A stretch of 64,000 nt of DNA from Candidatus Cryptobacteroides merdavium (GTDB lineage Bacteria > Bacteroidota > Bacteroidia > Bacteroidales > UBA932). Below, in pieces: positions 1 to 64,000 of this stretch. Under the pieces are notes generated by a model. It made no database searches and had not been told where the DNA came from. It saw nothing but the letters and a program-made list of their open reading frames with translations. How positions within the stretch are numbered: position 1 is the stretch's first letter; each line of letters begins with the position of its first letter. The translations under genes were made by a program, and so were the position numbers. Location: assembly GCA_017694755.1 (NCBI GenBank), contig JADIMO010000087.1, forward strand, positions 1 through 64,000, written 5' to 3'.

Positions 1-257
1 GTCCGTTTCATTTCAAAAACCGTGTAATTGGCTATATTTCAATAATTTCAAAGAACTATTTATCCACTTTTACGGGACAGTAGTGATGATTGGATTTAAA
101 ACATTTGTCTCAAATTTACAAAAAAATAAATTCATAATCCGTGTTTTTCATAAAAATGAATTTTTAATGGCATAAAAAACATCCGGGATTGTCAAAAAAC
201 AGAAAAAAGATGGGCATTTCAGGCGGGCAGCAGGGTGAAAAAAAGAAATACTTTCAC

Positions 258-265
258 TATCTTTG
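258..265 (+). promoter_or_regulatory. -7 promoter element for hppA
   Basis: TATCTTTG matches the Bacteroidota -7 consensus TAnnTTTG and lies about 70 nt before the hppA start. No convincing TTTG is seen 19-20 bp upstream. The rest of 1-335 is AT-rich and holds no gene that I can see. A CAAATTTA at 111-118 could be a -7 element for a minus-strand gene left of the window. Confidence 0.5.
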
Positions 266-335
266 TTAAATATGGGCTGCAGTTTTTCAGCAGTTCCAGA
301 TAACCATTGTTGTTATAACACTAACTGATGATTTT

Positions 336-2534
336 ATGACAGGTCTTTTTTATCTTGTCCCGGCAGCCGCTGTAGCGGCTCTGTTCTTTGCCTGGCTTTT
401 TTTCCGTCAGATGATGAAGGAAAGCGAGGGCTCTGCCACGATGAAGGAGATTGCCCTGTATGTGAGAAAGGGGGCGATGGCCTATCTGAGGCAGCAGTAT
501 AAGGTAGTCACGATTGTCTTCGTGATACTTGCCGCATTCTTTGCGGTGCTTGCATACGGTTTCAATGTGCAGAACCCGTGGGTGCCGTTCGCCTTCCTGA
601 CCGGAGGCTTCTTTTCAGGCCTGGCGGGATTCGTGGGCATGAAAACTGCGACTTATGCTTCAGCAAGGACTGCCAATGCGGCCATGCGTTCCCTGAATTC
701 CGGACTCAAGCTTGCGTTCCGCTCCGGAGCCGTGATGGGGCTTACCGTTGTGGGGCTCGGTCTTCTCGACATTTCCTTGTGGTACATCATCCTTGATCAT
801 TTCATAGATGCCACAGGCCCGCAGAAGCTTGTGACAATCACCACGACGATGCTTACATTCGGTATGGGGGCTTCGACACAGGCTTTGTTTGCCCGTGTGG
901 GAGGCGGTATCTATACCAAGGCGGCCGATGTCGGGGCTGACCTTGTCGGAAAGGTCGAGGCGGGGATTCCGGAAGACGACCCGCGCAACCCTGCGACCAT
1001 AGCTGACAATGTGGGAGACAATGTGGGTGATGTCGCCGGAATGGGCGCCGACCTTTACGAGTCCTATTGCGGCTCGATACTGGCGGCTGCAGCCCTCGGT
1101 GCGTCGGCTTTCTACGGTATCGGAGAAGACATGCAGATGAGGGCGGTGTTTGCCCCTATGATCATTGCGGCAGTAGGAGTGGCCCTTTCCATCATCGGCA
1201 TCTATACGGTACGGACAAAGGAGGGTGCCGGAATGAGCCAGCTCCTGAAGTCTCTCGGATTCGGCACCAACCTCAGCGCAGTGCTGATTGCTGTGGCGAC
1301 ATTCGGTGTCCTGTATCTTCTCAAGCTTGACAACTGGCTCGGAATATCGTTCTCCGTAATCGTCGGACTGCTGGCCGGCGTCATCATCGGCCAGTCCACC
1401 GAATACTATACATCGCATTCATACAAGCCGACGCAGAAACTGGCTGAAAGCTCAAAGACGGGTCCGGCCACAGTCATCATTTCCGGTATCGGGCTCGGAA
1501 TGATATCCACAGCCATTCCTGTGATTACAATAGCCGTGGCCATTCTTCTTTCATATCTCTGCGCCATCAATTTCGACATGGCAAATATGCTTGACCCGCA
1601 GAATCTGAGCATAGGCCTGTACGGAATAGGCATTGCTGCCGTAGGAATGCTTTCCACTCTAGGCATCACGCTTGCCACTGACGCATACGGGCCTATAGCA
1701 GACAATGCCGGAGGAAATGCGCAGATGAGCGAACTTGATCCCGAAGTGCGCCGGCGCACCGATATTCTCGATGCTCTCGGAAATACCACGGCCGCCACAG
1801 GAAAAGGCTTCGCCATAGGTTCGGCCGCCCTGACTGCCCTTGCTCTCCTTGCTTCATATATGGAGGAAATAAAGATAGCTCTCGGCAGGACCGGTGAATT
1901 TATTACAGGAGCTGCAGGGGAAGCCGTGGAGGCGGCAAAGGCTACCATTCCGGATCTGATGGCCTATTATAATGTGGATCTCATGAATCCGACTGTGCTT
2001 GTAGGAGTCTTCATCGGGGCGATGATGTCGTTCCTGTTCTGCGGGCTCACGATGAATGCCGTCGGCAGGGCTGCCCAGAAGATGGTGGCCGAGGTGCGCA
2101 GACAGTTCCGCGAAATCAAAGGCATCCTTACGAAAGAGGCCGTTCCTGATTATGCCAGATGTGTGGAGATTTCCACGAAGGGCGCCCAGCATGAAATGCT
2201 TTTCCCGTCTCTCATTGCCATCATAGTGCCTGTTGTAGTCGGCCTTGTACTTGGAGTCGCAGGTGTCATGGGGCTTCTCATCGGAGGCCTCGGCTCCGGC
2301 TTTGTGCTTGCCATTTTCATGGCCAATTCCGGCGGGGCATGGGACAATGCCAAGAAGTATGTAGAGGAAGGGAATCTCGGCGGCAAGAATTCCGAATGCC
2401 ATAAGGCCACGGTTGTCGGAGACACTGTCGGCGACCCGTTCAAGGATACTTCCGGCCCGTCACTGAATATCCTCATCAAGCTCATGAGCATGGTATCCAT
2501 CGTCATGGCAGGACTCACCGTCTGGATTCACTGA
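336..2534 (+). CDS. hppA: Membrane-bound ion-translocating pyrophosphatase
   Basis: Integral membrane pyrophosphatase that couples PPi hydrolysis to H+ and/or Na+ export across the inner membrane. The 732-residue length and many hydrophobic helices are typical. The substrate-binding loop is seen near residues 205-245 (DDPRNPATIADNVGDNVGD), with a second acidic cluster near the C terminus (GDTVGDPFKDTSGPS, about 695-710). The motif GNTTAATGKG (about 480-490) has Ala where K+-independent enzymes carry Lys, so by family knowledge this is the K+-dependent class. Whether it pumps Na+, H+ or both cannot be read from the sequence. An upstream ATG at 328 runs straight into a stop, which fixes the start at 336. 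The gene is monocistronic, with a promoter element at 258 and a terminator at 2544. Confidence 0.97.
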   Translation: MTGLFYLVPAAAVAALFFAWLFFRQMMKESEGSATMKEIALYVRKGAMAYLRQQYKVVTIVFVILAAFFAVLAYGFNVQNPWVPFAFLTGGFFSGLAGFVGMKTATYASARTANAAMRSLNSGLKLAFRSGAVMGLTVVGLGLLDISLWYIILDHFIDATGPQKLVTITTTMLTFGMGASTQALFARVGGGIYTKAADVGADLVGKVEAGIPEDDPRNPATIADNVGDNVGDVAGMGADLYESYCGSILAAAALGASAFYGIGEDMQMRAVFAPMIIAAVGVALSIIGIYTVRTKEGAGMSQLLKSLGFGTNLSAVLIAVATFGVLYLLKLDNWLGISFSVIVGLLAGVIIGQSTEYYTSHSYKPTQKLAESSKTGPATVIISGIGLGMISTAIPVITIAVAILLSYLCAINFDMANMLDPQNLSIGLYGIGIAAVGMLSTLGITLATDAYGPIADNAGGNAQMSELDPEVRRRTDILDALGNTTAATGKGFAIGSAALTALALLASYMEEIKIALGRTGEFITGAAGEAVEAAKATIPDLMAYYNVDLMNPTVLVGVFIGAMMSFLFCGLTMNAVGRAAQKMVAEVRRQFREIKGILTKEAVPDYARCVEISTKGAQHEMLFPSLIAIIVPVVVGLVLGVAGVMGLLIGGLGSGFVLAIFMANSGGAWDNAKKYVEEGNLGGKNSECHKATVVGDTVGDPFKDTSGPSLNILIKLMSMVSIVMAGLTVWIH

Positions 2535-2543
2535 CAGATTTAT

Positions 2544-2582
2544 GACGGGGACTCCGGACTTTGTCCGTCCCCGTCTTCTTTC
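2544..2582 (+). terminator. Intrinsic terminator of hppA
   Basis: GACGGGGAC (2544-2552) pairs perfectly with GTCCCCGTC (2567-2575) and is followed by TTCTTTC. It begins 10 nt after the hppA stop codon. Confidence 0.75.
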
Positions 2583-2606
2583 AATAACATCTTATTGCTT
2601 TAAGCT

Positions 2607-3485
2607 ATGAAAAAATTTTCAGACAAGGGACCCGGGAGCCGGTTCGTTGCGGCTGCCGCAGCCCTGTTCCTTTTTGCATCATCCGTTCATGCGCAGGTTG
2701 CGGACACGGTGTTTGTCACAGATTCGTCACGGTATGCCGGGCAATATCCGGAAGGGACAGGTGTGCTTTATTCAGATGCTGACGGGCTTGTCCTTGGCGA
2801 GTTCCGAAACGGGGTGCCGGACGGGGTCTGTACGCATTATATGCCGGACGGGAGCCGGTATTACGGCAGTTTCCGGGACGGCAGGCATTGCGGCTACGGG
2901 CATTTCTTTTCAAAGTCGGGCAAGGTGCTGGCAGGGGAATTCCGGGACGGATACGCAAACGGTCTTGATACCCTGTGGTATCCGGACGGTTCCGTATATG
3001 CCGGCAGATGCAGAAACGGCAGGCCTGTGTCAAAGTTCTCGGAGGATTATGGCAGACATTATAAAGGTATGCATGTGCCGGAGGCCATAGTTAGGGCGAA
3101 GCCTGTGTTCCGGGAACAGGAACTGACTGCAGAACAGCGTGATTTTCTTGACAATGCATATAAGGAATATGCAAGGCTGACCCGCAATGACAAGTCACCG
3201 AGATTCAGAGGACAGGACCCGAATGCCTTCAGCAGATGGATTACTTCTCAACTCAAATATCCTTCCGATGCACGCAGAAACCGCATAGAGGGTGTTGTCA
3301 TGGTGAAATTCGTCGTGGACAGGAACGGGAGTCTGGATGATGTAACTGTACTGGAATCTCCGGACGAATCCCTGTCCAAGGAGGCCTTGCGTGTGATAAG
3401 CCTGTCCCCGAGGTGGTCCCCCGGTGTGTACAAAGGTGAGAAGGTAAGGGTTTCCTATACATTCCCTGTCATATTCAAGCTGTAA
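2607..3485 (+). CDS. MORN-repeat protein with C-terminal TonB domain
   Basis: Exported protein of 292 residues. It starts with a signal peptide (MKKFSDKGPG..., cleavage probably after SVHA, residue 29). Residues about 50-135 contain four MORN-like repeats (patterns such as LGEFRNGVPDG, YYGSFRDGRHCGYG, LAGEFRDGYANG, YAGRCRNGRP). The last 85 residues resemble the TonB C-terminal domain (RIEGVVMVKFVVDRNG, LSPRWSPGVYKGEKVRVSYTFPV). TonB-like domains contact TonB-dependent outer-membrane receptors, but this protein has no N-terminal membrane anchor other than the signal, so it is unlikely to be a classical energy transducer. It is flanked by a terminator upstream and a convergent gene downstream. 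The partner is unknown. Confidence 0.85.
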   Translation: MKKFSDKGPGSRFVAAAAALFLFASSVHAQVADTVFVTDSSRYAGQYPEGTGVLYSDADGLVLGEFRNGVPDGVCTHYMPDGSRYYGSFRDGRHCGYGHFFSKSGKVLAGEFRDGYANGLDTLWYPDGSVYAGRCRNGRPVSKFSEDYGRHYKGMHVPEAIVRAKPVFREQELTAEQRDFLDNAYKEYARLTRNDKSPRFRGQDPNAFSRWITSQLKYPSDARRNRIEGVVMVKFVVDRNGSLDDVTVLESPDESLSKEALRVISLSPRWSPGVYKGEKVRVSYTFPVIFKL

Positions 3486-3491
3486 TCGAGT

Positions 3492-5063
3492 CTATTTTTT
3501 GATAATTATCCATGTGCCGCCTTTGGTGGGACCAACATGCTTGATTATATTTTTCAGTGCTTCAATATCGCGTTTGATGGTGCGTTCATTGGCATCAAGT
3601 CGTTCTGCCATTTCTTCTATCGTAATCCCGGGATTTTGGCGGATAAGACTGATAATGCCTTGCTGACGTTTGTGCTTTTTAATGGTTGCCTTTGTGTGTT
3701 TTTGCGCATCGTCTGATGATATGTTCAAATCATCGTCGTTCACTGTTTTTTGGGACATTTCGTCGTTTCTTGGGACATTTTCACCTGTTTCTTGGGACAA
3801 TATGTTGTTTCTTGGGACATTTTCACCTGTTTCTTGGGACACATTTGTATATGTGATAGAGAAAATGAATTGTGAACTGCTATTAATCTCAACATTATAG
3901 CCGGGATAATAAAGCGGCGCATATCGCAAAATATTGCGGGTTCCCGACCCCATATCTTCTACCCACGACAGTTCGTGAAAAACTCGTACCAAAAGCGGAT
4001 TTTTGGTATAATTGCTTAATTGTCGCAAGGTTAACTGCCCTTCAGGAATTTCGGGCAACAGTCGTGTCGGATTTTTAGTAACCACTCTGTCTTTGAACAC
4101 GTGGTAGAAACATGCATATCCTGCACTATAATCGGCATGAACACATAAATTGGCAATAATCTCACGGAATAGTTCCAGCCGCAAATCTACTCGTTGTGTT
4201 GTTCCGCTCGGCAAATAGAACTTATCCGGCAGCCACCGTTCAGTAAATTGGATTAATTGGTTGTAAACCTTTATAAGGTTACAGCGCATTGTTCTGCGGT
4301 CATCGTAGCGATTGGGGAATTGCCGCTCATCGTTATATTGGTTGTAGGTACACATATGGAACATCGCTTCAAAACGATAGCGGGGTAAAAAATCGGCAAT
4401 GGCATCGTCTGTGCCAAACAGAATCAGGGCTGCGTATTTCAGTTTCAGTTCGTCTGTGGCGGCGTCGCGCTTTGCCAGTCTGGTATGAACCAATATCTCT
4501 TCATCGCTCAGTTGGAGCCATGCGTGTTCGGGTTTCTTTACAGCAAGGATGTTTCTGCAGAACTGGAATGTATCATGGTCGAGATGCACCATTGTCAAAT
4601 CTTCTGCTATCCGTTCCTCAAACAGGTGAGGATTCTTTCGCTCAAAAACGGTCAGCATCAGTTCGGGCTGGTCGGTTATGTCAATGTCGGCATCTCCATT
4701 TCTGTCCCAATACCGGTCTTTATAACGATATACATATTGGCCGCATGGAATATCAAGATAGATAACGGTTTTACCGCAGACTGCAATTATCTGTGGCGTA
4801 AAATATGGACATGGCAAAAACAATTCCTGGTTTTTGATGGCGGTAATGATATTGGCCTTCAGCGTTTCCGCCTTTTCGGGGCTTACGCCGACAATTTCTC
4901 CATTATTGCGTACACCTACAAGAATATGTCCTCCGCTATGATTCAGGAAAGAGCATACGGTTTCGTATAGAGATTCCGAAATCTGTTCAGTACAGGTCTT
5001 GTACTCTATTGTTGCCCCTTCCCCTTTCTTGGATAGTTTTATAAAATGGTCTGCCGTCATCAT
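3492..5063 (-). CDS. AlbA/Schlafen-type ATP-binding transcriptional regulator
   Basis: A 523-residue protein of the COG2865 type. The N-terminal AlbA_2 (Schlafen-like) domain is at about residues 12-125 (GEGATIEYKTC, SFLNHSGGHILVGVRNNGEIVG). A C-terminal ATP-binding-like region (LELFREIIANLCVHADYSAG, VEDMGSGTRNI) follows at about 295-375. A winged helix-turn-helix lies at about 465-515 (GIISLIRQNPGITIEEMAERL). Between them a 14-residue unit beginning SQETGENVPRN repeats twice, then degenerates. The family is usually accessory and variably distributed, and its DNA target is unknown. A minus-strand TAATTTTG (complement of 5086-5093) is a likely -7 element. Confidence 0.85.
   Translation of the reverse strand: MMTADHFIKLSKKGEGATIEYKTCTEQISESLYETVCSFLNHSGGHILVGVRNNGEIVGVSPEKAETLKANIITAIKNQELFLPCPYFTPQIIAVCGKTVIYLDIPCGQYVYRYKDRYWDRNGDADIDITDQPELMLTVFERKNPHLFEERIAEDLTMVHLDHDTFQFCRNILAVKKPEHAWLQLSDEEILVHTRLAKRDAATDELKLKYAALILFGTDDAIADFLPRYRFEAMFHMCTYNQYNDERQFPNRYDDRRTMRCNLIKVYNQLIQFTERWLPDKFYLPSGTTQRVDLRLELFREIIANLCVHADYSAGYACFYHVFKDRVVTKNPTRLLPEIPEGQLTLRQLSNYTKNPLLVRVFHELSWVEDMGSGTRNILRYAPLYYPGYNVEINSSSQFIFSITYTNVSQETGENVPRNNILSQETGENVPRNDEMSQKTVNDDDLNISSDDAQKHTKATIKKHKRQQGIISLIRQNPGITIEEMAERLDANERTIKRDIEALKNIIKHVGPTKGGTWIIIKK
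3771..3855. repeat. 42-bp in-gene tandem repeat
   Basis: TGGGACA occurs at 3751, 3771, 3793, 3813 and 3835, spaced alternately 20 and 22 bp, giving a 42-bp period (14 codons). On the coding (minus) strand the same TCCCAAGAAAC core is read in two frames, as SQET and then VPRN. The repeat makes the linker before the wHTH of the AlbA-type regulator. Confidence 0.85.
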
Positions 5064-5085
5064 TATGATCAGTCAAGTCTTATTG

Positions 5086-5093
5086 CAAAATTA
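5086..5093 (-). promoter_or_regulatory. -7 element for the AlbA-type gene
   Basis: The minus strand reads TAATTTTG, a TAnnTTTG match 23 nt before the ATG at 5063. No -33 match was found. Confidence 0.4.
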
Positions 5094-5189
5094 AAAATTA
5101 TCCGATGAATAATTTGAAATCATAATGAAAGTGAAAGAAATATTTGGAGCCGTTTCTTTATGATTCTCTGCATAACCATCAAAAATTGC

Positions 5190-5197
5190 TATCTTTG
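5190..5197 (+). promoter_or_regulatory. -7 element for the suf cluster
   Basis: TATCTTTG ends 16 nt before the sufB ATG, so the transcript would have a leader of only about 10 nt. This limits room for a leader-borne regulator. Confidence 0.6.
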
Positions 5198-5213
5198 CAA
5201 GTTCCGATAAGAT

Positions 5214-6665
5214 ATGACTATGGACGAAAGGACAGAAAAAGACATATTGCAGGAGATAGCCGGTCAGGAGTATGAGCATGGTTTTGTCACTGATGTCGAG
5301 CAGGAATTCATTCCGAAAGGGCTCAACGAGGACATAATAAGGCTCATTTCCGCCAAGAAGCAGGAGCCGGAATGGCTGCTGGAGTTCAGGCTTGACGCAT
5401 TCCGGCGCTGGCAGAAGATGAAGATGCCGACATGGGCGCATCTTGACATCCCGGAGATTGATTTTCAGGACATAATATATTATGCTGCCCCGAAGAAGGA
5501 CAGCGACAGGCCGAAGGAGATAGACCCCGAGCTGGAGAAGACCTTCGACAAACTCGGCATCCCTTTGAACGAGAGGGCCGCCCTTGCCGGGGTGGCGGTG
5601 GATGCCGTCTTCGACTCTGTGTCGGTGACCACCACTTTCCGGAAGGCGCTTGCAGACAAGGGAATCATCTTCTGTTCGTTTTCCGAGGCAGTCAGGGAAC
5701 ATCCGGATCTGGTGAGGAAATATCTCGCCTCCGTAGTGCCGGTGGGGGACAATTTCTATGCTGCCCTCAATTCGGCCGTTTTCAGCGACGGTTCATTCTG
5801 CTACATCCCGAAAGGGGTGAGATGTCCGATGGAGCTTTCCAGCTATTTCAGAATCAATGCAAAGGGAACAGGGCAGTTTGAAAGGACCCTGATAGTCGCC
5901 GATGAAGGCTCGTATGTGAGCTATATGGAAGGATGTACGGCTCCTATGCGAGATGAAAACCAGCTGCATGCGGCCGTGGTGGAGATAGTGGTGGAGAAGG
6001 ATGCCGAGGTCAAGTATTCCACTGTCCAGAACTGGTATCCTGGTGATGCACGGGGCAAGGGAGGAATATTCAACTTCGTCACCAAGAGAGGAATATGCAA
6101 GGGAAGCGGAAGCCATCTTTCATGGACCCAGGTTGAAACAGGCTCTGCCATCACATGGAAATATCCGAGCACCATATTGAAAGGGGACAATTCTTCATCC
6201 GAATTCTATTCCGTGGCTGTGACCAACAATTTCCAGCAGGCGGACACGGGAACGAAGATGATCCATGTCGGGAAAAACACGAGGAGCCGCATCATAAGCA
6301 AGGGCATTTCAGCCGGACACAGCCAGAACAGCTACCGAGGGCTTGTGAAGATGCTTCCGGGAGCGGACAATGCCCGCAACTACTCCCAGTGCGACAGCCT
6401 GCTGATAGGCGACAGGTGCGGGGCGCATACTTTCCCGAACATAGAGAATGCCAACAGGACTGCCGTGGTGGAGCATGAGGCCACCACTTCCAAGATAAGT
6501 GAAGACCAGCTGTTCTACTGCAATCAGCGCGGCATCGGGCCGGAGGAGGCCGTCGGACTGATAGTCAACGGCTATGCCCGCGAAGTGCTTTCCAAACTGC
6601 CGATGGAATTTGCCGTCGAGGCCCAGAAACTGCTCCAGGTTTCCCTTGAAGGCTCTGTAGGTTAA
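5214..6665 (+). CDS. sufB: Fe-S cluster assembly scaffold SufB
   Basis: Core scaffold protein of the SUF pathway. With SufC and SufD it forms the cytoplasmic complex that builds Fe-S clusters. The 483-residue length is normal. Conserved blocks are present: [75 protein letters not shown] (with the conserved Cys) and a C-terminal [19 protein letters not shown]. The start may be ATG 5214 or ATG 5220, two codons later. It is followed, unusually, by pnuC before sufC and sufD. No cysteine desulfurase (sufS) or sufE is present in this cluster. Confidence 0.97.
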
Positions 6666-6768
6666 CGTTATTCGATTTCCGCAATAATACTCCTAACCAA
6701 ACAAGTTTGATTGCACTCGGTTTGTCGTCGGTTCAGGATCCTTTTAGGAAACAGTATTGGAAAAACAG

Positions 6769-6800
6769 ATTAAGACCGCAGGTCTTAATGACCTTTGGAG
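6769..6800 (+). promoter_or_regulatory. Tandem hairpins between sufB and pnuC
   Basis: ATTAAGACC (6769-6777) and GGTCTTAAT (6781-6789) form a perfect 9-bp stem with a GCA loop. ACCT TTGG AGGT follows directly (6791-6802). There is no T-run, so this is not a simple terminator. It could be a processing or attenuation site in the 168-nt sufB-pnuC gap. No known riboswitch consensus was recognised there. Confidence 0.35.
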
Positions 6801-6833
6801 GTAATTATGCGGATAATCTATAATTTATTATAA

Positions 6834-7493
6834 ATGAAAGAATTTTTGAACTATACGTTGTTTACCATAGGCGGGGATGTGCCGGTGCTGCTGATAGACC
6901 TGATCACTTCGGTCCTGGGGCTGACCTGTGTGTTCCTTGCCGGACGCAACAGCAAATACAATTTCTGGGTGGGTTATCTCTATACGACATTTCTGTTTCT
7001 GATGTTCTGGAACAAGAATCTGTATGCCAGCCTGCTCCTGCAGCCGGTATCCCTCGGAATCAACATTCTCGGGCATTACCGCTGGACCCATCCGAAGAAG
7101 TCGGAGGAGAGTTCGCAGGACCACAGCGCACTGAAGGTGTCCATGCTTACATGGCCGCAGCGCGGGGCTGCCGTCGTTTCGGTGTTTCTGATAGCCTGGC
7201 TCTGGGGGTGGCTCCTCAGCCAGCTCGGGAACAGGTGGTGCGTCGGGGTTTTCCCGTCCGACCCGATTCCTTATCTGGACGCCTGCGTGACCGTGCTCAT
7301 ACTTGTGGCACAGTTCCTTTCGGCCTTGAAGAAGTGGGACTGCTGGATAGCATGGCTGCTGGTGAATGTGACGCAGATGATATTGCACATATCGGTAGGC
7401 CATGTGTTCATGCCGATAGTGTCAGGCCTTTACCTCATAAACGGCATAGTTTCGCTGTACGGCTGGTACAGGCTGTATCAGAAGAAGGCATAA
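6834..7493 (+). CDS. pnuC: PnuC-family vitamin/nucleoside transporter
   Basis: A 219-residue polytopic membrane protein with about seven hydrophobic segments. It shows PnuC-family traits: an early VLGLTCVFLAGRNSKYNFWVG segment, LGINILGHYRW, and a late LSALKKWDCWIAWLLVN-(T)QM segment. PnuC proteins are facilitators for nicotinamide riboside or related vitamins such as thiamine, with a cytosolic kinase trapping the substrate. No riboswitch or kinase gene is adjacent, so the substrate is not assignable. Its position inside the suf cluster is odd. It is probably co-transcribed with sufB, as no clear promoter is visible in the gap. Confidence 0.8.
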   Translation: MKEFLNYTLFTIGGDVPVLLIDLITSVLGLTCVFLAGRNSKYNFWVGYLYTTFLFLMFWNKNLYASLLLQPVSLGINILGHYRWTHPKKSEESSQDHSALKVSMLTWPQRGAAVVSVFLIAWLWGWLLSQLGNRWCVGVFPSDPIPYLDACVTVLILVAQFLSALKKWDCWIAWLLVNVTQMILHISVGHVFMPIVSGLYLINGIVSLYGWYRLYQKKA

Positions 7494-7500
7494 AGGAAGC

Positions 7501-7535
7501 AGATTCCTCGGCATCGCTCGGGATGACGGTTGAAG
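7501..7535. repeat. Dispersed intergenic repeat, copy 1
   Basis: This 35-bp stretch (AGATTCCTCGGCATCGCTCG then GGATGACGGTTGAAG) shares its first and last parts with 15193-15251. Similar TTCCTCG...CGGGATGAC strings are familiar as dispersed intergenic repeats in bacterial genomes. Confidence 0.45.
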
Positions 7536-7590
7536 GGATTGTTTTTGACTTTAAATAAATTAAATGGCGGCAGCCAAATATATTTAGAAT

Positions 7591-8340
7591 ATGAGTGACA
7601 TATTGTTGGAAATAAAAGGTCTGAGAGCTTCCGTTGAGGACAAGGAAATCCTCAAGGGAGTGGATCTTGTCATGCGCAAGGGTGAGATACATGCCATAAT
7701 GGGTCCCAACGGGGCAGGAAAGAGTACCCTTTCCGCTGTCCTTGCCGGAAGGGAGAATTTCACCGTCACGGACGGTTCCGTGACCTTCATGGGCATGGAC
7801 CTGCTGAAAATGTCCCCGGAAGAGCGTTCCAGGGCAGGGATATTCCTCTCATTCCAGTATCCGGTGGAGATACCGGGTGTGTCCATCACCAATTTCATGA
7901 AGACTGCGGTCAATGCCCACAGGGAGGCGAAGGGGCTTGAGCCGCTGAAGGCAGGGGATTTCCTGAAGCTCATGCGGGAGAAGATGGCATTTGTGCAGAT
8001 GAAGCCGGAGTTCTCCAAAAGGGAGGTGAATGTCGGATTTTCCGGAGGGGAGAAGAAGCGCAACGAGATATTCCAGATGGCCATGCTCGACCCTGTGCTT
8101 TCGATTCTTGACGAGACGGACAGCGGACTGGATGTGGATGCCCTCAGGATAGTGGCCAACGGGGTTAATTCCCTTCACACCCCGGAAAAGTCTGTCATAG
8201 TCATCACCCATTACCAGAGGCTTCTGGACTATATAGTCCCGGATTTCGTGCATGTCCTGAAAGACGGGCGCATAGTGAAGTCTGCGGGCAGGGAACTTGT
8301 GGCAGAGATAGAGGACAAGGGATACGACTCCATAAACTGA
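7591..8340 (+). CDS. sufC: Fe-S assembly ATPase SufC
   Basis: ABC-type ATPase of the SufBCD complex, 249 residues. The Walker A motif GPNGAGKST (about 38-46), SufC-type Q-loop LSFQYPVEIPG, signature FSGGEKKR, Walker B LSILDETDSGLD and H-loop VITHYQR are all visible. ATP binding drives conformational change of SufB/SufD and is essential for Fe-S assembly. It is separated from sufB by pnuC and from sufD by only 7 nt, so sufC and sufD are surely co-transcribed. Confidence 0.97.
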   Translation: MSDILLEIKGLRASVEDKEILKGVDLVMRKGEIHAIMGPNGAGKSTLSAVLAGRENFTVTDGSVTFMGMDLLKMSPEERSRAGIFLSFQYPVEIPGVSITNFMKTAVNAHREAKGLEPLKAGDFLKLMREKMAFVQMKPEFSKREVNVGFSGGEKKRNEIFQMAMLDPVLSILDETDSGLDVDALRIVANGVNSLHTPEKSVIVITHYQRLLDYIVPDFVHVLKDGRIVKSAGRELVAEIEDKGYDSIN

Positions 8341-8347
8341 CGGTGAG

Positions 8348-9019
8348 ATGGAAGGCAAAAGAACCATAACATTGGCTCCGGGGGAAAGCCTGCAGCGGGT
8401 GTTCATGCTCAGGGATCCGGCGGAGAACGCCCTCCCTTTCAGCCGTCTGGTGCTCGGGGCGGACTCCAATGCGGACATAACCGTGGTGGTGATGCCAGGG
8501 GTGAATTGTGACATCAGCCTGACGGTGGACATAGAGGGCCAGAATGCCGGATGTACAGTCCAGGGAGTCTATATCTGTCCCGGCTCCGAGAGTGTCAGGA
8601 TAGCTGTAGACATGAACCATAATGTGCCGCATTGCACTTCGCGCCAGCTCTTCAAAGGCCTTGCCGGAGGTACATCAAGGGTTGATTTCTACGGCAAGAT
8701 CATTGTGGCGCAGGATGCCCAGAAGACAGAGGCATATCAGGAAAACCACAATCTTCTTCTTTCTGATGACGCCAAGGTCAATACACGGCCTCAGCTTGAA
8801 ATCTATGCGGATGATGTGAAATGTTCGCACGGGGCGACAATCGGCCGCCTCAATGAGGAGGAGCAGTTCTATATGCGTTCCAGGGGGATATCCCTGCAAG
8901 ATGCCCGTGTCCTCCAGATGATTTCATTTGTTTCGCCTGTATTCCAACATATTCCTGAGTCTGCAGTGAAAGATGAAATTGTGGAGGAAGTGGAACGGGC
9001 CATCCGTAATAACTTTTGA
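8348..9019 (+). CDS. sufD: Short SufD-like Fe-S assembly protein
   Basis: A 223-residue protein homologous to the C-terminal part of SufD. SufD proteins are typically 400-450 residues. The beta-helix core and the conserved region CSHGATIGRLNEEEQFYMRSRGI (residues about 160-182, with the SufD His) are retained, as is the C-terminal helix EIVEEVERAIRNNF that contacts SufC. The N-terminal helical domain is missing. No matching upstream reading frame was found: sufC ends 7 nt before the ATG. It therefore looks like a genuine short form rather than a fresh truncation. Confidence 0.88.
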   Translation: MEGKRTITLAPGESLQRVFMLRDPAENALPFSRLVLGADSNADITVVVMPGVNCDISLTVDIEGQNAGCTVQGVYICPGSESVRIAVDMNHNVPHCTSRQLFKGLAGGTSRVDFYGKIIVAQDAQKTEAYQENHNLLLSDDAKVNTRPQLEIYADDVKCSHGATIGRLNEEEQFYMRSRGISLQDARVLQMISFVSPVFQHIPESAVKDEIVEEVERAIRNNF

Positions 9020-9042
9020 ACCATTACAGTCTATTTTGAATC

Positions 9043-9972
9043 ATGACAGTCTATCCTTGTGTCAAGGTCAATCTCGGCCTGAATGTGCTTCGTAAGCGGT
9101 CTGACGGATATCATGACCTGGAGACTCTCTTTGTGCCTTCCGGAGAATACCGTGATGTCCTTGAAATCATAGCAGGAGACGACTGGAGCCGCACTTCTGC
9201 CTCGCTTTTTGCGAGATACGGAGCATTTTCGTTCTCTGAGCTGTCTTCGTCCCCGTCTGTCCCGTTTCCGTCAGGGCAGGAATATGGGCCGGGAAAGCCT
9301 CTTGTTCAGGCTATTTCAGAGGACGGGAAGCTGATGATTACCATAGCGAGGAAAGAAGGAGTGGACTGGAATCCTCTTGATGACCTTTGTGCAAGGGCAT
9401 ATTTTCTTCTTGACAAGGACTTTGACCTGCCACCTGTGAAAATCTATCTTGAAAAGCTTTCTCCTGTAGGTGCCGGACTTGGCGGAGGCTCTGCAGATGC
9501 AGCCTTTGCCATAAGGGAGATTGCCCGGCTTTTTGACCTCGGGCTTGATGATGCAGCGATGGCTGGATATGCCGCCAGACTTGGCAGCGACTGTGCTTTC
9601 TTCATATATGGCAGGCCCATGTTCGGGGAGGGGAGAGGCGAGATGCTTTCGGATTTTCCCATGCCTTGCCTGGACGGATTCGAACTGAAGATAGTGGTTC
9701 CGGACGGGATATCTGTTTCCACCGCGGATGCGTACCGAGGCATAAGTCCGTGCATTCCGGAGATTCCGTTGAGGAAAGTGCTCATGCATCCGGTCAGTGA
9801 ATGGAAAGACCTGCTTGTGAATGATTTTGAAACGACTGTCTTTGCAAAATATCCTGTACTTGCCTCCATCAAGCAGTCCCTTTATGATACAGGTGCCGTA
9901 TATGCTTCCATGTCAGGCAGCGGTTCCGCCCTTTTTGCCCTTTATGAGAAATTCAAAAAAGGAAAAATATAA
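9043..9972 (+). CDS. ispE: 4-diphosphocytidyl-2-C-methyl-D-erythritol kinase
   Basis: GHMP kinase of the MEP isoprenoid pathway, phosphorylating CDP-ME with ATP in the cytoplasm. The N-terminal substrate motif (CVKVNLGLNVLRKRSDGYHD), the glycine-rich ATP loop PVGAGLGGGSADAA (about 142-155) and the third GHMP motif SMSGSGSALFALYEKF near the C terminus are intact. At 309 residues it is longer than usual. The excess is a Ser/Pro-rich insertion at about residues 63-95 (FSELSSSPSVPFPSG). It lies 23 nt after sufD and ends in a terminator, so it may be the last gene of the suf transcript. Confidence 0.93.
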   Translation: MTVYPCVKVNLGLNVLRKRSDGYHDLETLFVPSGEYRDVLEIIAGDDWSRTSASLFARYGAFSFSELSSSPSVPFPSGQEYGPGKPLVQAISEDGKLMITIARKEGVDWNPLDDLCARAYFLLDKDFDLPPVKIYLEKLSPVGAGLGGGSADAAFAIREIARLFDLGLDDAAMAGYAARLGSDCAFFIYGRPMFGEGRGEMLSDFPMPCLDGFELKIVVPDGISVSTADAYRGISPCIPEIPLRKVLMHPVSEWKDLLVNDFETTVFAKYPVLASIKQSLYDTGAVYASMSGSGSALFALYEKFKKGKI

Positions 9973-9993
9973 TAAAAAAGCGAAAACTGTGGC

Positions 9994-10040
9994 GAAGTCC
10001 CGGAATCTGTGGTGAAAGATTTCGGGGCTTTCTCTTTTTT
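9994..10040 (+). terminator. Intrinsic terminator after ispE
   Basis: AGTCCCGGAATCT (9996-10008) pairs with AGATTTCGGGGCT (10017-10029) over 13 positions with two wobbles, followed by TTCTCTTTTTT. The sequence around the 5' arm resembles the intergenic stretch at 13421-13460. Confidence 0.8.
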
Positions 10041-10069
10041 GTCTTCATTTGTTCCAAAATATTGATCAT

Positions 10070-11299
10070 ATGAAGGGAAAGGGATTTTATGCAGTTGCGG
10101 CAGTGTTGCCGGCTGCACTTGTGATGTCCTGCGGGACAATTGAGGTTGATGCTCCGGGCGATGTATCCGGAACAGGGCAGGGGCCAGGAGGCGGCCAGAC
10201 CGTTCCGCTTCCGGAGGAAAAGGAGCTCTATGTCACAGGAGTGGAATATCCGGAAGGATATGACTGGCATGCCGATGAAAACTATGGCCATGTGGCATGC
10301 AAGGTCTTTCTCATGAAAGAGGGTGAACGTATTGTCGAACTTTCCGCGGATGAACGGAATCTGGTGACATCGGATGCAGACATGCACCGGTGTGTGGACG
10401 GGCATCTTTATACCGATTATTCCACTGAGTCAGAGACTGTGATAAAGATGGACGGGGAAGAGCTGTTCCGTTATCAGGAAAGGGAGATGATCTGCGGATT
10501 TCAGGTGGTGGACGGAGATGTATATACTCTCGGCATGCCGAGAGACGGAGCTGACGGATGGACATGGAGAAGAAACGGCGATGTCATGATGTCCAGGACA
10601 TCCGGCTATATCATGAACGGTCTGTCGCTGGACAACGGCTCCATGTGGTTCACATATGTGGATCCCGTCGTGAGCGGAGACAAGGTGAAAGAGAGGTACT
10701 ACCTGGTTTCAGACGGCAAGACCATACCTGTAGGCGCTGCAGCGGATGTGGAAAAGGTGGACGACATTCTTCTGTATGGGGGCGTGACATATTACACGGC
10801 AAGACTTCAGGGCATGAACGGTCATGTGGTATATATCGGTGAGCAGGCGATGTCCGTACCGGCAGGATCTGCCAGAGAGACTCTTGGCTGCAGGATACAC
10901 TATGCGGGCCGGAGCATTTATGTCTCAGGGACCAAGCGTTTTGCAATGGACGGATCGATGGACATGCCGTCATTGTGGAAGGATTTCAAGCTGGATTTCA
11001 ACTATCAGGGCTCTTCTACTGTCATGCATGGTTATTATGTGGACTCGGATGACATCTATTGTGTATATACCGACACTCAGCATGATGAGTTGAGAGTATA
11101 CAAATCAGGTCTGGTGGATTCGGAGCATGATGCGTTTAAGTATTCATATCTTTCCCATGCCGGAGGATGTGCGGCAGACGGCCATTTCAGCCTGGCTCTG
11201 CATCCTGCTGCACCGGGTGTCCTGCCTGCATTGCTTACGGACGGGGAGGTGAAGGAATATGATTTCAACGGCTATTTTACCTCCGTATCATACTGGTAA
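10070..11299 (+). CDS. Hypothetical lipoprotein
   Basis: Unrecognised surface or periplasmic lipoprotein, 409 residues from ATG 10070. I prefer this start because it gives MKGKGFYAVAAVLPAALVMSC, a signal peptide ending in a lipobox (LVMSC). The segment just after the Cys is Gly/Pro-rich (GTGQGPGGG), a typical linker. The body is rich in Tyr, Trp and Gly with repeating strand-like segments (LYVTGVEYPEGYDW, GDVYTLGMPRDG, DILLYGGVTYYTARL, SIYVSGTKRFAMDG), suggesting a beta-propeller-like fold. This fold idea is inference only. The gene stands alone between the ispE terminator and the convergent tsaE. Confidence 0.75.
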   Translation: MKGKGFYAVAAVLPAALVMSCGTIEVDAPGDVSGTGQGPGGGQTVPLPEEKELYVTGVEYPEGYDWHADENYGHVACKVFLMKEGERIVELSADERNLVTSDADMHRCVDGHLYTDYSTESETVIKMDGEELFRYQEREMICGFQVVDGDVYTLGMPRDGADGWTWRRNGDVMMSRTSGYIMNGLSLDNGSMWFTYVDPVVSGDKVKERYYLVSDGKTIPVGAAADVEKVDDILLYGGVTYYTARLQGMNGHVVYIGEQAMSVPAGSARETLGCRIHYAGRSIYVSGTKRFAMDGSMDMPSLWKDFKLDFNYQGSSTVMHGYYVDSDDIYCVYTDTQHDELRVYKSGLVDSEHDAFKYSYLSHAGGCAADGHFSLALHPAAPGVLPALLTDGEVKEYDFNGYFTSVSYW

Positions 11300-11320
11300 G
11301 CCCGTTTGGCTTAGCAGAAA

Positions 11321-11746
11321 TCAGTCCTGTTCCCATGAAAGGGTACGGGACTGGTCCGGATTGACCGTTATGAAAACGCGCAATGTTTCCTCCGGCAGGA
11401 GTCCGATGATATTTTCAGGCCACTCCATGATGCAATAGTCTCCGCTGTAGAAATAGTCGTCCACACCGATATCGATGGCTTCGGCCGGCTTGCTGATGCG
11501 GTAAAAATCGAAATGATAGACAGGTTCCCCGTTCCTGGTCCTGTATTCATTTATGATGGTGAAAGTCGGTGAACATACCGTATCTTCCACACCGAGCCTG
11601 TCGCATAAGGCTGTGGTGAATGTTGTTTTCCCTGCTCCCATCGGGGCAAAGAATGCTATGATTTTTCTTCCTCCGGTCTTCTGCAGAAATTCTTCCGCGG
11701 CCCTTCCGAGGTCTGATGTGTCCTTTATTGTTACTTCCTTTTTCAT
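11321..11746 (-). CDS. tsaE: tRNA threonylcarbamoyladenosine ATPase TsaE
   Basis: ATPase partner of TsaB/TsaD in synthesis of N6-threonylcarbamoyladenosine on ANN-decoding tRNAs. It has Walker A APMGAGKTTF, the switch-like SPTFTIINEY, and HFDFYRI and EWPENI blocks typical of TsaE. I start it at 11746 (MKKEVTIKD, 141 residues). The longer frame to 11836 would begin upstream of a likely -7 element (minus-strand TATTTTTG, complement of 11771-11778). The comM stop lies 86 nt upstream. Confidence 0.93.
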   Translation of the reverse strand: MKKEVTIKDTSDLGRAAEEFLQKTGGRKIIAFFAPMGAGKTTFTTALCDRLGVEDTVCSPTFTIINEYRTRNGEPVYHFDFYRISKPAEAIDIGVDDYFYSGDYCIMEWPENIIGLLPEETLRVFITVNPDQSRTLSWEQD

Positions 11747-11770
11747 CTTTCCGCTGTGAAATGCATCCGG

Positions 11771-11778
11771 CAAAAATA
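11771..11778 (-). promoter_or_regulatory. -7 element for tsaE
   Basis: The minus strand reads TATTTTTG, 25 nt before the chosen tsaE ATG at 11746. This supports the short start. Confidence 0.5.
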
Positions 11779-11832
11779 GAAAGAATTGCCGGAAAAGACA
11801 ATCTGTCGGCATGTATTCGTTGCAACTTGTTT

Positions 11833-13368
11833 TCATTGCATCATATCCTTCTTGTCCAGGAAACGGAAAGATGCGGCTTCGGAGAGATGCGATATGCTGA
11901 TGTATGGGGATGAATCAAGATCGGCAATGGTACGGGATATCTTCAGTATCTTAGAACATGCACGGGCTGATAAGCCCATGTTGCCGATGAGTCTTTCAAG
12001 GAAGGCTTTCCCTCCGCTGTCAAGGTTGCAATGTCGTCCGGTGAGCTTCATGTGCATTTCAGCATTGCAGAATATGCCGTCGGAGGCAAACCTTTCTTTC
12101 TGTATCTGTCTCGCGGCAGCCACCCTTTCTGCAATCTTTGCGCTTGGTTCCCCATATTCCCTTTCCACCAGTTTTTTTGTGTCCACCGGATGCAGCCACA
12201 GGTGGATGTCAATCCTGTCCATCAGCGGTCCGGAGAGTCTTGAGAGGTATGCCATTCGCCTGGCCGGAGAGCAGGTGCACCTGTCACCTTCTCCGTAATA
12301 TCCGCACGGGCACGGGTTAGCCGCCGCCACCAGCATGAAGGACGCAGGATATTCCACTTTGCTCCTGAGTCTGGATATGGTGACTTTTCTGTCTTCAAGC
12401 GGGCTTCGGAGGGCCTCGGTTATCTTTTTGGGAGCTTCGGGGAATTCGTCGAGAAACAATACTCCATTATGCGCAAGCGATATTTCCCCTGGCATTATGT
12501 ATTCTGTCCCGCCTCCTATGAGGGCCGGCAGAGATGTGCTGTGGTGCGGAGCCCTGAATGGCCTTTCCCAAATGAGACCTCCCTCTGAATTCCCTTTCCC
12601 TGCCACGGAGTATATCTTGCTGGTCTGTATGGCCTCCTGCAAGTCCATTGCCGGCAATATCCCAGCAAGGGCCCTGGCCATTGTGCTTTTTCCTGAGCCC
12701 GGAGGACCTATCATGATGACATTGTGCCCTCCGGCGGCGGCAATTTCAAGTCCGCGTCTGGCGCCTTCCTGCCCTATTATTTCGGCAAAATCGGGAATGT
12801 CCCGGAGTGATTTCCGGCATGTCACCCTTGGCCTGTTGCGTATGAGCAGGCGGCTGCTTTCCTGCCCTGAAACAATTCGTATCACATCTCCAAGCGAGCT
12901 GACTCCGTACACGTTGATGTCTCCATACCCTATGGCCTCCATTGCGGACTCTTCAGGAAGGATGCATCCCTTGAATCCCATTTCTGCCGCCAGTTCCACG
13001 GCCGGAAGGGCTCCCGGTACCTTTCTGACAGAGCCGTCAAGCCCCAGTTCTCCCATCATGAGATATTTTCCGGCATCCGGCATCATTTCCTGTCCGGATG
13101 CCGCTATTATGCCTATTGCTATCGGCACGTCATATCCGCTGCCTTTCTTCTTTATGTCAGCAGGAGCAAGATTGATGACTATCTTTTTCCCGGGTATCCT
13201 GTATTTCATGAACTGCAGGGCGGATATTGTTCTCAGCAGGCTTTCCTTTACTGCTGTGTCGGCCAGCCCGACAAGATGTATTCCTATTCCTGATGTCATG
13301 TCAACCTCCACTGTGACCGGAATGGCCCTGATGCCTATGCATCTTGTCCCGTAAACATTTGTCAGCAT
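11833..13368 (-). CDS. comM: YifB/ComM family AAA+ Mg-chelatase-like protein
   Basis: A 511-residue AAA+ helicase-like protein. ComM is known as a hexameric branch-migration helicase helping integrate DNA in natural transformation, while the role in Bacteroidota is less clear. Visible parts are an N-terminal ChlI domain (residues 1-125), Walker A GPPGSGKSTMARAL (about 216-229), Walker B NGVLFLDEFPE, the Cys-rich motif ANPCPCGYYGEGDRCTC, and a C-terminal lid helix bundle (GLSARACSKILKISRTIADL). The ATG at 13368 fits the family start MLTNVYGT. Confidence 0.94.
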   Translation of the reverse strand: MLTNVYGTRCIGIRAIPVTVEVDMTSGIGIHLVGLADTAVKESLLRTISALQFMKYRIPGKKIVINLAPADIKKKGSGYDVPIAIGIIAASGQEMMPDAGKYLMMGELGLDGSVRKVPGALPAVELAAEMGFKGCILPEESAMEAIGYGDINVYGVSSLGDVIRIVSGQESSRLLIRNRPRVTCRKSLRDIPDFAEIIGQEGARRGLEIAAAGGHNVIMIGPPGSGKSTMARALAGILPAMDLQEAIQTSKIYSVAGKGNSEGGLIWERPFRAPHHSTSLPALIGGGTEYIMPGEISLAHNGVLFLDEFPEAPKKITEALRSPLEDRKVTISRLRSKVEYPASFMLVAAANPCPCGYYGEGDRCTCSPARRMAYLSRLSGPLMDRIDIHLWLHPVDTKKLVEREYGEPSAKIAERVAAARQIQKERFASDGIFCNAEMHMKLTGRHCNLDSGGKAFLERLIGNMGLSARACSKILKISRTIADLDSSPYISISHLSEAASFRFLDKKDMMQ

Positions 13369-13420
13369 GATTTTTTTCTGGCAAATATTGCCTTGAAAAA
13401 AAGAAAAAACAGTTAAAAAG

Positions 13421-13460
13421 AGAAAAATGTGGCGAAATCATGGATGCTATGGCGAATATT
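13421..13460. repeat. Intergenic element similar to the ispE terminator arm
   Basis: The sequence around GTGGCGAAATC...ATGGCGAA resembles 9987-10016 (GTGGCGAAGTC...GTGGTGAA) in the same order and spacing. Here the pairing arms have diverged, so it would not make a strong terminator. It lies in the 242-nt gap between divergent comM and mlaE. Confidence 0.35.
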
Positions 13461-13538
13461 TTCTCGGGACGTTTCAGGCATTTTCTCTTCCGGCTGACAT
13501 TTCCTGTGCAGAATAAGGGCTATCTTGATCAAATTTAT

Positions 13539-13546
13539 TAATTTTG
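13539..13546 (+). promoter_or_regulatory. -7 element for mlaE-mlaF
   Basis: TAATTTTG matches TAnnTTTG and lies 64 nt before the mlaE ATG. No good -33 partner was found. Confidence 0.45.
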
Positions 13547-13610
13547 TTTCTTTGTGGACCATGTGTCGGGAGATGTGTGCAGATGGAATGATGTCATTTG
13601 AGCATTCAGT

Positions 13611-14357
13611 ATGATAAGAAGATTTTTGGAAGCCGTCGGGAGCTACTGTCTTTTTCTTAGGATGGTGTTCCGCAGACCGGAGAAATGGAAGATTTTCTGG
13701 AAACAGTTTGTCATAGAGACTGACAAGCTGATACTTTCGTCAATAATAATAGTGGGCGTCATCTCGGTCTTCATAGGCGGGGTGCTTGTCATCCAGACGG
13801 CATCAAACATGTCCAATCCGATGCTGGACCGGATGCTTGTCGGATATATGGTCCGGGAGACCCTTGTGCTGGAATTCTGTTCCACGGTGGTGGCTCTCAT
13901 TCTGGCGGGCAAGATGGGATCAAACATCGCTTCTGAAATCGGAAGCATGAGGATTTCGGGGCAGATTGATGCCATGGACATGATGGGGGTCAATTCTGCA
14001 GGATTTCTGGTACTGCCGAAGGTGATGTCGGCGACCTTGCTCAGTCCGCTCTTGATGATGTTCAGCTTTACTCTCGGCATTTTCGGCGGATGGTGTGTGG
14101 TAGAGATGACGGAGATCATCCCGGCGGCGAAATACATTGCCGGGCTGAAATATTCCTACAACGGGTTCTATGTGTTCTACAGCGGGTTCAAGATGTCTCT
14201 GTTCTGCTTTCTGATATCCTCTATTTCGGCTTATAACGGCTATTATGCCGAAGGCGGTTCCCTTGGCGTCGGCGCTTCGAGCACGAGGTCCATCGTGGTG
14301 ACCAGCATCCTCATCCTGTTGTTCGACCTGATAGTAACCCAGCTCATGTTGTACTGA
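13611..14357 (+). CDS. mlaE: MlaE-family lipid ABC transporter permease
   Basis: Inner-membrane permease of the MlaE/YrbE family, 248 residues. These proteins act with an MlaF ATPase and an MCE substrate-binding protein to move phospholipid between inner and outer membranes. Family hallmarks seen are the amphipathic N-terminal helix, GGVLVIQTASNM, LAGKMGSNIASEIGSMRISGQIDAMDMMGV (about 102-130) and five hydrophobic segments. It is followed after 47 nt by mlaF. No mlaD/MCE gene lies next to them, so the MCE partner must be encoded elsewhere. Confidence 0.93.
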   Translation: MIRRFLEAVGSYCLFLRMVFRRPEKWKIFWKQFVIETDKLILSSIIIVGVISVFIGGVLVIQTASNMSNPMLDRMLVGYMVRETLVLEFCSTVVALILAGKMGSNIASEIGSMRISGQIDAMDMMGVNSAGFLVLPKVMSATLLSPLLMMFSFTLGIFGGWCVVEMTEIIPAAKYIAGLKYSYNGFYVFYSGFKMSLFCFLISSISAYNGYYAEGGSLGVGASSTRSIVVTSILILLFDLIVTQLMLY

Positions 14358-14404
14358 CATTCCCTGTTATGATAAATTTGCCGGACCGGCGTTAACATAA
14401 AACC

Positions 14405-15169
14405 ATGATAAAAGTTGAGCACCTTTACAAGAGTTTTGGAGACCTGCATGTCCTCAAGGATTTGAACCTTGATTTCGAGGCGGGGAAATGCAATATGATC
14501 ATAGGTGCAAGCGGCTCGGGCAAGACCGTCCTGCTGAAGAACCTTATCGGCCTGCTTGAACCTGATTCAGGCGAAATATGGTACGGGGGCAAGATGCTTT
14601 CCGGCATGGGCTATGATGAAAAGTCCAGGCTCAGGCAGAAAATCGGGGTGCTTTTTCAGGGCTGCGCCCTCTTTGACTTCGAAACCGTGCTTGGCAATGT
14701 CATATTCCCGATGAACTTTTTCACCGACTGGACAGAAAAGGAGAAGATAGAAAGGGCGAGATTCTGTCTTGACAGGGTGAATGTCAAAGGAGCGGACAAC
14801 AGGTATCCCAGTGAACTGAGCGGCGGGATGCAGAAAAGGGTAGGGATAGCCAGGGCGATTGCCCTCAATCCGGACTTCCTGTTCTGCGACGAGCCGAATT
14901 CGGGACTGGATCCATACACTTCAAGTTTGATCGACAATCTTATACATGGAATTACTGAAGAGTTCAACATCACTACGGTGATCAATACGCATGACATGAA
15001 TTCCATACTCGAAATAGGGGACAGCATAGCATTTATCTGCAACGGGACAGTCATGTGGAAGGGTGACAGGCATTCCATCATGCATACTACCTGTCAGGAA
15101 CTTCGTACATTCGTTGGAGCCAATGTGCTTGCAAGGCACATGATAGATGATTCCGGGGCCGGTTCATGA
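14405..15169 (+). CDS. mlaF: MlaF-family lipid ABC transporter ATPase
   Basis: ATPase of the lipid transport system whose permease is encoded just upstream, 254 residues. Walker A GASGSGKT (about 36-43), Q-loop LFQGCALFD, signature LSGGMQKR (as in MlaF rather than LSGGQ), Walker B FLFCDEPNSGLDP and H-loop INTHDMNS are intact. The pair with mlaE forms one transcription unit that converges on the TM/beta-barrel gene. Confidence 0.94.
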   Translation: MIKVEHLYKSFGDLHVLKDLNLDFEAGKCNMIIGASGSGKTVLLKNLIGLLEPDSGEIWYGGKMLSGMGYDEKSRLRQKIGVLFQGCALFDFETVLGNVIFPMNFFTDWTEKEKIERARFCLDRVNVKGADNRYPSELSGGMQKRVGIARAIALNPDFLFCDEPNSGLDPYTSSLIDNLIHGITEEFNITTVINTHDMNSILEIGDSIAFICNGTVMWKGDRHSIMHTTCQELRTFVGANVLARHMIDDSGAGS

Positions 15170-15192
15170 TAACCGCTACGCATCTGTCAGTC

Positions 15193-15251
15193 AGATTCTC
15201 TGGCTGCGTTCGGGAAACCGGTTGGGGCTTTGTCCGGGATGACGGTTGAGG
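15193..15251. repeat. Dispersed intergenic repeat, copy 2
   Basis: AGATTCTCTGGCTGCGTTCGGG (15193-15214) and CGGGATGACGGTTGAGG (15235-15251) match the two halves of 7501-7535, separated here by about 20 extra bases. Confidence 0.4.
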
Positions 15252-15255
15252 AGTG

Positions 15256-16572
15256 TCAGAGCCTTATGCGGAGTCCTGCTTCAAATCCGAGCATAAGAGG
15301 CTGTACTTTTCTGATGCTGTTCGGCTGGCTGCTTTCGAAATAATACCTGACGCTAGGGTCGATGTATATGCCGAGCCTGTTCCCGACTGTGAATTCCACA
15401 CCGATGCCGGCATTGGCAGAAAGTTGTACTCCCGTGCTCTTTTCATGGTGGCTGATTATCCGGTCAGTGGCATCGATCAGATATTTGTCGTCCACGCATT
15501 TTTCCACTGTGCCTCCGGCATATGCATAGAAGTCCACGAAACTGCCCTTGCAGATGCTGTAATAGACATTGACCGGGATTCCGATATAATGCTGGCTGTT
15601 TCTGATGTCTGAGTCAGTGAAGGCCGTGCCCTCGTTGTCGTAGTAGGTGCCGTCGAATGTCCTTGTCAGGAGAGTGTAGTTGACCCCTATGCTCATTGTC
15701 CATCTGGGGGTGAAGCCTATTCTTGCCCCGACACCGAATGACATCGGGATGCCATAGGAAGTTGCATGGCTTTCCACTATTTCGTCCCTGATGATCCTTC
15801 CCTGGCTCTGCATCGGAGGAATTGCCTCTCCGTTTCCATCCGAGGCGCTGTTGCTGATGGCATTGCCGAACATGGCGAGTGAAACATCCGGTCTTTTCTT
15901 TGTCATTTCATCGTCCGGGAACTCTGCTGCAAATTCTGCTGCAGGGTCCGGCAGGCTGTATGTCCGGGATGATGTCTCTTCTCCGGATATATTTTCCGTG
16001 TCGGAAGTATTGCCGGAAGAAAGTCCGGCCATCTTGTCCGGTCGGGCTTCTGCTTTCTTGTCAGAGGTTTCCGCAGGGGTGTCAAGCACAGACTGCGGTA
16101 TTGAAGATTGTTTTTCAGCTTTTGGTGCTTCTGCAGGTGATGCCGCTGCCGCAATGAGGGCCGCTGCCGCTTTCCGGCTTGTCTCCGCCATGTCTTCCGG
16201 AGCGGAGGCGGCTCCTTGTCCTGTCACCTGTGATGCCTTTCCGTCATTCCTGCTTCCGCCGGAGAGCTTCTGGCCGCGGCGGATGCCTGTCTGCGTTTCC
16301 GGAGCCGTGGATACCACCGCTATGGCACTGGTGTCCGGCACAGGCTCTTGCCTGATGCCGAACACCGCCGCCACGGCCACGGCCGCTGCGGCAGCAACGC
16401 CGATGCCGGCGTTGCGCAGCCGTATCAGCATTGTCCTCCTGTGTTTCCCGGCATTGATTTCAGAGAGTCTGCCGCTGACGGCATCCCATACGCGGTCGGG
16501 AACTTCTTCCCGGCCGTCTTCCATCATTGACCGAATCTTCAGGTCGAATTCTTTATCCCGGTCTTCAAGCAT
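15256..16572 (-). CDS. Anti-sigma-like TM protein with C-terminal beta-barrel domain
   Basis: A 438-residue protein with three parts. The acidic/basic N terminus (residues 1-48) precedes one membrane helix (about 49-68, VAAAAAVAVAAVFGI), as in small ECF anti-sigma factors. A long low-complexity Ala/Ser/Glu/Lys linker (about 75-240) follows. The last 170 residues look like an outer-membrane PorT-type beta-barrel (RIGFTPRWTMSIGVNYTLL, YIGIPVNVYYSI, GLRIRL at the end with terminal aromatic/aliphatic pattern). Its start overlaps the sigma gene end by 8 nt, so the two are translationally coupled. I infer a sigma regulator. The barrel may stay periplasmic or be a sensor of barrel-assembly stress. 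Confidence 0.8.
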   Translation of the reverse strand: MLEDRDKEFDLKIRSMMEDGREEVPDRVWDAVSGRLSEINAGKHRRTMLIRLRNAGIGVAAAAAVAVAAVFGIRQEPVPDTSAIAVVSTAPETQTGIRRGQKLSGGSRNDGKASQVTGQGAASAPEDMAETSRKAAAALIAAAASPAEAPKAEKQSSIPQSVLDTPAETSDKKAEARPDKMAGLSSGNTSDTENISGEETSSRTYSLPDPAAEFAAEFPDDEMTKKRPDVSLAMFGNAISNSASDGNGEAIPPMQSQGRIIRDEIVESHATSYGIPMSFGVGARIGFTPRWTMSIGVNYTLLTRTFDGTYYDNEGTAFTDSDIRNSQHYIGIPVNVYYSICKGSFVDFYAYAGGTVEKCVDDKYLIDATDRIISHHEKSTGVQLSANAGIGVEFTVGNRLGIYIDPSVRYYFESSQPNSIRKVQPLMLGFEAGLRIRL

Positions 16573-17146
16573 CTTTTTTCATTTCTTTTATCTTGTTCTG
16601 CAGCCACACTCTTGCCCTGCTCAACTGTGTCCGGGAAGTGGTCTCGGAAATATTCAGCATGTCGGCTATCTCCTTATGTGAATATCCTTCTATCACATAC
16701 ATGTTGAATACCGTCCTGAATCCGGTAGGCAGGGAGGTTATGAGCTTCATCAGCTCCTTGTACCCGATGTTGTCCATCTGCGAGGAGATGTCCGTGCTCA
16801 GGTTGCGGGCAGTCTCCAGTTCGTCGCTCATCTTCAGGGCATCCTTTTTCCTCAGGTACATGAGTGCAGTGTTGACAAAGATCTTTCTCGCCCAGCCTTC
16901 AAAGGAACCGTCTCCCTTGAATGTTTCCAGCCTTGTGAAAAGTGTCACGAACCCCTCTTGCATAATGTCCTCCGCCGCATTCCGTTCTCCAACATATCGG
17001 ATGCATACGGGGAACATTCTGGAAGCCAGCCGGTCATATAATGCCTTCTGGGCCATCCTGTCTCCTTTTATGCACCGGTCAATCAGTTCATGCTCAAGGT
17101 TTACGGTCACAGTACAGTCTCCACTTGCCAGGTTTCGTATACACAT
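16565..17146 (-). CDS. ECF RNA polymerase sigma factor
   Basis: Sigma-70 family ECF factor, about 193 residues. Region 2 is seen at about 15-85 (HELIDRCIKGDRMAQKALYDRL, AEDIMQEGFVTLF, GWARKIFVNTALMYLRKK). Region 4 is at about 130-185 (LPTGFRTVFNMYVIEGYSHKEIADML, SETTSRTQLSRARVWLQ). It overlaps the downstream gene for a TM/beta-barrel protein by 8 nt. The exact start is uncertain because the first residues (MCIRNLASG) are not conserved in the family. A minus-strand TATATTTG at 17220-17227 is the likely -7 element. Confidence 0.9.
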   Translation of the reverse strand: MCIRNLASGDCTVTVNLEHELIDRCIKGDRMAQKALYDRLASRMFPVCIRYVGERNAAEDIMQEGFVTLFTRLETFKGDGSFEGWARKIFVNTALMYLRKKDALKMSDELETARNLSTDISSQMDNIGYKELMKLITSLPTGFRTVFNMYVIEGYSHKEIADMLNISETTSRTQLSRARVWLQNKIKEMKKDA

Positions 17147-17219
17147 TCCCGCGAGATAGAAGATGCAGCCTTGCGGCAGAATGTTGCATCTTCACTGAAA
17201 TTCTTTCAGACGCGTTCTG

Positions 17220-17227
17220 CAAATATA
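17220..17227 (-). promoter_or_regulatory. -7 element for the ECF sigma gene
   Basis: The minus strand reads TATATTTG about 75 nt before the sigma start. It is divergent from TATTTTTG at 17241-17248. Confidence 0.5.
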
Positions 17228-17240
17228 AGAGATTTTGTGC

Positions 17241-17248
17241 TATTTTTG
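17241..17248 (+). promoter_or_regulatory. -7 element for the TPR gene
   Basis: TATTTTTG matches TAnnTTTG. It lies 27 nt before the chosen ATG at 17275, which supports that start over any upstream one. Confidence 0.5.
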
Positions 17249-17274
17249 CAATTCGTCGTGACCATAGTGTTGAC

Positions 17275-18987
17275 ATGAAAATGAAGGGGACAATCATATA
17301 TCTGGCGCTGGCTGTGCTTCTGTTCATGCCGGCAAGGGCTTATGCCCAGGAGGAAGACAAGACCCGCATAGCTGAAAACAAGATCATAACTGCGGTGGAG
17401 AGATACAATGAAAGGGATTTCGGCAAGGCTTCCGGAATATTGCGTGGAGTCATAGCCGAATTTCCCGGCAATGATGCCGCGCATTTCTATCTCGGGCTCT
17501 CGGAATTCTGCATGAACCATATGGATGCGGCCGAAGCGGAGCTTAAGAAGGCAGTGGCCATAGATTCCTCCAATTTCTGGTATCGGTACCGGCTTGCAAT
17601 GGTGTATTCCGCCACTGACAGGAAGGAACTGACAACCGCCATGTTTGAGGACCTTCTTGAAGACTTTCCCAAGAAGAGCGAACTGTATTACAGCCTTATA
17701 GACCTGTATATATCCCAGGGGCAGACAGACAGGGCCCTGGAGACGCTTTCGCAGATAGAGACTGTCTTCGGCAAAAACGAGGCGACGGCCCTTACGAGAT
17801 TTGACCTGCTCCGTTCCTCGGGAAAGCAGACGGAGGCGTACGAGTCGCTCAAGGAGTTCAACAACGAATATTCTTCTCCGCAGGTCCTCGCCATCCTGGG
17901 TGACTGGCAGATGTCCATGTACAATGATTCCCTTGCCCTGAAATCCTATGGTGAGGCCCTTGAACTGGAACCGGATTATGCTCCGGCACTGTTGGGAAAG
18001 GCGGAGGTGTTCCGCGTCACGAGAAGGTATGATGAATATTTCTCTCTTATGGACAGATTCCTGACTTCGCAGTCCGTAACCGTCGCGGGAAAGGCGGACT
18101 ATCTGAAGTCGCTCTTCCAGAGTTCCGACCCGATGTTCCTGAAGACATTCTCATCGCGGATAGACTCCATGGTGACGGGATGTCTTGACCTTTATCCCAG
18201 AGACAGTTCAATGCTCATGACTGCAGGCATATATTATTATGGGACAGGCAGGGCGGCCGAGGCAAAGTCCATTTTCAGGAAGAATATGGACCTTTATCCG
18301 GAAAGTCTTTCCGCAGCGGCCAATTTTGTCGAATTGCTGATGTATACCCATGAGTGGGAGGAACTTTCTTCCGAGGGCCGGAAAGCTTTCGGCAAATTCC
18401 CTTCCGAGCCGGCATTCCTGGAGATGGCCAGTCTGGCAGACTATAATCTCGGGGACTACGGCAAGGTGCTTGACATCTGCGACACGGTGCTGCTTGTCTG
18501 TGAGGGAGACAGTCTGCGCACGCTCAACGCCTATACCACCATGGGAGACATGTACCATCAGCTCGGGGACAACAAGAAGGCATACAAGGCGTATGAAGCA
18601 GCATTGAAAATAAATCCGACATATGTGCCCGTGCTCAACAACTATGCCTATTTCCTGAGCATCGAGGGCCGGAAACTCAAGAAGGCCTACGACATGAGCA
18701 AGATAACGGTGGAGAAGGAGCCTGACAACCCGACTTACCTCGATACATTCGGATGGATTCTTTATCTTCAGGGCAAGCCTCTGGAAGCCAAGCCTTTCTT
18801 CAAGCATGCAATGCTTTACGGAGGCAAGGACAGCGCAGTGATTCTTGACCATTATGCCGAGGTGCTTTTCGCCTTGAAGGAATATGACCTTGCATTTGTC
18901 TATTGGACGCAGGCCCAGTCCAGGAACAACGGTGAGATAGAGGGCCTTGATGAAAAGATAAGACAGCGCAAGTCAGAAATGAAATGA
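17275..18987 (+). CDS. Exported tetratricopeptide-repeat protein
   Basis: A 570-residue periplasmic TPR protein. The start at 17275 gives a clear signal peptide (MKMKGTIIYLALAVLLFMPARAYAQ). Frames running further upstream pass through the divergent promoter region and are not likely used. At least eight TPR-like helical hairpins can be seen across the protein (AAHFYLGLSEFCMNHMDAAE, YAPALLGKAEVFRVTRRYDE, TMGDMYHQLGDNKKAYKAYE, AVILDHYAEVLFALKEYDLA). It lies directly before the EnvC-like gene, an order common in Bacteroidota, which suggests a role in envelope or division-site assembly. The partner is not known. Confidence 0.88.
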   Translation: MKMKGTIIYLALAVLLFMPARAYAQEEDKTRIAENKIITAVERYNERDFGKASGILRGVIAEFPGNDAAHFYLGLSEFCMNHMDAAEAELKKAVAIDSSNFWYRYRLAMVYSATDRKELTTAMFEDLLEDFPKKSELYYSLIDLYISQGQTDRALETLSQIETVFGKNEATALTRFDLLRSSGKQTEAYESLKEFNNEYSSPQVLAILGDWQMSMYNDSLALKSYGEALELEPDYAPALLGKAEVFRVTRRYDEYFSLMDRFLTSQSVTVAGKADYLKSLFQSSDPMFLKTFSSRIDSMVTGCLDLYPRDSSMLMTAGIYYYGTGRAAEAKSIFRKNMDLYPESLSAAANFVELLMYTHEWEELSSEGRKAFGKFPSEPAFLEMASLADYNLGDYGKVLDICDTVLLVCEGDSLRTLNAYTTMGDMYHQLGDNKKAYKAYEAALKINPTYVPVLNNYAYFLSIEGRKLKKAYDMSKITVEKEPDNPTYLDTFGWILYLQGKPLEAKPFFKHAMLYGGKDSAVILDHYAEVLFALKEYDLAFVYWTQAQSRNNGEIEGLDEKIRQRKSEMK

Positions 18988-18991
18988 ACAT

Positions 18992-20179
18992 ATGACCATG
19001 TCTTTCCTCAGGATATTCATAGCCGCCATTGTGCTTTTTTTCTCCATGTCATGGCTTGATGCCCAGGACACGGGGGCATACAAGGCTCGTGTGGCGGCTC
19101 TGGAAAAGGAAATGGCCATCATTGACAGGCAGCTTTCGGACAATGCCTCCAAAAGCCGCAGCCTTCTGTCCGACCTCACTCTCATCAGAAAGCGGATATC
19201 CAACAGGAAGGAACTCATAAACGCCGCCGACAGGCAGATAAGGGTGTATTCCGACGGCATATATTCAGCCCAGAAGCAGATAAACCGTCTTGAAGAAAGG
19301 ATAGATACCTTATCTGAGCATTACGGCAGGCTGGTCAGGAGCGCATACAAGAACCGAGACGCCAAGATATGGTACATGTATATCCTCGCCAGCGAGAATC
19401 TCGGCCAGGCTTTCCGCCGGTACGGATATTTCAAGAACCTTTCCCGCGAGATAAATGAACAGGCGGTCAGGATAGAGGAGGCCAGGGCGGAGCTCGAGGC
19501 CGAGAAGGAGCGGCTGCAGCAGCTGAGGAAGGAGACTGAGCAGGTGCGCGGCCAGCGTGCCCGGGAACTCGCCTCACTTCAGGCGGATGAGAGGCGTGCC
19601 GAGAACACGGTAAGCACGCTCAAGCGTGACAGGAGAAAGTATGAACGGCAGCTTGCTGAGAAAAAGAAGCAGGTGGATGCTCTTAACAGGGAGATAAAGA
19701 GGCTTGTGGCAGCTGCGATGAAAGGCTCTGAAGACAAATCCGGTGACCGGCCTGTGGATTATAAGCTCGCTTCGGAATTTTCCAAGAACCGCGGAAAGCT
19801 TCCGTGGCCGGCAAACGGTCCTGTAGTGGATGGATTCGGCCAGCGCTATCATCCGGTATTTACCAAGATAAAGCTGCCATTCAACAACGGTATTGACATA
19901 GCCCTTTCTCCGGGAACATCTGTGAATGCCGTCTTTGACGGGGTGGTGAAGCAGATTGTGGTGATGCCCGGCTACAATATATGTATCCTTGTCCAGCACG
20001 GGAACTATTTTTCATTCTACTGCAAGCTTCAGACAGCGGCGGTGAAAGCCGGAGACAAGGTGAAGACAGGACAGAAGATGGGGACTGTGGATACGATAAA
20101 CGGCGAGACGAAGCTCCATTTCCAGATATGGCAGGACCAGTCACCGCAGGACCCTGAGCTGTGGCTCAGAAAGAAATGA
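18992..20179 (+). CDS. envC: EnvC-like LytM-domain protein (degenerate metallopeptidase)
   Basis: A 395-residue exported coiled-coil protein with a C-terminal M23/LytM domain. The signal peptide is about residues 1-24. Long coiled coils span 28-110 and 145-235. The LytM domain starts near residue 275 (WPANGPVVDGFGQRYHPVF). Metal ligands of active M23 enzymes are missing: the HxxxD motif reads NNGID, the YxH position reads YCK, and the HxH motif reads KLHFQI. Like E. coli EnvC it should be an amidase activator rather than a hydrolase. It starts 4 nt after the TPR gene and is surely co-transcribed. Confidence 0.92.
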   Translation: MTMSFLRIFIAAIVLFFSMSWLDAQDTGAYKARVAALEKEMAIIDRQLSDNASKSRSLLSDLTLIRKRISNRKELINAADRQIRVYSDGIYSAQKQINRLEERIDTLSEHYGRLVRSAYKNRDAKIWYMYILASENLGQAFRRYGYFKNLSREINEQAVRIEEARAELEAEKERLQQLRKETEQVRGQRARELASLQADERRAENTVSTLKRDRRKYERQLAEKKKQVDALNREIKRLVAAAMKGSEDKSGDRPVDYKLASEFSKNRGKLPWPANGPVVDGFGQRYHPVFTKIKLPFNNGIDIALSPGTSVNAVFDGVVKQIVVMPGYNICILVQHGNYFSFYCKLQTAAVKAGDKVKTGQKMGTVDTINGETKLHFQIWQDQSPQDPELWLRKK

Positions 20180-20211
20180 GACGAATTTGAGACGAATTAT
20201 TATATGCACTT

Positions 20212-21669
20212 ATGAAGAAAACCGTTTTTTTGACCGGTGCAACCGGAAATATGGGTTGGGCCGGCTTTCAGGAATTGTATGCAAGAAAAGAAAAATTCAA
20301 GATAAGGATACTGGCAAGGCGTAGCCGGAAAAATGAAAAAATGCTCACACCGTATCTTTCAGATCCGGCAGTCGAGATAGTATGGGGTGACCTTACACGC
20401 TATGATGATGTGCTTGCCGGAGTCGCGGGGGCAGACTATGTGCTTCATGTCGGAGGCATGGTGTCGCCAAAGGCTGACTCCTATCCGGAAAAGACACTGA
20501 AGGTGAATGTGTCGGCAGCAAGGAACATCGCGGATGCCGTCCTTGCCCAGCCGGACCGGGACAAGGTCAAAGTGGTGTACATAGGCTCGGTGGCGCAGTG
20601 CGGGGACAGGATGCCGCCTTTCCATTGGGGATGCGCAGGAGACCCTGCATATGCAAGTGCATTCGACATGTATGCTGTCTCCAAATGCGAGGCGGAAAGG
20701 ATAATAGCCGATTCCGGGATCAGGCATTGGGTGTCACTGCGCCAGTCCGGCATATTGTATCCCGGCATTTTCATGCAGATCAGTCCGACGCTGTTCCATG
20801 TACCGGTAAAAGGTGTGCTTGAATGGGCTACTATAGAGGATTCAGGCCGTCTGCTGGCCAATGTGTGTGAGGACTGGGTGCCGGATGAATTCTGGAACAG
20901 GATATACAATATCAGCAGCGGGGAGCAGTACCGCATGACCAACTATGATTTTGAAAGCAGGATGCTCAGCCCGATAGGAATAAAATCCATAGAAAAGGTG
21001 TTTGAGCCCCGGTGGTTTGCCACCCGGAATTTTCACGGGATGTGGTACACCGATGCGGATATTCTTGAGAACTATCTGCATTTCAGGGAGAATCTTCCGC
21101 TGGAGGACTATTTCAGACGCCTCACATCAAAGCTGCCGTGGTATTTTTCCCTTGCCAGATATGTCCCGGCTTCCCTCATCAAGGCGTTCCTGCGGCCTTT
21201 GGCTTATAGAAAGGGTCTCGGAACGCAGAGCTGGTTGAAGGATGATCCGGAGAAACTCGCAGCTTATTACGGATCCGAGGAAGAATACAGAAGCATAACG
21301 GGTTGGGAGCAGTTACGTCCGGCCCATATGGAAAAGAATCTGGACAGGGCTCTGGCTACAGGCGAGGCCGTTGTCCTCGACCATGGCTATGACACATCGA
21401 AGCCGGTGCATGAACTTTCCGCAGATGAGCTGGAAAAGGCTGCGGCTTTCCGTGGAGGCAGGTTCCTTGGCCCGGAAGAGTCCATAGGCACAAAAGGAGC
21501 TGTCTTTGAGTGGGAGTGCGAGAAAGGGCACAGGTTCAAGGCTTCCCTTGAATATGTCCTGCTCGGAGGAGGCTGGTGTCCTGAGTGCAATGCTGACAAT
21601 GCGGAAAAGGCAAGTACCGGAAGGAACCGGTTCATTTCGCAGATATTGTCTTCACCGTGCCGGGAATGA
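20212..21669 (+). CDS. NAD-dependent epimerase/dehydratase with C-terminal zinc ribbon
   Basis: A 485-residue extended short-chain dehydrogenase. The Rossmann motif TGATGNMGWAG (7-17) is at the N terminus. The catalytic block is YAVSKCE (about 149-155), with Ser in GSVAQCG upstream. After about residue 400 comes a Cys-rich tail: WECEKGHRFKAS...GGGWCPECNADN, with a C-x2-GH and CPEC arrangement like DUF4379-type zinc ribbons. The fusion is uncommon to my knowledge. The substrate is unknown. Its 3' end overlaps the convergent nrdG by 38 nt. Confidence 0.82.
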   Translation: MKKTVFLTGATGNMGWAGFQELYARKEKFKIRILARRSRKNEKMLTPYLSDPAVEIVWGDLTRYDDVLAGVAGADYVLHVGGMVSPKADSYPEKTLKVNVSAARNIADAVLAQPDRDKVKVVYIGSVAQCGDRMPPFHWGCAGDPAYASAFDMYAVSKCEAERIIADSGIRHWVSLRQSGILYPGIFMQISPTLFHVPVKGVLEWATIEDSGRLLANVCEDWVPDEFWNRIYNISSGEQYRMTNYDFESRMLSPIGIKSIEKVFEPRWFATRNFHGMWYTDADILENYLHFRENLPLEDYFRRLTSKLPWYFSLARYVPASLIKAFLRPLAYRKGLGTQSWLKDDPEKLAAYYGSEEEYRSITGWEQLRPAHMEKNLDRALATGEAVVLDHGYDTSKPVHELSADELEKAAAFRGGRFLGPEESIGTKGAVFEWECEKGHRFKASLEYVLLGGGWCPECNADNAEKASTGRNRFISQILSSPCRE

Positions 21670-22147
21670 TATCTTCCTCTTTTTCTTTCAGATAGATTAT
21701 TCTCTGGTTGGAACTGCCCCTGAAAAGCAGTTCCGTATCTCTTTTTTCCAGGATGAAAGGTCCGTCCACGATGACATCCAGATATGGCAGGATCATGGAC
21801 AGCCTTTCGTCTGCCCTGATTTCTTCGATGGTGAAGCCGGTGTAGCACCATATCGTCTTGTCCGACTTCTCCTTGATTTTTCTTGCCAGTTCGGTAAAGG
21901 CTTCCACCTGATATAAAGGATCTCCTCCGGTGAATGTCACATTGCTGAATTCATCATCCAGGATTACTTTCAGCAGGTCGTCCACTTCCATGGGATGTCC
22001 GCCCGACATGTCCCATGACTGCGGGTTGTGGCAGCCCGGGCAGTGGTGCAGGCACCCTGCACAATATATTGAAGTACGGAGACCAGGGCCGTCGGCCATG
22101 GTCTCCTCCAGAATGTCAAGTATCCGTATTGTCATATTGCTGAACAA
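21632..22147 (-). CDS. nrdG: Anaerobic ribonucleotide reductase activating protein
   Basis: Radical-SAM activase that installs the glycyl radical on NrdD, 171 residues. The 4Fe-4S/SAM motif is CAGCLHHCPGC (residues about 29-39), followed by NPQSWD, and the SAM-binding GGD appears in VTFTGGDPL. It follows nrdD by 30 nt on the minus strand, forming the usual nrdDG operon. A second ATG four codons later (MTIRILD) is an equally good start. Confidence 0.95.
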   Translation of the reverse strand: MFSNMTIRILDILEETMADGPGLRTSIYCAGCLHHCPGCHNPQSWDMSGGHPMEVDDLLKVILDDEFSNVTFTGGDPLYQVEAFTELARKIKEKSDKTIWCYTGFTIEEIRADERLSMILPYLDVIVDGPFILEKRDTELLFRGSSNQRIIYLKEKEEDIIPGTVKTISAK

Positions 22148-22177
22148 GAACTGCCCTATACAGGGACTGAGGTTGTC

Positions 22178-24385
22178 TTATTTGTGTACCACACGGTCTT
22201 TCAGTTCGGCGAGCTTGGCGCTGTTCCACCTGTTGGTGGTGCCGACGAGATATCCTGTGATGCGCTGGAGCTTGTCAATCCTGTGGCTGTGGCAGTGAGG
22301 GCATTCCTCAAGGTCTGCATCCGCATTCTCGAATCCGCAGTCCATGCACCTGTTTCTGTTGTGGTTCACGGAGCCGTAGCCGATGTTGTATTTGTCCATG
22401 AGGTCCACAATGGCCATGATGGCTTCCGGGTTGTGGGTTGCATCCCCGTCGATTTCCACGTAGAATATGTGCCCGCCCCTTGTGAGATCATGATAAGGAG
22501 CCTCGATTTCAGCCTTGTGCTTAGGGGTGCAGTGGTAGTAGACCGGCACATGGTTCGAGTTGGTGTAATATTCCTTGTCGGTGACTCCCGGGATGATTCC
22601 GAACTTTTTCCTGTCAGCCTTGGTGAATTTCCCTGCAAGCCCTTCTGCGGGAGTTGCAAGCACGCTGAAATTGTGCTGGAACTTCTCTGAATATTCGTTT
22701 GCCTTGTCACGCATGTAGGTGATGATTCTGAGACCGAGCTCCTGTGATTCCTCCGACTCTCCGTGGTGCTTGCCGGTGAGGGCGATGAGTGCCTCTGCAA
22801 GTCCGATGAAGCCGATTCCCAATGTGCCCTGGTTGATGACAGATTCGATGGAATCCTCGTCATTCAGATTCTCGCTTCCGAGCCACAGCGCACCCATAAG
22901 GAGAGGGAACTGCTTCTTGAGTGCTGTCTTCTGGAAATCATATCTTTCGCAGAGCTGCCTTGCCGTGATGTCAAGGGCCCAGTCCAGTTTGTGGAAGAAT
23001 TTTTTGAGCCTTTCATTCCTGTCCTCCTCGTTCATGCATTCTATGGCAAGACGGACAAGGTTTATTGTAGTGAATGAAAGATTGCCCCTTCCGATGGATG
23101 TCTTCGGTCCGAACCTGTTCTCGAATACCCTTGTGCGGCATCCCATCGTGGCCACCTCATACTGGTAGCGTTCCGGGTCATCCTCTCTCCACAGTTCATG
23201 CCTGTTGAACGTGGCATCGAGGTTGAGGAAGTTGGGGAAGAACCTTCTTGCGGACACCTTGCAGGCAAATTTGTAGAGATCGTAGTTCTTGTCTTCAGGC
23301 AGATAGCTGACACCGCGCTTCTTCTTCCAGATCTGGATAGGGAAGATGGCCGTCGAGCCGTTGCCGACCCCTTCATATGTGGTGTTGAGGATTTCGCGAA
23401 TCACGCAGCGCCCTTCAGCGGATGTGTCTGTACCGTAGTTGATGGAACTGAACACCACCTGGTTGCCACCCCTTGAGTGGATTGAGTTCATGTTGTGTAC
23501 GAATGCTTCCATCGACTGGTGTACTCTGCTTACAGTCATGTTGATGGCATGCTGGATAACCCTTTCCTCCCCCTGTATGCCCAGAAGGTCGTGCTTGATG
23601 TAGTCATCTATATGGACATCCTTGAGATGGCTGTAGTCCTCTCCGCTGATTTCGCTTATCTTGTCGATCTCTTCATGGAATGTCTTTCTTACGAAGGGTG
23701 CCATGTAGAAGTCAAAGGCGGGTATCGCCTGTCCTCCGTGCATCTCGTTCTGCACTGTCTCCATCGATATGCAGCCGAGGATGCTGGCGGTCTCTATCCT
23801 CTTGGCCGGCCTTGATTCACCGTGTCCTGCAAAGAACCCGTTCTTCAGGATCTTGTCCAAAGGATGCTGAACGCAAGTGAGACTCTTGGTAGGATAATAA
23901 TCCTTGTCATGCACATGTATATATGAGTTCTGCACGGCTTCCTTCACATCTTCCGACAGCAGGCATTCGTCTACGAATGACTTTGTGGATTCCGAGGCAA
24001 ACTTCATCATCATGCCGGCCGGCGTGTCCGCATTCATGTTGGCGTTTTCCCTGGTCACGTCCGTGGCCTGGGCTTCGATGATTTCCTTGAATATCTCGCG
24101 TGACTTTGCCTTCCTCGCGAGGTTCCTCTGGTTGCGGTAAGCAATGTATTTCTTGGCGACCTCCTTCCTCGGGCTGTTCATCAGTTCCATTTCGACATGG
24201 TCCTGGATGTCCTCCACGCTCATGCTTTCCGTCTCGATCTTTGAAACGGTGGCGGCAATCTCGGCAGCAAGCACTATGTCTTCCCCTGCCTCTGTAACAT
24301 CCATTGCCTTGAGGACAGCATCAATGATTTTTCTCTTGTCGAAGTCAACGACCCTTCCGTCGCGTTTGATTACAAATTTCACCAT
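22178..24385 (-). CDS. nrdD: Anaerobic ribonucleoside-triphosphate reductase
   Basis: Class III ribonucleotide reductase, 735 residues, making dNTPs without oxygen. The N-terminal ATP cone is at about 1-90 (KRDGRVVDFDKRKI). The C-terminal zinc site is formed by CMDCG and CPHC. The glycyl-radical loop is near the end (RITGYLVGTTNRWN). Formate-dependent core motifs such as GGDATHNPEA-like and GSVNHNRNRCMDC are visible. This indicates anaerobic growth. The 5' untranslated region (24386-24492) includes a hairpin at 24464-24483. Confidence 0.97.
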   Translation of the reverse strand: MVKFVIKRDGRVVDFDKRKIIDAVLKAMDVTEAGEDIVLAAEIAATVSKIETESMSVEDIQDHVEMELMNSPRKEVAKKYIAYRNQRNLARKAKSREIFKEIIEAQATDVTRENANMNADTPAGMMMKFASESTKSFVDECLLSEDVKEAVQNSYIHVHDKDYYPTKSLTCVQHPLDKILKNGFFAGHGESRPAKRIETASILGCISMETVQNEMHGGQAIPAFDFYMAPFVRKTFHEEIDKISEISGEDYSHLKDVHIDDYIKHDLLGIQGEERVIQHAINMTVSRVHQSMEAFVHNMNSIHSRGGNQVVFSSINYGTDTSAEGRCVIREILNTTYEGVGNGSTAIFPIQIWKKKRGVSYLPEDKNYDLYKFACKVSARRFFPNFLNLDATFNRHELWREDDPERYQYEVATMGCRTRVFENRFGPKTSIGRGNLSFTTINLVRLAIECMNEEDRNERLKKFFHKLDWALDITARQLCERYDFQKTALKKQFPLLMGALWLGSENLNDEDSIESVINQGTLGIGFIGLAEALIALTGKHHGESEESQELGLRIITYMRDKANEYSEKFQHNFSVLATPAEGLAGKFTKADRKKFGIIPGVTDKEYYTNSNHVPVYYHCTPKHKAEIEAPYHDLTRGGHIFYVEIDGDATHNPEAIMAIVDLMDKYNIGYGSVNHNRNRCMDCGFENADADLEECPHCHSHRIDKLQRITGYLVGTTNRWNSAKLAELKDRVVHK

Positions 24386-24463
24386 GATTTTCAGAGTAAA
24401 AATTTATGAAGACCAGGATGGCACCGCCAGCCTCGGCCTCAGTCGGAGTTTGTTTGCCATTGC

Positions 24464-24483
24464 CGGCAGATGACCTGCCGGAG
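24464..24483 (-). promoter_or_regulatory. Hairpin in the nrdD leader
   Basis: CCGGCAG and CTGCCGG flank a short ATGAC loop in the untranslated leader of nrdD. It is downstream of the -7 element, so it would lie in the mRNA. A function is not apparent. The sequence just 5' of it on the plus strand (TTTGTTTGCCATTGCCGG) loosely resembles the dyad of the repeated promoter cassette. Confidence 0.35.
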
Positions 24484-24491
24484 TGTGAGGA

Positions 24492-24499
24492 CAAATATA
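24492..24499 (-). promoter_or_regulatory. -7 element for nrdDG
   Basis: The minus strand reads TATATTTG, giving a leader of about 100 nt. No TTTG is present 19-20 bp upstream, so an activator may help. Confidence 0.5.
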
Positions 24500-24558
24500 G
24501 TTCAAATATGCTTACCTTCTCGGGAAAGTGCCTTTAAAAGTTTTCAACATATATAAAA

Positions 24559-24590
24559 ATAATCTGTTAACTTGCTTGTTAACAGATTAT
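24559..24590 (-). terminator. Terminator of the phosphopantetheinyl transferase gene
   Basis: ATAATCTGTTAAC and GTTAACAGATTAT form a perfect 13-bp inverted repeat with a 6-nt loop. Read on the minus strand it is followed by a T-run (TTTTTATATATG). It lies 80 nt after the stop at 24670. Confidence 0.65.
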
Positions 24591-24669
24591 TATAAAGAAA
24601 TCAAATTTGAAAAATTCAAAATTGTATAACAAGTTTGTTCCGTTGGGGACAATGGATCAAGAAGCCCCG

Positions 24670-25308
24670 TCAGCCTACCACCCAGACCAGGACATGCCTG
24701 TCAAAAGTGATGTAGCTGAGTTCAAAATCCTCTTCGTACCCGTCCTTGTGGATGAATGTCGCGTCAAGTTCACCTTCGTCTTTCGGATTGAATCTTTTTA
24801 CCCTGATCTGCTCTGCAAAGTCCACCTTGCTTTGGGACATCCTCTTGAATATGGCTTCCTTGGCGCACCAGTAGAGTGCGAGCTGCTCGTTAAGTCTGTC
24901 GTCCTCGTCAAGGTCTTCCCTTTCGTCCTCGGAGAGCGCCTTTTCCTTTACCGTGCTGAAGTCCCTGTCCACCGACTCCATGTCAATGCCGAGATCTTCC
25001 TCCTGATGGGTGATGATGGCCACATATCTGTCGGTGTGTGTGATGCTTATGTTGGTTATGCAATTTTCGAGGAACGGCTTCCCGTTGTCATGGTGGCTGA
25101 GGTACACCTTGTCTTCAAACACTTCGTTGAGCAGGGCGCGGACGGCAAGCCTCTGCTTCCGCATGTTTTCATTCCTTATGAGGGATATCTCCTCCATCTC
25201 GTCTGACGGCACCGAACTCAGCTGTATGAGTTCCTCTTCCGTTTCGGTTATCTTCCATACCGAAACTTCTGCCTTGTTGTCAAGTGTTTTTCTAAAATAC
25301 AGTCCCAT
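24670..25308 (-). CDS. 4'-phosphopantetheinyl transferase superfamily protein
   Basis: A 212-residue Sfp-type transferase that moves phosphopantetheine from CoA to a Ser of acyl or peptidyl carrier proteins. The two signature motifs are visible: GIDMESVDRDF (Mg-binding GID, about 103-113) and WCAKEAIFK (about 147-155). The two-domain length is Sfp-like rather than AcpS-like. No carrier protein gene is nearby. A long structured leader of about 230 nt separates its ATG from the nearest promoter and may itself be an independent RNA. Confidence 0.9.
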   Translation of the reverse strand: MGLYFRKTLDNKAEVSVWKITETEEELIQLSSVPSDEMEEISLIRNENMRKQRLAVRALLNEVFEDKVYLSHHDNGKPFLENCITNISITHTDRYVAIITHQEEDLGIDMESVDRDFSTVKEKALSEDEREDLDEDDRLNEQLALYWCAKEAIFKRMSQSKVDFAEQIRVKRFNPKDEGELDATFIHKDGYEEDFELSYITFDRHVLVWVVG

Positions 25309-25339
25309 TATAATAAAGACATATCAATTCAAGGTCATG

Positions 25340-25545
25340 ACAAAGTGTCCCCGGTGACTCCAATATACGACAATCCTGTGCGTGCCGACCAGGCACACAC
25401 AAGGCAACGCTCCGATTCATCATCGGAGTCCGCATTAAGTATCATATAGATGCGGTCCGACAGCGGATCTTCTGAGATTGATTCCGCCGCTGGCTGATTC
25501 GTCAATATAGGACTGGGAGGTTCCACTTGTCTTACAATAATTAAT
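25340..25545 (-). ncRNA. Candidate structured RNA, five helices
   Basis: On the minus strand, a closing helix joins 25496-25514 with 25357-25376 (imperfect; matching blocks AGTCC, ATAT, GAC, AATC). Enclosed in order are: CAGCGG/CCGCTG (25461-25466 with 25487-25492); CCGCAT/ATGCGG (25430-25435 with 25450-25455); CTCCGAT/ATCGGAG (25410-25416 with 25422-25428); and a 9-bp stem with one wobble (25378-25386 with 25392-25400). Gaps between helices are only 1-9 nt. A promoter of the repeated CTCTCGG cassette begins transcription at about 25544. It could be a free ncRNA or a riboswitch-like leader of the transferase gene. I do not recognise it as 6S, SRP, tmRNA or RNase P. An open frame with only a TTG start overlaps it. 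Confidence 0.5.
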
Positions 25546-25550
25546 TTCCG

Positions 25551-25604
25551 CAAATATAGTCAGAAACCGAGAGCAGAGCAAATTTATTTGCTATGCCGAG
25601 GCGC
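25551..25604 (-). promoter_or_regulatory. CTCTCGG-spacer promoter cassette, copy A
   Basis: Minus strand: -33 TTTG (complement of 25579-25582), a 20-bp spacer containing GCTCTCGG (25567-25574), and -7 TATATTTG (25551-25558). The -33 element is one arm of GCAAA-TTTA-TTTGC (25578-25591). GCCGAGGCGC (25595-25604, plus strand) adds an upstream CTCGGC block. It drives the structured RNA candidate. Confidence 0.75.
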
Positions 25605-25649
25605 CACAGTATAAATGACCGTCAGGTCAAATATAGTCATTTTTTTTAT

Positions 25650-25657
25650 TATATTTG
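25650..25657 (+). promoter_or_regulatory. -7 element for mdh
   Basis: TATATTTG after a T-run, 39 nt before the mdh ATG. A divergent CAAATATA (25628-25635) gives a second possible minus-strand -7. Confidence 0.5.
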
Positions 25658-25696
25658 CAGTCTGTCAGACAATACATGTTCTAAATTATAGTTATT

Positions 25697-26692
25697 ATGA
25701 GTTTTTTGACCAATGACAAACTGACCATTGTCGGCGCAGCCGGAATGATCGGTTCAAATATGGCCCAGACGGCCATGATGATGAGGCTTACGCCTAATCT
25801 CTGTCTATATGACCCGTACGGGGCAGGTCTTGAGGGCGTGGCAGAGGAGATGTACCACTGTGCATTTGAAGGAGCCAACATCACTTACACCACAGACATG
25901 AAGGAGGCTCTTACAGGTGCAAAATATGTGATTTCATCAGGCGGAGCTCCGCGCAAGCAGGGAATGACCCGCGAGGATCTTCTCAAAGGCAACTGCGAGA
26001 TCGCCGAGCAGCTCGGAAAGGACCTCAAGGCATATTGTCCGGATGTGAAGCATGTGGTGATCATCTTCAACCCTGCTGACCTCACAGGTCTCGTGACACT
26101 TCTCCATTCAGGCCTTAAGCCTTCTCAGGTCACTACCCTTGCGGCTCTCGACTCCACCCGTCTCCAGAGTGCCCTCGCACAGGAGTTCGGTGTACAGCAG
26201 AGCACTGTGAAGAACTGCCACACCTACGGCGGGCACGGCGAGCAGATGGCAGTCTTCGCTTCCAAGGTGACTGTAGACGGCAAGCCTTTCTCCGAACTGC
26301 TCGGCACCAAGCTTCCTCTCGTAAGATGGGAAGAGATCAAGGGCAATGTGATCCAGGGCGGAAAGAGGATCATTGAGCTCCGCGGCCGCTCTTCATTCCA
26401 GAGCCCGGCATATGTTTCAGTTGAAATGATAGCTGCGGCAATGGGCGGAAAGAAGTTCGAATGGCCTGCAGGATGTTATGTGAATACAGAGAAATATCAC
26501 AATGTGATGATGGCCATGCCTACGGTAATCGACGAGACAGGAGTCCACTATGGTGAAATCGAGGGTACTGCAGAAGAAATGGCTGCCCTTGACGCATCCT
26601 ACGCACACCTTTGCGCAATGCGTGACGAGATCATCGGCCTCGGCATCATCCCGCCTGTGGCAGAATGGAAGACAGTCAATCCTAATCTCTGA
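25697..26692 (+). CDS. mdh: Malate dehydrogenase
   Basis: NAD-dependent malate/oxaloacetate interconversion, 331 residues, lactate/malate dehydrogenase family as found in Bacteroidales. The nucleotide-binding glycine motif is GAAGMIGS (12-19). Substrate/catalytic blocks are visible: NPADL, DSTRLQ, and the catalytic His in CHTYGGHGEQM (about 175-185). In anaerobic Bacteroidota it works in the reductive branch to fumarate and succinate. Codon usage is strongly biased (GCC, CTC, AAG, CGC), hinting at high expression. Confidence 0.94.
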   Translation: MSFLTNDKLTIVGAAGMIGSNMAQTAMMMRLTPNLCLYDPYGAGLEGVAEEMYHCAFEGANITYTTDMKEALTGAKYVISSGGAPRKQGMTREDLLKGNCEIAEQLGKDLKAYCPDVKHVVIIFNPADLTGLVTLLHSGLKPSQVTTLAALDSTRLQSALAQEFGVQQSTVKNCHTYGGHGEQMAVFASKVTVDGKPFSELLGTKLPLVRWEEIKGNVIQGGKRIIELRGRSSFQSPAYVSVEMIAAAMGGKKFEWPAGCYVNTEKYHNVMMAMPTVIDETGVHYGEIEGTAEEMAALDASYAHLCAMRDEIIGLGIIPPVAEWKTVNPNL

Positions 26693-26816
26693 GACATGTT
26701 GTGCGCCGCATCCTTTCCGCCAAGGTAAGGATTTCATGATAAATCAGTTGTGGAATTCTATACTTATCTATAAGTCTATAAGGAAAGGGACCTTGCATGC
26801 ATCTGAGAACATATCG

Positions 26817-26856
26817 GAGGGTGAACCGGAAATTTCGTGGTTCACCCTCTTCTGTT
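26817..26856 (+). terminator. Terminator downstream of mdh
   Basis: GAGGGTGAACC (26817-26827) and GGTTCACCCTC (26839-26849) form a perfect 11-bp stem followed by TTCTGTTTG. It is 124 nt after the mdh stop. The remaining part of 26693-27113 holds a direct repeat GGCTGGCCGGA at 26863 and 26884 and no gene that I can support. Confidence 0.7.
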
Positions 26857-27113
26857 TGTGCAGGCTGGCCGGATGTCTGTACGGGCTGGCCGGACCTGTT
26901 CCGGAGTCCCCGTACCACGTAAGGAAAAATCATTGTCCGGGCACTTCGTCTGCATTCCGTTTCGCATATCCATTTTCCGGTATGGTCATCAAATAATTTT
27001 CAGAATCAGGAAAAAATAAGTAGATTTGTCCGTCTGTGCAAAGGTTTTGCGCTGACTCCCGGAATTTGCCCGGGGCAATGTCTCCCGGGTGCAATAAAAT
27101 ATTATATACAGCA

Positions 27114-27959
27114 ATGGCTAATATTGATGAATTGCAAAGGATCTCTTCCCAGGTGAGAAGGGACATCATCCGTATGGTGACATCTGCCGGTTCCGGACAT
27201 CCCGGCGGCTCCATGAGCAGTGCCGATTTTCTGACGGCCTTGTATTTCAATGTCATGAATCATGACCCGGCTTCATGGACCCGTGAAGGCAAGGGTCAGG
27301 ACATCTTCATCCTTTCCGCCGGTCACCTGACACCGGTGTATTATTCACTCCTTGCAAGGTGCGGCTATTTTGATGTTTCCGAGCTGGGGACATTCAGGAA
27401 GCTCGGCACCAGGCTTCAGGGACATCCGAGTGTGGACAGCGGGGTCCCGGGCATATTCCAGGCGTCCGGCTCACTTGGCCAGGGGCTTTCTGCCGCCGCC
27501 GGGGCAGCTCTCGGAAAGAAACTTGACGGAGACTGCAACCGTGTGTATGTCCTGCTTGGAGACGGTGAGTGTGAAGAGGGGCAGATCTGGGAGGCGGCAA
27601 TGTTCTGCGCACATCACAAGATTGACAATCTCGTGGCCATTACTGACTGGAACAGGCAGCAGATTGACGGCCGTGTTGAAAATGTGGCCGGACTGGTGAA
27701 CCTGAAAGGCAAATGGGAGGCTTTCGGCTGGGAGGTCCTGGAGTGTGACGGCCATGACTTTGCAGAAATCCTTGATGCCTATGCCGAGGCAGGGAAGCTG
27801 TGCGGCAAGGGCAAGCCGGTGATGATACTCATGAAGACGGAGATGGGCAAAGGAGTGGATTTCATGGAAGGCACTCACAAATGGCATGGGAAAGCCACTG
27901 ACCCGGAGCAGTGCGAAAAGGCGCTTTCACAGCTTGAGGAAACTCTCGGAGACTATTAA
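27114..27959 (+). CDS. Transketolase, N-terminal subunit
   Basis: First half of a split transketolase, 281 residues from ATG 27114. It holds the thiamine-diphosphate domain: SGHPGGSMSSADFLTALY (about 24-41), GHLTPVYYSL, GSLGQGLSAAAG, and the GDGECEEGQIWEA...NRQQIDG ThDP/Mg motif (GDG-x-N equivalent, about 148-185). A longer frame from 27036 includes non-conserved residues, so I use the ATG at MANIDELQR. It is followed after 19 nt by the partner subunit. Confidence 0.94.
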   Translation: MANIDELQRISSQVRRDIIRMVTSAGSGHPGGSMSSADFLTALYFNVMNHDPASWTREGKGQDIFILSAGHLTPVYYSLLARCGYFDVSELGTFRKLGTRLQGHPSVDSGVPGIFQASGSLGQGLSAAAGAALGKKLDGDCNRVYVLLGDGECEEGQIWEAAMFCAHHKIDNLVAITDWNRQQIDGRVENVAGLVNLKGKWEAFGWEVLECDGHDFAEILDAYAEAGKLCGKGKPVMILMKTEMGKGVDFMEGTHKWHGKATDPEQCEKALSQLEETLGDY

Positions 27960-27978
27960 TCTGATAAAGGCAAGGGAT

Positions 27979-28932
27979 ATGAAACAATATGTCAATACAG
28001 GCAACAAGGATACAAGAAGCGGTTTCGGAGCCGGACTTCATGAGGCAGGAAAGGCGGATGCAAGGATTATGGCCTTGACTGCGGACCTTGAAGGCTCTTT
28101 GAAGATGAGTGATTTTGCCAAGGAATTTCCGGAGAGGTTCATCCAGTGCGGTATTGCCGAGGCAAATATGATAGGCGTGGCTGCCGGTCTTGCTGTCACT
28201 GGAAAGATCCCGTTCGTGGGTTCGTTTGCCGAGTTCGTCACAGGCCGTGTCTATGACCAGATAAGGCAGGAAGTCGCATACGGGCGGACAAATGTAAAGA
28301 TAGCTGCCTCACATGCAGGTATTACTCTCGGTGAGGACGGAGCGACCCATCAGACCATGGAGGACATTGCCCTGATGCGTGCTCTTCCCGGTATGGTGGT
28401 CATCAATCCGTGCGACTACAATCAGACGAAGGCTGCCACCATTGCTGCGGCGAAGTATGACGGTCCGGTCTATCTGCGGTTCGGCCGTCCGGGCGTTCCG
28501 AATTTCACTCCTGCGGATGCCGGGTTTGAAATAGGCAAGGCCATAGTGATGAATGAAGGTACTGATGCCACAGTCTTTGCCACAGGTCATCTCGTATGGG
28601 AGGCGATACAGGCTGCCGCCCTTCTTGAAGCCGAAGGCATTTCCCTTGAGGTTGTGGACATTGCCACTATAAAGCCTCTTGACGAGGCCGGTGTCCTGGC
28701 TTCGGTGAGGAAGACCGGGGCTGCCGTGTGTGCCGAGGAGCACAATTCTGCGGGCGGGCTTGGAGAGCTGATTGCCGGCGTGGTCGTGGAACATGAGCCT
28801 GTTCCGATGGAATTCATCAATGGTGGAGACCGGTTCGGACAGTCGGGTACTCCGGCTGGACTTATGGAGGCCTATGGACTTGATGCCGCACATATAGTCG
28901 GGGCCGTCAGGAAAGCCGTCGCACGGAAATAG
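27979..28932 (+). CDS. Transketolase, C-terminal subunit
   Basis: Second half of the split transketolase, 317 residues from ATG 27979. It contains the pyrimidine-binding domain (RFIQCGIAEANMIGVAAGLA with the catalytic Glu, about 48-67) and the C-terminal regulatory domain (GHLVWEAIQAAALLEAEGI, EEHNSAGGLGE). Together with the upstream gene it interconverts pentose and triose/hexose phosphates. Upstream in-frame extension would overlap the first subunit and is not needed. Confidence 0.94.
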   Translation: MKQYVNTGNKDTRSGFGAGLHEAGKADARIMALTADLEGSLKMSDFAKEFPERFIQCGIAEANMIGVAAGLAVTGKIPFVGSFAEFVTGRVYDQIRQEVAYGRTNVKIAASHAGITLGEDGATHQTMEDIALMRALPGMVVINPCDYNQTKAATIAAAKYDGPVYLRFGRPGVPNFTPADAGFEIGKAIVMNEGTDATVFATGHLVWEAIQAAALLEAEGISLEVVDIATIKPLDEAGVLASVRKTGAAVCAEEHNSAGGLGELIAGVVVEHEPVPMEFINGGDRFGQSGTPAGLMEAYGLDAAHIVGAVRKAVARK

Positions 28933-29097
28933 CGGACGGGGCCGCCAGGGCCGATGTCTGCGGCAGGGTTTCCTGTGTCTGGTATGCGGACCGGTATTGC
29001 CGGAAGACGATGCGGTGGAATATGTGGAAAGAGGGGTGACGATGAGTGGCGGCAGGAGATGATGTGGAGATAAGATTGGTGATGACGAGGAAACAAG

Positions 29098-29637
29098 ATG
29101 AGTGACGAGGAGATCATAGGTTTGTACCGCAGGGGCGAAAGGGAAAAGGCTTTCAATGAGATTGTGCGCAATTACAGTGAAAGGCTTTATTGGCATGTGC
29201 GCAGTTTTGCAGGCTCACATGATGATGCGGACGATATCCTTCAGGACATATTCATTAAGATATGGAACGCGCTTCCCCATTTCAGGGGGGAGGCGCGTCT
29301 TTTTACATGGCTATACCGCATTGCGACCAATGAGGTGCTCAATTTTCTGCGTAAAAGGAGGCTCAAGTATGTGCTGTCCTTCACTTCGGAGGAGAAGGCT
29401 TGGGTGGAGAGTCTGGAAGCCGACCCGTATTTCAACGGGGATGATGCGCAGAAGAAGCTGATGCTTGCAGTGGGCAGGCTTCCGGAGAAGCAGAGGCTTG
29501 TCTTTGTGATGAGATATTTTGAGGAAATGGAATATCAGGAGATTTCAGAGATACTGGATACTTCGGTCGGCTCCCTCAAGGCCTCATATCATCATGCGTA
29601 TATGAAAATAAAGAATGAAATTGAGGGTGGCTTTTAA
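29098..29637 (+). CDS. ECF RNA polymerase sigma factor
   Basis: Sigma-70 family, 179 residues. Region 2 (REKAFNEIVRNYSERLYWHVRSF, DADDILQDIFIKIWNAL, FTWLYRIATNEVLNFLRKR) and region 4 (LPEKQRLVFVMRYFEEMEYQEISEIL, SVGSLKASYHHAYMKIK) are complete. The next gene encodes a small membrane protein beginning KKSPFTVPEGYF, as usual for a Bacteroidales sigma/anti-sigma-like pair. No TAnnTTTG was found in the purine-rich gap 28933-29097, so read-through from transketolase is possible. Confidence 0.94.
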   Translation: MSDEEIIGLYRRGEREKAFNEIVRNYSERLYWHVRSFAGSHDDADDILQDIFIKIWNALPHFRGEARLFTWLYRIATNEVLNFLRKRRLKYVLSFTSEEKAWVESLEADPYFNGDDAQKKLMLAVGRLPEKQRLVFVMRYFEEMEYQEISEILDTSVGSLKASYHHAYMKIKNEIEGGF

Positions 29638-29690
29638 CTTTTCATGATTTCTGTGTCTAATATAAGTGTCGGCAAAAAAACAAATGTTGC

Positions 29691-30101
29691 ATGAAAAAGT
29701 CACCGTTTACAGTTCCGGAAGGATATTTTGAAGACTTTGCAGGAAAGATGCGTCCGTGGGAGACGGCAGCCGGGCAAAGGGGATCTGTTGCGCGCAGGGT
29801 CCTCCGTGTCTGTGCTGTTGCGTCTGCGGCTGCAGTCATTGTTGCCGGGGTCTTGCTGTCGCCGGAACTTGTCCGTGACGAAGACATGGATATGGAGGAT
29901 TCTTATTTCGGCTTCCTGTATTCCGACCTCGTTTCCGAGGCTGACCCGGAATTGCTGTTCATTCCAGGAGAAGACCTGCAGGAGGATGCCGGATCTGATT
30001 CCGTAATTACGGAAGATGACATAGTTGAATATCTGATCACTTCCGGAACCTCCATAGAAGAGACATTGCAGCTCCTTGCTGCCGGCGAATCAGGACAGTA
30101 A
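29691..30101 (+). CDS. Small single-pass membrane protein, probable sigma-linked regulator
   Basis: A 136-residue protein opening with KKSPFTVPEGYFEDF, a motif shared by small proteins encoded after ECF sigma factors in Bacteroidales. One membrane helix is at about residues 39-58 (VCAVASAAAVIVAGVLL), followed by a very acidic periplasmic tail. Sequence and position suggest an anti-sigma-like function, but no zinc-binding anti-sigma motif is seen. Confidence 0.75.
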   Translation: MKKSPFTVPEGYFEDFAGKMRPWETAAGQRGSVARRVLRVCAVASAAAVIVAGVLLSPELVRDEDMDMEDSYFGFLYSDLVSEADPELLFIPGEDLQEDAGSDSVITEDDIVEYLITSGTSIEETLQLLAAGESGQ

Positions 30102-30122
30102 ATAGTATCAAAGTTATCACTC

Positions 30123-30605
30123 ATGAAAAGATTCTTGTTTTCAGCAGCCGTGCTGCTTGTTGCATTTGTATCTGTAAATGCCCAGCCACACAAGAGATGC
30201 GAGGACTGGAGAGACCGTTTCAGGAGCGAAAGGGTCGCATTCCTGACAGCGGAGATGGACATCACTCCTGCGGAGGCGGAGAAATTCTGGCCGGTATACA
30301 ACCAGCTTCAGGAAGAAAGGGATAAGGCCCAGAAAGAAGTAATGGATGCATACAGGGAACTTGAGACTGCAGTTGCAGAGGGCAAGACAGGGAAGGAAAT
30401 GGCCTCTGCCCTCGACCGTTACCGCGATGCCGTCAAAAAACGTCATGAAATCAGCGATGCCACCTGCGACAGGCTGAAGAAGGTGCTGCCCGTTGAAAAG
30501 GTGGCGAAATATTATGTTTCTGAAGAAAAATTCCGCAGGGAACAGATACACCGGCTCCATCGCAACGACCATTGTGGTCCGGAACGGCCTGATCCAGTCA
30601 GATGA
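30123..30605 (+). CDS. Spy/CpxP-like periplasmic protein
   Basis: A 160-residue exported protein. Signal peptide MKRFLFSAAVLLVAFVSVNAQ, then a highly charged helical body with FLTAEMDITPAEAEKFWPVY (an LTxxQ-like segment) and long helices RDKAQKEVMDAYRELETA. This arrangement is typical of Bacteroidota Spy-like proteins found behind ECF sigma factors. It lies 21 nt after the small membrane protein and likely forms an operon of three. A chaperone-like periplasmic role is inference. Confidence 0.82.
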   Translation: MKRFLFSAAVLLVAFVSVNAQPHKRCEDWRDRFRSERVAFLTAEMDITPAEAEKFWPVYNQLQEERDKAQKEVMDAYRELETAVAEGKTGKEMASALDRYRDAVKKRHEISDATCDRLKKVLPVEKVAKYYVSEEKFRREQIHRLHRNDHCGPERPDPVR

Positions 30606-30704
30606 CAGGCATGTGCTGTCATTCAGAAACAGTCTGTTGGCGAACTCTCTTGTATGTGACATTTGCCGGAGGCTGTCCGGGAATTGACAGGAAAACCGTA
30701 ACAG

Positions 30705-31568
30705 TCAGAAATTGACCAGAAAATCAGAAAGGAGGGACTTGTACTCAGGAGTATAGGCCCCTCCATCCTGTATTGTCAGCATGTCTTCTGCCATGTCTGC
30801 CGTGCGGTATCGCAGAAATTCTGCCACCGTCCTTCCCGGTGCTTTCCTGTGCACGGTCCTTATGTGCAACAGCCTTGATGCATAGAGCCCTTTCATTGCG
30901 GCATGGCGTATCAGGTTTCTTTCCTGATCAGACGGCAGGATGAGTGCAAGCCTCCCGTCTTCAGACAGGAACTTTTCTGCAAAATCCGTGATGTCCTGCC
31001 ATGACATCGAACCGGAATGTCTTGCATTGCACCTTCTCATGTCGGGAGCTTTCAGGTCTCCCGTATAGTATGGAGGGTTGGAGCAGATGAGGCAGAACCT
31101 CGTTTCCGGAGTGAGGACTGCGGCATATTCATCAAGCGACAGGTGTGCAGCTTTCAGATGCCCGCTCCATTCCGTACGGCTGAAATTCCAGGCTGCCTCT
31201 TCAGCCGAATCTTTGTCTATGTCTATTCCGGTGATCATGAAGCCGATATTGCCTGCGATGCCGGTATCGGCACCGGAGCGGCAGTCTTTCTCGTCTCCGT
31301 CTGTCCCGTTGAATCTGTCTTGTCCGGTCTGTAGGGCGGTGTCTTTCCCCTTCAGGATGTCCGATATTCTTTGGGCTGCCATCAGAGCTATCGTTCCTGT
31401 TCCTGTGCCGATGTCGAGGATATGCCTTTCATCTCCGGTGATGGTCATGGCCGCCCCGAGGATCACCCCGTCAGTGTTGACCTTCATCGCGGATCGTTCG
31501 TTCCGGACCGAGAACCTTTTGAACCTGAATTCCCCTGGTTCATGTCTTGTTCCTGTCTTCGTTACCAT
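30705..31568 (-). CDS. trmN6: tRNA1(Val) (adenine37-N6)-methyltransferase
   Basis: SAM-dependent N6-adenine methyltransferase of the YfiC/TrmN6 family, 287 residues. N-terminal FRFKRFSVRNERSAMKVNTDGVILGA, SAM motif I ILDIGTGTGTIALMAAQR, motif II acidic loop GIDIDKDSAEEA and the catalytic NPPYY (about 167-171) are visible. A Gly/Asp-rich insertion of about 35 residues separates motif I from motif II (LKGKDTALQTGQDRFNG), which makes it longer than the usual 240 residues. It lies 8 nt after lolD and shares its transcript. Confidence 0.9.
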   Translation of the reverse strand: MVTKTGTRHEPGEFRFKRFSVRNERSAMKVNTDGVILGAAMTITGDERHILDIGTGTGTIALMAAQRISDILKGKDTALQTGQDRFNGTDGDEKDCRSGADTGIAGNIGFMITGIDIDKDSAEEAAWNFSRTEWSGHLKAAHLSLDEYAAVLTPETRFCLICSNPPYYTGDLKAPDMRRCNARHSGSMSWQDITDFAEKFLSEDGRLALILPSDQERNLIRHAAMKGLYASRLLHIRTVHRKAPGRTVAEFLRYRTADMAEDMLTIQDGGAYTPEYKSLLSDFLVNF

Positions 31569-31576
31569 CAGCCGCC

Positions 31577-32242
31577 TTATTCTCTTGTTTCAGAAAGAAA
31601 AAGTCCGTCCTGCATGTAAAGAGAACGGTCGCACATGGCTGCAAGGTCAGGGTCGTGGGTCACTATTATTATTGTCTGCCCGTATTTGTCCCTCAGGGAA
31701 AAGAAAAGCTTGTGAAGTTCTTCCTTGGTGCGGCTGTCGAGATTGCCGGAAGGCTCGTCTGCGAACAGAACCGAAGGCTTGTTTACAAGTGCCCTTGCAA
31801 TCGCCACCCTCTGCTGTTCTCCTCCTGACAGTTCCGATGGCTTATGGGACATCCTCTCCGACAGTCCGAGGTCTTCTAGTAGTGTCTCTGCTGCTTCCTT
31901 GGCTTCTTTCTCCGGTCTTTCTGCAATCAGAGCCGGTATCATCACGTTTTCAAGGGAAGTGAATTCCGGCAGCAGATGATGGAACTGGAATACGAATCCT
32001 ATCTTCCTGTTGCGGAATTCCGAGAGCCTGCTGCTGTTGAGTTTCAGGACATCTGTCCCGTCTATGGTGAGTGTGCCGGAATCAGGCCGCGACAGTGTAC
32101 CGAGTATCTGCAGCAGTGTTGATTTTCCCGCCCCCGATGCTCCCATTATGGAAACGACCTCTGATCGTTTTGCGCAGAAATCCAGTCCTTTAAGTACTTC
32201 GAGATTCCCGAATGACTTTCTTATTCCGTGAGCTTCTATCAT
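31577..32242 (-). CDS. lolD: Lipoprotein-release ABC transporter ATPase
   Basis: ATPase of the LolCDE-type system that extracts lipoproteins from the inner membrane, 221 residues. Walker [10 protein letters not shown] (about 36-44), Q-loop [12 protein letters not shown], signature LSGGEQQR, Walker [13 protein letters not shown] and H-loop IVTHDPDLA are present. LolC/E permeases are not adjacent. MacB-type ATPases share these motifs, but the Q-loop HHLLPEFT favours LolD. It is transcribed from a CTCTCGG cassette promoter. Confidence 0.9.
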
Positions 32243-32304
32243 CTTTTTCTCTATTTGTCTTCACCGTTCCCGACCTCTTGGCGTCACACTTTAGTGGTGC
32301 AGGG

Positions 32305-32359
32305 CAAATATACGCAGAAGCCGAGAGCAATGCAAACTTGTTTGCAATTGCCGAGGCGC
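32305..32359 (-). promoter_or_regulatory. CTCTCGG-spacer promoter cassette, copy B
   Basis: Minus strand: -33 TTTG (complement of 32333-32336), 20-bp spacer with GCTCTCGG (complement of 32321-32328), -7 TATATTTG (32305-32312). The dyad GCAAA-CTTG-TTTGC is at 32332-32345, and GCCGAGGCGC at 32350-32359. It drives lolD-trmN6. The rest of 32243-32565 holds no gene that I can support. Confidence 0.78.
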
Positions 32360-32565
32360 AACAGTATAAAAGTCAGTCACGGGAACGGGCAAACATTACC
32401 GGGACAATGAGTCCATGAACATTTACGCAGATGTCATAGCCGAAGCCACTTGGCTTTCTGAAGCCGAAATAAACCTGTTGTAATCCTGAAAGCTGGGTGT
32501 ATAACGGATTTTTGTTCTGAACAGGCATAAAAGTGTTTGTTCAAAACATTTTTTTCTCAATTTTT

Positions 32566-32596
32566 TTTGCTTTTTGGAAAAAACAGTGTATCTTTG
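32566..32596 (+). promoter_or_regulatory. Promoter of tRNA-Pro
   Basis: TTTG (32566-32569), a 19-bp spacer and TATCTTTG (32589-32596). Start is expected about 40 nt before the tRNA 5' end. Confidence 0.65.
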
Positions 32597-32646
32597 CAGT
32601 CCAATTCAGAAAGATTGCGGCAGTGAGGCAGAGGAATTGGAAAAAT

Positions 32647-32720
32647 CGGGGTGTGGCGCAGTTGGCTAGCGCATCTGGTTTGGGACCAGAGGGTCCTGTG
32701 TTCGAGTCACAGTACCCCGA
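32647..32720 (+). tRNA. tRNA-Pro(TGG)
   Basis: A 74-nt cloverleaf: acceptor CGGGGTG pairs with TACCCCG. The anticodon stem TCTGG/CCAGA holds loop TTTGGGA, giving anticodon TGG (proline, CCA codons). The T arm is CTGTG TTCGAGT CACAG. The discriminator base is A and CCA is not encoded. Confidence 0.97.
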
Positions 32721-32721
32721 C

Positions 32722-32763
32722 AAAGCGACGGAGACAGAATCATCTGCCTCCGTCGCTTTTTTA
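32722..32763 (+). terminator. Terminator after tRNA-Pro
   Basis: AAAGCGACGGAG (32722-32733) pairs with CTCCGTCGCTTT (32748-32759) and a T-run continues after it. Confidence 0.85.
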
Positions 32764-32812
32764 TATCCACCTGATTTTTATATCTCCCTGGCAACAAGTC
32801 GATTTTTTGGAG

Positions 32813-32820
32813 TATATTTG
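32813..32820 (+). promoter_or_regulatory. -7 element for lepA
   Basis: TATATTTG 52 nt before the lepA ATG. Downstream, GGACTGC (32832-32838) and GCAGTCC (32844-32850) form a 7-bp hairpin in the leader. Confidence 0.5.
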
Positions 32821-32872
32821 CAAATTGTGGAGGACTGCGGAAGGCAGTCCGGAAGGATTCATATTTTTTCAT

Positions 32873-34660
32873 ATGAAGAACATAAGGAATTTTTGCATAA
32901 TAGCGCATATTGACCACGGGAAAAGCACGCTGGCAGACAGGATGTTGGAGATAACAAACACGCTCAGCAGCCGTGACATGGAGGCGCAGGTCCTTGATTC
33001 GATGGACCTTGAAAAGGAAAAGGGAATCACCATAAAGAGCCATGCCATCCAGATGGAATATGTCCATGGAGGCGAGAAGTTCGTGTTGAACCTGATCGAC
33101 ACTCCGGGGCATGTGGATTTCTCGTATGAGGTATCAAGGGCGATTGCATCATGTGAAGGGGCGCTTCTGGTGGTGGATGCGACTCAGGGAATTCAGGCGC
33201 AGACGATTTCCAACCTTTATCTTGCAATAGAGCATAATCTGGAAATAATACCGGTTCTGAACAAGATTGACATGGACGCTGCCATGCCTGATGTGGTGAC
33301 GGACCAGGTGGTGGACCTTCTCGGCTGCAAGCCTGAGGATGTGCTGCGGGCTTCCGGCAAGACCGGGGAGGGCGTCAGGGAGATTCTGGATGCCATAGTG
33401 GAGAGGGTTCCGGCTCCGGAAGGCGATCCGCAAGCTCCGCTTCAGGCACTCATCTTTGATTCTGTGTTCAATTCCTTCAGGGGCATCATTGCCTATTTCA
33501 AGGTGAAGAACGGGTCCGTGAAGAAAGGCGACAAGGTGAAGTTCTTCAATACCGGAAAGGAATATGAGGCCGATGAGGTCGGAGTGCTGAAGATGAAACT
33601 CTGTCCTCAGGACGAGATCCCTTGCGGAAGCGTAGGATATATCATTTCAGGAATAAAGACAGCCTCGGAAGTAAAGGTGGGAGATACAGTCACACATGTG
33701 GACAGACCGTGCGCGGAGGCGATTGCCGGATTCGAAGAGGTGAAGCCGATGCTTTTTGCGGGTGTGTACCCGGTGGAGACGGACCAGTATGAGGAACTGA
33801 GGTCTTCGCTGGAGAAGCTGCAGCTGAACGATGCATCCCTTGTCTTCGAGCCTGAGTCTTCTCTTGCACTCGGATTCGGATTCAGGTGCGGCTTTCTCGG
33901 GCTTCTGCATCTGGAGATAGTGCAGGAAAGGCTTTTCAGGGAGTTCGGGATGGATGTCGTCACTACCGTGCCGAATGTTTCATATAAGGTATATACGACC
34001 CAGGGCGATGTGGTCGATGTGCACAATCCTTCCGGGCTTCCGGCACCGACTCTGATATCAAAGATAGAGGAGCCGTATATCCGTGCGCAGGTGATTTCCA
34101 AGGCGGAATTCTACGGTCCGATCATGAAGCTTTGTCTCGACAAGAGGGGAGTGCTGATCAACCAGCATTACATCACTGCGGACAGGCTCGAACTTACATA
34201 CGAGATGCCGCTTTCGGAGATTGTCTTTGATTTCTATGACAAGCTTAAGTCCATATCGAAAGGATACGCCTCGTTTGACTATCATCTTATCGGATTCAGG
34301 GATGCAAGGCTGGTCAAGCTCGACATCCTGCTGAACGGGGAGCCTGCCGATGCACTTTCGAGCCTGATACATCAGGACCATGCTTATGATTTCGGAAGGA
34401 AGATCTGCGAAAAACTGAAGGAGCTGATTCCTAGACAGCAGTTTGACATAGCCATCCAGGCGGCGATTGGGTCGAAGATAATTGCGAGGGAGACTGTCAA
34501 GGCCGTCAGGAAGGATGTGACGGCAAAGTGCTACGGAGGTGATATCACCAGAAAGCGCAAGCTGCTTGAAAAACAGAAGCAGGGAAAGAAGAGGATGCGC
34601 CAGATAGGTACGGTGGAAGTGCCGCAGAGTGCATTCATGGCTGTTCTGAAACTTGATTGA
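32873..34660 (+). CDS. lepA: Elongation factor 4 (LepA)
   Basis: Ribosome-associated GTPase, 595 residues. The G1 motif [14 protein letters not shown], switch [14 protein letters not shown] (NKIDMDAA) and the C-terminal LepA-specific domain ([28 protein letters not shown]) are all intact. I begin at ATG 32873 because upstream in-frame residues translate the tRNA and its terminator. Start [19 protein letters not shown] is the family norm. It overlaps or abuts the glycosyltransferase start, suggesting one transcript. Confidence 0.97.
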
Positions 34661-34665
34661 CGGAT

Positions 34666-35505
34666 ATGGAAGTCGCCGTGCTCATGTCCGTCTTCAACAG
34701 GAGGGAGAAGACCCTTGCCTGCCTGTCGGCCTGCTTTGCCCAGTTTGAGGTGATGAAGCCGGACAGGAAATATTCTTTTTCGGTTTATATGACTGAGGAC
34801 GGGTGTACGGACGGGACATCTGATACCGTGTCAAGCCTTTTCCCGTCTGTGCATATTATCCACGGGGACGGCACATTGTATTGGAACAGGGGAATGTGTG
34901 CAGCCTGGGAAGAAGCCGCCAAGTCAGATCCGGACTTCTACATCTGGCTGAATGACGATACAATGCTCAGGGAAGGTGCGCTTTCTGTCCTGCTGGAGAT
35001 TTCTGCAGCCCTCGGTCATAAGGCAATAGTGGCAGGTACTGCGGCAGGCTCGGACGGAAGCCTTACATACGGAGGGCGGACTTCCGGCGGAAAGATCATA
35101 GTCCCGGATAAGACTATTCCGGTCGGCTGTGATATCTTCAACGGCAATCTTGTCCTGGTTCCGCGTCATGTTTTCAAGAAGTTGGGCACCATGGATCCGG
35201 TTTTCAGCCACAGTTTCGGAGACTATGATTATGGTGTGCGGGCGGAAAAGGCAGGAATAACATCAGTAGTCGCTCCGGGCATTCTTGCATCCTGTGACAG
35301 GAATCCTGGGCTTCCGTCATGGCGGGATGCGTCCTTTTCCTTGAAACAGCGTTATGCTGCCCTGATGAGCCCGAAAGGGCGTCCTTTAAAGGAGCAGTTC
35401 ATCTATGACCTCAGGAGTGCCGGTCCGGTAAGGGCGGCGCTTCACTTTGTCACGTTGAACATGCGGGTGCTTTTCCCTGTGAGGAAGCGCCAGGAAAAGG
35501 GTTAG
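34666..35505 (+). CDS. Family 2 glycosyltransferase
   Basis: GT-A fold glycosyltransferase, 279 residues from ATG 34666. It has the nucleotide-binding start VAVLMSVFNRREKTLACL, acidic EDGCTDGT, the metal-binding NDD (YIWLNDDTML, about 86-95) and FNGNLVLVPRHVFKKLG. Similarity to rhamnosyl-type GT2 enzymes is my reading. Donor and acceptor are unknown. An in-frame TTG at 34657 overlapping the lepA stop is an alternative start. It begins 5 nt after lepA and ends before a strong terminator. Confidence 0.88.
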   Translation: MEVAVLMSVFNRREKTLACLSACFAQFEVMKPDRKYSFSVYMTEDGCTDGTSDTVSSLFPSVHIIHGDGTLYWNRGMCAAWEEAAKSDPDFYIWLNDDTMLREGALSVLLEISAALGHKAIVAGTAAGSDGSLTYGGRTSGGKIIVPDKTIPVGCDIFNGNLVLVPRHVFKKLGTMDPVFSHSFGDYDYGVRAEKAGITSVVAPGILASCDRNPGLPSWRDASFSLKQRYAALMSPKGRPLKEQFIYDLRSAGPVRAALHFVTLNMRVLFPVRKRQEKG

Positions 35506-35526
35506 GGCCAATGCCAATTCAAATGC

Positions 35527-35566
35527 AAATGGAGCATTCCCTTCTCAAGGAACGCTCCATTTAAAA
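35527..35566 (+). terminator. Terminator after the glycosyltransferase
   Basis: AAATGGAGC (35527-35535) pairs with GCTCCATTT (35554-35562), extended inward by TTCC/GGAA across one mismatch. Only a short TT follows, so it could equally serve as a processing signal. Confidence 0.6.
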
Positions 35567-35641
35567 CCTCAAATTCTTTGAGGACTGAGGGAGACTCTAA
35601 GTCAGAATTGCACACATTACCCAGAAATCATCTTCCCTCAG
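35567..35641 (+). promoter_or_regulatory. Folded leader region upstream of menA
   Basis: CCTCAAA-TTC-TTTGAGG (35567-35583) is a perfect 7-bp hairpin. Immediately after it CTGAGGGA (35585-35592) pairs with TCCCTCAG (35634-35641), enclosing a small GACT-CTA-AGTC hairpin and an A-rich loop. It may be a structured RNA element before menA or remains of a terminator array. No known class was recognised. Confidence 0.35.
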
Positions 35642-35711
35642 ATTGAGACGAATAAGATTCTTAACCGGACACAAAGATCGGAAACCATCCCGTTCCGCCT
35701 GTTGTCGTTCG

Positions 35712-35745
35712 TGTTGTTTTAGTTGTTGTTTTAGTTGTTGTAGCG
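35712..35745. repeat. TTGTTGTTTTAG microsatellite-like repeat
   Basis: About 2.7 copies of a 12-bp unit (TTGTTGTTTTAG) lie 25-57 nt before the menA ATG. Expansion or contraction could alter leader length, but this is only a possibility. Confidence 0.5.
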
Positions 35746-35768
35746 CGTACAAGGCCGTTTTTGAAGAA

Positions 35769-36677
35769 ATGAAGAAAGTAAAATATTATGTCGTTGCCAT
35801 GAGGCTGCGGACTCTGCCGCTTTCATTGGCCGGAGTCATTTTGGGGCTTATGCTGGCTGCCGCCGATTATCATGTCAGGTGGGGAGTGGTCATCTTCACG
35901 ATGCTCACCGCGGTCTCACTGCAGCTGCTGTCCAATGTCTCGAATGAACTTGGGGATGCTCTCAGAGGGACAGACAGGGCAGACCGTCAGGGGCCTGGAT
36001 ACACTGTCTTGACCGGACTTCTGGAGCCGAAGGATCTGAAACGGATGATATGGGCATACGCCATACTTTCTGTCTGCTTCGGCCTTGCAATGATAAAATG
36101 CTCTTTCGGTACCTTGCTTTCACTTGAATCCATCCTTCTCATGATACTCGGCGCCTGTGCCATATCCGGGGCGATGAAATACACCCTAGGAAGCAACCCT
36201 TACGGGTACAGGGGGCTCGGGGATGTGTTTGTCTTCATATTCTTCGGCATTGTGGCGGTCCTCGGGTCCTATTTCGTTGCTGCTCACGATATCCCGTCCC
36301 GGTATCTGCTCCTTCCGGCAGTTTCCATGGGGGCTTTCAGTGTGGCTGTCCTGAATGTGAACAATATAAGGGATATGAAGACAGATGCGGCCACAAGGGT
36401 AACCATACCTGTTAAAATAGGGGAGAAATGGGCCAAGGTCTACCAGACTGCCCTGATAGTTGTCGGATGGGCCTGTATGTTTGCATACGCATTTTCACGG
36501 ATGCACAGCCTGTGGCACTATCTGTTTGTGCTGACTCTGCCTCTGTTTGTCATGCACGTAGCCGGGGTGTGGAAAAGGCATGGAAAGGATCTTGATCCCA
36601 TGCTGCCGCTGCTGGTGATGTCCACTTTCCTCTTTGCCGTCCTCGGAGGATCGGGATTCGTGGTCTTTCTCTTTTGA
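35769..36677 (+). CDS. menA: 1,4-dihydroxy-2-naphthoate prenyltransferase
   Basis: UbiA-family membrane enzyme that attaches the isoprenoid tail in menaquinone synthesis, 302 residues from ATG 35769. The first Asp-rich motif is NVSNELGDALRGTDRADRQG (about 58-77) and the second NNIRDMKTDAATRVTIPVKIG (about 199-219). Eight or nine membrane helices are visible. The 42 residues that would be added by an upstream start are Cys/Ser-rich products of the TTG repeat and are not likely made. It is convergent with menG, the next menaquinone enzyme. Confidence 0.94.
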   Translation: MKKVKYYVVAMRLRTLPLSLAGVILGLMLAAADYHVRWGVVIFTMLTAVSLQLLSNVSNELGDALRGTDRADRQGPGYTVLTGLLEPKDLKRMIWAYAILSVCFGLAMIKCSFGTLLSLESILLMILGACAISGAMKYTLGSNPYGYRGLGDVFVFIFFGIVAVLGSYFVAAHDIPSRYLLLPAVSMGAFSVAVLNVNNIRDMKTDAATRVTIPVKIGEKWAKVYQTALIVVGWACMFAYAFSRMHSLWHYLFVLTLPLFVMHVAGVWKRHGKDLDPMLPLLVMSTFLFAVLGGSGFVVFLF

Positions 36678-36763
36678 TGCCCCGGTAGACTTTTCTATTT
36701 CCCGGGCCGGCGGAACGCACATCCGGTTGGTGTCATGGCCTTTCCATGCAACCGATGCTGCAC

Positions 36764-37468
36764 TCAAGGACGGATCCCGGTGTACATGCGGCAGATGCCG
36801 AAGGTGAATGCCTTGTGCCTGACTTCAGAATATCCGCATCCTGACATCATCTTCATGAAAGCCTCAGGTTTGGGAAAGTGCAGCACTGAGGCCGGGAGAT
36901 ATCTGTAGGCCCCCTTGTTTCCGGACACTTTGCCTCCTATGGCTGGCAGAATATGCAGGAAATACAGCTTGTAGAGAGCCAGGAGCAGCGGATTGGAAGG
37001 GACGGAAAGCTCCAGTATCACGAGTTTCCCTCCCGGCTTCAGGACACGCAGCATTTCACTGAGCCCTGTTTCAAGGTGTTCGAAATTCCTTACTCCGAAG
37101 GCCGCTGTCACGCGGTCGAATGTGCCGTCAGGGAAAGGCAGGGCCTCGCAGTCCCCTACCTGCATGGAAATCATGCCGGAGAGTCCCTCCTTGGCAACTT
37201 TTTCCCGGCCTATCTTCAGCATGCCTTCAGAAAGGTCGATGCCTGTGATGTGGCTTCCGTCGGCAGCCTTGCGGGCCGTCCCTATGGCAAAGTCCCCGGT
37301 TCCGCTGGCCACATCCAGTATTTTGATGGGAGTGTCCTTTTCCACGATTTCGCGGATGGCCTTGCGCCGCCAGCTCTTGTCTATGTCGAGGGAAAGGATA
37401 TGGTTCAGCTTGTCATAATCGGGGGCAATGTCGTCAAAGAGGGTTCTTATCTTTTCTTTTTTCGGCAT
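36764..37468 (-). CDS. menG: Demethylmenaquinone methyltransferase
   Basis: UbiE/MenG C-methyltransferase for the last step of menaquinone synthesis, 234 residues from ATG 37468. FDDIAPDYDKLNHILSLDIDKSWRRKAI, SAM motif ILDVASGTGDFAIG, ITGIDLSEGMLKIG, and the UbiE signature FDRVTAAFGVRNFEHLETGLSEM are visible. A longer frame to 37531 would overlap yidD and lacks conservation. It is the last gene of the minus-strand run that begins with the SUI1 gene. Confidence 0.95.
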   Translation of the reverse strand: MPKKEKIRTLFDDIAPDYDKLNHILSLDIDKSWRRKAIREIVEKDTPIKILDVASGTGDFAIGTARKAADGSHITGIDLSEGMLKIGREKVAKEGLSGMISMQVGDCEALPFPDGTFDRVTAAFGVRNFEHLETGLSEMLRVLKPGGKLVILELSVPSNPLLLALYKLYFLHILPAIGGKVSGNKGAYRYLPASVLHFPKPEAFMKMMSGCGYSEVRHKAFTFGICRMYTGIRP

Positions 37469-37488
37469 GTTCAGATGCTGATTTAAAA

Positions 37489-37782
37489 TTATTTCTTGTC
37501 CTGTTTTAGCGGTGTTCCGAAGATTGTGCATCTGTCCGGGACTGGATCATATCCGCTGCCGCCCCAAGGATGACATCTGCCGAGCCTTCTGACGGTAAGG
37601 AACAGGCCTTTGACTGGACCGTGCCTGCGGAAGGATTCAAGGGCATATTCGGAGCATGTCGGGGAGAATCTGCATGATGGCGGTTTCAGCGGGGATATGC
37701 ATACCCGATAGAACCGGATCAGAATGACGAACGGGAAGATGGGGACTTCCTTCAATATTTTCCTTATCCTGCCGGTGTCCAT
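37489..37782 (-). CDS. yidD: Membrane protein insertion efficiency factor YidD
   Basis: Small amphipathic protein, 97 residues from ATG 37782. It contains the DUF37 signature: SPLKPPSCRFSPTCSEYALE, RHGPVKGLFLTVRRLGRCHPW, GGSGYDPVP. YidD is thought to help YidC insert inner-membrane proteins. It starts 1 nt after rnpA ends, reproducing the widely conserved rnpA-yidD order. The gene then abuts menG rather than yidC. Confidence 0.93.
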   Translation of the reverse strand: MDTGRIRKILKEVPIFPFVILIRFYRVCISPLKPPSCRFSPTCSEYALESFRRHGPVKGLFLTVRRLGRCHPWGGSGYDPVPDRCTIFGTPLKQDKK

Positions 37783-37783
37783 G

Positions 37784-38167
37784 TCAGGCTTGCGCTTTTT
37801 CAGAACTGTTGATGCGCTCGATGATCTGGCCCATCGAGGAATATATCTCACTGAAAGGCAGTATTTCCTTCGTGTTATATACAAACATCAGGTCCGCATG
37901 GTCCGCAGCCGTAAGCTTTTCTTTCTGCAGACGGTAACTTTCCCGGAGTCTCCTTTTCAGGAGGTTGCGCTTGACTGCTCTCTTGAAGAGCTTCTTGGGT
38001 ACGGAGACCAATATCCTGTCACAGTCCGCGTCATTCTTCGGCAGACAGCAGTATCTTATGCATCCCGCTGTCCCGAACTTGCCTTTGGCAAGAAGCCGTG
38101 AAATGTCTTTCTTGCCGCATAGCCGTTCTTTTTTGGTGAATGTCTTGCGGAGCCGGCTGTTCATCAC
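37784..38167 (-). CDS. rnpA: Ribonuclease P protein component
   Basis: Protein subunit of RNase P, which assists the RNA subunit in trimming tRNA 5' ends. 127 residues. FTKKERLCGKKDISRLLAKGK and the RNR box KRAVKRNLLKRRLRESYR (about 61-78) are clear. It overlaps hemD by 4 nt (ATGA), so it is translationally coupled. Its location away from rpmH and next to hemD is notable but occurs in Bacteroidota. Confidence 0.95.
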   Translation of the reverse strand: MMNSRLRKTFTKKERLCGKKDISRLLAKGKFGTAGCIRYCCLPKNDADCDRILVSVPKKLFKRAVKRNLLKRRLRESYRLQKEKLTAADHADLMFVYNTKEILPFSEIYSSMGQIIERINSSEKAQA

Positions 38168-38904
38168 ATGTTCTTTTCCAGATATATTTCTATCGCCCTG
38201 GAAACGGACGGAGCCTCAGCCGTAGGGGCTGAAATGGCTATGTCAAGCCCAGCCTCCTGCATGGCCTTGATGACAGACTTTCCATAGGATACAAAGCGTA
38301 TCCCGTCAGCCTTGAAATCAGGGAAGTTTTCGAACAGGGACTTTACATCGGCAGGGTTGTAGAGGACAATCATGTCATACGAACGGATGTCCGTGGCGGT
38401 GAGGTCCTGGGACACGGACTTGACGAAGATGGCGCTTTCGTATTCAAATCCGTTTTCCTGGAATATGCGCGTGATGTCATTGTTTGCCGAGTCAGAAGTG
38501 GCTATCAGGAACTTTTCACCCTTGTGCTTGCTTCCGATCTGGGCAAGTATGGATGCCGGAGTCCCGTCGCCGAAGAAGATTTTCCTTTTCCTGTAGACAA
38601 TATGCTTCTGGAGGTACATCGCCACGGCTTCGGAGCTGCAGAAGTATTTCATTGTCTCCGGAATCTTTATCCTCAGCTCTTCACAGATATGGAAAAATGC
38701 GTCAATGGTGGAGCGGGCGGAAAAGACTATCGCCGAATGGTCCAGAATGTTTATCCGCTGTGCCCTGAACTCGCGGGATGACAACGGCTCTATCTTGAAA
38801 AAGGGTATGAAATCAAAGTGTACTCCGTATTTTTCCGTGATTGATGAATACGGTGAAACCGCCTTGGGTGGCTGTTGGGAAATGAGAATGTTCTTGATGC
38901 TCAT
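38164..38904 (-). CDS. hemD: Uroporphyrinogen-III synthase
   Basis: HemD-family enzyme closing the tetrapyrrole ring, 246 residues. The fold is poorly conserved in sequence. Recognisable parts are NILISQQPPKAVSPYSSITEKYGVHFDFIPFF at the N terminus, AIVFSARSTIDAFFH, the domain linker region YFCSSEAVAMYLQ, and the C-terminal FVSYGKSVIKAMQEAGLDIAI. Bacteroidales HemD proteins usually lie next to DUF4271 and rnpA, as here. No other heme genes are in the window. Confidence 0.85.
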   Translation of the reverse strand: MSIKNILISQQPPKAVSPYSSITEKYGVHFDFIPFFKIEPLSSREFRAQRINILDHSAIVFSARSTIDAFFHICEELRIKIPETMKYFCSSEAVAMYLQKHIVYRKRKIFFGDGTPASILAQIGSKHKGEKFLIATSDSANNDITRIFQENGFEYESAIFVKSVSQDLTATDIRSYDMIVLYNPADVKSLFENFPDFKADGIRFVSYGKSVIKAMQEAGLDIAISAPTAEAPSVSRAIEIYLEKNM

Positions 38905-38938
38905 CGTTTTATAAACAGTATGGCCGAGGCCAGATAAT

Positions 38939-39766
38939 TTAAGGCAATATTGCCGGGACCGTCAGGACGGCCATTGGCAAAATTTCAAGGGTGCAAAGAT
39001 ACAAAATTGCTGAAAATAGAGAGCACGAGTTTTTAAAAATCTGCATTTTCCTGAACAGGAACACCAGCCACACGGCCGCGCATTCGTAGATCATGGTCAT
39101 TTTGACGGTCTGGCCGGTGCAGCCGGCAAATGACATTGCCCCTGCACTCGCCAGGACAAGGAGCGCAGCCGTTATAAAATAAGTATAGAGGGCATCGTTC
39201 GCCGCTTTCCATGTCTTGCCGTTCATTCCGGATGGCCTCATTGTCTTTATCAGGAGAGTCCTCACAAGCAGGAAGACAACCAGTGCGGCAGCCGTGACGG
39301 GAATCGATGTCAGCAGCTCATGTCCGCCGATGAATGACGGGGACCAGATATTGTAGCGTGCCGCCGTGACGCAGAAGGCGGGGAAGAGGATGAGGGCGAA
39401 CCTGTCCCTTTCCCGGCACATCTTCACGCTGTCTTCGATGTTAAGGTTTTCTTTCCAGCGGAAAAGGCTGCCTAAGACCATCGGCATCACATTCAGTATC
39501 CCTTTCATGTAAATGATGAACACCATTGCCATCAATGCCAGTATGGTATCTGCGGCCAAGTCTCCGTATGTGCCTGCGCCATGTTCGTGCCGGCTTTCTT
39601 TCTGCCGGTATGGCTCAGTGACTATGCTTCCGGTGAGGAATGCACTGTCGGCAGGGAGGACTTTGGCGGTGCCGGGCATTGCACTGCTGACACAGGTGTC
39701 TGTTGCGATGCTGTCGCTGACAACCGCTGCCGTGCTGTCGAAGACATATGTGCTGCCGTTAACCAT
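38939..39766 (-). CDS. DUF4271 membrane protein
   Basis: A 275-residue polytopic membrane protein of unknown function. The N-terminal 60 residues are Ser/Thr/Asp-rich and polar. About seven hydrophobic segments follow (TILALMAMVFIIYMKGIL, FALILFPAFCVTAARY, VTAAALVVFLLVRTLLI, and others). DUF4271 genes sit next to hemD in many Bacteroidota. The TGATG overlap with the SUI1 gene upstream implies coupled translation. No catalytic motif was seen. Confidence 0.8.
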   Translation of the reverse strand: MVNGSTYVFDSTAAVVSDSIATDTCVSSAMPGTAKVLPADSAFLTGSIVTEPYRQKESRHEHGAGTYGDLAADTILALMAMVFIIYMKGILNVMPMVLGSLFRWKENLNIEDSVKMCRERDRFALILFPAFCVTAARYNIWSPSFIGGHELLTSIPVTAAALVVFLLVRTLLIKTMRPSGMNGKTWKAANDALYTYFITAALLVLASAGAMSFAGCTGQTVKMTMIYECAAVWLVFLFRKMQIFKNSCSLFSAILYLCTLEILPMAVLTVPAILP

Positions 39767-40119
39767 CAGTTCCCCCGCTTTGCCTTGTAGCCCATCTCAT
39801 TAAGAAGTGCGGTGACCTTGTCGCGGAAATCTCCCTGGACGGTGATTTCCCCGTTTTTGGCCGAGCCTCCGACCCCGCATCTGACCTTAAGCTTCCTGCC
39901 GAGCTCCGCGAGGTCTTCTTCCCTGCCGATGAAGCCGCTCACAAGCGTCACCTGCTTTCCTCCGCGGTTCCTCCTGTCGATAGTGACGGTCAGCCTTTGG
40001 GCGGAAGGTTCCGGGGTGACGGCTTCCTCTTCCGTTTCTTCCTCATATTTATATCCCGGATCGGTCGAATAGACCACTCCAAGCCTCTTTTTCCAGTCGT
40101 TGTCTGCCATAGCGAGCAT
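39766..40119 (-). CDS. SUI1/YciH-family translation factor
   Basis: A 117-residue SUI1-domain protein, homologous to eukaryotic eIF1 and bacterial YciH. SUI1 core: VTIDRRNRGGKQVTLVSGF, LAELGRKLKVRCGVGGSAKNGEITVQGDF (about 65-100). An acidic N-terminal tail (YEEETEEEAVTPEP) precedes it. YciH is proposed to act in initiation fidelity or stress translation. The start can be 40119 or 40110 (MADNDWKK). A minus-strand TATATTTG at 40130-40137 would give a very short or leaderless mRNA. Confidence 0.9.
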   Translation of the reverse strand: MLAMADNDWKKRLGVVYSTDPGYKYEEETEEEAVTPEPSAQRLTVTIDRRNRGGKQVTLVSGFIGREEDLAELGRKLKVRCGVGGSAKNGEITVQGDFRDKVTALLNEMGYKAKRGN

Positions 40120-40129
40120 TAATTTTCTG

Positions 40130-40137
40130 CAAATATA
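40130..40137 (-). promoter_or_regulatory. -7 element for the SUI1-DUF4271-hemD-rnpA-yidD-menG run
   Basis: The minus strand reads TATATTTG, 10-20 nt before the SUI1 start. It is divergent and only about 45 bp from copy C of the CTCTCGG cassette. Confidence 0.5.
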
Positions 40138-40156
40138 ATCATTCCAGGCAACCTTG

Positions 40157-40188
40157 TTTGCAATGCTCTCGGTTTCTTTCTATCTTTG
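40157..40188 (+). promoter_or_regulatory. CTCTCGG-spacer promoter cassette, copy C
   Basis: Plus strand: -33 TTTG (40157-40160), 20-bp spacer with GCTCTCGG at 40165-40172, -7 TATCTTTG (40181-40188). It drives the DUF2723 gene. The left arm of the dyad is weaker than in copies A and B (GGCAACCTTGTTTGC). Confidence 0.75.
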
Positions 40189-40206
40189 CCCGGATGTAGT
40201 TGAACA

Positions 40207-43200
40207 ATGATTATGGAGAAGAGAAAATTCGATCTTTGGAGCAGGGTATCCGCTGCATTTGTCTTTGTGGTGTCTGCGGTAACCTATCTGATGACAATAG
40301 AACCTACGGCATCTTTCTGGGACTGCGGGGAATTCATAGCATCATCGTACAAGCTTGAGGTGGGGCATCCGCCGGGAAATCCTGTATTCCAGCTTATTGC
40401 GAGATTCTTTACCATGTTCGCCGACAATATGCATGCGGCGGTGGCCGTGAATGCGATGAGTGCCCTGTGTTCTGCGCTAACGGTATTTTTCCTTTATCTG
40501 ACGATAGTGTTTCTGGCCAAAAGGCTTGTGAAACCGTCTGAGGACGGGAAATACACGGTGCCGCAGGCGATTGCCATATATGGCGCGGGCATAGTAGGTT
40601 CCCTTGTATACTGCTTCTCCGATACATTCTGGTTCTCTGCGGTCGAGGGCGAGGTATATGCCATGTCGTCCCTTTTCACCGCAATGGTGTTCTGGGCCAT
40701 GACCAAATGGTATGAACAGGCGGACCAGCCATATGCAAACCGCTGGATAGTGCTGATAGCCTTTCTTATAGGCCTTTCCATAGGCATTCACCTCCTCAAC
40801 CTGCTCGCGATTCCTGCCCTGGTCTTCCTCTTCTATTATAAGAAAAGGGAGAACGGCCATTATTCTTTCTGGGAATATGTGAAGATTTTTCTCGTCTCCT
40901 GCGTGATACTGGCGCTTATCCTTTTCGTGATAATCCCATATCTCCCGAAGACGGCGGCATATTTCGACCTTCTGTTCGTGAATACCTTCGGACTGCCGTT
41001 CAACAGCGGAGCCATCTTCTTCATGCTGCTGCTTTTCGCCCTCTGCTTCTGGGGCATCTTCGTTACGATGAAGAAAAAGAAGGTGTTCTGGAATACCGTT
41101 CTCCTATGCTTCACGACGATAGTCATAGGCTTCTCCATATTTTCAGTGGTTGTGATAAGGTCTTCTGCCAAGACTCCTACCAATGAGTATCAGCCGGACA
41201 ATCCTTTCACTCTCGTACGTTATCTTGCGAGGGAGCAGTACGGCACCACGCCTCTGATCTACGGACAGTATTTCGATGCCCCGTATGACTGGAAGGACGG
41301 GAAATACTGGGCTCCGCTTGGTGACAGGTATGTCCATGCGGAATCCACCGGAAAGCCTGTTTACCGCAGTGAGGGCAAGATGCTTTTCCCTCGTATGTGG
41401 AACGGCACGGACAGCAAGTATGTGGACTTCTACAATGCATATATAAAGAAAGGAAAGCCTGTGCCCGGTGCGGAGCACAACAAGCCTACTTTCGGCGACA
41501 ATATGCGCTTTTTCTTTGACTACCAGCTCAACTGGATGTACTGGAGGTATTTCATGTGGAATTTTGCCGGCAGGCAGAATGAAATACACAGTCCGACTCC
41601 GGGAGATATTTTCATCGGCAACTGGGAGAGCGGCATAGGCTTCATCGACAAGGCCCGTCTCGGAGACCAGAGCGATGCCCCTGCCTACCTGAAGGACAAC
41701 AAGGGCAAGAATCATTATTACATGCTGCCGCTGCTCCTTGGAATAATAGGCATCTTCTTCCAGTTTGCAAGGGACAAGAGAGGGTCGTGGGTGACTTTCC
41801 TGCTCTTCTTCATGACCGGCATAGCCGTGGTGATCTACCTGAACCAGCCTCCTTACCAGGTGAGGGAAAGGGACTATGCCTATGCAGGATCGTTCTACGC
41901 CTTTTCGATATGGATAGGGCTGGCGGTACTGGCGATATATTCATGGATAGAGAATGCTCTGTCCGGCAAAGGGGAAGCCGCATCCGCTTCTGGCAAATAT
42001 GTGGCCGCCGCCTCTGCGGTTTCGCTTCTCTGTCTGGGAGTGCCGGTGCTCATGGCACAGCAGAACTGGGATGATCATGACAGGAGCAACAGGTACACGG
42101 CTGTCGAGATGGCGAAGAACTATCTCAATTCGGTCGGCCCGAACGGCATCCTTGTGACACACGGGGACAACGATACCTTCCCTCTCTGGTATGCCCAGGA
42201 AGTGGAGGGAGTGCGTACCGATGTCCGCATCTGCAACACGTCCCTTCTCGGTACGGACTGGCATATAGACCAGATGAAGTATGCCTGCAACGAGTCTGCG
42301 CCTCTCGACCTGCAGATAGGACCGGAGCAGTATCTGTACGGCACCAATGATTATGTGATCATCCATGACACCAGGGACCAGGCGCTTCCGATAGCCGATG
42401 TGATGAAGCTTTTCCGTCATCCTGACGTGAAACTCATGATGTCCGACGGCAGCAAGGTGGACTATCTCATATCCAGGAAGCTGATAGTGCCGGTAAACAA
42501 GGAGAATGTGCTGAAGTATGGCATACTTGACGGGAAATATGCCGACCAGATCCCTGACGAGATTGTGCTCACCATTCCGAAGGACAAGCAGTTCCTCTCG
42601 AAGCCGGAGCTCTTCATGCTCGACCTCCTCTCCAATTATCAGTGGGACAGGCCGATCAACCTTCTTCAGATGGGCGGGGAAATCAACATCGGAATCAAGG
42701 AGTATCTTATGTATGACGGATTCTCGTTCAGGTTCGTGCCGATAAAGAACAAGATGAGCCTTTCAAATATCGGCTTCTCGGATCCTGATGACCTTTACGC
42801 CAAGATGACCGGTGTCTTCACCTGGGATGCTCTCAAGCGTACGGATTATTTTGTAGACTACCAGAATGTGACTACATTCTGCGGGGTGATGTCGCAGCGC
42901 AGGCTGTTCTATAATGTGGCTGAAGAGCTTTATGAGGCAGGTGAGAATGCAAAGGCCGAAGAAATCCTGGACAAATGTCAGGAGTGCGTTCCGGAGAGCA
43001 GCTATCCTCTCGACCTTTCCTATCTGAGGACGGGAAATGAACTTGCTGTGGTGCAGATGATAGACCTTTATTACAGGCTTGGAGCTACAGAAAAGGCTAC
43101 TGAACTTGCCGGTAAGCTTGCTGACGGACTCTTCTCTTCGATAAGGTTCTATCTGGAATTCTATGACTATGCCAAACCGAATTTCGAGGAGAGTGCCCAG

Positions 43201-43305
43201 TATATCTACTATATTGCCGACATCATGAGGACCGGAGGCGAGACCGAGGCTGCTGACGCCCTGGAGGCGAGACTTGATTCGCTGCTGGAAGAGTTTGTCT
43301 CTTAG
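40207..43305 (+). CDS. DUF2723 membrane protein, probable protein O-mannosyltransferase
   Basis: A 1032-residue polytopic protein. DUF2723 is at the N terminus (ASFWDCGEFIASSYKLEVGHPPGNPVFQLIARFF, about 36-70), the signature of Bacteroidota enzymes resembling GT-C mannosyltransferases. About 12 membrane helices lie in residues 15-620. The C-terminal part is soluble and contains TPR-like segments (YNVAEELYEAGENAKAEEILDKC). In Bacteroides O-glycosylation adds sugars to secreted proteins at D(S/T)(A/I/L/V/M/T), and DUF2723 proteins are candidate players. That assignment is inference. Start may be ATG 40213 instead. Confidence 0.88.
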   Translation: MIMEKRKFDLWSRVSAAFVFVVSAVTYLMTIEPTASFWDCGEFIASSYKLEVGHPPGNPVFQLIARFFTMFADNMHAAVAVNAMSALCSALTVFFLYLTIVFLAKRLVKPSEDGKYTVPQAIAIYGAGIVGSLVYCFSDTFWFSAVEGEVYAMSSLFTAMVFWAMTKWYEQADQPYANRWIVLIAFLIGLSIGIHLLNLLAIPALVFLFYYKKRENGHYSFWEYVKIFLVSCVILALILFVIIPYLPKTAAYFDLLFVNTFGLPFNSGAIFFMLLLFALCFWGIFVTMKKKKVFWNTVLLCFTTIVIGFSIFSVVVIRSSAKTPTNEYQPDNPFTLVRYLAREQYGTTPLIYGQYFDAPYDWKDGKYWAPLGDRYVHAESTGKPVYRSEGKMLFPRMWNGTDSKYVDFYNAYIKKGKPVPGAEHNKPTFGDNMRFFFDYQLNWMYWRYFMWNFAGRQNEIHSPTPGDIFIGNWESGIGFIDKARLGDQSDAPAYLKDNKGKNHYYMLPLLLGIIGIFFQFARDKRGSWVTFLLFFMTGIAVVIYLNQPPYQVRERDYAYAGSFYAFSIWIGLAVLAIYSWIENALSGKGEAASASGKYVAAASAVSLLCLGVPVLMAQQNWDDHDRSNRYTAVEMAKNYLNSVGPNGILVTHGDNDTFPLWYAQEVEGVRTDVRICNTSLLGTDWHIDQMKYACNESAPLDLQIGPEQYLYGTNDYVIIHDTRDQALPIADVMKLFRHPDVKLMMSDGSKVDYLISRKLIVPVNKENVLKYGILDGKYADQIPDEIVLTIPKDKQFLSKPELFMLDLLSNYQWDRPINLLQMGGEINIGIKEYLMYDGFSFRFVPIKNKMSLSNIGFSDPDDLYAKMTGVFTWDALKRTDYFVDYQNVTTFCGVMSQRRLFYNVAEELYEAGENAKAEEILDKCQECVPESSYPLDLSYLRTGNELAVVQMIDLYYRLGATEKATELAGKLADGLFSSIRFYLEFYDYAKPNFEESAQYIYYIADIMRTGGETEAADALEARLDSLLEEFVS

Positions 43306-43341
43306 GCTGTTTCATTTCCGGAATAAGGTACAGTTTGTGTC

Positions 43342-43752
43342 ATGGAAGAATTTTCTCTTGCAACACCGACACTGCTTTTTTCGGCAGTGTCGCTCATAAT
43401 GCTGGCATACACCAACAGATTCCTGTCATATGCGCAGCTTGTACGCAATCTGAAAGACCAGTATCTGCAGAACCGCTCCGAAGTGACAGCCGCCCAGATA
43501 ACGAATCTGAGGAAAAGGCTGTATCTGACCAGGAGTATGCAGATTCTCGGTATCTCCAGCCTGTTTTTCTGTGTGATTTCAATGTTCCTTGTTTACATCA
43601 ACCTGAGGATGCTTTCAGTCTATGTGTTCGGCTTCGCTCTGTTGCTTCTGATAGCTTCGCTCGGCGTTTCGATCAGGGAGATAGTGATTTCCGTCAAGGC
43701 TCTGGAACTGCATCTGAAGGACATTTCAGGCGGAAGGAAAAATGATGGATGA
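43342..43752 (+). CDS. DUF2721 membrane protein
   Basis: A 136-residue protein with two or three membrane helices (LLFSAVSLIMLAYTNRFL, QILGISSLFFCVISMFLVYINL, VFGFALLLLIASLGVSI) and a cytoplasmic helix in between. It fits the DUF2721 family, whose function is unknown. It follows the DUF2723 gene by 36 nt on the same strand and is probably co-transcribed. Confidence 0.8.
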   Translation: MEEFSLATPTLLFSAVSLIMLAYTNRFLSYAQLVRNLKDQYLQNRSEVTAAQITNLRKRLYLTRSMQILGISSLFFCVISMFLVYINLRMLSVYVFGFALLLLIASLGVSIREIVISVKALELHLKDISGGRKNDG

Positions 43753-43772
43753 TACAGGCATGTATCAAAAAA

Positions 43773-43803
43773 TTTGATTTTTTGAAATTAATGCATATCT
43801 TCG
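43773..43803 (+). promoter_or_regulatory. Promoter of the metK riboswitch transcript
   Basis: TTTG (43773-43776), a 19-bp spacer and TATCTTCG (43796-43803, one mismatch to TAnnTTTG). Transcription would start at about 43810, just before the riboswitch. Confidence 0.55.
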
Positions 43804-43814
43804 CGGTTTGAAAA

Positions 43815-43870
43815 CAGAATGTGGAGAGATTTGGCTGCTTGCAACCACACAAAAAAATGCTAAAATGTTG
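43815..43870 (+). promoter_or_regulatory. SAM-II riboswitch
   Basis: The conserved SAM-II core is visible: GTGG (43821-43824) pairs with CCAC (43845-43848). The loop carries GATTTGG...CTTGCAA, and GCTAAAA follows at 43859. TTTGGC (43830-43835) can pair with GCTAAA (43859-43864) to make the pseudoknot. SAM-II switches are known from Proteobacteria and Bacteroidetes and are usually off when SAM is bound. It precedes metK by 170 nt, with a terminator between them. Confidence 0.88.
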
Positions 43871-43928
43871 ACTTTATGGTCAATCCTGTTTCGACCGTTA
43901 TTCAATATTTATGTTTTTGTGTATATGG

Positions 43929-43953
43929 GCTCCAGTTTCTTGGAGCTTTTTTC
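43929..43953 (+). terminator. Attenuator terminator of the metK leader
   Basis: GCTCCA (43929-43934), loop GTTTCT, TGGAGC (43941-43946), then TTTTTTC. It stands between the SAM-II aptamer and metK and is the likely expression platform. A further hairpin TTGAC...GTCAA at about 43867-43881 may be the alternative fold. Confidence 0.8.
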
Positions 43954-44041
43954 TTGCCTGCAGGTCATATGGAGAGAGGGATTGAGGATGGCATTTCTGT
44001 TTCCCTCCGTTGTGACTGGTTTAATATAACAAAATAAGAAA

Positions 44042-45376
44042 ATGAAATATCTTTTTACATCAGAATCGGTGTCCGAAGGACATCCGGACAAGGTGTCCGA
44101 CCAGATTTCGGATGCCATACTTGATGAGTTCCTGAGACAGGACCCTGAATCGAAGGTGGCCTGCGAGACTTTCTGCAGCACCGGTCTTGTGGTCGTCGGC
44201 GGCGAAGTGAGGTCGGAGCATGCGTATGTGGACATCCAGAGCGTTGCCAGGAGGGTGATCAACCGTATAGGATACAACAAGGCGGATTATATGTTTGACG
44301 GAAATTCCTGCGGTGTGCTTTCTGCCCTGCATGAGCAGAGCCAGGACATCAACAGGGGAGTGGTAGTGGAGAACCCTGACGAGCAGGGGGCCGGCGACCA
44401 GGGAATGATGTTCGGCTATGCCTGCTGCGACACCGAGGACTATATGCCGCTTCCGCTTGCCCTCTCGCATCTTGCTTTGAGGATACTCGCAGACATCCGC
44501 AGGAACAGTCCTGAGGAGATGCCTTATCTGAGGCCGGACTCCAAGTCGCAGTTTACGGTGGAATATGACGATGCCGACAACCGTCCGGTGCGTATCCATA
44601 CCATAGTCATCTCCACCCAGCATGACGAGTTCGTTCCTGTGGAGCTCGGACGGATGACCTATGCGGAAGCAGTGGCCCAGTACGGGGCGAAGAAGGTGGA
44701 TGCCGCCATGCAGGCGAAGATCCGGAAGGATGTGGAGGAAATCCTGCTTCCGAGGCTTGTGGCGCAGCTCCCGCCTCAGACTGCAGCATTGTTCAAGGGC
44801 GACTATATCCTGCATGTCAATCCGACAGGCAAGTTCGTCATTGGCGGCCCTCACGGTGACACCGGCCTTACCGGAAGGAAGATCATCGTGGACACCTACG
44901 GCGGCAAGGGTGCGCATGGCGGAGGGGCATTTTCCGGAAAGGACCCTTCCAAGGTGGACAGGTCTGCGGCGTATGCGGCAAGGTACATTGCCAAGAACAT
45001 GGTGGCTGCCGGAGTCGCAAGGGAGATGCTTGTGCAGCTCTCATATGCCATCGGTGTGGCACGTCCGCTCAGCATTTATGTCGACACATACGGCACTGCG
45101 GCCTGCGGGGCTGACGGCAAAAAGTTCAGCGACGCCTTCATCGCGGAGAAGATCGGGGAACTCTTTGACCTCCGCCCGGCAAGGATAATAGAGAAATTCC
45201 AGCTGAAAAAGCCTATATATGAGCCTACTGCGGCATACGGCCATGTCGGACGCAAGCCATACAGGGCCAATGTGGAGCTTCATGTCGGCGGAAAGAAAAC
45301 CATGGAGAATGTGCAGTTCTTCGGATGGGAACTTCTTGACTCGGTCGACAGGATAAAGGAGAGTTTCGGCCTGTAA
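44042..45376 (+). CDS. metK: S-adenosylmethionine synthetase
   Basis: Makes S-adenosylmethionine from ATP and methionine, 444 residues. Signatures: [21 protein letters not shown] (about 6-26), the methionine/metal motif [12 protein letters not shown] (about 118-129) and the phosphate loop [19 protein letters not shown] (about 292-310). The Bacteroidota form is longer than the E. coli 384-residue enzyme. It is controlled by the SAM-II riboswitch in its leader, a feedback loop on its own product. Confidence 0.97.
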
Positions 45377-45408
45377 AAAATTTTTAAAAATATTTATTGA
45401 CACCGCGG

Positions 45409-45446
45409 ATGCCCCTCAGGTTGATTCCTTTGGGGCATTTGTCCTT
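45409..45446 (+). terminator. Terminator after metK
   Basis: ATGCCCC (45409-45415) pairs with GGGGCAT (45432-45438), followed by TTGTCCTTTTC. It begins 32 nt after the metK stop. Confidence 0.6.
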
Positions 45447-45486
45447 TTCATGAGCTCCTGACTGTCGGGTGAGGATGGCTGCGGGC

Positions 45487-45517
45487 TTTGAATTTACAGG
45501 AAATAATGATATATTTG
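45487..45517 (+). promoter_or_regulatory. Orphan promoter between metK and miaA
   Basis: TTTG (45487-45490), exactly 19 bp, then TATATTTG (45510-45517). No protein gene follows on the plus strand before a terminator at 45580. Confidence 0.7.
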
Positions 45518-45523
45518 TGAAAT

Positions 45524-45612
45524 ACCTCATGATTATAACACAATTCTAACTCAACCATAAAGTGGCATGGCCACAACGGAGTGAGCGGCATTTTTTGCCG
45601 CTCTCACTTTTC
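45524..45612 (+). ncRNA. Candidate small RNA
   Basis: About 88 nt from the predicted start to a terminator. A perfect hairpin GTGGC-ATG-GCCAC is at 45562-45574. The terminator is AGTGAGCGGCA (45580-45590) with TGCCGCTCTCACT (45596-45608, one bulge) and a T-run. The 5' third is unstructured and A/C-rich (ATTATAACACAATTCTAACT), a good antisense-pairing surface. Two tiny frames (MIITQF and MATTE) exist but seem too short to be genes. It is convergent with miaA. Confidence 0.5.
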
Positions 45613-45657
45613 CTCCCCGGAAATTTTCCTGTTTTATGTCCGTCATTCAGATGTGGT

Positions 45658-46782
45658 TCAGACCCTGGTCCAGTGGATGCGCAGTCCCTTGCGTTCCATG
45701 CCGCGGAACCATGTCATCTGCCGTTTGGCGAACTGGTGGATGGCGATGGCGAGCCTGTCCCTCATCTCTTCATATTTCAGATCCCCTGTGAGGAAAAGGG
45801 TGACGAATTTGTATTCGAGTCCGTAATATATGAGGTCTTCGGCAGGGATTCCCCTGTCGAGTAGGCCTTTGACTTCTTCCACCATGCCTTCCCTGAGGCG
45901 GGCATTCAGGCGGCGGTCTATGCCGGCGTTGCGTTCTTCCCTGCTTACGAGGGTCCCTATATAATAGGTGTCCTTGGGCAGGAAATGGGTGGTGTCCACA
46001 GGGTGGGACTGTTCGTAGATGGCGATTTCAAGGGCCCTGATGAGCCTTTTGCGGGTGTCGTAGTCCGTAGAGTTGTGCAGGGGTTTGAGGGCGGCGAGTT
46101 TCCGGATGAGGGTCTCCGTATCTTCCTTATCGAGCCTGGCGCGGAGTTCATGGTCGGCGGGTACATCGGGCAGGGAATATCCGCAGGTGACGGCTTCGAT
46201 GTACAGTCCAGAGCCGCCGCAGAGAATGGGGATACCGCCCCTTTCCCTGATGTCCCTGTAGGCTTTTTCAAAGTCGTGCTGGTACTGGAAGATATTGTAC
46301 TTTGTCCCGGCCTCGGCTATGTCTGTCAGGTGTACCGGAATCTCGCCGTATTCGGAAAGGTCCTTGCCGGTGCCTATGTCCATCCCCCTGTATACCTGCC
46401 GGGAGTCGGCTGAAATGATTTCGGCTCCTGTTTCCGGGGAAAGCCTTGGGCCTTCTGCAGGCTTGATGCCGGACATCAGCGCCGTGTCGGAAAGCATGGA
46501 ATTCAGCCTGCGGGCCAGATTCACGGCATATCTTGTCTTGCCGGATGCAGTGGGCCCGAGGATGCAGATGAGGTCCGTTTCTCCTGAGGCATACATTCTC
46601 AGAATGGCTTCCGGGTCGATGTTTTCGGACAATGGCAGCTCGGCAGGCGGCGGAACGCCCTTTTTCCTGCTTTCCTTTCCATGTGCTTCTGTCCGCATTG
46701 TTCCGTTTTCCTGTTTCATCTGCATAATGTCATGAAAATGCCCCGTCCTGCTATCCAATCCTTCTATTGCTGCCGGATTCAA
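45658..46782 (-). CDS. miaA: tRNA dimethylallyltransferase
   Basis: Adds dimethylallyl to A37 of UNN-decoding tRNAs. P-loop GPTASGKTRYAVNLARRL (about 78-95), ADSRQVYRGMDIGTGK, and the DMAPP/tRNA region GGSGLYIEAVTCGY are intact. Downstream YYGLEYKFV and the C-terminal FAKRQMTWFR are typical. The 374-residue form has about 65 residues before the P-loop region, more than usual, and any of the Met codons at residues 1, 20 or 29 could be the start. The -7 element TATTTTTG (46796-46803, minus) is 14 nt before the first ATG, so a downstream Met is not required. Confidence 0.93.
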   Translation of the reverse strand: MNPAAIEGLDSRTGHFHDIMQMKQENGTMRTEAHGKESRKKGVPPPAELPLSENIDPEAILRMYASGETDLICILGPTASGKTRYAVNLARRLNSMLSDTALMSGIKPAEGPRLSPETGAEIISADSRQVYRGMDIGTGKDLSEYGEIPVHLTDIAEAGTKYNIFQYQHDFEKAYRDIRERGGIPILCGGSGLYIEAVTCGYSLPDVPADHELRARLDKEDTETLIRKLAALKPLHNSTDYDTRKRLIRALEIAIYEQSHPVDTTHFLPKDTYYIGTLVSREERNAGIDRRLNARLREGMVEEVKGLLDRGIPAEDLIYYGLEYKFVTLFLTGDLKYEEMRDRLAIAIHQFAKRQMTWFRGMERKGLRIHWTRV

Positions 46783-46795
46783 TAGGACGGTGGTG

Positions 46796-46803
46796 CAAAA
46801 ATA
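46796..46803 (-). promoter_or_regulatory. -7 element for miaA
   Basis: The minus strand reads TATTTTTG. It implies a very short leader if the ATG at 46782 is used. Confidence 0.5.
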
Positions 46804-46825
46804 GAAGAATATTCCGAAAAATCAG

Positions 46826-46833
46826 TAAATTTG
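46826..46833 (+). promoter_or_regulatory. -7 element for smpB
   Basis: TAAATTTG (TAnnTTTG), giving a leader of about 105 nt before the smpB ATG. It is divergent from the miaA promoter. Confidence 0.5.
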
Positions 46834-46946
46834 CAGTCCCTTTGTCCGCAGCGGGAAGTGTTTCCGCTTCTTGTTCTTGACGGCATGAGGGCCGGACCGC
46901 CATGTGACCGGATTGTTCAGGACAGAAGAAATTTGGAGGATACGAT

Positions 46947-47402
46947 ATGCCGAAAGCAAAGAGCAATGTGGAAATAAAGAACCGCAGGGCCTCGTTTGAC
47001 TACGAGTTCCTGGAGACTTATACTGCCGGCATTGTCCTCAGCGGCACGGAAATCAAGTCCATCCGTGCCGGGAAAGCCTCCCTCGTGGATGCCTTCTGCT
47101 ATTTCAATAACGGTGAGCTGTATGTCAAGAACATGCATGTGGCGGAATACCACTGGGGCAGCTGGGGCAAGCATGACCCGCGCCGCGACCGGAAGCTGCT
47201 CCTGAACCGCAAGGAACTGAACAAGCTCCAGCGTGCCGTGAAGGAAAAAGGGCTCACCATTGTCGCAATCAAGCTGTATATAGCCCAGAACGGCTATGCC
47301 AAACTTCTCATAGCCCTTGCCCGCGGAAAGAAGGAATTTGACAAACGCCAGTCCATCAAGGAAAAGGACCTCCGCCGCGAAATGGACAGGGCAGGGTACT
47401 GA
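46947..47402 (+). CDS. smpB: SsrA-binding protein SmpB
   Basis: tmRNA partner in trans-translation rescue of stalled ribosomes, 151 residues. Family blocks: [35 protein letters not shown] (12-46), the tmRNA-binding beta-barrel, and the basic C-terminal tail [21 protein letters not shown]. It has its own promoter, and a strong terminator follows. The tmRNA gene itself is not in the window. Confidence 0.97.
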
Positions 47403-47439
47403 TTCCGGACTTTTCGGATGATGTGGCGCATAAAATACT

Positions 47440-47468
47440 GAAAGCAGGCCGCTAAGCCTGCTTTCATT
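47440..47468. terminator. Bidirectional terminator between smpB and tRNA-Ala
   Basis: GAAAGCAGGC (47440-47449) and GCCTGCTTTC (47456-47465) form a perfect 10-bp stem with loop CGCTAA. It stands between convergent smpB (plus) and tRNA-Ala (minus) and could serve both. Confidence 0.75.
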
Positions 47469-47474
47469 GTGTTG

Positions 47475-47548
<74 letters not shown>

Positions 47549-47559
47549 GAATGAGGTTG

Positions 47560-47567
47560 CAAATATA
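47560..47567 (-). promoter_or_regulatory. -7 element for tRNA-Ala
   Basis: The minus strand reads TATATTTG, 12 nt before the tRNA 5' end. Confidence 0.55.
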
Positions 47568-47737
47568 ATACTTTTCTTTCAAATGCAATACTGTCACGGA
47601 TGATTTGTGCTCCGGGATTGGATCTGTGCGTGGCAGAACCCGCATTTGTGCCTCAGAATGGTGCAGGGACGGATGAAGATATTGTTAAATATTGCATAAA
47701 ATACATGCTTGTTTTTCCGGATTTCGGTTAATTATTC

Positions 47738-47745
47738 TATTTTTG
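47738..47745 (+). promoter_or_regulatory. -7 element for the first TonB-dependent receptor
   Basis: TATTTTTG, 36 nt before the receptor ATG. Confidence 0.5.
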
Positions 47746-47780
47746 CGGTGTCGAAAACAACTTAATAAAACCAAGTTATT

Positions 47781-50700
47781 ATGAAACAAGCATTTATGCT
47801 ATTCGTGGCTGTGGCCATAGGCATGTTCATGCCATTGGTTGTCGTCGCACAGGTCACAACATCCAGCCTTAACGGACATGTTGCTGATGAGGCAGGAGAG
47901 CCTCTCATCGGGGCTGCCGTCGTGGCTGTCCACACACCTTCCGGTACTCAGTATGCGGCTGTCGTCAACGAGGAAGGGCGCTTCGTAATCAACGGTATGC
48001 GTTCTGGAGGACCCTACAAGATAGAGGTGTCCTACATAGGAATGTCCACCATCGAGTACACGGATGTCGTCCTGAAGCTGGGCGAGCCGTATGAACTTAA
48101 TGTAGTGATGACAGCTTCAAATGAACTTGATGCAGTCGTTGTGGTCAGTGAAAGTTCTTTCAATGCCAGCAAGACAGGAGCCGGAGCAAGTTTCAGCCTC
48201 AGAACAGTTGAAACCACGCCTTCCATTGACAGAAGTGTCTATGATGTGGTCAAGTACACTCCGCAGGCCACATTGAACAAGAACGGAGGTATCTCTTTTG
48301 CCGGATCCAACAACCGATATAACAGTTTCCAGGTGGACGGTGCGGTGGCCAATGACTCATTCGGGCTTTCTTCATCAGGAACCAACGGCGGCCAGACGGG
48401 AGCCAATCCTATTGCATTGGATGCCATTGAGGAAATCCAGGTGGTGGTTGCTCCTTTTGATGTGCGCCAGTCAGGATTTACCGGAGGTGCCATCAATGCC
48501 ATTACGAAATCCGGTACAAATACCGTAAAAGGCTCTTTCTACTCCTATTTCAACAATCAGGATTTCATCGGTACCACGGCCGGTCCTCTCGAGGACGGTG
48601 AAAGCCGTGAAAAATATGATACCCAGCTTGCACAGACATATGGTTTTACCGTAGGTGCTCCTATCATAAAGGACAAGCTCTTCATCTTTGCCAGTGCCGA
48701 ATATTACAAGACGACACATCCGAATGTATATTCTCCGGACAACGGCTCCTATGACGGGATATTGCTCAATGAAGAGGTCATTCTTCCAGACGGCACATCC
48801 CTCGGAAGATATTTCAACAGCGCCATGGCTGCCGCGATGATCAACCACTATGAGAAGAATTACGGAATCTCAAATACCGGGGAATCTTTCTCTCAGCATC
48901 AGGTGACCGACCAGTCCATCAATGCAATGGCAAGAATCGACTGGAACATCAGCGATGCACACAAGTTCATGTTCCGCTACCAGTTCATGGACGCTTTTGC
49001 AGATCAGTATGATTCAGGTGCATACGAATACACTTTCAATAATTCTTCATACAGGCAGTCCAACCGCACCAACACTCTTGTGGCTGAGCTGAACTCCCGC
49101 ATATCCGATGAGGTGTCAAATGAATTCCGTGCCACTGCCGTCTTTGTAAGGGACAAGAGGTCTGTCGCATATGGCGGGGCCAACATCTATATCCAGGATG
49201 CGTTGACAGTAAATCTCGGTACTGATTATTCTTCAGGTGCCAATGCGATGAATTCAGACACCTATACGATCACGGACAATGTGTCCATCTTCAAGGGCAA
49301 CCATAACATAACGGTCGGAACATATAACGAGATTTTCCGTTTCTACAATGTGTTTCTCCAGGGAGCTTACGGTTCGTATGGCTTCAATACCGTCAATGAT
49401 TATTTCAACACTGACATCAGCCAGTATGGGTATCGCTATGCAGACCCGGATCTGACCGGCGGTGACACAAGGTGGGGCGCGACCACATGGGCTGCCCAGT
49501 TCGGCCTGTATGCCCAGGATGAGTGGAAGCCGAATTCCAATTTCACCTTTACCTACGGTCTCCGTGTGGACATGCCTGTGCTTCTCAACAAGCCTACTGC
49601 AAATCCTGAATTCAATGCAAGTGAGATAGCAGTCAACAACAACCAGTATGTGGGCACGACACCGAAGCCTAATGTACTCTTTTCTCCGAGGGTAGGTTTT
49701 CGCTGGTATATGGACAAGGCCAAGAAGTCCCTTCTTCGCGGAGGTGCCGGTCTTTTCACTGGACGCGTTCCTTTCGTATGGCTCTCCAACGCATACAACA
49801 ATACGGGTATGGAGGCTAAGTCAGTGACTGTCAATCAGCCGGACAGCGATTTCCCTCTTACAAGCAATCCTTATCAGGACATCATTGAGTCCGGAGTCGC
49901 TTCAGCTGGCGGAAGGGCCACCATCAATACCCTGTCTGAGGATTTCAAGTATCCGCAGGTGTTCCGTGTGAACCTCGGTTATGAGCAGGAGTTCGGCCAG
50001 GGATGGAAATTCACATTTGATGCTCTCTATTCAAAGACATTCAACAATGTGTTCTTTGAGAATCTTGCCCTGTCAAAGACCGGGACAGTCTATGCCGTGA
50101 GTCCGTCGGCTGCGAATGAAAGCAATGTCGCTCCTTATTATAGTGTGGACGGCACATATCAGGCTGTAGTCGCATTGAAGAATACCAACAAGGGATATAC
50201 CTATTCCCTCAGTGGAAAGATTGAGAAGAGCTTTGACTTCGGTCTCGACATCATGGCTTCCTATACCTTCGGCCATGCGTATTCAGTGAATGACGGGACT
50301 TCTTCCGTGGCTCTCTCCAACTGGCAGTACAACTATTCGGTTGACACCAATTCACCTGAGCTTTCACATTCGCTCTTTGACCGTCCTCACAAGGTGATGG
50401 CTGCGATTTCTTATACCACTCCTATGTATGCCAACGGTCTGCAGACCTCCATATCCCTGACATACAACGGCGGAAGCGGACAAAGGTTCTCATATACTAT
50501 GGATGAGGATGCCGACTTCAACGGTGACGGACGCACCGGCAACTCGCTTCTATACATTCCGACACAGGCTGAAATCGGCCAGATGTCATGGGCAAACCCT
50601 GGCGATGCCGCCGCCTTCGAGCAGTACATCCGCAACGACAAGTATCTCAGCAGCCACAGGGGACAGTGGTCTCAAAGATATGGCGGAATCGGCAAGTTCG

Positions 50701-50990
50701 AGCATCATTTCGACCTGCATATAGCCCAGGACTTCTATTATGACAAGAAGCATGGACGCAAACTCCAGTTCGTGGTGGATTTCCTGAACATCAGCAACCT
50801 CTTCAACCGTGAATGGGGACTGTATTACAATGCGGCATGGAATCTCCAGATCCTCAATGTCACCAAGCTGACTGAGGACGCACAGGGCAACATGACCCCT
50901 ACTTATTCATTCCAGAGCCCGCAGTCTCTCAGCCTGAGCGATTTCTATTCACGGTGGAGATGCCAGCTCGGCTTCAGGCTTACATTCTAA
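47781..50990 (+). CDS. Oar-like TonB-dependent outer-membrane receptor, intact copy
   Basis: A 1069-residue outer-membrane receptor. Signal peptide residues 1-23 end ...VVVAQ. A carboxypeptidase-regulatory-like domain is at 29-110 (SLNGHVADEAGEPLIGAAVVA, SYIGMSTIEYTDVVL). A TonB plug at about 130-245 follows (NSFQVDGAVAND, DAIEEIQVVVAPFDVRQSGFTGGAINAITKSGTN). A 22-stranded-type barrel runs to the C terminus (SRWRCQLGFRLTF). No TonB-box consensus was identified. A lipoprotein gene follows after 19 nt. It is paralogous to the second receptor, with an almost identical N-terminal block (QVTTSSLNG...VADE). Substrate unknown. Confidence 0.93.
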   Translation: MKQAFMLFVAVAIGMFMPLVVVAQVTTSSLNGHVADEAGEPLIGAAVVAVHTPSGTQYAAVVNEEGRFVINGMRSGGPYKIEVSYIGMSTIEYTDVVLKLGEPYELNVVMTASNELDAVVVVSESSFNASKTGAGASFSLRTVETTPSIDRSVYDVVKYTPQATLNKNGGISFAGSNNRYNSFQVDGAVANDSFGLSSSGTNGGQTGANPIALDAIEEIQVVVAPFDVRQSGFTGGAINAITKSGTNTVKGSFYSYFNNQDFIGTTAGPLEDGESREKYDTQLAQTYGFTVGAPIIKDKLFIFASAEYYKTTHPNVYSPDNGSYDGILLNEEVILPDGTSLGRYFNSAMAAAMINHYEKNYGISNTGESFSQHQVTDQSINAMARIDWNISDAHKFMFRYQFMDAFADQYDSGAYEYTFNNSSYRQSNRTNTLVAELNSRISDEVSNEFRATAVFVRDKRSVAYGGANIYIQDALTVNLGTDYSSGANAMNSDTYTITDNVSIFKGNHNITVGTYNEIFRFYNVFLQGAYGSYGFNTVNDYFNTDISQYGYRYADPDLTGGDTRWGATTWAAQFGLYAQDEWKPNSNFTFTYGLRVDMPVLLNKPTANPEFNASEIAVNNNQYVGTTPKPNVLFSPRVGFRWYMDKAKKSLLRGGAGLFTGRVPFVWLSNAYNNTGMEAKSVTVNQPDSDFPLTSNPYQDIIESGVASAGGRATINTLSEDFKYPQVFRVNLGYEQEFGQGWKFTFDALYSKTFNNVFFENLALSKTGTVYAVSPSAANESNVAPYYSVDGTYQAVVALKNTNKGYTYSLSGKIEKSFDFGLDIMASYTFGHAYSVNDGTSSVALSNWQYNYSVDTNSPELSHSLFDRPHKVMAAISYTTPMYANGLQTSISLTYNGGSGQRFSYTMDEDADFNGDGRTGNSLLYIPTQAEIGQMSWANPGDAAAFEQYIRNDKYLSSHRGQWSQRYGGIGKFEHHFDLHIAQDFYYDKKHGRKLQFVVDFLNISNLFNREWGLYYNAAWNLQILNVTKLTEDAQGNMTPTYSFQSPQSLSLSDFYSRWRCQLGFRLTF

Positions 50991-51009
50991 TCATCAACAG
51001 GTTGAAATC

Positions 51010-52524
51010 ATGAAAAATATATCGAAAATATTTCTGTCTGCGTTTGCATGCCTTGCCTTGTTCTCCGCATGTACCGGACAGACTGAAGAACTTGGAACAT
51101 CAGTGAGCATAAATCCTGAAAGTTTGAACTTTGACGGGACCAATGCTTCATCCGAAACAGTGACCGTAACTGCCGAGGGCGAATGGCTTGCCGTTGCCCC
51201 TGAATGGCTCACCGTCTCGCCTAACTTCGGCTCCGGGACGACAACCGTAACAATCACGGCTGCCGACAATATTGACCCTGCCGACAATGCCCTTGCCGCC
51301 GCAAGGACTGCGGAAATCACCTTTGAAGTGAACGGGAAATATGCGGCTCTTGCCGTTTCCCAGGAAGGCGATCCTGACAAGGCTCCTGCCGAGATTCGGA
51401 AAGTCACTGTCGCAGAGTTTCTTGCCTTGCCTGAGACCCAGACATATTATGAACTTACGGGTACCATAAGCAACCTTGCCAATACCCAATACGGCAATTT
51501 CGACCTTGTAGACGAGACCGGCTCGGTATATTGCTATGGTCTGCTCACCGGAGAGGGCGGACAGAGCGGGCAGTTTGCCTCGCTCGGCCTTGCTGAAGGA
51601 GACCTGCTCACCTTGCGCGGAAGACGCTCTTCCTATGGCGGGACACCGCAGATCGGCGGCGCATATTATGTGTCACATGTCCCTTCTCTCCTTGTGGTAG
51701 GGAAGAATTCATACGAGCTCGAGAAGGAAGCCGGCACATTCTGCGTGGCTACCGTGGTGAAAGGTGATGTTATCCTTGCCGATACTGAAGCGGATTGGCT
51801 CAAGCTTGTCGGAACAAGCCAGGACGGGGATACTACCAGGGTGGTGTTCTCATATTCAGAGAATACCGGCGCCGCTCCTAGGTCTGCTGCAGTCACCCTG
51901 TCCTCAGTGAGATTCGGCGAGACTGAAGAGGACAACCAGACTTCCGAGATCAATGTTTCCGTGCGCCAGATGGGGAATACCCCTGAGGTGTCATCCATTG
52001 CGGATGCAATTTCTGCAAATGCTTATGCCAACCTTAACGGTACCATAACTGCCGTCTGTGAGAGAGGCTTTATCCTGACGGATGCTTCGGCGTCCATCCT
52101 TATATATTATAGTGCAGGATATGACGGAGAGTACGGTATCGGGGACGAGGTACAGGTGGCCGGACAGGTCGGCTCATACAACAACGGCCCTCAGATCAAC
52201 GGTCCGGACATTGTGAAGCTCATCAAGGACGGTGACTCATATGACTATCCTGCGCCGGTGAAGCTTGACGCTTCTGCAATTGATGCTCTGGCCGGGGCTT
52301 CCGGGCTCATGACAATCACTTATTTTGAAGCTACAGGAACTCCTGGAGGACAGTATCACAACATCGCTGTGAATGGAACATCCGTTGCACTTGCCTTCTA
52401 TTATGTGCCCGACAGCTTCAATGTCGGCAGCTATGACGGCAACGAAATCACAGTCCGCGGATATTATATCACAAGGCAGAGCGGAAGGATCAACTTCATT
52501 GTCACGGAGATTCAGGCTGAATAA
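51010..52524 (+). CDS. BACON/OB-fold surface lipoprotein, paired with receptor 1
   Basis: A 504-residue lipoprotein. Lipobox LALFSAC at the end of the signal peptide. A BACON-type Ig-like domain is at about 27-120 (VSINPESLNFDGTNAS, AVAPEWLTVSPNFGSGTTTVTITA). An OB-fold-like unit is at about 135-225 (YYELTGTISNLANTQYGNFDLVDETGSVYCYGL, DLLTLRGRRSSYGGTPQIGGAYYVSH). A second BACON-like domain and another OB-fold unit (LNGTITAVCERGFILTDASASILIYY) finish the protein. Linkage to the receptor and its domain types suggest a surface-exposed ligand-binding partner. The ligand is unknown. Confidence 0.85.
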   Translation: MKNISKIFLSAFACLALFSACTGQTEELGTSVSINPESLNFDGTNASSETVTVTAEGEWLAVAPEWLTVSPNFGSGTTTVTITAADNIDPADNALAAARTAEITFEVNGKYAALAVSQEGDPDKAPAEIRKVTVAEFLALPETQTYYELTGTISNLANTQYGNFDLVDETGSVYCYGLLTGEGGQSGQFASLGLAEGDLLTLRGRRSSYGGTPQIGGAYYVSHVPSLLVVGKNSYELEKEAGTFCVATVVKGDVILADTEADWLKLVGTSQDGDTTRVVFSYSENTGAAPRSAAVTLSSVRFGETEEDNQTSEINVSVRQMGNTPEVSSIADAISANAYANLNGTITAVCERGFILTDASASILIYYSAGYDGEYGIGDEVQVAGQVGSYNNGPQINGPDIVKLIKDGDSYDYPAPVKLDASAIDALAGASGLMTITYFEATGTPGGQYHNIAVNGTSVALAFYYVPDSFNVGSYDGNEITVRGYYITRQSGRINFIVTEIQAE

Positions 52525-52556
52525 GCGGCATTTCCCGGACGGGATGATTGAAGATG

Positions 52557-52598
52557 GAAAGGTGGGTCACATCAGTATGGCCCGCCTTTCTTTATTTG
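52557..52598 (+). terminator. Terminator after the first receptor/lipoprotein pair
   Basis: GAAAGGTGGG (52557-52566) pairs with CCCGCCTTTC (52581-52590, one wobble) followed by TTTATTTG. It separates pair 1 from pair 2, so pair 2 relies on its own promoter. Confidence 0.7.
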
Positions 52599-52711
52599 TG
52601 TTTTCCGGTGGAGTATTGTCTCATATATTCAATTCAGGGAGGGGAGACATTCCTTTGGGAAGGGGATTATTAATATTCTGTTAAAATTCATCTGAAAAAT
52701 CGGTCAGACAC

Positions 52712-52741
52712 TTGTTGCTGTCCATAAAATGTCTATATTTG
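52712..52741 (+). promoter_or_regulatory. Promoter of the second receptor/lipoprotein pair
   Basis: TTG (52712-52714), 19 bp, TATATTTG (52734-52741), leaving a leader of about 40 nt before ATG 52790. Confidence 0.6.
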
Positions 52742-52789
52742 CCGCCGAAAACGGGACGGAAGAATACATTAATTTATATATTCCCACTT

Positions 52790-55700
52790 ATGAAACAAAC
52801 ACTTAAAGGTTTTTTGCTCGCACTTGCGGCAATTTTCGTAGGGGGGGATTTGTATCAGCTCAGGTAACAACTTCGTCTCTTAACGGTCTTGTGGCCGATG
52901 AAAATGGAGTACCTGTGCCTGGAGTGGCGGTTCTTGCCACCCATCAACCCTCCGGAACTGTCTATGCTGTAATTACAAATGAGGATGGCCGTTATACCGT
53001 GAACGGCATGCGTTCAGGCGGTCCTTATTCGGTGGAATTCTCATGCCTCGGCTATCAGTCGGTGACCTACACGGATGTGACTCTCCAGCTTGCCGAGACC
53101 TACAGCCTGAATGTCAACATGAAAGAAGACAGCGAGATGCTCAGTGAAGCTATAGTCATCGCATCGGCTGCTTCCAAGTTCTCGGCAGAAAAGACAGGCG
53201 CGTCCACCAATATCTCAAACACGCAGATGACATCACTTCCTACGGTAAGCAGGAGTATTGATGATGTCACAAGGCTTTCTCCATACGGAGGAAACGGGAT
53301 GAGCTTTGCCGGTACCGACGGACGTACGGCCAATTTTACCGTGGATGGAGCGAACTTCAACAACAACTTCGGCCTCAACGACGGTCTTCCTGGGGGCGGC
53401 AGCCCTATATCACTCGATGCAATCGAGGAGGTTCAGGTGGTGATATCTCCTTATGATGTCCGCCAGACCAACTTCATCGGCGGTGGTGTGAATGCCATTA
53501 CCAAATCCGGTACAAACACCTTCAAGGGTACTGCATATATTTATCACCGCAACGAAAACATGCGTGGAAGCGCCGTTGAAGGCGAGGAAATCGCAGGTGC
53601 AAGAGAGAGGGACAGGAACACCACATACGGTTTCACTCTCGGCGGCCCTATCGTGAAGAACAAGCTCTTCTTCTTCGTGAACTTCGAGCAATCCCGCATC
53701 CCTACCGTGGCCAACCGCTGGAGGGCATCAGTGGACGGTGTCGCTGACCCGGATGCCTACATTTCCAGGACGACGGAGGCTGACCTCGAGAGGATTTCAG
53801 CTTTCGTGAGGGACAGATACGGGTATGACACAGGCTCTTATACAAGCTTCCCTGCCAATGAGAGCAATACCAAGGTGCTTGCCCGTCTGGACTGGAACAT
53901 CAACCAGGACCACCATCTTGCAGTACGCTACAACTATACCCTCAACAAAGGGTGGAATCCGCCTAACGCATCTTCCAGCGACGCCGCACAGCGTACGGTA
54001 TATGCCAGAATGTCAGAATACTCCATGTCCTTTGCAAACTCCATGTACTCAATGGACAATCTGGTGCATTCAGTGTCATTCGACCTTAACAGCCGTCTCG
54101 GGGACAACCTCTCCAACCAGCTGCTTGCCACTTTCTCAAAGCTGGACGATGTCAGGGGCACGAATTCAGATGTGTTCCCGTTCATAGACATCCTTGACGG
54201 CACTGACACAGTGACTCCTTACATGTCTCTCGGATACGAGCTGTTCACATACAACAATGCAGTGCACAACACCGTATTCAACATAAAGGATGACCTCACC
54301 CTCTATGCCGGCAACCATACCATAACAATGGGTGCAAGCTACGAATATCAGATGGCCGACAACTCATACATGAGGAACGGTACCGGATATTACCGCTACA
54401 GGAGCATGGATGACTTCATCAACGGTGCAGCTCCTGAGACTGTCTGCCTTACTTACGGCTACGACGGGGAAGATGCCCCTGCTGCAAGGGTGCGTTTCCA
54501 CAAGGTCGGCGTATATGCACAGGATGACTGGAGCCCGAATGAGAAATTCAAACTTACTGCCGGTCTCCGTATTGACGGACTGTTCTTCAGCAACAAGGAC
54601 ATCATGACCAACAATGCCATCCTTGCCCTTGACTACAACGGCCGTCACATTGACACCGGACTCTGGCCGTCAGGCAAGGTGTCTGTATCGCCTCGCATCG
54701 GATTTACATGGGACATATTCGGTGACAAGAGCCTCAAGTTCCGCGGCGGTACAGGTCTTTTCTCCGGCCGTCTGCCTCTGGTATTCTTCACCAACATGCC
54801 TACCAACTCCGGCATGGTGCAGAACAATGTCAAAATCCAGGCAGGAAACGAACTTCTTGACGAATTCAGAGGCGGTCTTGTGGTGGATGCCAACGGAAGG
54901 CCGACAATTGAAGCCCTCAAGGACAAGCTCTTCGGACTTGGATATCCTTCCACCATCACTCCTGAAGACGGTACTGCCGGCTCTACATTCGCAGCCGTAG
55001 ACCGCAAGTTCAAGATGCCTCAGGTATGGAAGACCTCCGTGGCTCTCGACTATGCTTTTCCTACCTCATTCCCGATGAGCATCACCGGAGAGTTCATATA
55101 CAACAAGACTGTGAATGCAGCCTGCATCTCCAACTGGAATGTGATGCCTGTGGATGGCTTCACAAGACTGAACGGACCGGACAACAGGCCGATTTACCCG
55201 GCTGAGCACAAGTACACCAGTACGGATGCCTTTGTCCTCACCAACACCCAAAAGGGCTACGGATATTCAGCCAATGTGATGTTCAACATCAGTCCTGTGG
55301 AAGGTCTCGACCTGACCGCATCCTATACGCACCTTGTATCCAAGGAACTCACCGGAATGCCGGGATCTGATGCTTCCAGCGCATTCACATATATCCCTAC
55401 TGTAGACGGCCCGAACAATCCGGTCCTCCACAATTCACAGTATGTGACTCCGGACAGGTTCTTCGCTTCGCTCACCTACAGGGACAGGAGCAACAACACC
55501 TTCAGCCTCTTTTATGAGACATGGCGCGGCGGATACAACTACACCTACATGTTCGACGGAGACCTCAACGGCGACGGCTACAACTACGATGTGATTTATA
55601 TCCCGAACAACAGTGATGAGCTCCAGTTCGTGTCAGATGACGACCGTGACCGTTTCTGGGCATATGTCGAGAAGGACAAGTATCTCAGCAGGCATAAGGG

Positions 55701-56049
55701 CGAGTATGCAGAGGCATACAGCGTTTATTCTCCATGGGTGCACAGGCTTGACTTCCATTACGGACATGACTTCAAGATAAAGATAGGCAAGACCACCAAC
55801 ACTCTTCAGCTCAGTGTGGACATCAAGAACCTTCTCAATATCTTCAATTCGTCATGGGGCGTTTCCAAGCAGCTGAATCCTTATCTCAATTCAGGACGAA
55901 TCCTCTCCCTTGATCATATTGATTCAGAAGGCCGCCCTGTATACAGTACAAACAGCGCCGTAAGCGGTGCAACAGACATCTGGACATATAACCATGCCAT
56001 CGGACAGTGCTGGTATGCTCAGGTTGGTATCAAATATATGTTCAACTAA
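52790..56049 (+). CDS. Oar-like TonB-dependent receptor, frameshifted in a G7 run (possible phase-variable gene)
   Basis: Starting at ATG 52790 the reading frame gives MKQTLKGFLLALAAIFVGG and then a stop at 52865-52867 because seven G (52841-52847) throw it off. One extra G (or two fewer) restores FVSAQVTTSSLNG..., which continues to 56049 and aligns with the intact receptor. As it stands only a 25-residue peptide or an internal GTG start (52891) is available. The rest is a full receptor: regulatory-like domain (VADENGVPVPGVAVLATHQ), plug (TVDGANFNNNFG, DAIEEVQVVISPYDVRQTNFIGG), barrel, and C-terminal YAQVGIKYMFN. A corrected protein would have about 1085 residues. Confidence 0.9.
52841..52847 (+). 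repeat. Seven-G homopolymer inside the receptor signal-peptide codons
   Basis: GGGGGGG between GTA and ATT. The length decides whether the receptor is in frame (5 or 8 G) or out of frame (7 G). No comparable run is present in the intact paralogue at 47781. Confidence 0.95.
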
Positions 56050-56068
56050 TCTGTAAAACAATCGCTAT

Positions 56069-57676
56069 ATGAAACTTAAATATGCATTGGCAGCGGCTGC
56101 TTCCGGAATCTTCCTGCTTGCGGCCTGCACACAAGAATATGAAATTTCGTATCTTGACGAAATCAGGCTTTCCGAGACTTTCGTGAGCATTCCGGTGGAC
56201 GGCTCATCAGTCACAGTGAATCTTACAGCCAACGCCGACTGGAATATTGTAGCTGAAGTGCGTGCAGAAAACGAGGAAGGCGATGATATCAAAGACGAGA
56301 ACGGCAACTTCGTATATGAGGAGGTTGACCTTCCGGAATGGTTGACAATCACACCTCTTTCCGGAGCTGCAGGTGAGCATACGCTGACTTTCAGTGCCGA
56401 TCCTACAGATGCGGGACGCGAGACGAATCTTGTTATCTATGCCGGAGGCAAGAAACAGAACATCACCGTGAGGCAAGGCGAGATTGTAGCCACTGCCGCT
56501 ACTTGCCAGGAAGTACTGGACGGCCCTGACGGCAAGTCATTCATTGTGACGGGAACATGTACAAGGATAGCCAACACGCAGTATGGCAACTGGTATCTTG
56601 CGGATGAGACAGGTGAAATCTATATCTACGGGACAGTTGATGCCACAGGTTCATACAACTGGACAAGCTTCAATATCGAGGTGGGTGATGTCGTTACTGT
56701 AAGAGGTCCGAAGACCACATACAACGGCATTGTAGAGCTGGTGGATGTGAGGGTCGTTTCCGTTGAGAAATCCCTGCTTCAGAGTGTGGCTACCGAATTT
56801 ACCGTCACAAAAGACGGCGGTGAAGTGGAAGCGCAGTTTGTAGTCAAGGGTGACGGCCTGCAGTTTGACCTTCCTGCCGAACTCAGCTCATGGATAAGCA
56901 TCAATAATATCCGTACATTTGAGGATGAGGATGGTGAAAATACGATAACTGCTGTCACAATCTCCGTAGGTCCTAATGACGGGGATGCCCGCGTGGCTTC
57001 TATTCCATTCTCTTCTTCAAACTCCGAAGGTTCATCGTCAGCCACTGTCACTATCACACAGGAAGGCAACATCTCTGACAGGACTGTCGCAGAGCTGCTT
57101 GCAATGGAGCCGAGTGACATTGACTATTACAGGCTGACCGGCAAGGTCTCCGACATCACCAATACCGTATATGGCAATTTCAACCTTGTGGACGGTACCG
57201 GCTCGATTTATGTCTATGGACTTACCGCCACACAGCAGGAGAGCAATGACAAGACATTCGCGTCTCTCGGCATAGAGGAAGGGGACATCCTTACTCTCAT
57301 CGGTACGCGTGATGAGTACAACGGGACTCCTCAGGTAGGCGGACCGGCCTATTATGTAAGTCATGTCGGCCATACTGAGGCAACAGTTGCAGAGGTCCTT
57401 GCAGCAGCTGAGGATGACACCTGGTACAAGGTGACAGGAACCGTTTCGAATTTAGTGAATACCGAGTACGGCAACTTCGATCTGGTGGACGGTGCCAGTT
57501 CAATTTATGTCTATGGTCTGACAAATGCCCCTGTGGACAGCAATGACAAGTCATTCGCATCTCTCGGCATCAAGGAAGGCGATACAGTCACCCTGATCGG
57601 CAAGAGAGCCTCATATGGCGGGAATCCTCAGATTGCAGGTGCATATTATTTCAGTCATACTGCTGCCGGTGAATAA
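56069..57676 (+). CDS. BACON/OB-fold surface lipoprotein, paired with receptor 2
   Basis: A 535-residue lipoprotein with lipobox LLAAC and a BACON-like N-terminal domain (about 30-145: TFVSIPVDGSSVTVNLTA, LPEWLTITPLSGAAGEHTLTFSADPTD). Three OB-fold-like units follow, the last two almost identical to each other and to the one in the paralogue at 51010: TGKVSDITNTVYGNFNLVDG and TGTVSNLVNTEYGNFDLVDG, each followed by FASLGI.EGD..TLIG and YY.SH. A second BACON-like domain lies in the middle. It follows receptor 2 by 19 nt, the same spacing as in pair 1, and ends at a strong terminator. Confidence 0.85.
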   Translation: MKLKYALAAAASGIFLLAACTQEYEISYLDEIRLSETFVSIPVDGSSVTVNLTANADWNIVAEVRAENEEGDDIKDENGNFVYEEVDLPEWLTITPLSGAAGEHTLTFSADPTDAGRETNLVIYAGGKKQNITVRQGEIVATAATCQEVLDGPDGKSFIVTGTCTRIANTQYGNWYLADETGEIYIYGTVDATGSYNWTSFNIEVGDVVTVRGPKTTYNGIVELVDVRVVSVEKSLLQSVATEFTVTKDGGEVEAQFVVKGDGLQFDLPAELSSWISINNIRTFEDEDGENTITAVTISVGPNDGDARVASIPFSSSNSEGSSSATVTITQEGNISDRTVAELLAMEPSDIDYYRLTGKVSDITNTVYGNFNLVDGTGSIYVYGLTATQQESNDKTFASLGIEEGDILTLIGTRDEYNGTPQVGGPAYYVSHVGHTEATVAEVLAAAEDDTWYKVTGTVSNLVNTEYGNFDLVDGASSIYVYGLTNAPVDSNDKSFASLGIKEGDTVTLIGKRASYGGNPQIAGAYYFSHTAAGE

Positions 57677-57733
57677 AGACAACTCCCGCAAGGGAGCCCG
57701 ATAAGTTGTTTTCGACAAAGATAACTTGGGGGA

Positions 57734-57760
57734 GCCATCCGCATTGCGGATGGCTTTTTT
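57734..57760 (+). terminator. Strong terminator after the second pair
   Basis: GCCATCCGC-ATT-GCGGATGGC then TTTTTT: a perfect 9-bp stem with T-run. It also faces the 3' end of the export operon. A nearby CTCCC-GCAA-GGGAG hairpin precedes it at about 57684-57697. Confidence 0.9.
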
Positions 57761-57767
57761 GATGTTG

Positions 57768-59021
57768 TCAGCCGTTTCTTTTCCGGTTTTTCAGTTTCCA
57801 GTTTTTCAGTTTCCGGTTTTCGAGATATACGGCCGTGCAGGACAGGAAATAGTAAACTGCCGTCTGGGCGGCGAGCCCGCGGATCTGGGGTCCGGCCATG
57901 GCGAGGTCGGCACCGGCTGAGCTGATGTTGACAAAGGCGCGGGAAGCGAAGGTGGACGGGAATATGCATGAGAACAGTTTCCAGAACAGGGGGAAGTTGC
58001 TTGCCGGCCATGAGCATCCTGTCAGGAACAGGCATATCGGGGTGATGAACAGGAAAATGACGAATGCTGTCTCCCGGCGGCGGATGAAAGTGCTGAAGGT
58101 AAAGCTGAATACGATGCATGCAGGGATATAGGCGAGCAGGAGGATGAATATGTCGCCCGGATTCCCGTTCTGCGGAAGATGGAACAGGCGCGGTATGAGG
58201 ACGGCGGTGTATATCCCCATGATGATGTAGATCAGCCAGTAGGCAGTGCCGCGGCCGAGGACGGTACGGTTGATGCCCCGGCCTTTGAGCCTGTCAGGCA
58301 TCAGTGCGAAACTGTGGTTCTGTTCCCTCATGGTCCCTGCAAGCATGGATACCCCGAAGAACATTGTCTGCTGCAGGATTATCATCAGTACTGCCGGTAT
58401 GAAGAACAGCGTGTAGGAGAATGTGCCGTTGTACGGAATGACAGCTTCCGTCTTTATCGGCTTCACCGCCTGATCCGTCTGCCTGTCGCCGTACCCTGCG
58501 GCCGAGAACCTCTTTTCCTGGATGTCGTGCATTTCGCTGATCATCACATTGCCTGTGGCCATTGTAAGGTTCTTGTAATAGAGGAAGCTGCTCATGTCGG
58601 CATATGTGGATATGACGGCCGGTTCCATTGCGGCCAGCCTGTCGTCATAGTCTTCGGGAAACATGACTATCCCGTTCACTTTCCTTTCCATGAAAAGTCC
58701 TTCGGCTTCAGCCATGTCAGTGCACCTGTATGCCACATCGAGCTCCCTGGTGGCATCCATTTCCCGGATGAACCTTCGGCTTCCCGTGCCTCCTGAGCGG
58801 TCTACGACCGCAACAGGCATGCCGTTCAGGACACCCTCCCCATATATCAGATTGTAAAGGACAGGGTATACGAATCCGGCAAGGAAGAATATTATCAGGA
58901 CGCCGCTGTCGCTGAATATCATCCTGAGTTCGTTGATGAAGATGGCGTTCCAGTCGGAGAGCCATTGTCTTATGTATTTTAACCTTTTCATCTTATCTGG
59001 TGTCAGTCCGTTCCTTATCAT
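57768..59021 (-). CDS. ABC-2 type export permease (second)
   Basis: A 417-residue inner-membrane permease with one N-terminal helix, a large periplasmic domain (about 60-185) and five C-terminal helices (FSYTLFFIPAVLMIILQQT, GTAYWLIYIIMGIYTAVLI, IPACIVFSFTFSTFI, FVIFLFITPICLFLTG), a DrrB/YhhJ-like layout. It begins 1 nt after the stop of the upstream permease gene if ATG 59021 is used. ATG 58991 (MKRLKYIRQW) is the alternative. The last 15 residues (LENRKLKNWKLKNRK) come from a 15-bp DNA repeat at the gene end. It has no ATPase neighbour. Confidence 0.87.
   Translation of the reverse strand: MIRNGLTPDKMKRLKYIRQWLSDWNAIFINELRMIFSDSGVLIIFFLAGFVYPVLYNLIYGEGVLNGMPVAVVDRSGGTGSRRFIREMDATRELDVAYRCTDMAEAEGLFMERKVNGIVMFPEDYDDRLAAMEPAVISTYADMSSFLYYKNLTMATGNVMISEMHDIQEKRFSAAGYGDRQTDQAVKPIKTEAVIPYNGTFSYTLFFIPAVLMIILQQTMFFGVSMLAGTMREQNHSFALMPDRLKGRGINRTVLGRGTAYWLIYIIMGIYTAVLIPRLFHLPQNGNPGDIFILLLAYIPACIVFSFTFSTFIRRRETAFVIFLFITPICLFLTGCSWPASNFPLFWKLFSCIFPSTFASRAFVNISSAGADLAMAGPQIRGLAAQTAVYYFLSCTAVYLENRKLKNWKLKNRKRNG
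57780..57824. repeat. 15-bp tandem repeat overlapping a CDS end
   Basis: Three units of about TTTCCRGTTTTTCAG at 57780-57794, 57795-57809 and 57810-57824. On the coding strand they read LENRK, LKNWK, LKNRK. Similar AAACTGGAAA strings are common extragenic repeats in Bacteroidales. Here the repeat has become the C terminus of the permease. Confidence 0.85.
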
Positions 59022-59022
59022 T

Positions 59023-60195
59023 TCAGTTTTTCGGATAGTCCATCCGGTACCATGCCCTGCGGAGCCTGCGCCATACTGTGAAAGGCAGCAGCAGGAACAT
59101 GAGCATGTATGTCATCTGCGCATGCCATCCGGCGAAACCGTTTCCAAGAATTGCTTCATGGACATGGAATTCATAATAATGCCTTAAAGGGAATATGGCG
59201 GAAAGTCCCTGTATATATGGAGGCATGGATTCCACGGGGAAAGTGAATCCCGTGAGTGAGAATGCAAGGGTGCTGAACATTGCGGCGATGCTTATGGCCA
59301 CCCTGAGCACCGGCAGGGTGCCGATGATGAACACGGCCACGGCTTCACTTGCCAGGACAAGGAGGAATGTCATGAGGAACATGTTCAGTATGGATCCCCG
59401 TATCGGCAATCCGGTCTGCCGGCAGAGTATCAGGTCGCATGTGATGCCCAGCAAAGTGAAAAATACGGTGTATGGCAGAAGCTTGCCGGCAAGTGCCGCG
59501 GCCATTGAATCTCCGGATTTTTCCATGAGATGTACGGAGGTGCCGTATTTGAGTTCCGATCCCAGGGCATATACGGTGACGAGGATTATGATGAGCTCCA
59601 GCATGCCGGGAATCATCACATTTGAGAGATAGACCATATAGTCCGTAGCCGTATTTCCTATCTGGTGACAGTCGATTGTTATCGGCCTGACCTGTCCGAT
59701 GAGGGCTTCACCGTTCATTCCTTTTGCCTGGAGGGCCTGCATCTGTACCGCTCCGGAGAACAGGTTTGTCATCGAAAGCAGGTTCTTGTACGACAAAGCC
59801 CCTCCCACAAAATAAAGGGTGTTGACATAAAATGTCAGGGTGGGCTGTCTTCCTGACAGCGCGTCCTCATACATGTTCTCAGGCAACACGCAGAATGCAC
59901 TGATCTCACCTTTCTGCAGTGCTTTCCTGGCTTCCGTGCAGTCGCCGAACATGACAGTCCGGCCAAGCTGTGTGGCATCCAGCTGCCTTGTCATGTTTCT
60001 TGACATGGACGAGCAGTCATGATCCACCACCCCTATCGGCAGGTTGTCCGGAAGCCCTTCCTTCAGCAGGGTGAAGAAGAACAGCATGCTGAATGCCATT
60101 ACGCATACCGGAGCCACGACATATATGGGTCTCTGCCGCATAAGCCTGATTTCCCTGCGTATGACGGCAATGGTGTTTTTTATGAATTTCATCAT
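59023..60195 (-). CDS. ABC-2 type export permease (first)
   Basis: An approximately 390-residue permease from ATG 60195 (MMKFIKNTIAVIRREIRLM). The layout matches the downstream permease: one N-terminal helix (IYVVAPVCVMAFSMLFFFTLL), a periplasmic domain, and five C-terminal helices (VMIPGMLELIIILVTVYAL, LPYTVFFTLLGITCDLIL, NMFLMTFLLVLASEAVAVFII). The two probably form a heterodimeric channel. The ATG sits 6 nt after the HlyD stop, and ATG 60216 would overlap it. Confidence 0.87.
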   Translation of the reverse strand: MMKFIKNTIAVIRREIRLMRQRPIYVVAPVCVMAFSMLFFFTLLKEGLPDNLPIGVVDHDCSSMSRNMTRQLDATQLGRTVMFGDCTEARKALQKGEISAFCVLPENMYEDALSGRQPTLTFYVNTLYFVGGALSYKNLLSMTNLFSGAVQMQALQAKGMNGEALIGQVRPITIDCHQIGNTATDYMVYLSNVMIPGMLELIIILVTVYALGSELKYGTSVHLMEKSGDSMAAALAGKLLPYTVFFTLLGITCDLILCRQTGLPIRGSILNMFLMTFLLVLASEAVAVFIIGTLPVLRVAISIAAMFSTLAFSLTGFTFPVESMPPYIQGLSAIFPLRHYYEFHVHEAILGNGFAGWHAQMTYMLMFLLLPFTVWRRLRRAWYRMDYPKN

Positions 60196-60200
60196 GACAG

Positions 60201-61226
60201 TCATTCCGGAAGGCAAGGCCTTTCCCCGTTATCCGTTATCCTCCGCGTCAGTATTGCCGTCATGCCCGGCCGAATGCCTTCTATGGGGCCTTGCGGGACT
60301 GCCCGCACTTCAAATGTCCTGGCATCGAAGCTTCCTGTGTCCCTGGTCGCTCTCCATGTCGCATATGATTCGAGGACACTGATATATGTGACGGTTGCCA
60401 CGCAGTTGTCCATGCCGAGAGCCGGGATTGAGAGGGAAAGCCTGTCACCGGTCTTCATTCCTTTCAGCATGTCTTCCCTGATGTTGAATGTGAACCATAC
60501 ATCGTCAAGGTCTGTCACTGCCATTATGGGGGCACCCTGGCCCACAAGTTCTCCCGTTTTGGGAAATCTTGCCGATACGATCCCGTCTGCGGGGGAGGTC
60601 AGGCAGAGTTCACCCAAGTAGGATTCCACTTCTGCAAGGGCTGCCGCAGCCTGTTTCACGAGGGCTGCCGCAGCGGCCTTGTCTTCTTCCCTTGCGCCTT
60701 TGACTGCCATTTCATATTGGGATTTTGCTGCCGCACATGTTGATCTTGCCGCCTGATATTGTGCTTCTGCCTCATCATGCTTCTGAGCGCTTATTACCTT
60801 CTGCGCATACAGGGCATGAGCCCTCTCGTATGCTTTCCTGGCAATTTCTTCCCCGGCCATTGCCTTTTGCCAGAGTTCGTATGCGGCGGCGGTCTCTTCC
60901 TCCCTTGCTCCGGCGACCGCCTTTTTCTCCTGTGCTTCCGCTGTTGCCTTGAGGGCTTCAGCCTGCGCAAGTCTTGCCCTTGTTTCCGGGCTGTCAATGA
61001 TGACAAGCGTGTCGCCTTTGCGGACATGATCCCCTTCTGATACGCAGAACCTTTCCACTCTTCCCGGAACTTTCCCCGATATCCTGTATTCTGTGGCTTC
61101 CGCCTGTCCCTGGATCAGTGCCGGTTCCGGTCTGGATACCGCGTATCCGATGAGGGAAACTGCCGTGACTATGGCGAGCAGTGTGGCTGCTCCTATGAGC
61201 AGATTGTAGTTTTTCTTCTGTTTCAT
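60201..61226 (-). CDS. HlyD-family membrane fusion protein
   Basis: Periplasmic adaptor linking inner-membrane permeases to TolC. I start it at ATG 61226 (MKQKKNYNLLIGAATLL), which gives a single signal anchor and 341 residues. A frame to 61385 adds unconserved residues. A lipoyl/biotinyl half-motif (RISGKVPGRVERFCVSEGDHVRKGDTL) and a long Ala/Glu/Lys coiled-coil hairpin (residues about 90-195) follow, then SPADGIVSARFPKTGELVGQGAPIM and a beta-barrel domain. It lies between tolC and the permeases in one operon. Confidence 0.9.
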   Translation of the reverse strand: MKQKKNYNLLIGAATLLAIVTAVSLIGYAVSRPEPALIQGQAEATEYRISGKVPGRVERFCVSEGDHVRKGDTLVIIDSPETRARLAQAEALKATAEAQEKKAVAGAREEETAAAYELWQKAMAGEEIARKAYERAHALYAQKVISAQKHDEAEAQYQAARSTCAAAKSQYEMAVKGAREEDKAAAAALVKQAAAALAEVESYLGELCLTSPADGIVSARFPKTGELVGQGAPIMAVTDLDDVWFTFNIREDMLKGMKTGDRLSLSIPALGMDNCVATVTYISVLESYATWRATRDTGSFDARTFEVRAVPQGPIEGIRPGMTAILTRRITDNGERPCLPE

Positions 61227-61293
61227 GACATTTATTATTTGTTTTTCGATTGTCTTATGCCATTGCATGTTTTCCGCAAGCCGTTTTACCATG

Positions 61294-62808
61294 TCATTCA
61301 TGCGCGGCCGTGCCGGGGACCGGTGCCCGGCCTTCTGCGATGGCAAGGTCTGATGCGCACATCTGCAGTTCGATTCCTGCGTCAATATATTCTGAATGCG
61401 CCTGCATCCATGCCGTCTGTGCCTGCATGACGGTGTTGGCCGGCACTGTCCCTTCCGTGAAGCCTATCCTGGCGGTGCGCAGGTTTTCTTCTGCGCTGTC
61501 AAGATTGCTGCCCGCCATGGCAAGCTTTTTTAACGCCTCGTCATGCTGCATGCGCAGCCGGGACACCTGAAGGCTTATTGTTTCCTTGGCGTCTTCAATC
61601 CTGTATCTTGTCAGGACGGCTTCCGCCTTTGCCTTGTTGACCTTCTGTCTTGCGCTGCATCCGTGTATTATAGGTATGCTGACGGTGACCCCTACATTGA
61701 ATGTCCCGCCGAAGTCGTTCCTGAACCCGTTGTACACATTGGGGTTTGACAGTATATAATTGGCGGTGAGAGCCACATGCGGTATCATGTCTGCCCTTGC
61801 GATGGCTGTCTTCCTGTCGTATATTTCTGCCGCCAGTTCCAGGCTTCTTATTTCCGGCCTTGAACTGAAAATTTCGTCATTGCTCATTTCCGGGACGGCC
61901 TGCGGCATCTGCAGCCTGTCAAGTCCCTCGTCAGCCAGTTCTATGTCCGTATTGAGGTCCATGCCGCAGATCCTGCACAGGAGCATCCTGCTGAGCGAAA
62001 CCCCGTTTTCGGCTTTTGTGAGCATCATTGCCGCTTCGTTTGCCTTTACTTTTACGGCAAGGACATCGGCTTCGGTGGCGATGCCTGCCGCGGCCATTTT
62101 TTCTGCATCATCCAGAAGCTGGCGGAGCAGCGCGTCATATTCTCTGGCCAGCTGAAGTTTTTCCGATAGGGAAACTGTCTGCCAATATACTCTGTCGACT
62201 TCCGAAATGACAGCCCTGTATTCCGTTTCATATCTGGATTCTGCGAGATCTCCTGCCAGCGCGGCGGCCTTGTCTGCCGCCACAATCTTTCCACCCATGA
62301 ATACGGGCTGCCTTAATGATACGGTACCGAGGAACATGTTGCTTATGTCCAGGTGCAGGGCGTCATTCAGTTCTGCCCCTATCGCATTGGCCGGTCCTGC
62401 CACATCGGTTTCGGACAGCTTTCCCAGGAGTTTCATCATTTCCGGGCTGTTCATGATAATGCTGCCTGTTTCCGGGTCGGCAAGGAGATTTCCGATTCCT
62501 TCTGCCAATGCCCCCTGCAGTGCATTTCCTGCATTCGTCAGCTTTTCTGACCTTTCCTGTCCTATGAGGTCAATGTCGCGGGTATTGTACATATAGCCTG
62601 CATTTATTGAGATGTCGGGAAAATAATTGGCCCTTGCAGCCCTTTTCCCGTATTCCGCGATGACGATTTCCTGCCCCGCCATCTTGAGGCTCCTGTTGTT
62701 TGCTGCAGCGGAGTCCCTGCACTCCTGCAATGTCATGACCTGTCTTGCTTCCGTGCAGAATGGAAGAAATGTGAGCATGGCTGCTGCAATGATTCTGTCT
62801 TTTTTCAT
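61294..62808 (-). CDS. TolC-family outer-membrane efflux protein
   Basis: Outer-membrane channel of the export system, 504 residues from ATG 62808, giving signal peptide MKKDRIIAAAMLTFLPFCTEA. Two OEP repeats are visible: MTLQECRDSAAANNRSLKMAGQE at the start of the first and PEIRSLELAAEIYDRKTAIARADMIP at the start of the second. Longer frames include the region before the AraC gene and lack conservation. It is the first gene of the minus-strand operon tolC-hlyD-permease-permease. Confidence 0.9.
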   Translation of the reverse strand: MKKDRIIAAAMLTFLPFCTEARQVMTLQECRDSAAANNRSLKMAGQEIVIAEYGKRAARANYFPDISINAGYMYNTRDIDLIGQERSEKLTNAGNALQGALAEGIGNLLADPETGSIIMNSPEMMKLLGKLSETDVAGPANAIGAELNDALHLDISNMFLGTVSLRQPVFMGGKIVAADKAAALAGDLAESRYETEYRAVISEVDRVYWQTVSLSEKLQLAREYDALLRQLLDDAEKMAAAGIATEADVLAVKVKANEAAMMLTKAENGVSLSRMLLCRICGMDLNTDIELADEGLDRLQMPQAVPEMSNDEIFSSRPEIRSLELAAEIYDRKTAIARADMIPHVALTANYILSNPNVYNGFRNDFGGTFNVGVTVSIPIIHGCSARQKVNKAKAEAVLTRYRIEDAKETISLQVSRLRMQHDEALKKLAMAGSNLDSAEENLRTARIGFTEGTVPANTVMQAQTAWMQAHSEYIDAGIELQMCASDLAIAEGRAPVPGTAAHE

Positions 62809-62910
62809 ATCCGTTTCTGTCATTTGTCTGTGACGGGTGTGGGGCGGATACAAAATAATTGCCCGTATGGCTTGTTTTTCTTTCTTATTGGCTTTAATAA
62901 TTGTCAAAAG

Positions 62911-62941
62911 GTCGAAAATTCCTGTAAAAGCATTATATTTG
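62911..62941 (+). promoter_or_regulatory. Promoter of the AraC-family regulator
   Basis: TTG (62911-62913), 20 bp, TATATTTG (62934-62941). Transcription should begin at about 62948, which rules out or makes leaderless any ATG at 62949. Confidence 0.55.
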
Positions 62942-62996
62942 CTGTCCCATGTCCGCCCTTTGCGGCATGCATATGTTTTACAATAAGGATGACAGG

Positions 62997-63926
62997 ATGG
63001 CACGCACTTCTTCTCAAGACAGGACGATGTATACTCTGGATCTCATAAGATTCCAGCAGCTTTTTCCAATTTCAAATTGCATAAGCATGGGGGATGACCT
63101 CTGTGTGGTGGATCTCAAATATGACCCGAACCTGAAATTTCTCGGACAGCCATGCAAGTTCGACGGTTTCATAGCCTTTTTCTGCATTTCAGGCGAATTC
63201 CGGATTTCCATAAACATGACCGAATTCAATGTGGTGGAGAACTCCCTGTTCATCAACCTTCCGGGCAACATTCTCCGTGTACTTGAAATCGATGATTCGC
63301 AGAAGGAAAACCTGCATTTCGTAGTCATGGCCATGACCAGGTCCTACATGCAGAGCATCAGGGTGGACATAAACCGGCTTGCGGGGAAGGGGGCCATGCT
63401 GTTCGACAACCCGTGCTTCATCCTCGGCGAGGAGGAACGGGCCGTGGCAAAGGATTATGTCATGCTGGCGATCAAGGTCCTGCGTTCCAATCTTATGCAC
63501 AAGCGGGAGTGCATATCTTCCCTGATCTCGTCGATATTTTATCTCGCAGGAGGAATGATGGAGCAGAAGGTTGCGGATGCCTTTGTGCATACGGACATGA
63601 AAACCGGACATGGCAAGGACATTTTCAACAGATTCCTGTCTCTCGTCGTGGAATACCATACGGTTGAGCGTAATGTGTCCTTCTATGCGGACCGTCTCTG
63701 CCTGACACCGAAATACCTCTCCAAGCTCATCAAGAGTGTCAGCGGCTATTCTGCCCCCGAATGGATAGATGCCTATGTCATCCTTGAGGCCAAGAGCATG
63801 CTCATGTATTCCGGATGCACAGTGAAACAGATTGTCTCGGACCTCAATTTCCCCAACCCTTCCGCCTTCAACAAATTCTTCAAGAAAAAGACGGGACTCA
63901 CCCCTGTCCAATACCGCAAGCAATGA
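62997..63926 (+). CDS. AraC-family transcriptional regulator
   Basis: DNA-binding regulator with an N-terminal cupin-like sensing domain and a C-terminal double HTH (DRLCLTPKYLSKLIKSVSG at about 225-243, CTVKQIVSDLNFPNPSAFNKFFKKKTGLTPVQYRK at the end). I place the start at ATG 62997 (MARTSSQDRT), preceded by AAGGA about 9 nt upstream. ATGs at 62949, 62967 and 62973 are alternatives. It is divergent from the tolC-hlyD-permease operon and is the natural candidate for its regulator, with the 140-188 nt gap between them holding the operator. Confidence 0.88.
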   Translation: MARTSSQDRTMYTLDLIRFQQLFPISNCISMGDDLCVVDLKYDPNLKFLGQPCKFDGFIAFFCISGEFRISINMTEFNVVENSLFINLPGNILRVLEIDDSQKENLHFVVMAMTRSYMQSIRVDINRLAGKGAMLFDNPCFILGEEERAVAKDYVMLAIKVLRSNLMHKRECISSLISSIFYLAGGMMEQKVADAFVHTDMKTGHGKDIFNRFLSLVVEYHTVERNVSFYADRLCLTPKYLSKLIKSVSGYSAPEWIDAYVILEAKSMLMYSGCTVKQIVSDLNFPNPSAFNKFFKKKTGLTPVQYRKQ

Positions 63927-63991
63927 CCGGGACTGTTGTCATCTGTAAATGTGCTTCAACCAATATTCAAAGACGGGATCTTGAATTTCAA

Positions 63992-63999
63992 TATTTTTG
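63992..63999 (+). promoter_or_regulatory. Possible -7 element at the window edge
   Basis: TATTTTTG, probably for a gene beyond the right end. Nothing else is seen in 63927-64000. Confidence 0.3.
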
Positions 64000-64000
64000 C

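Follow-up and report, generated by a model that had tools for sequence, protein, structure and literature searches.

A dense cluster of predicted RNA helices lies upstream of a gene for a 4'-phosphopantetheinyl transferase (PPTase) in a 64,000-nucleotide stretch of Candidatus Cryptobacteroides merdavium DNA (the window), and raises the question of what this segment encodes. An initial annotation, prepared from this single sequence, described it as a compact five-helix RNA with its own strong promoter, either a novel non-coding RNA or a metabolite-sensing leader of the PPTase gene. Judged by comparison with its relatives, the supposed free-standing RNA is a short reading frame ahead of the PPTase gene.

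Organization of the locus

The relevant features of the locus are as follows.

24670..25308, minus strand: PPTase of the Sfp/ACPS type (PF01648, E 3.8e-10)
25338..25526, minus strand: leader ORF, 63 codons with a GTG start (VEPPSPILTNQPAAESISEDPLSDRIYMILNADSDDESERCLVCAWSARTGLSYIGVTGDTLS); stop codon at 25337-25335
25551..25582, minus strand: Bacteroidales-type promoter, with TTTG at 25582-25579, a 20-nt spacer and TATATTTG at 25558-25551
25697..26692, plus strand: malate dehydrogenase (MDH; PF00056, PF02866), the divergent neighbour, supported by synteny

The PPTase gene begins 26 nt after the leader stop codon, and the promoter is oriented along the minus strand towards it. The claim of a dedicated promoter stands in part: TTTG-20-TATATTTG is present on the minus strand, but its -33 half lies within a 77-bp dispersed-repeat insertion that is absent from five close relatives. 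In most leader homologues a TAnnTTTG box is located 20-32 nt ahead of the start codon, although over all homologues the distance spans 6-48 nt and in some no box is found within 60 nt. This variability indicates that the core element described below is tied to the start codon.

A reading frame conserved as codons

Relatives of the leader, 66-74% identical, are present in the genus Candidatus Cryptobacteroides, and each of these related sequences reads as a single frame with a GTG or ATG start immediately before a PPTase gene. A protein search of 400 genomes of the genus yielded ~95 clear homologues, and leader homologues occur in ~100 of its genomes; loci were selected by protein similarity and most of the genomes are metagenome assemblies. 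Among 104 leaders the start codons are GTG (84), ATG (19) and TTG (1), with no other; the median gap to the PPTase is 21 nt, and the PPTase is immediately downstream in all 104 full or near-full loci analysed.

The full-length set comprises 91 distinct homologues of 62-70 aa from Candidatus Cryptobacteroides. The leader frame is open in all 91, whilst each of the other frames contains stops in 83-91 of them. Differences between these sequences amount to 0.33, 0.30 and 0.51 at the three codon positions, an excess at the third, and pN/pS lies between 0.23 and 0.57 across the ORF. The consensus reads MEPPSPILT....AD..SDDPLS..IYMI........VCAYSARTGLSYIG..G...S, of which the terminal Ser is invariant in the full-length set; codons 43-56 have a pN/pS of 0.29. 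A second conserved block follows the N-terminal MEPPS.

25458..25475, minus strand: peptide block S-E/D-D-P-L-S, codons 18-23 (pN/pS 0.12)

The initial annotation had named conservation as the codons of a ~70-residue protein as the outcome that would speak against an RNA, and this is what was found: the structured stretch consists of the codons of a conserved protein of 63 aa, open in this frame only among its 91 homologues, rather than of a stand-alone non-coding RNA. The comparison shows the leader to be conserved as protein, and its identity as a leader ORF upstream of the PPTase is well supported.

Full-length forms are not universal. Of 131 genomes of the genus with a profile match, ~58 carry the leader at full length and most others only its first ~25 residues. 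Such short leaders consist of MEPPS and a retained S-E/D-D-P-L-S block followed by unrelated tails, and all 60 N-terminal-only loci fetched lie directly before the PPTase. The protein has no relative in Pfam, NCBIfam, PHROG or PDB, and its clear matches are confined to the PPTase locus. An AlphaFold model of modest quality (mean pLDDT 72) contains three strands at residues 25-57, with local pLDDT of about 80-86 over residues 41-60, and has no structural relative in the PDB at E 0.001 or better.

RNA structure within the codons

On the minus strand, 25340-25604 reaches a folding energy of -88.5 kcal/mol (z -2.96), a stability equalled by 2 of 200 dinucleotide shuffles. The plus-strand fold is weaker (z -1.84). 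The predicted five helices are present in the minus-strand minimum-energy fold as a closing helix around four hairpins, and almost the whole of this fold coincides with the conserved ORF.

25378..25400, minus strand: covarying hairpin GUGUGUGCC-UGGUC-GGCACGCAC, encoding VCAWSART
25493-25457, 25455-25430 and 25428-25410, minus strand: three further predicted hairpins, species-variable
25512-25499 with 25373-25359, minus strand: predicted closing helix, pairing codons 5-10 with codons 52-58

When the 91 leaders are compared with synonymous-codon shuffles, in which protein and codon set are unchanged, the native sequences fold more stably (mean z -2.31, SE 0.12, from related sequences that are not independent events). 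A stricter shuffle that also keeps the codon-junction dinucleotides gives a mean z of -1.76 (31 sequences), and control pieces of the same length give values of about 0 for MDH and of 0.3 and -0.5 for the PPTase interior. The first 195 nt of the PPTase gene are likewise more structured than their synonymous shuffles (z -1.31, SE 0.18). On a tree of the 91 sequences, the hairpin at 25400-25378 shows 25 compensatory changes over nine pairs, counted by parsimony without a codon-aware null and, given shared ancestry, as non-independent events. All 30 consensus pairs together show 30, compared with a mean of 2.3 and a maximum of 9 for random same-phase partners. An equivalent of this hairpin persists in one locus (L129) despite a diverged peptide. 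Covariation thus strongly supports this hairpin but not the closing helix, which is missing from the alignment consensus of the 91 leaders and has no covariation support; the three remaining hairpins show little or none. An association of CCT with ATA, at the third base of codon 6 and at Ile55, was considered as a sign of the closing helix as a conserved P1, but CCA shows no preference for ATT and the association looks like shared ancestry.

The leader mRNA is, from these comparisons, shown to be additionally selected for hairpins. Selection for structure is clear in full-length leaders; the short forms show less of it (z -1.28), and gldE together with the remnants from other genera described below lies close to baseline. 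This layer is thus not universal. It looks like a later addition in Cryptobacteroides, with the start element being older.

The PPTase start is slightly less paired with native than with shuffled leaders, which reveals no clear switch and does not favour sequestration of this start by the leader. Sequestration of the start codon was also considered, but the native value differs little from the shuffled one (0.80 versus 0.75). In some species CAGUCCUAU in the leader appears by eye to be complementary to the PPTase start AUGGGACUG, but this is lost where the gene starts AUGGCACU. A scan around the window leader found no terminator or mutually exclusive helix, the sole terminator-like match (25629-25616) being upstream of the leader. 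A possible terminator noted by eye in the genus g57 (CCUCCGG...GGAGGUUUUUU, L255-257) was not recovered by the coding-strand scan.

The first five codons

The most constrained part of the leader is its beginning.

25512..25526, minus strand: core element GTG-GAA-CCT-CCC-AGT (MEPPS), whose 15 nt also open gldE in sister genera

Codons 1-5, NTG-GAR-CCU-CC[C/G]-AGU, show almost no nucleotide variation across 159 of 162 Cryptobacteroides leaders and all 24 motif-bearing loci of sister genera. Codons 2-5 have a pS of 0.088, compared with 0.55-0.73 across the remaining ORF. CCT and AGT are invariant in 159/159 genus and 24/24 sister-genus sequences. In the pattern by which the start was located, the third bases of the second Pro and of Ser were unconstrained; at the first Pro, T or C was accepted for the first set and any base for the second. 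In four loci whole codons have been inserted just before CCTCCCAGT (L085, MKTEPPS; L130, MEKPPS; L229, VEQPPS; L239, MEQPPS), as would be expected if CCTCCCAGT is read as codons. Whilst the start codon drifts between TTG, GTG and ATG, the nucleotides of codons 2-5 do not change, even as the protein behind them is gained and lost.

The alignments show codons 1-5 to be conserved as nucleotides, and their near-unchanged state across eight genera suggests regulation of the downstream gene. The element has a single perfect copy in this genome, so no wider regulon was found there, and none of the matches inspected in other families of the order is at a PPTase.

Descent from gldE

The PPTase is also present in other genera of the family, many of which have TTG- or GTG-GAA-CCT-CC[C/G]-AGT ahead of it with a different remaining peptide. 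In two of these genera (g44 and g51) the core codons open a protein of 309-363 aa directly upstream of the PPTase. The one such protein tested (L288) matches GldE (TIGR03520, E 1.9e-58, residues 63-308), below the curated cut-off, and also CorC-type models. MEPPS is kept in 10/10 aligned GldE proteins, whilst the next 130 residues are strongly diverged. Remnants occur in g44, g45, g53, g56, g57 and g62, and one locus (L303) still displays a decayed gldE (LEPPSCLLDDYHPGRIVLIQ, 47 codons). In total the element was seen in eight genera, Cryptobacteroides included, and not at the examined loci of g42, g43, g46, g50, g55 and g59.

This distribution shows that codons 1-5 are a former gldE start and that gldE has been lost elsewhere; where it was lost, only its tip and a variable tail remain. 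Homology between leader and gldE rests on eight residues, position and nucleotide identity. A comparison of the leader with the GldE profile aligns only those N-terminal eight residues, so that the C-terminal half in Cryptobacteroides is not taken to derive from GldE and has another origin. A literature search found no text joining gldE and PPTase.

In g51 (L295-L297, L309, L311) GldE has diverged strongly across its N-terminal membrane part but keeps MEPPS and the CBS region, and gldE may here be caught midway in its decay. In several sister genera (L264, L265, L259, L274, L269, L270) the leader or PPTase is immediately preceded by a tRNA-like gene (GAGATATGGTGTAATGGTAGCA...), apparently for tRNA-Gln.

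A proposed ribosome-read leader

Nucleotide invariance, phase with the start codon, whole-codon insertions, variable promoter distance and strict position before the PPTase all suggest that the element is read by the ribosome during initiation or the first steps of elongation. The best explanation of the locus, to which we would give an even chance, is a leader ORF that is translated and acts in cis on the PPTase gene. Ribosomes would initiate at NTG-GAR-CCU-CC[C/G]-AGU and be slowed or destabilized at the Pro-Pro codons near the start, where CCU and the C after it form a CC[C/U]-[C/U] motif; the later acidic-Pro block S-E/D-D-P-L may act likewise. Progress of the ribosome would then decide which hairpins form, and this choice could set the extent of transcription or translation into the PPTase gene. 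By analogy, candidate signals are Mg2+, charging or m1G37 methylation of tRNA-Pro, EF-P or an EttA-like factor. The leader would then possibly resemble MgtL, the leader of mgtA, in that ribosomes are slowed by Pro and acidic codons close to the start.

In mgtL, an EPDP motif or early acidic residues destabilize ribosomes, an effect counteracted by EttA (PMC11282234), Pro codons act through EF-P (PMC6460261) and m1G37-dependent CC[C/U] codons occupy positions 3, 5 and 7 (PMC6335274); corL is a further published leader of this kind (PMC11552253). In common with MgtL, corL and mgtP of Enterobacteriaceae, the present leader is a short ORF with broadly similar early Pro and acidic codons ahead of a gene that it may regulate, and its RNA contains hairpins; corL shares the non-AUG start. 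Its conserved position directly upstream of one gene is that of an upstream ORF (uORF). Codon 3 is CCT followed by C in 183/183 sequences, which agrees with the start-proximal CC[C/U]-[C/U] of MgtL-type leaders; EPPS is invariant at residues 2-5, and adjacent acidic residues occur in S-E/D-D-P-L-S at 18-23. Among MgtL-type leaders the comparable features are EPDP at residues 2-5 or neighbouring acidic residues in the first 30; the two cases are alike in kind but not identical. A parallel to MgtL/mgtA is that the first gene of the ancestral operon, gldE, is CNNM/CorC-like. Despite this, there is no sequence homology to MgtL, the putative controlled gene is a PPTase, and EPPS replaces EPDP, MEPPS having a single acidic residue. 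The resemblance is one of kind rather than membership.

Other known systems resemble the leader in part. GldE (TIGR03520, a CNNM/CorC-type CBS protein) shares the place before the PPTase and five nucleotide-identical first codons, and some leaders retain further GldE N-terminal residues (LDDY, LTD). However, the leader runs for 23-70 codons before its stop and is not GldE in its C-terminal half; it also lacks the DUF21 and CBS domains, only the first ~8-10 residues aligning. The his and trp attenuators likewise combine a leader ORF, selected codons and hairpins, but here there is no single-amino-acid run related to the product, and the window leader yielded no terminator. Rfam riboswitch leaders such as SAM-II share a structured 5' region of one gene, whereas the present structure lies inside codons, is not kept throughout the genus and has no Rfam match. 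A SAM-II riboswitch is itself present in the window (43815-43873, plus strand, 62.7 bits).

A broader proposal is more tentative and, in our judgement, somewhat short of an even chance: that the 15-nt NTG-GAR-CCU-CC[C/G]-AGU is a portable ribosome-sensing element of Bacteroidales, which heads gldE in some genera, would outlast repeated gldE loss as a minimal leader ORF controlling the PPTase and, in one genus, has been reinforced by hairpins within its codons.

Bacteroidota ribosomes mostly operate without Shine-Dalgarno pairing and, to our knowledge, few leader peptides have been described in this phylum. The locus raises the questions of whether the first codons of an ORF serve in Bacteroidota as a sensor of tRNA-Pro state, EF-P or Mg2+, and why such sensing would be tied to carrier-protein activation. 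It is also a clear instance of the same nucleotides encoding both a protein and an RNA hairpin, and counsels care when non-coding RNA is predicted from single sequences.

Alternative explanations

A trans-acting small protein, composed of an N-terminal peptide and, in about half of the species, a three-strand beta domain (VCAWSARTGLSYIG), with position and RNA hairpins being secondary, is an appreciable though doubtful alternative. It would account for the low pN/pS of S-E/D-D-P-L-S (0.12) and of codons 43-56 (0.29), the invariant terminal Ser of the full-length set and the three modelled strands, and protein-level selection on the C-terminal part is needless for a pure leader. Yet this half is absent from about half of the genus, the database searches gave no relative, clear matches are at the PPTase locus only and codons 2-5 are constrained in nucleotides. 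That the ORF is incidental to a structured non-coding RNA or riboswitch appears improbable: frame conservation, start codons and pN/pS all oppose it, even though the fold is more stable than synonymous shuffles and the hairpin at 25400-25378 covaries, with an equivalent in the diverged L129. The closing helix lacks covariation, only one of the four hairpins inside it does not differ among species, and an Rfam search returned no gathering-level match, the best permissive hit scoring 16.3 bits against a cut-off of 60. The absence of an Rfam family, together with conserved codons and a structured half missing in about half of the genus, leaves no sign of a metabolite-binding riboswitch; of the proposed metabolite-sensing leader, what survives is a selected fold directly upstream of the PPTase.

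Two further explanations concern the core element. It could be a functionless relict, the gldE promoter and start persisting because deletions spared the operon promoter. This seems similarly improbable: descent from gldE is clear in sister genera and the tails vary widely, but 12 nt have remained invariant over eight genera while adjacent synonymous sites are near saturation, and both S-E/D-D-P-L-S and hairpin pairing are kept. Nucleotide-level invariance would also suit a DNA operator in which NTGGAACCTCCCAGT binds a transcription factor and overlaps the start codon by chance. We regard this as the most improbable reading, as NTGGAACCTCCCAGT is not palindromic, its distance from TAnnTTTG is variable where the box is found at all, and the element is in frame with the start, the four insertions before CCTCCCAGT being of whole codons.

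A dispersed repeat at the promoter

The insertion that contributes to the window promoter has features of its own.

25563..25639: 77-bp palindromic dispersed repeat, inserted, flanked by direct copies of CAAATATAGTCA (25551-25562 and 25628-25639)

The insertion sits exactly in the -7 box. The repeat has 25 matches in this genome; a further copy lies in the window at 32305-32379, ~80-bp tandem arrays occur in a congener, and copies are found in another family. Of the copies inspected, several stand immediately in front of genes and have TATATTTG on the side nearest the gene. The repeat has the appearance of an element whose insertion into -7 promoter boxes provides a -33 box.
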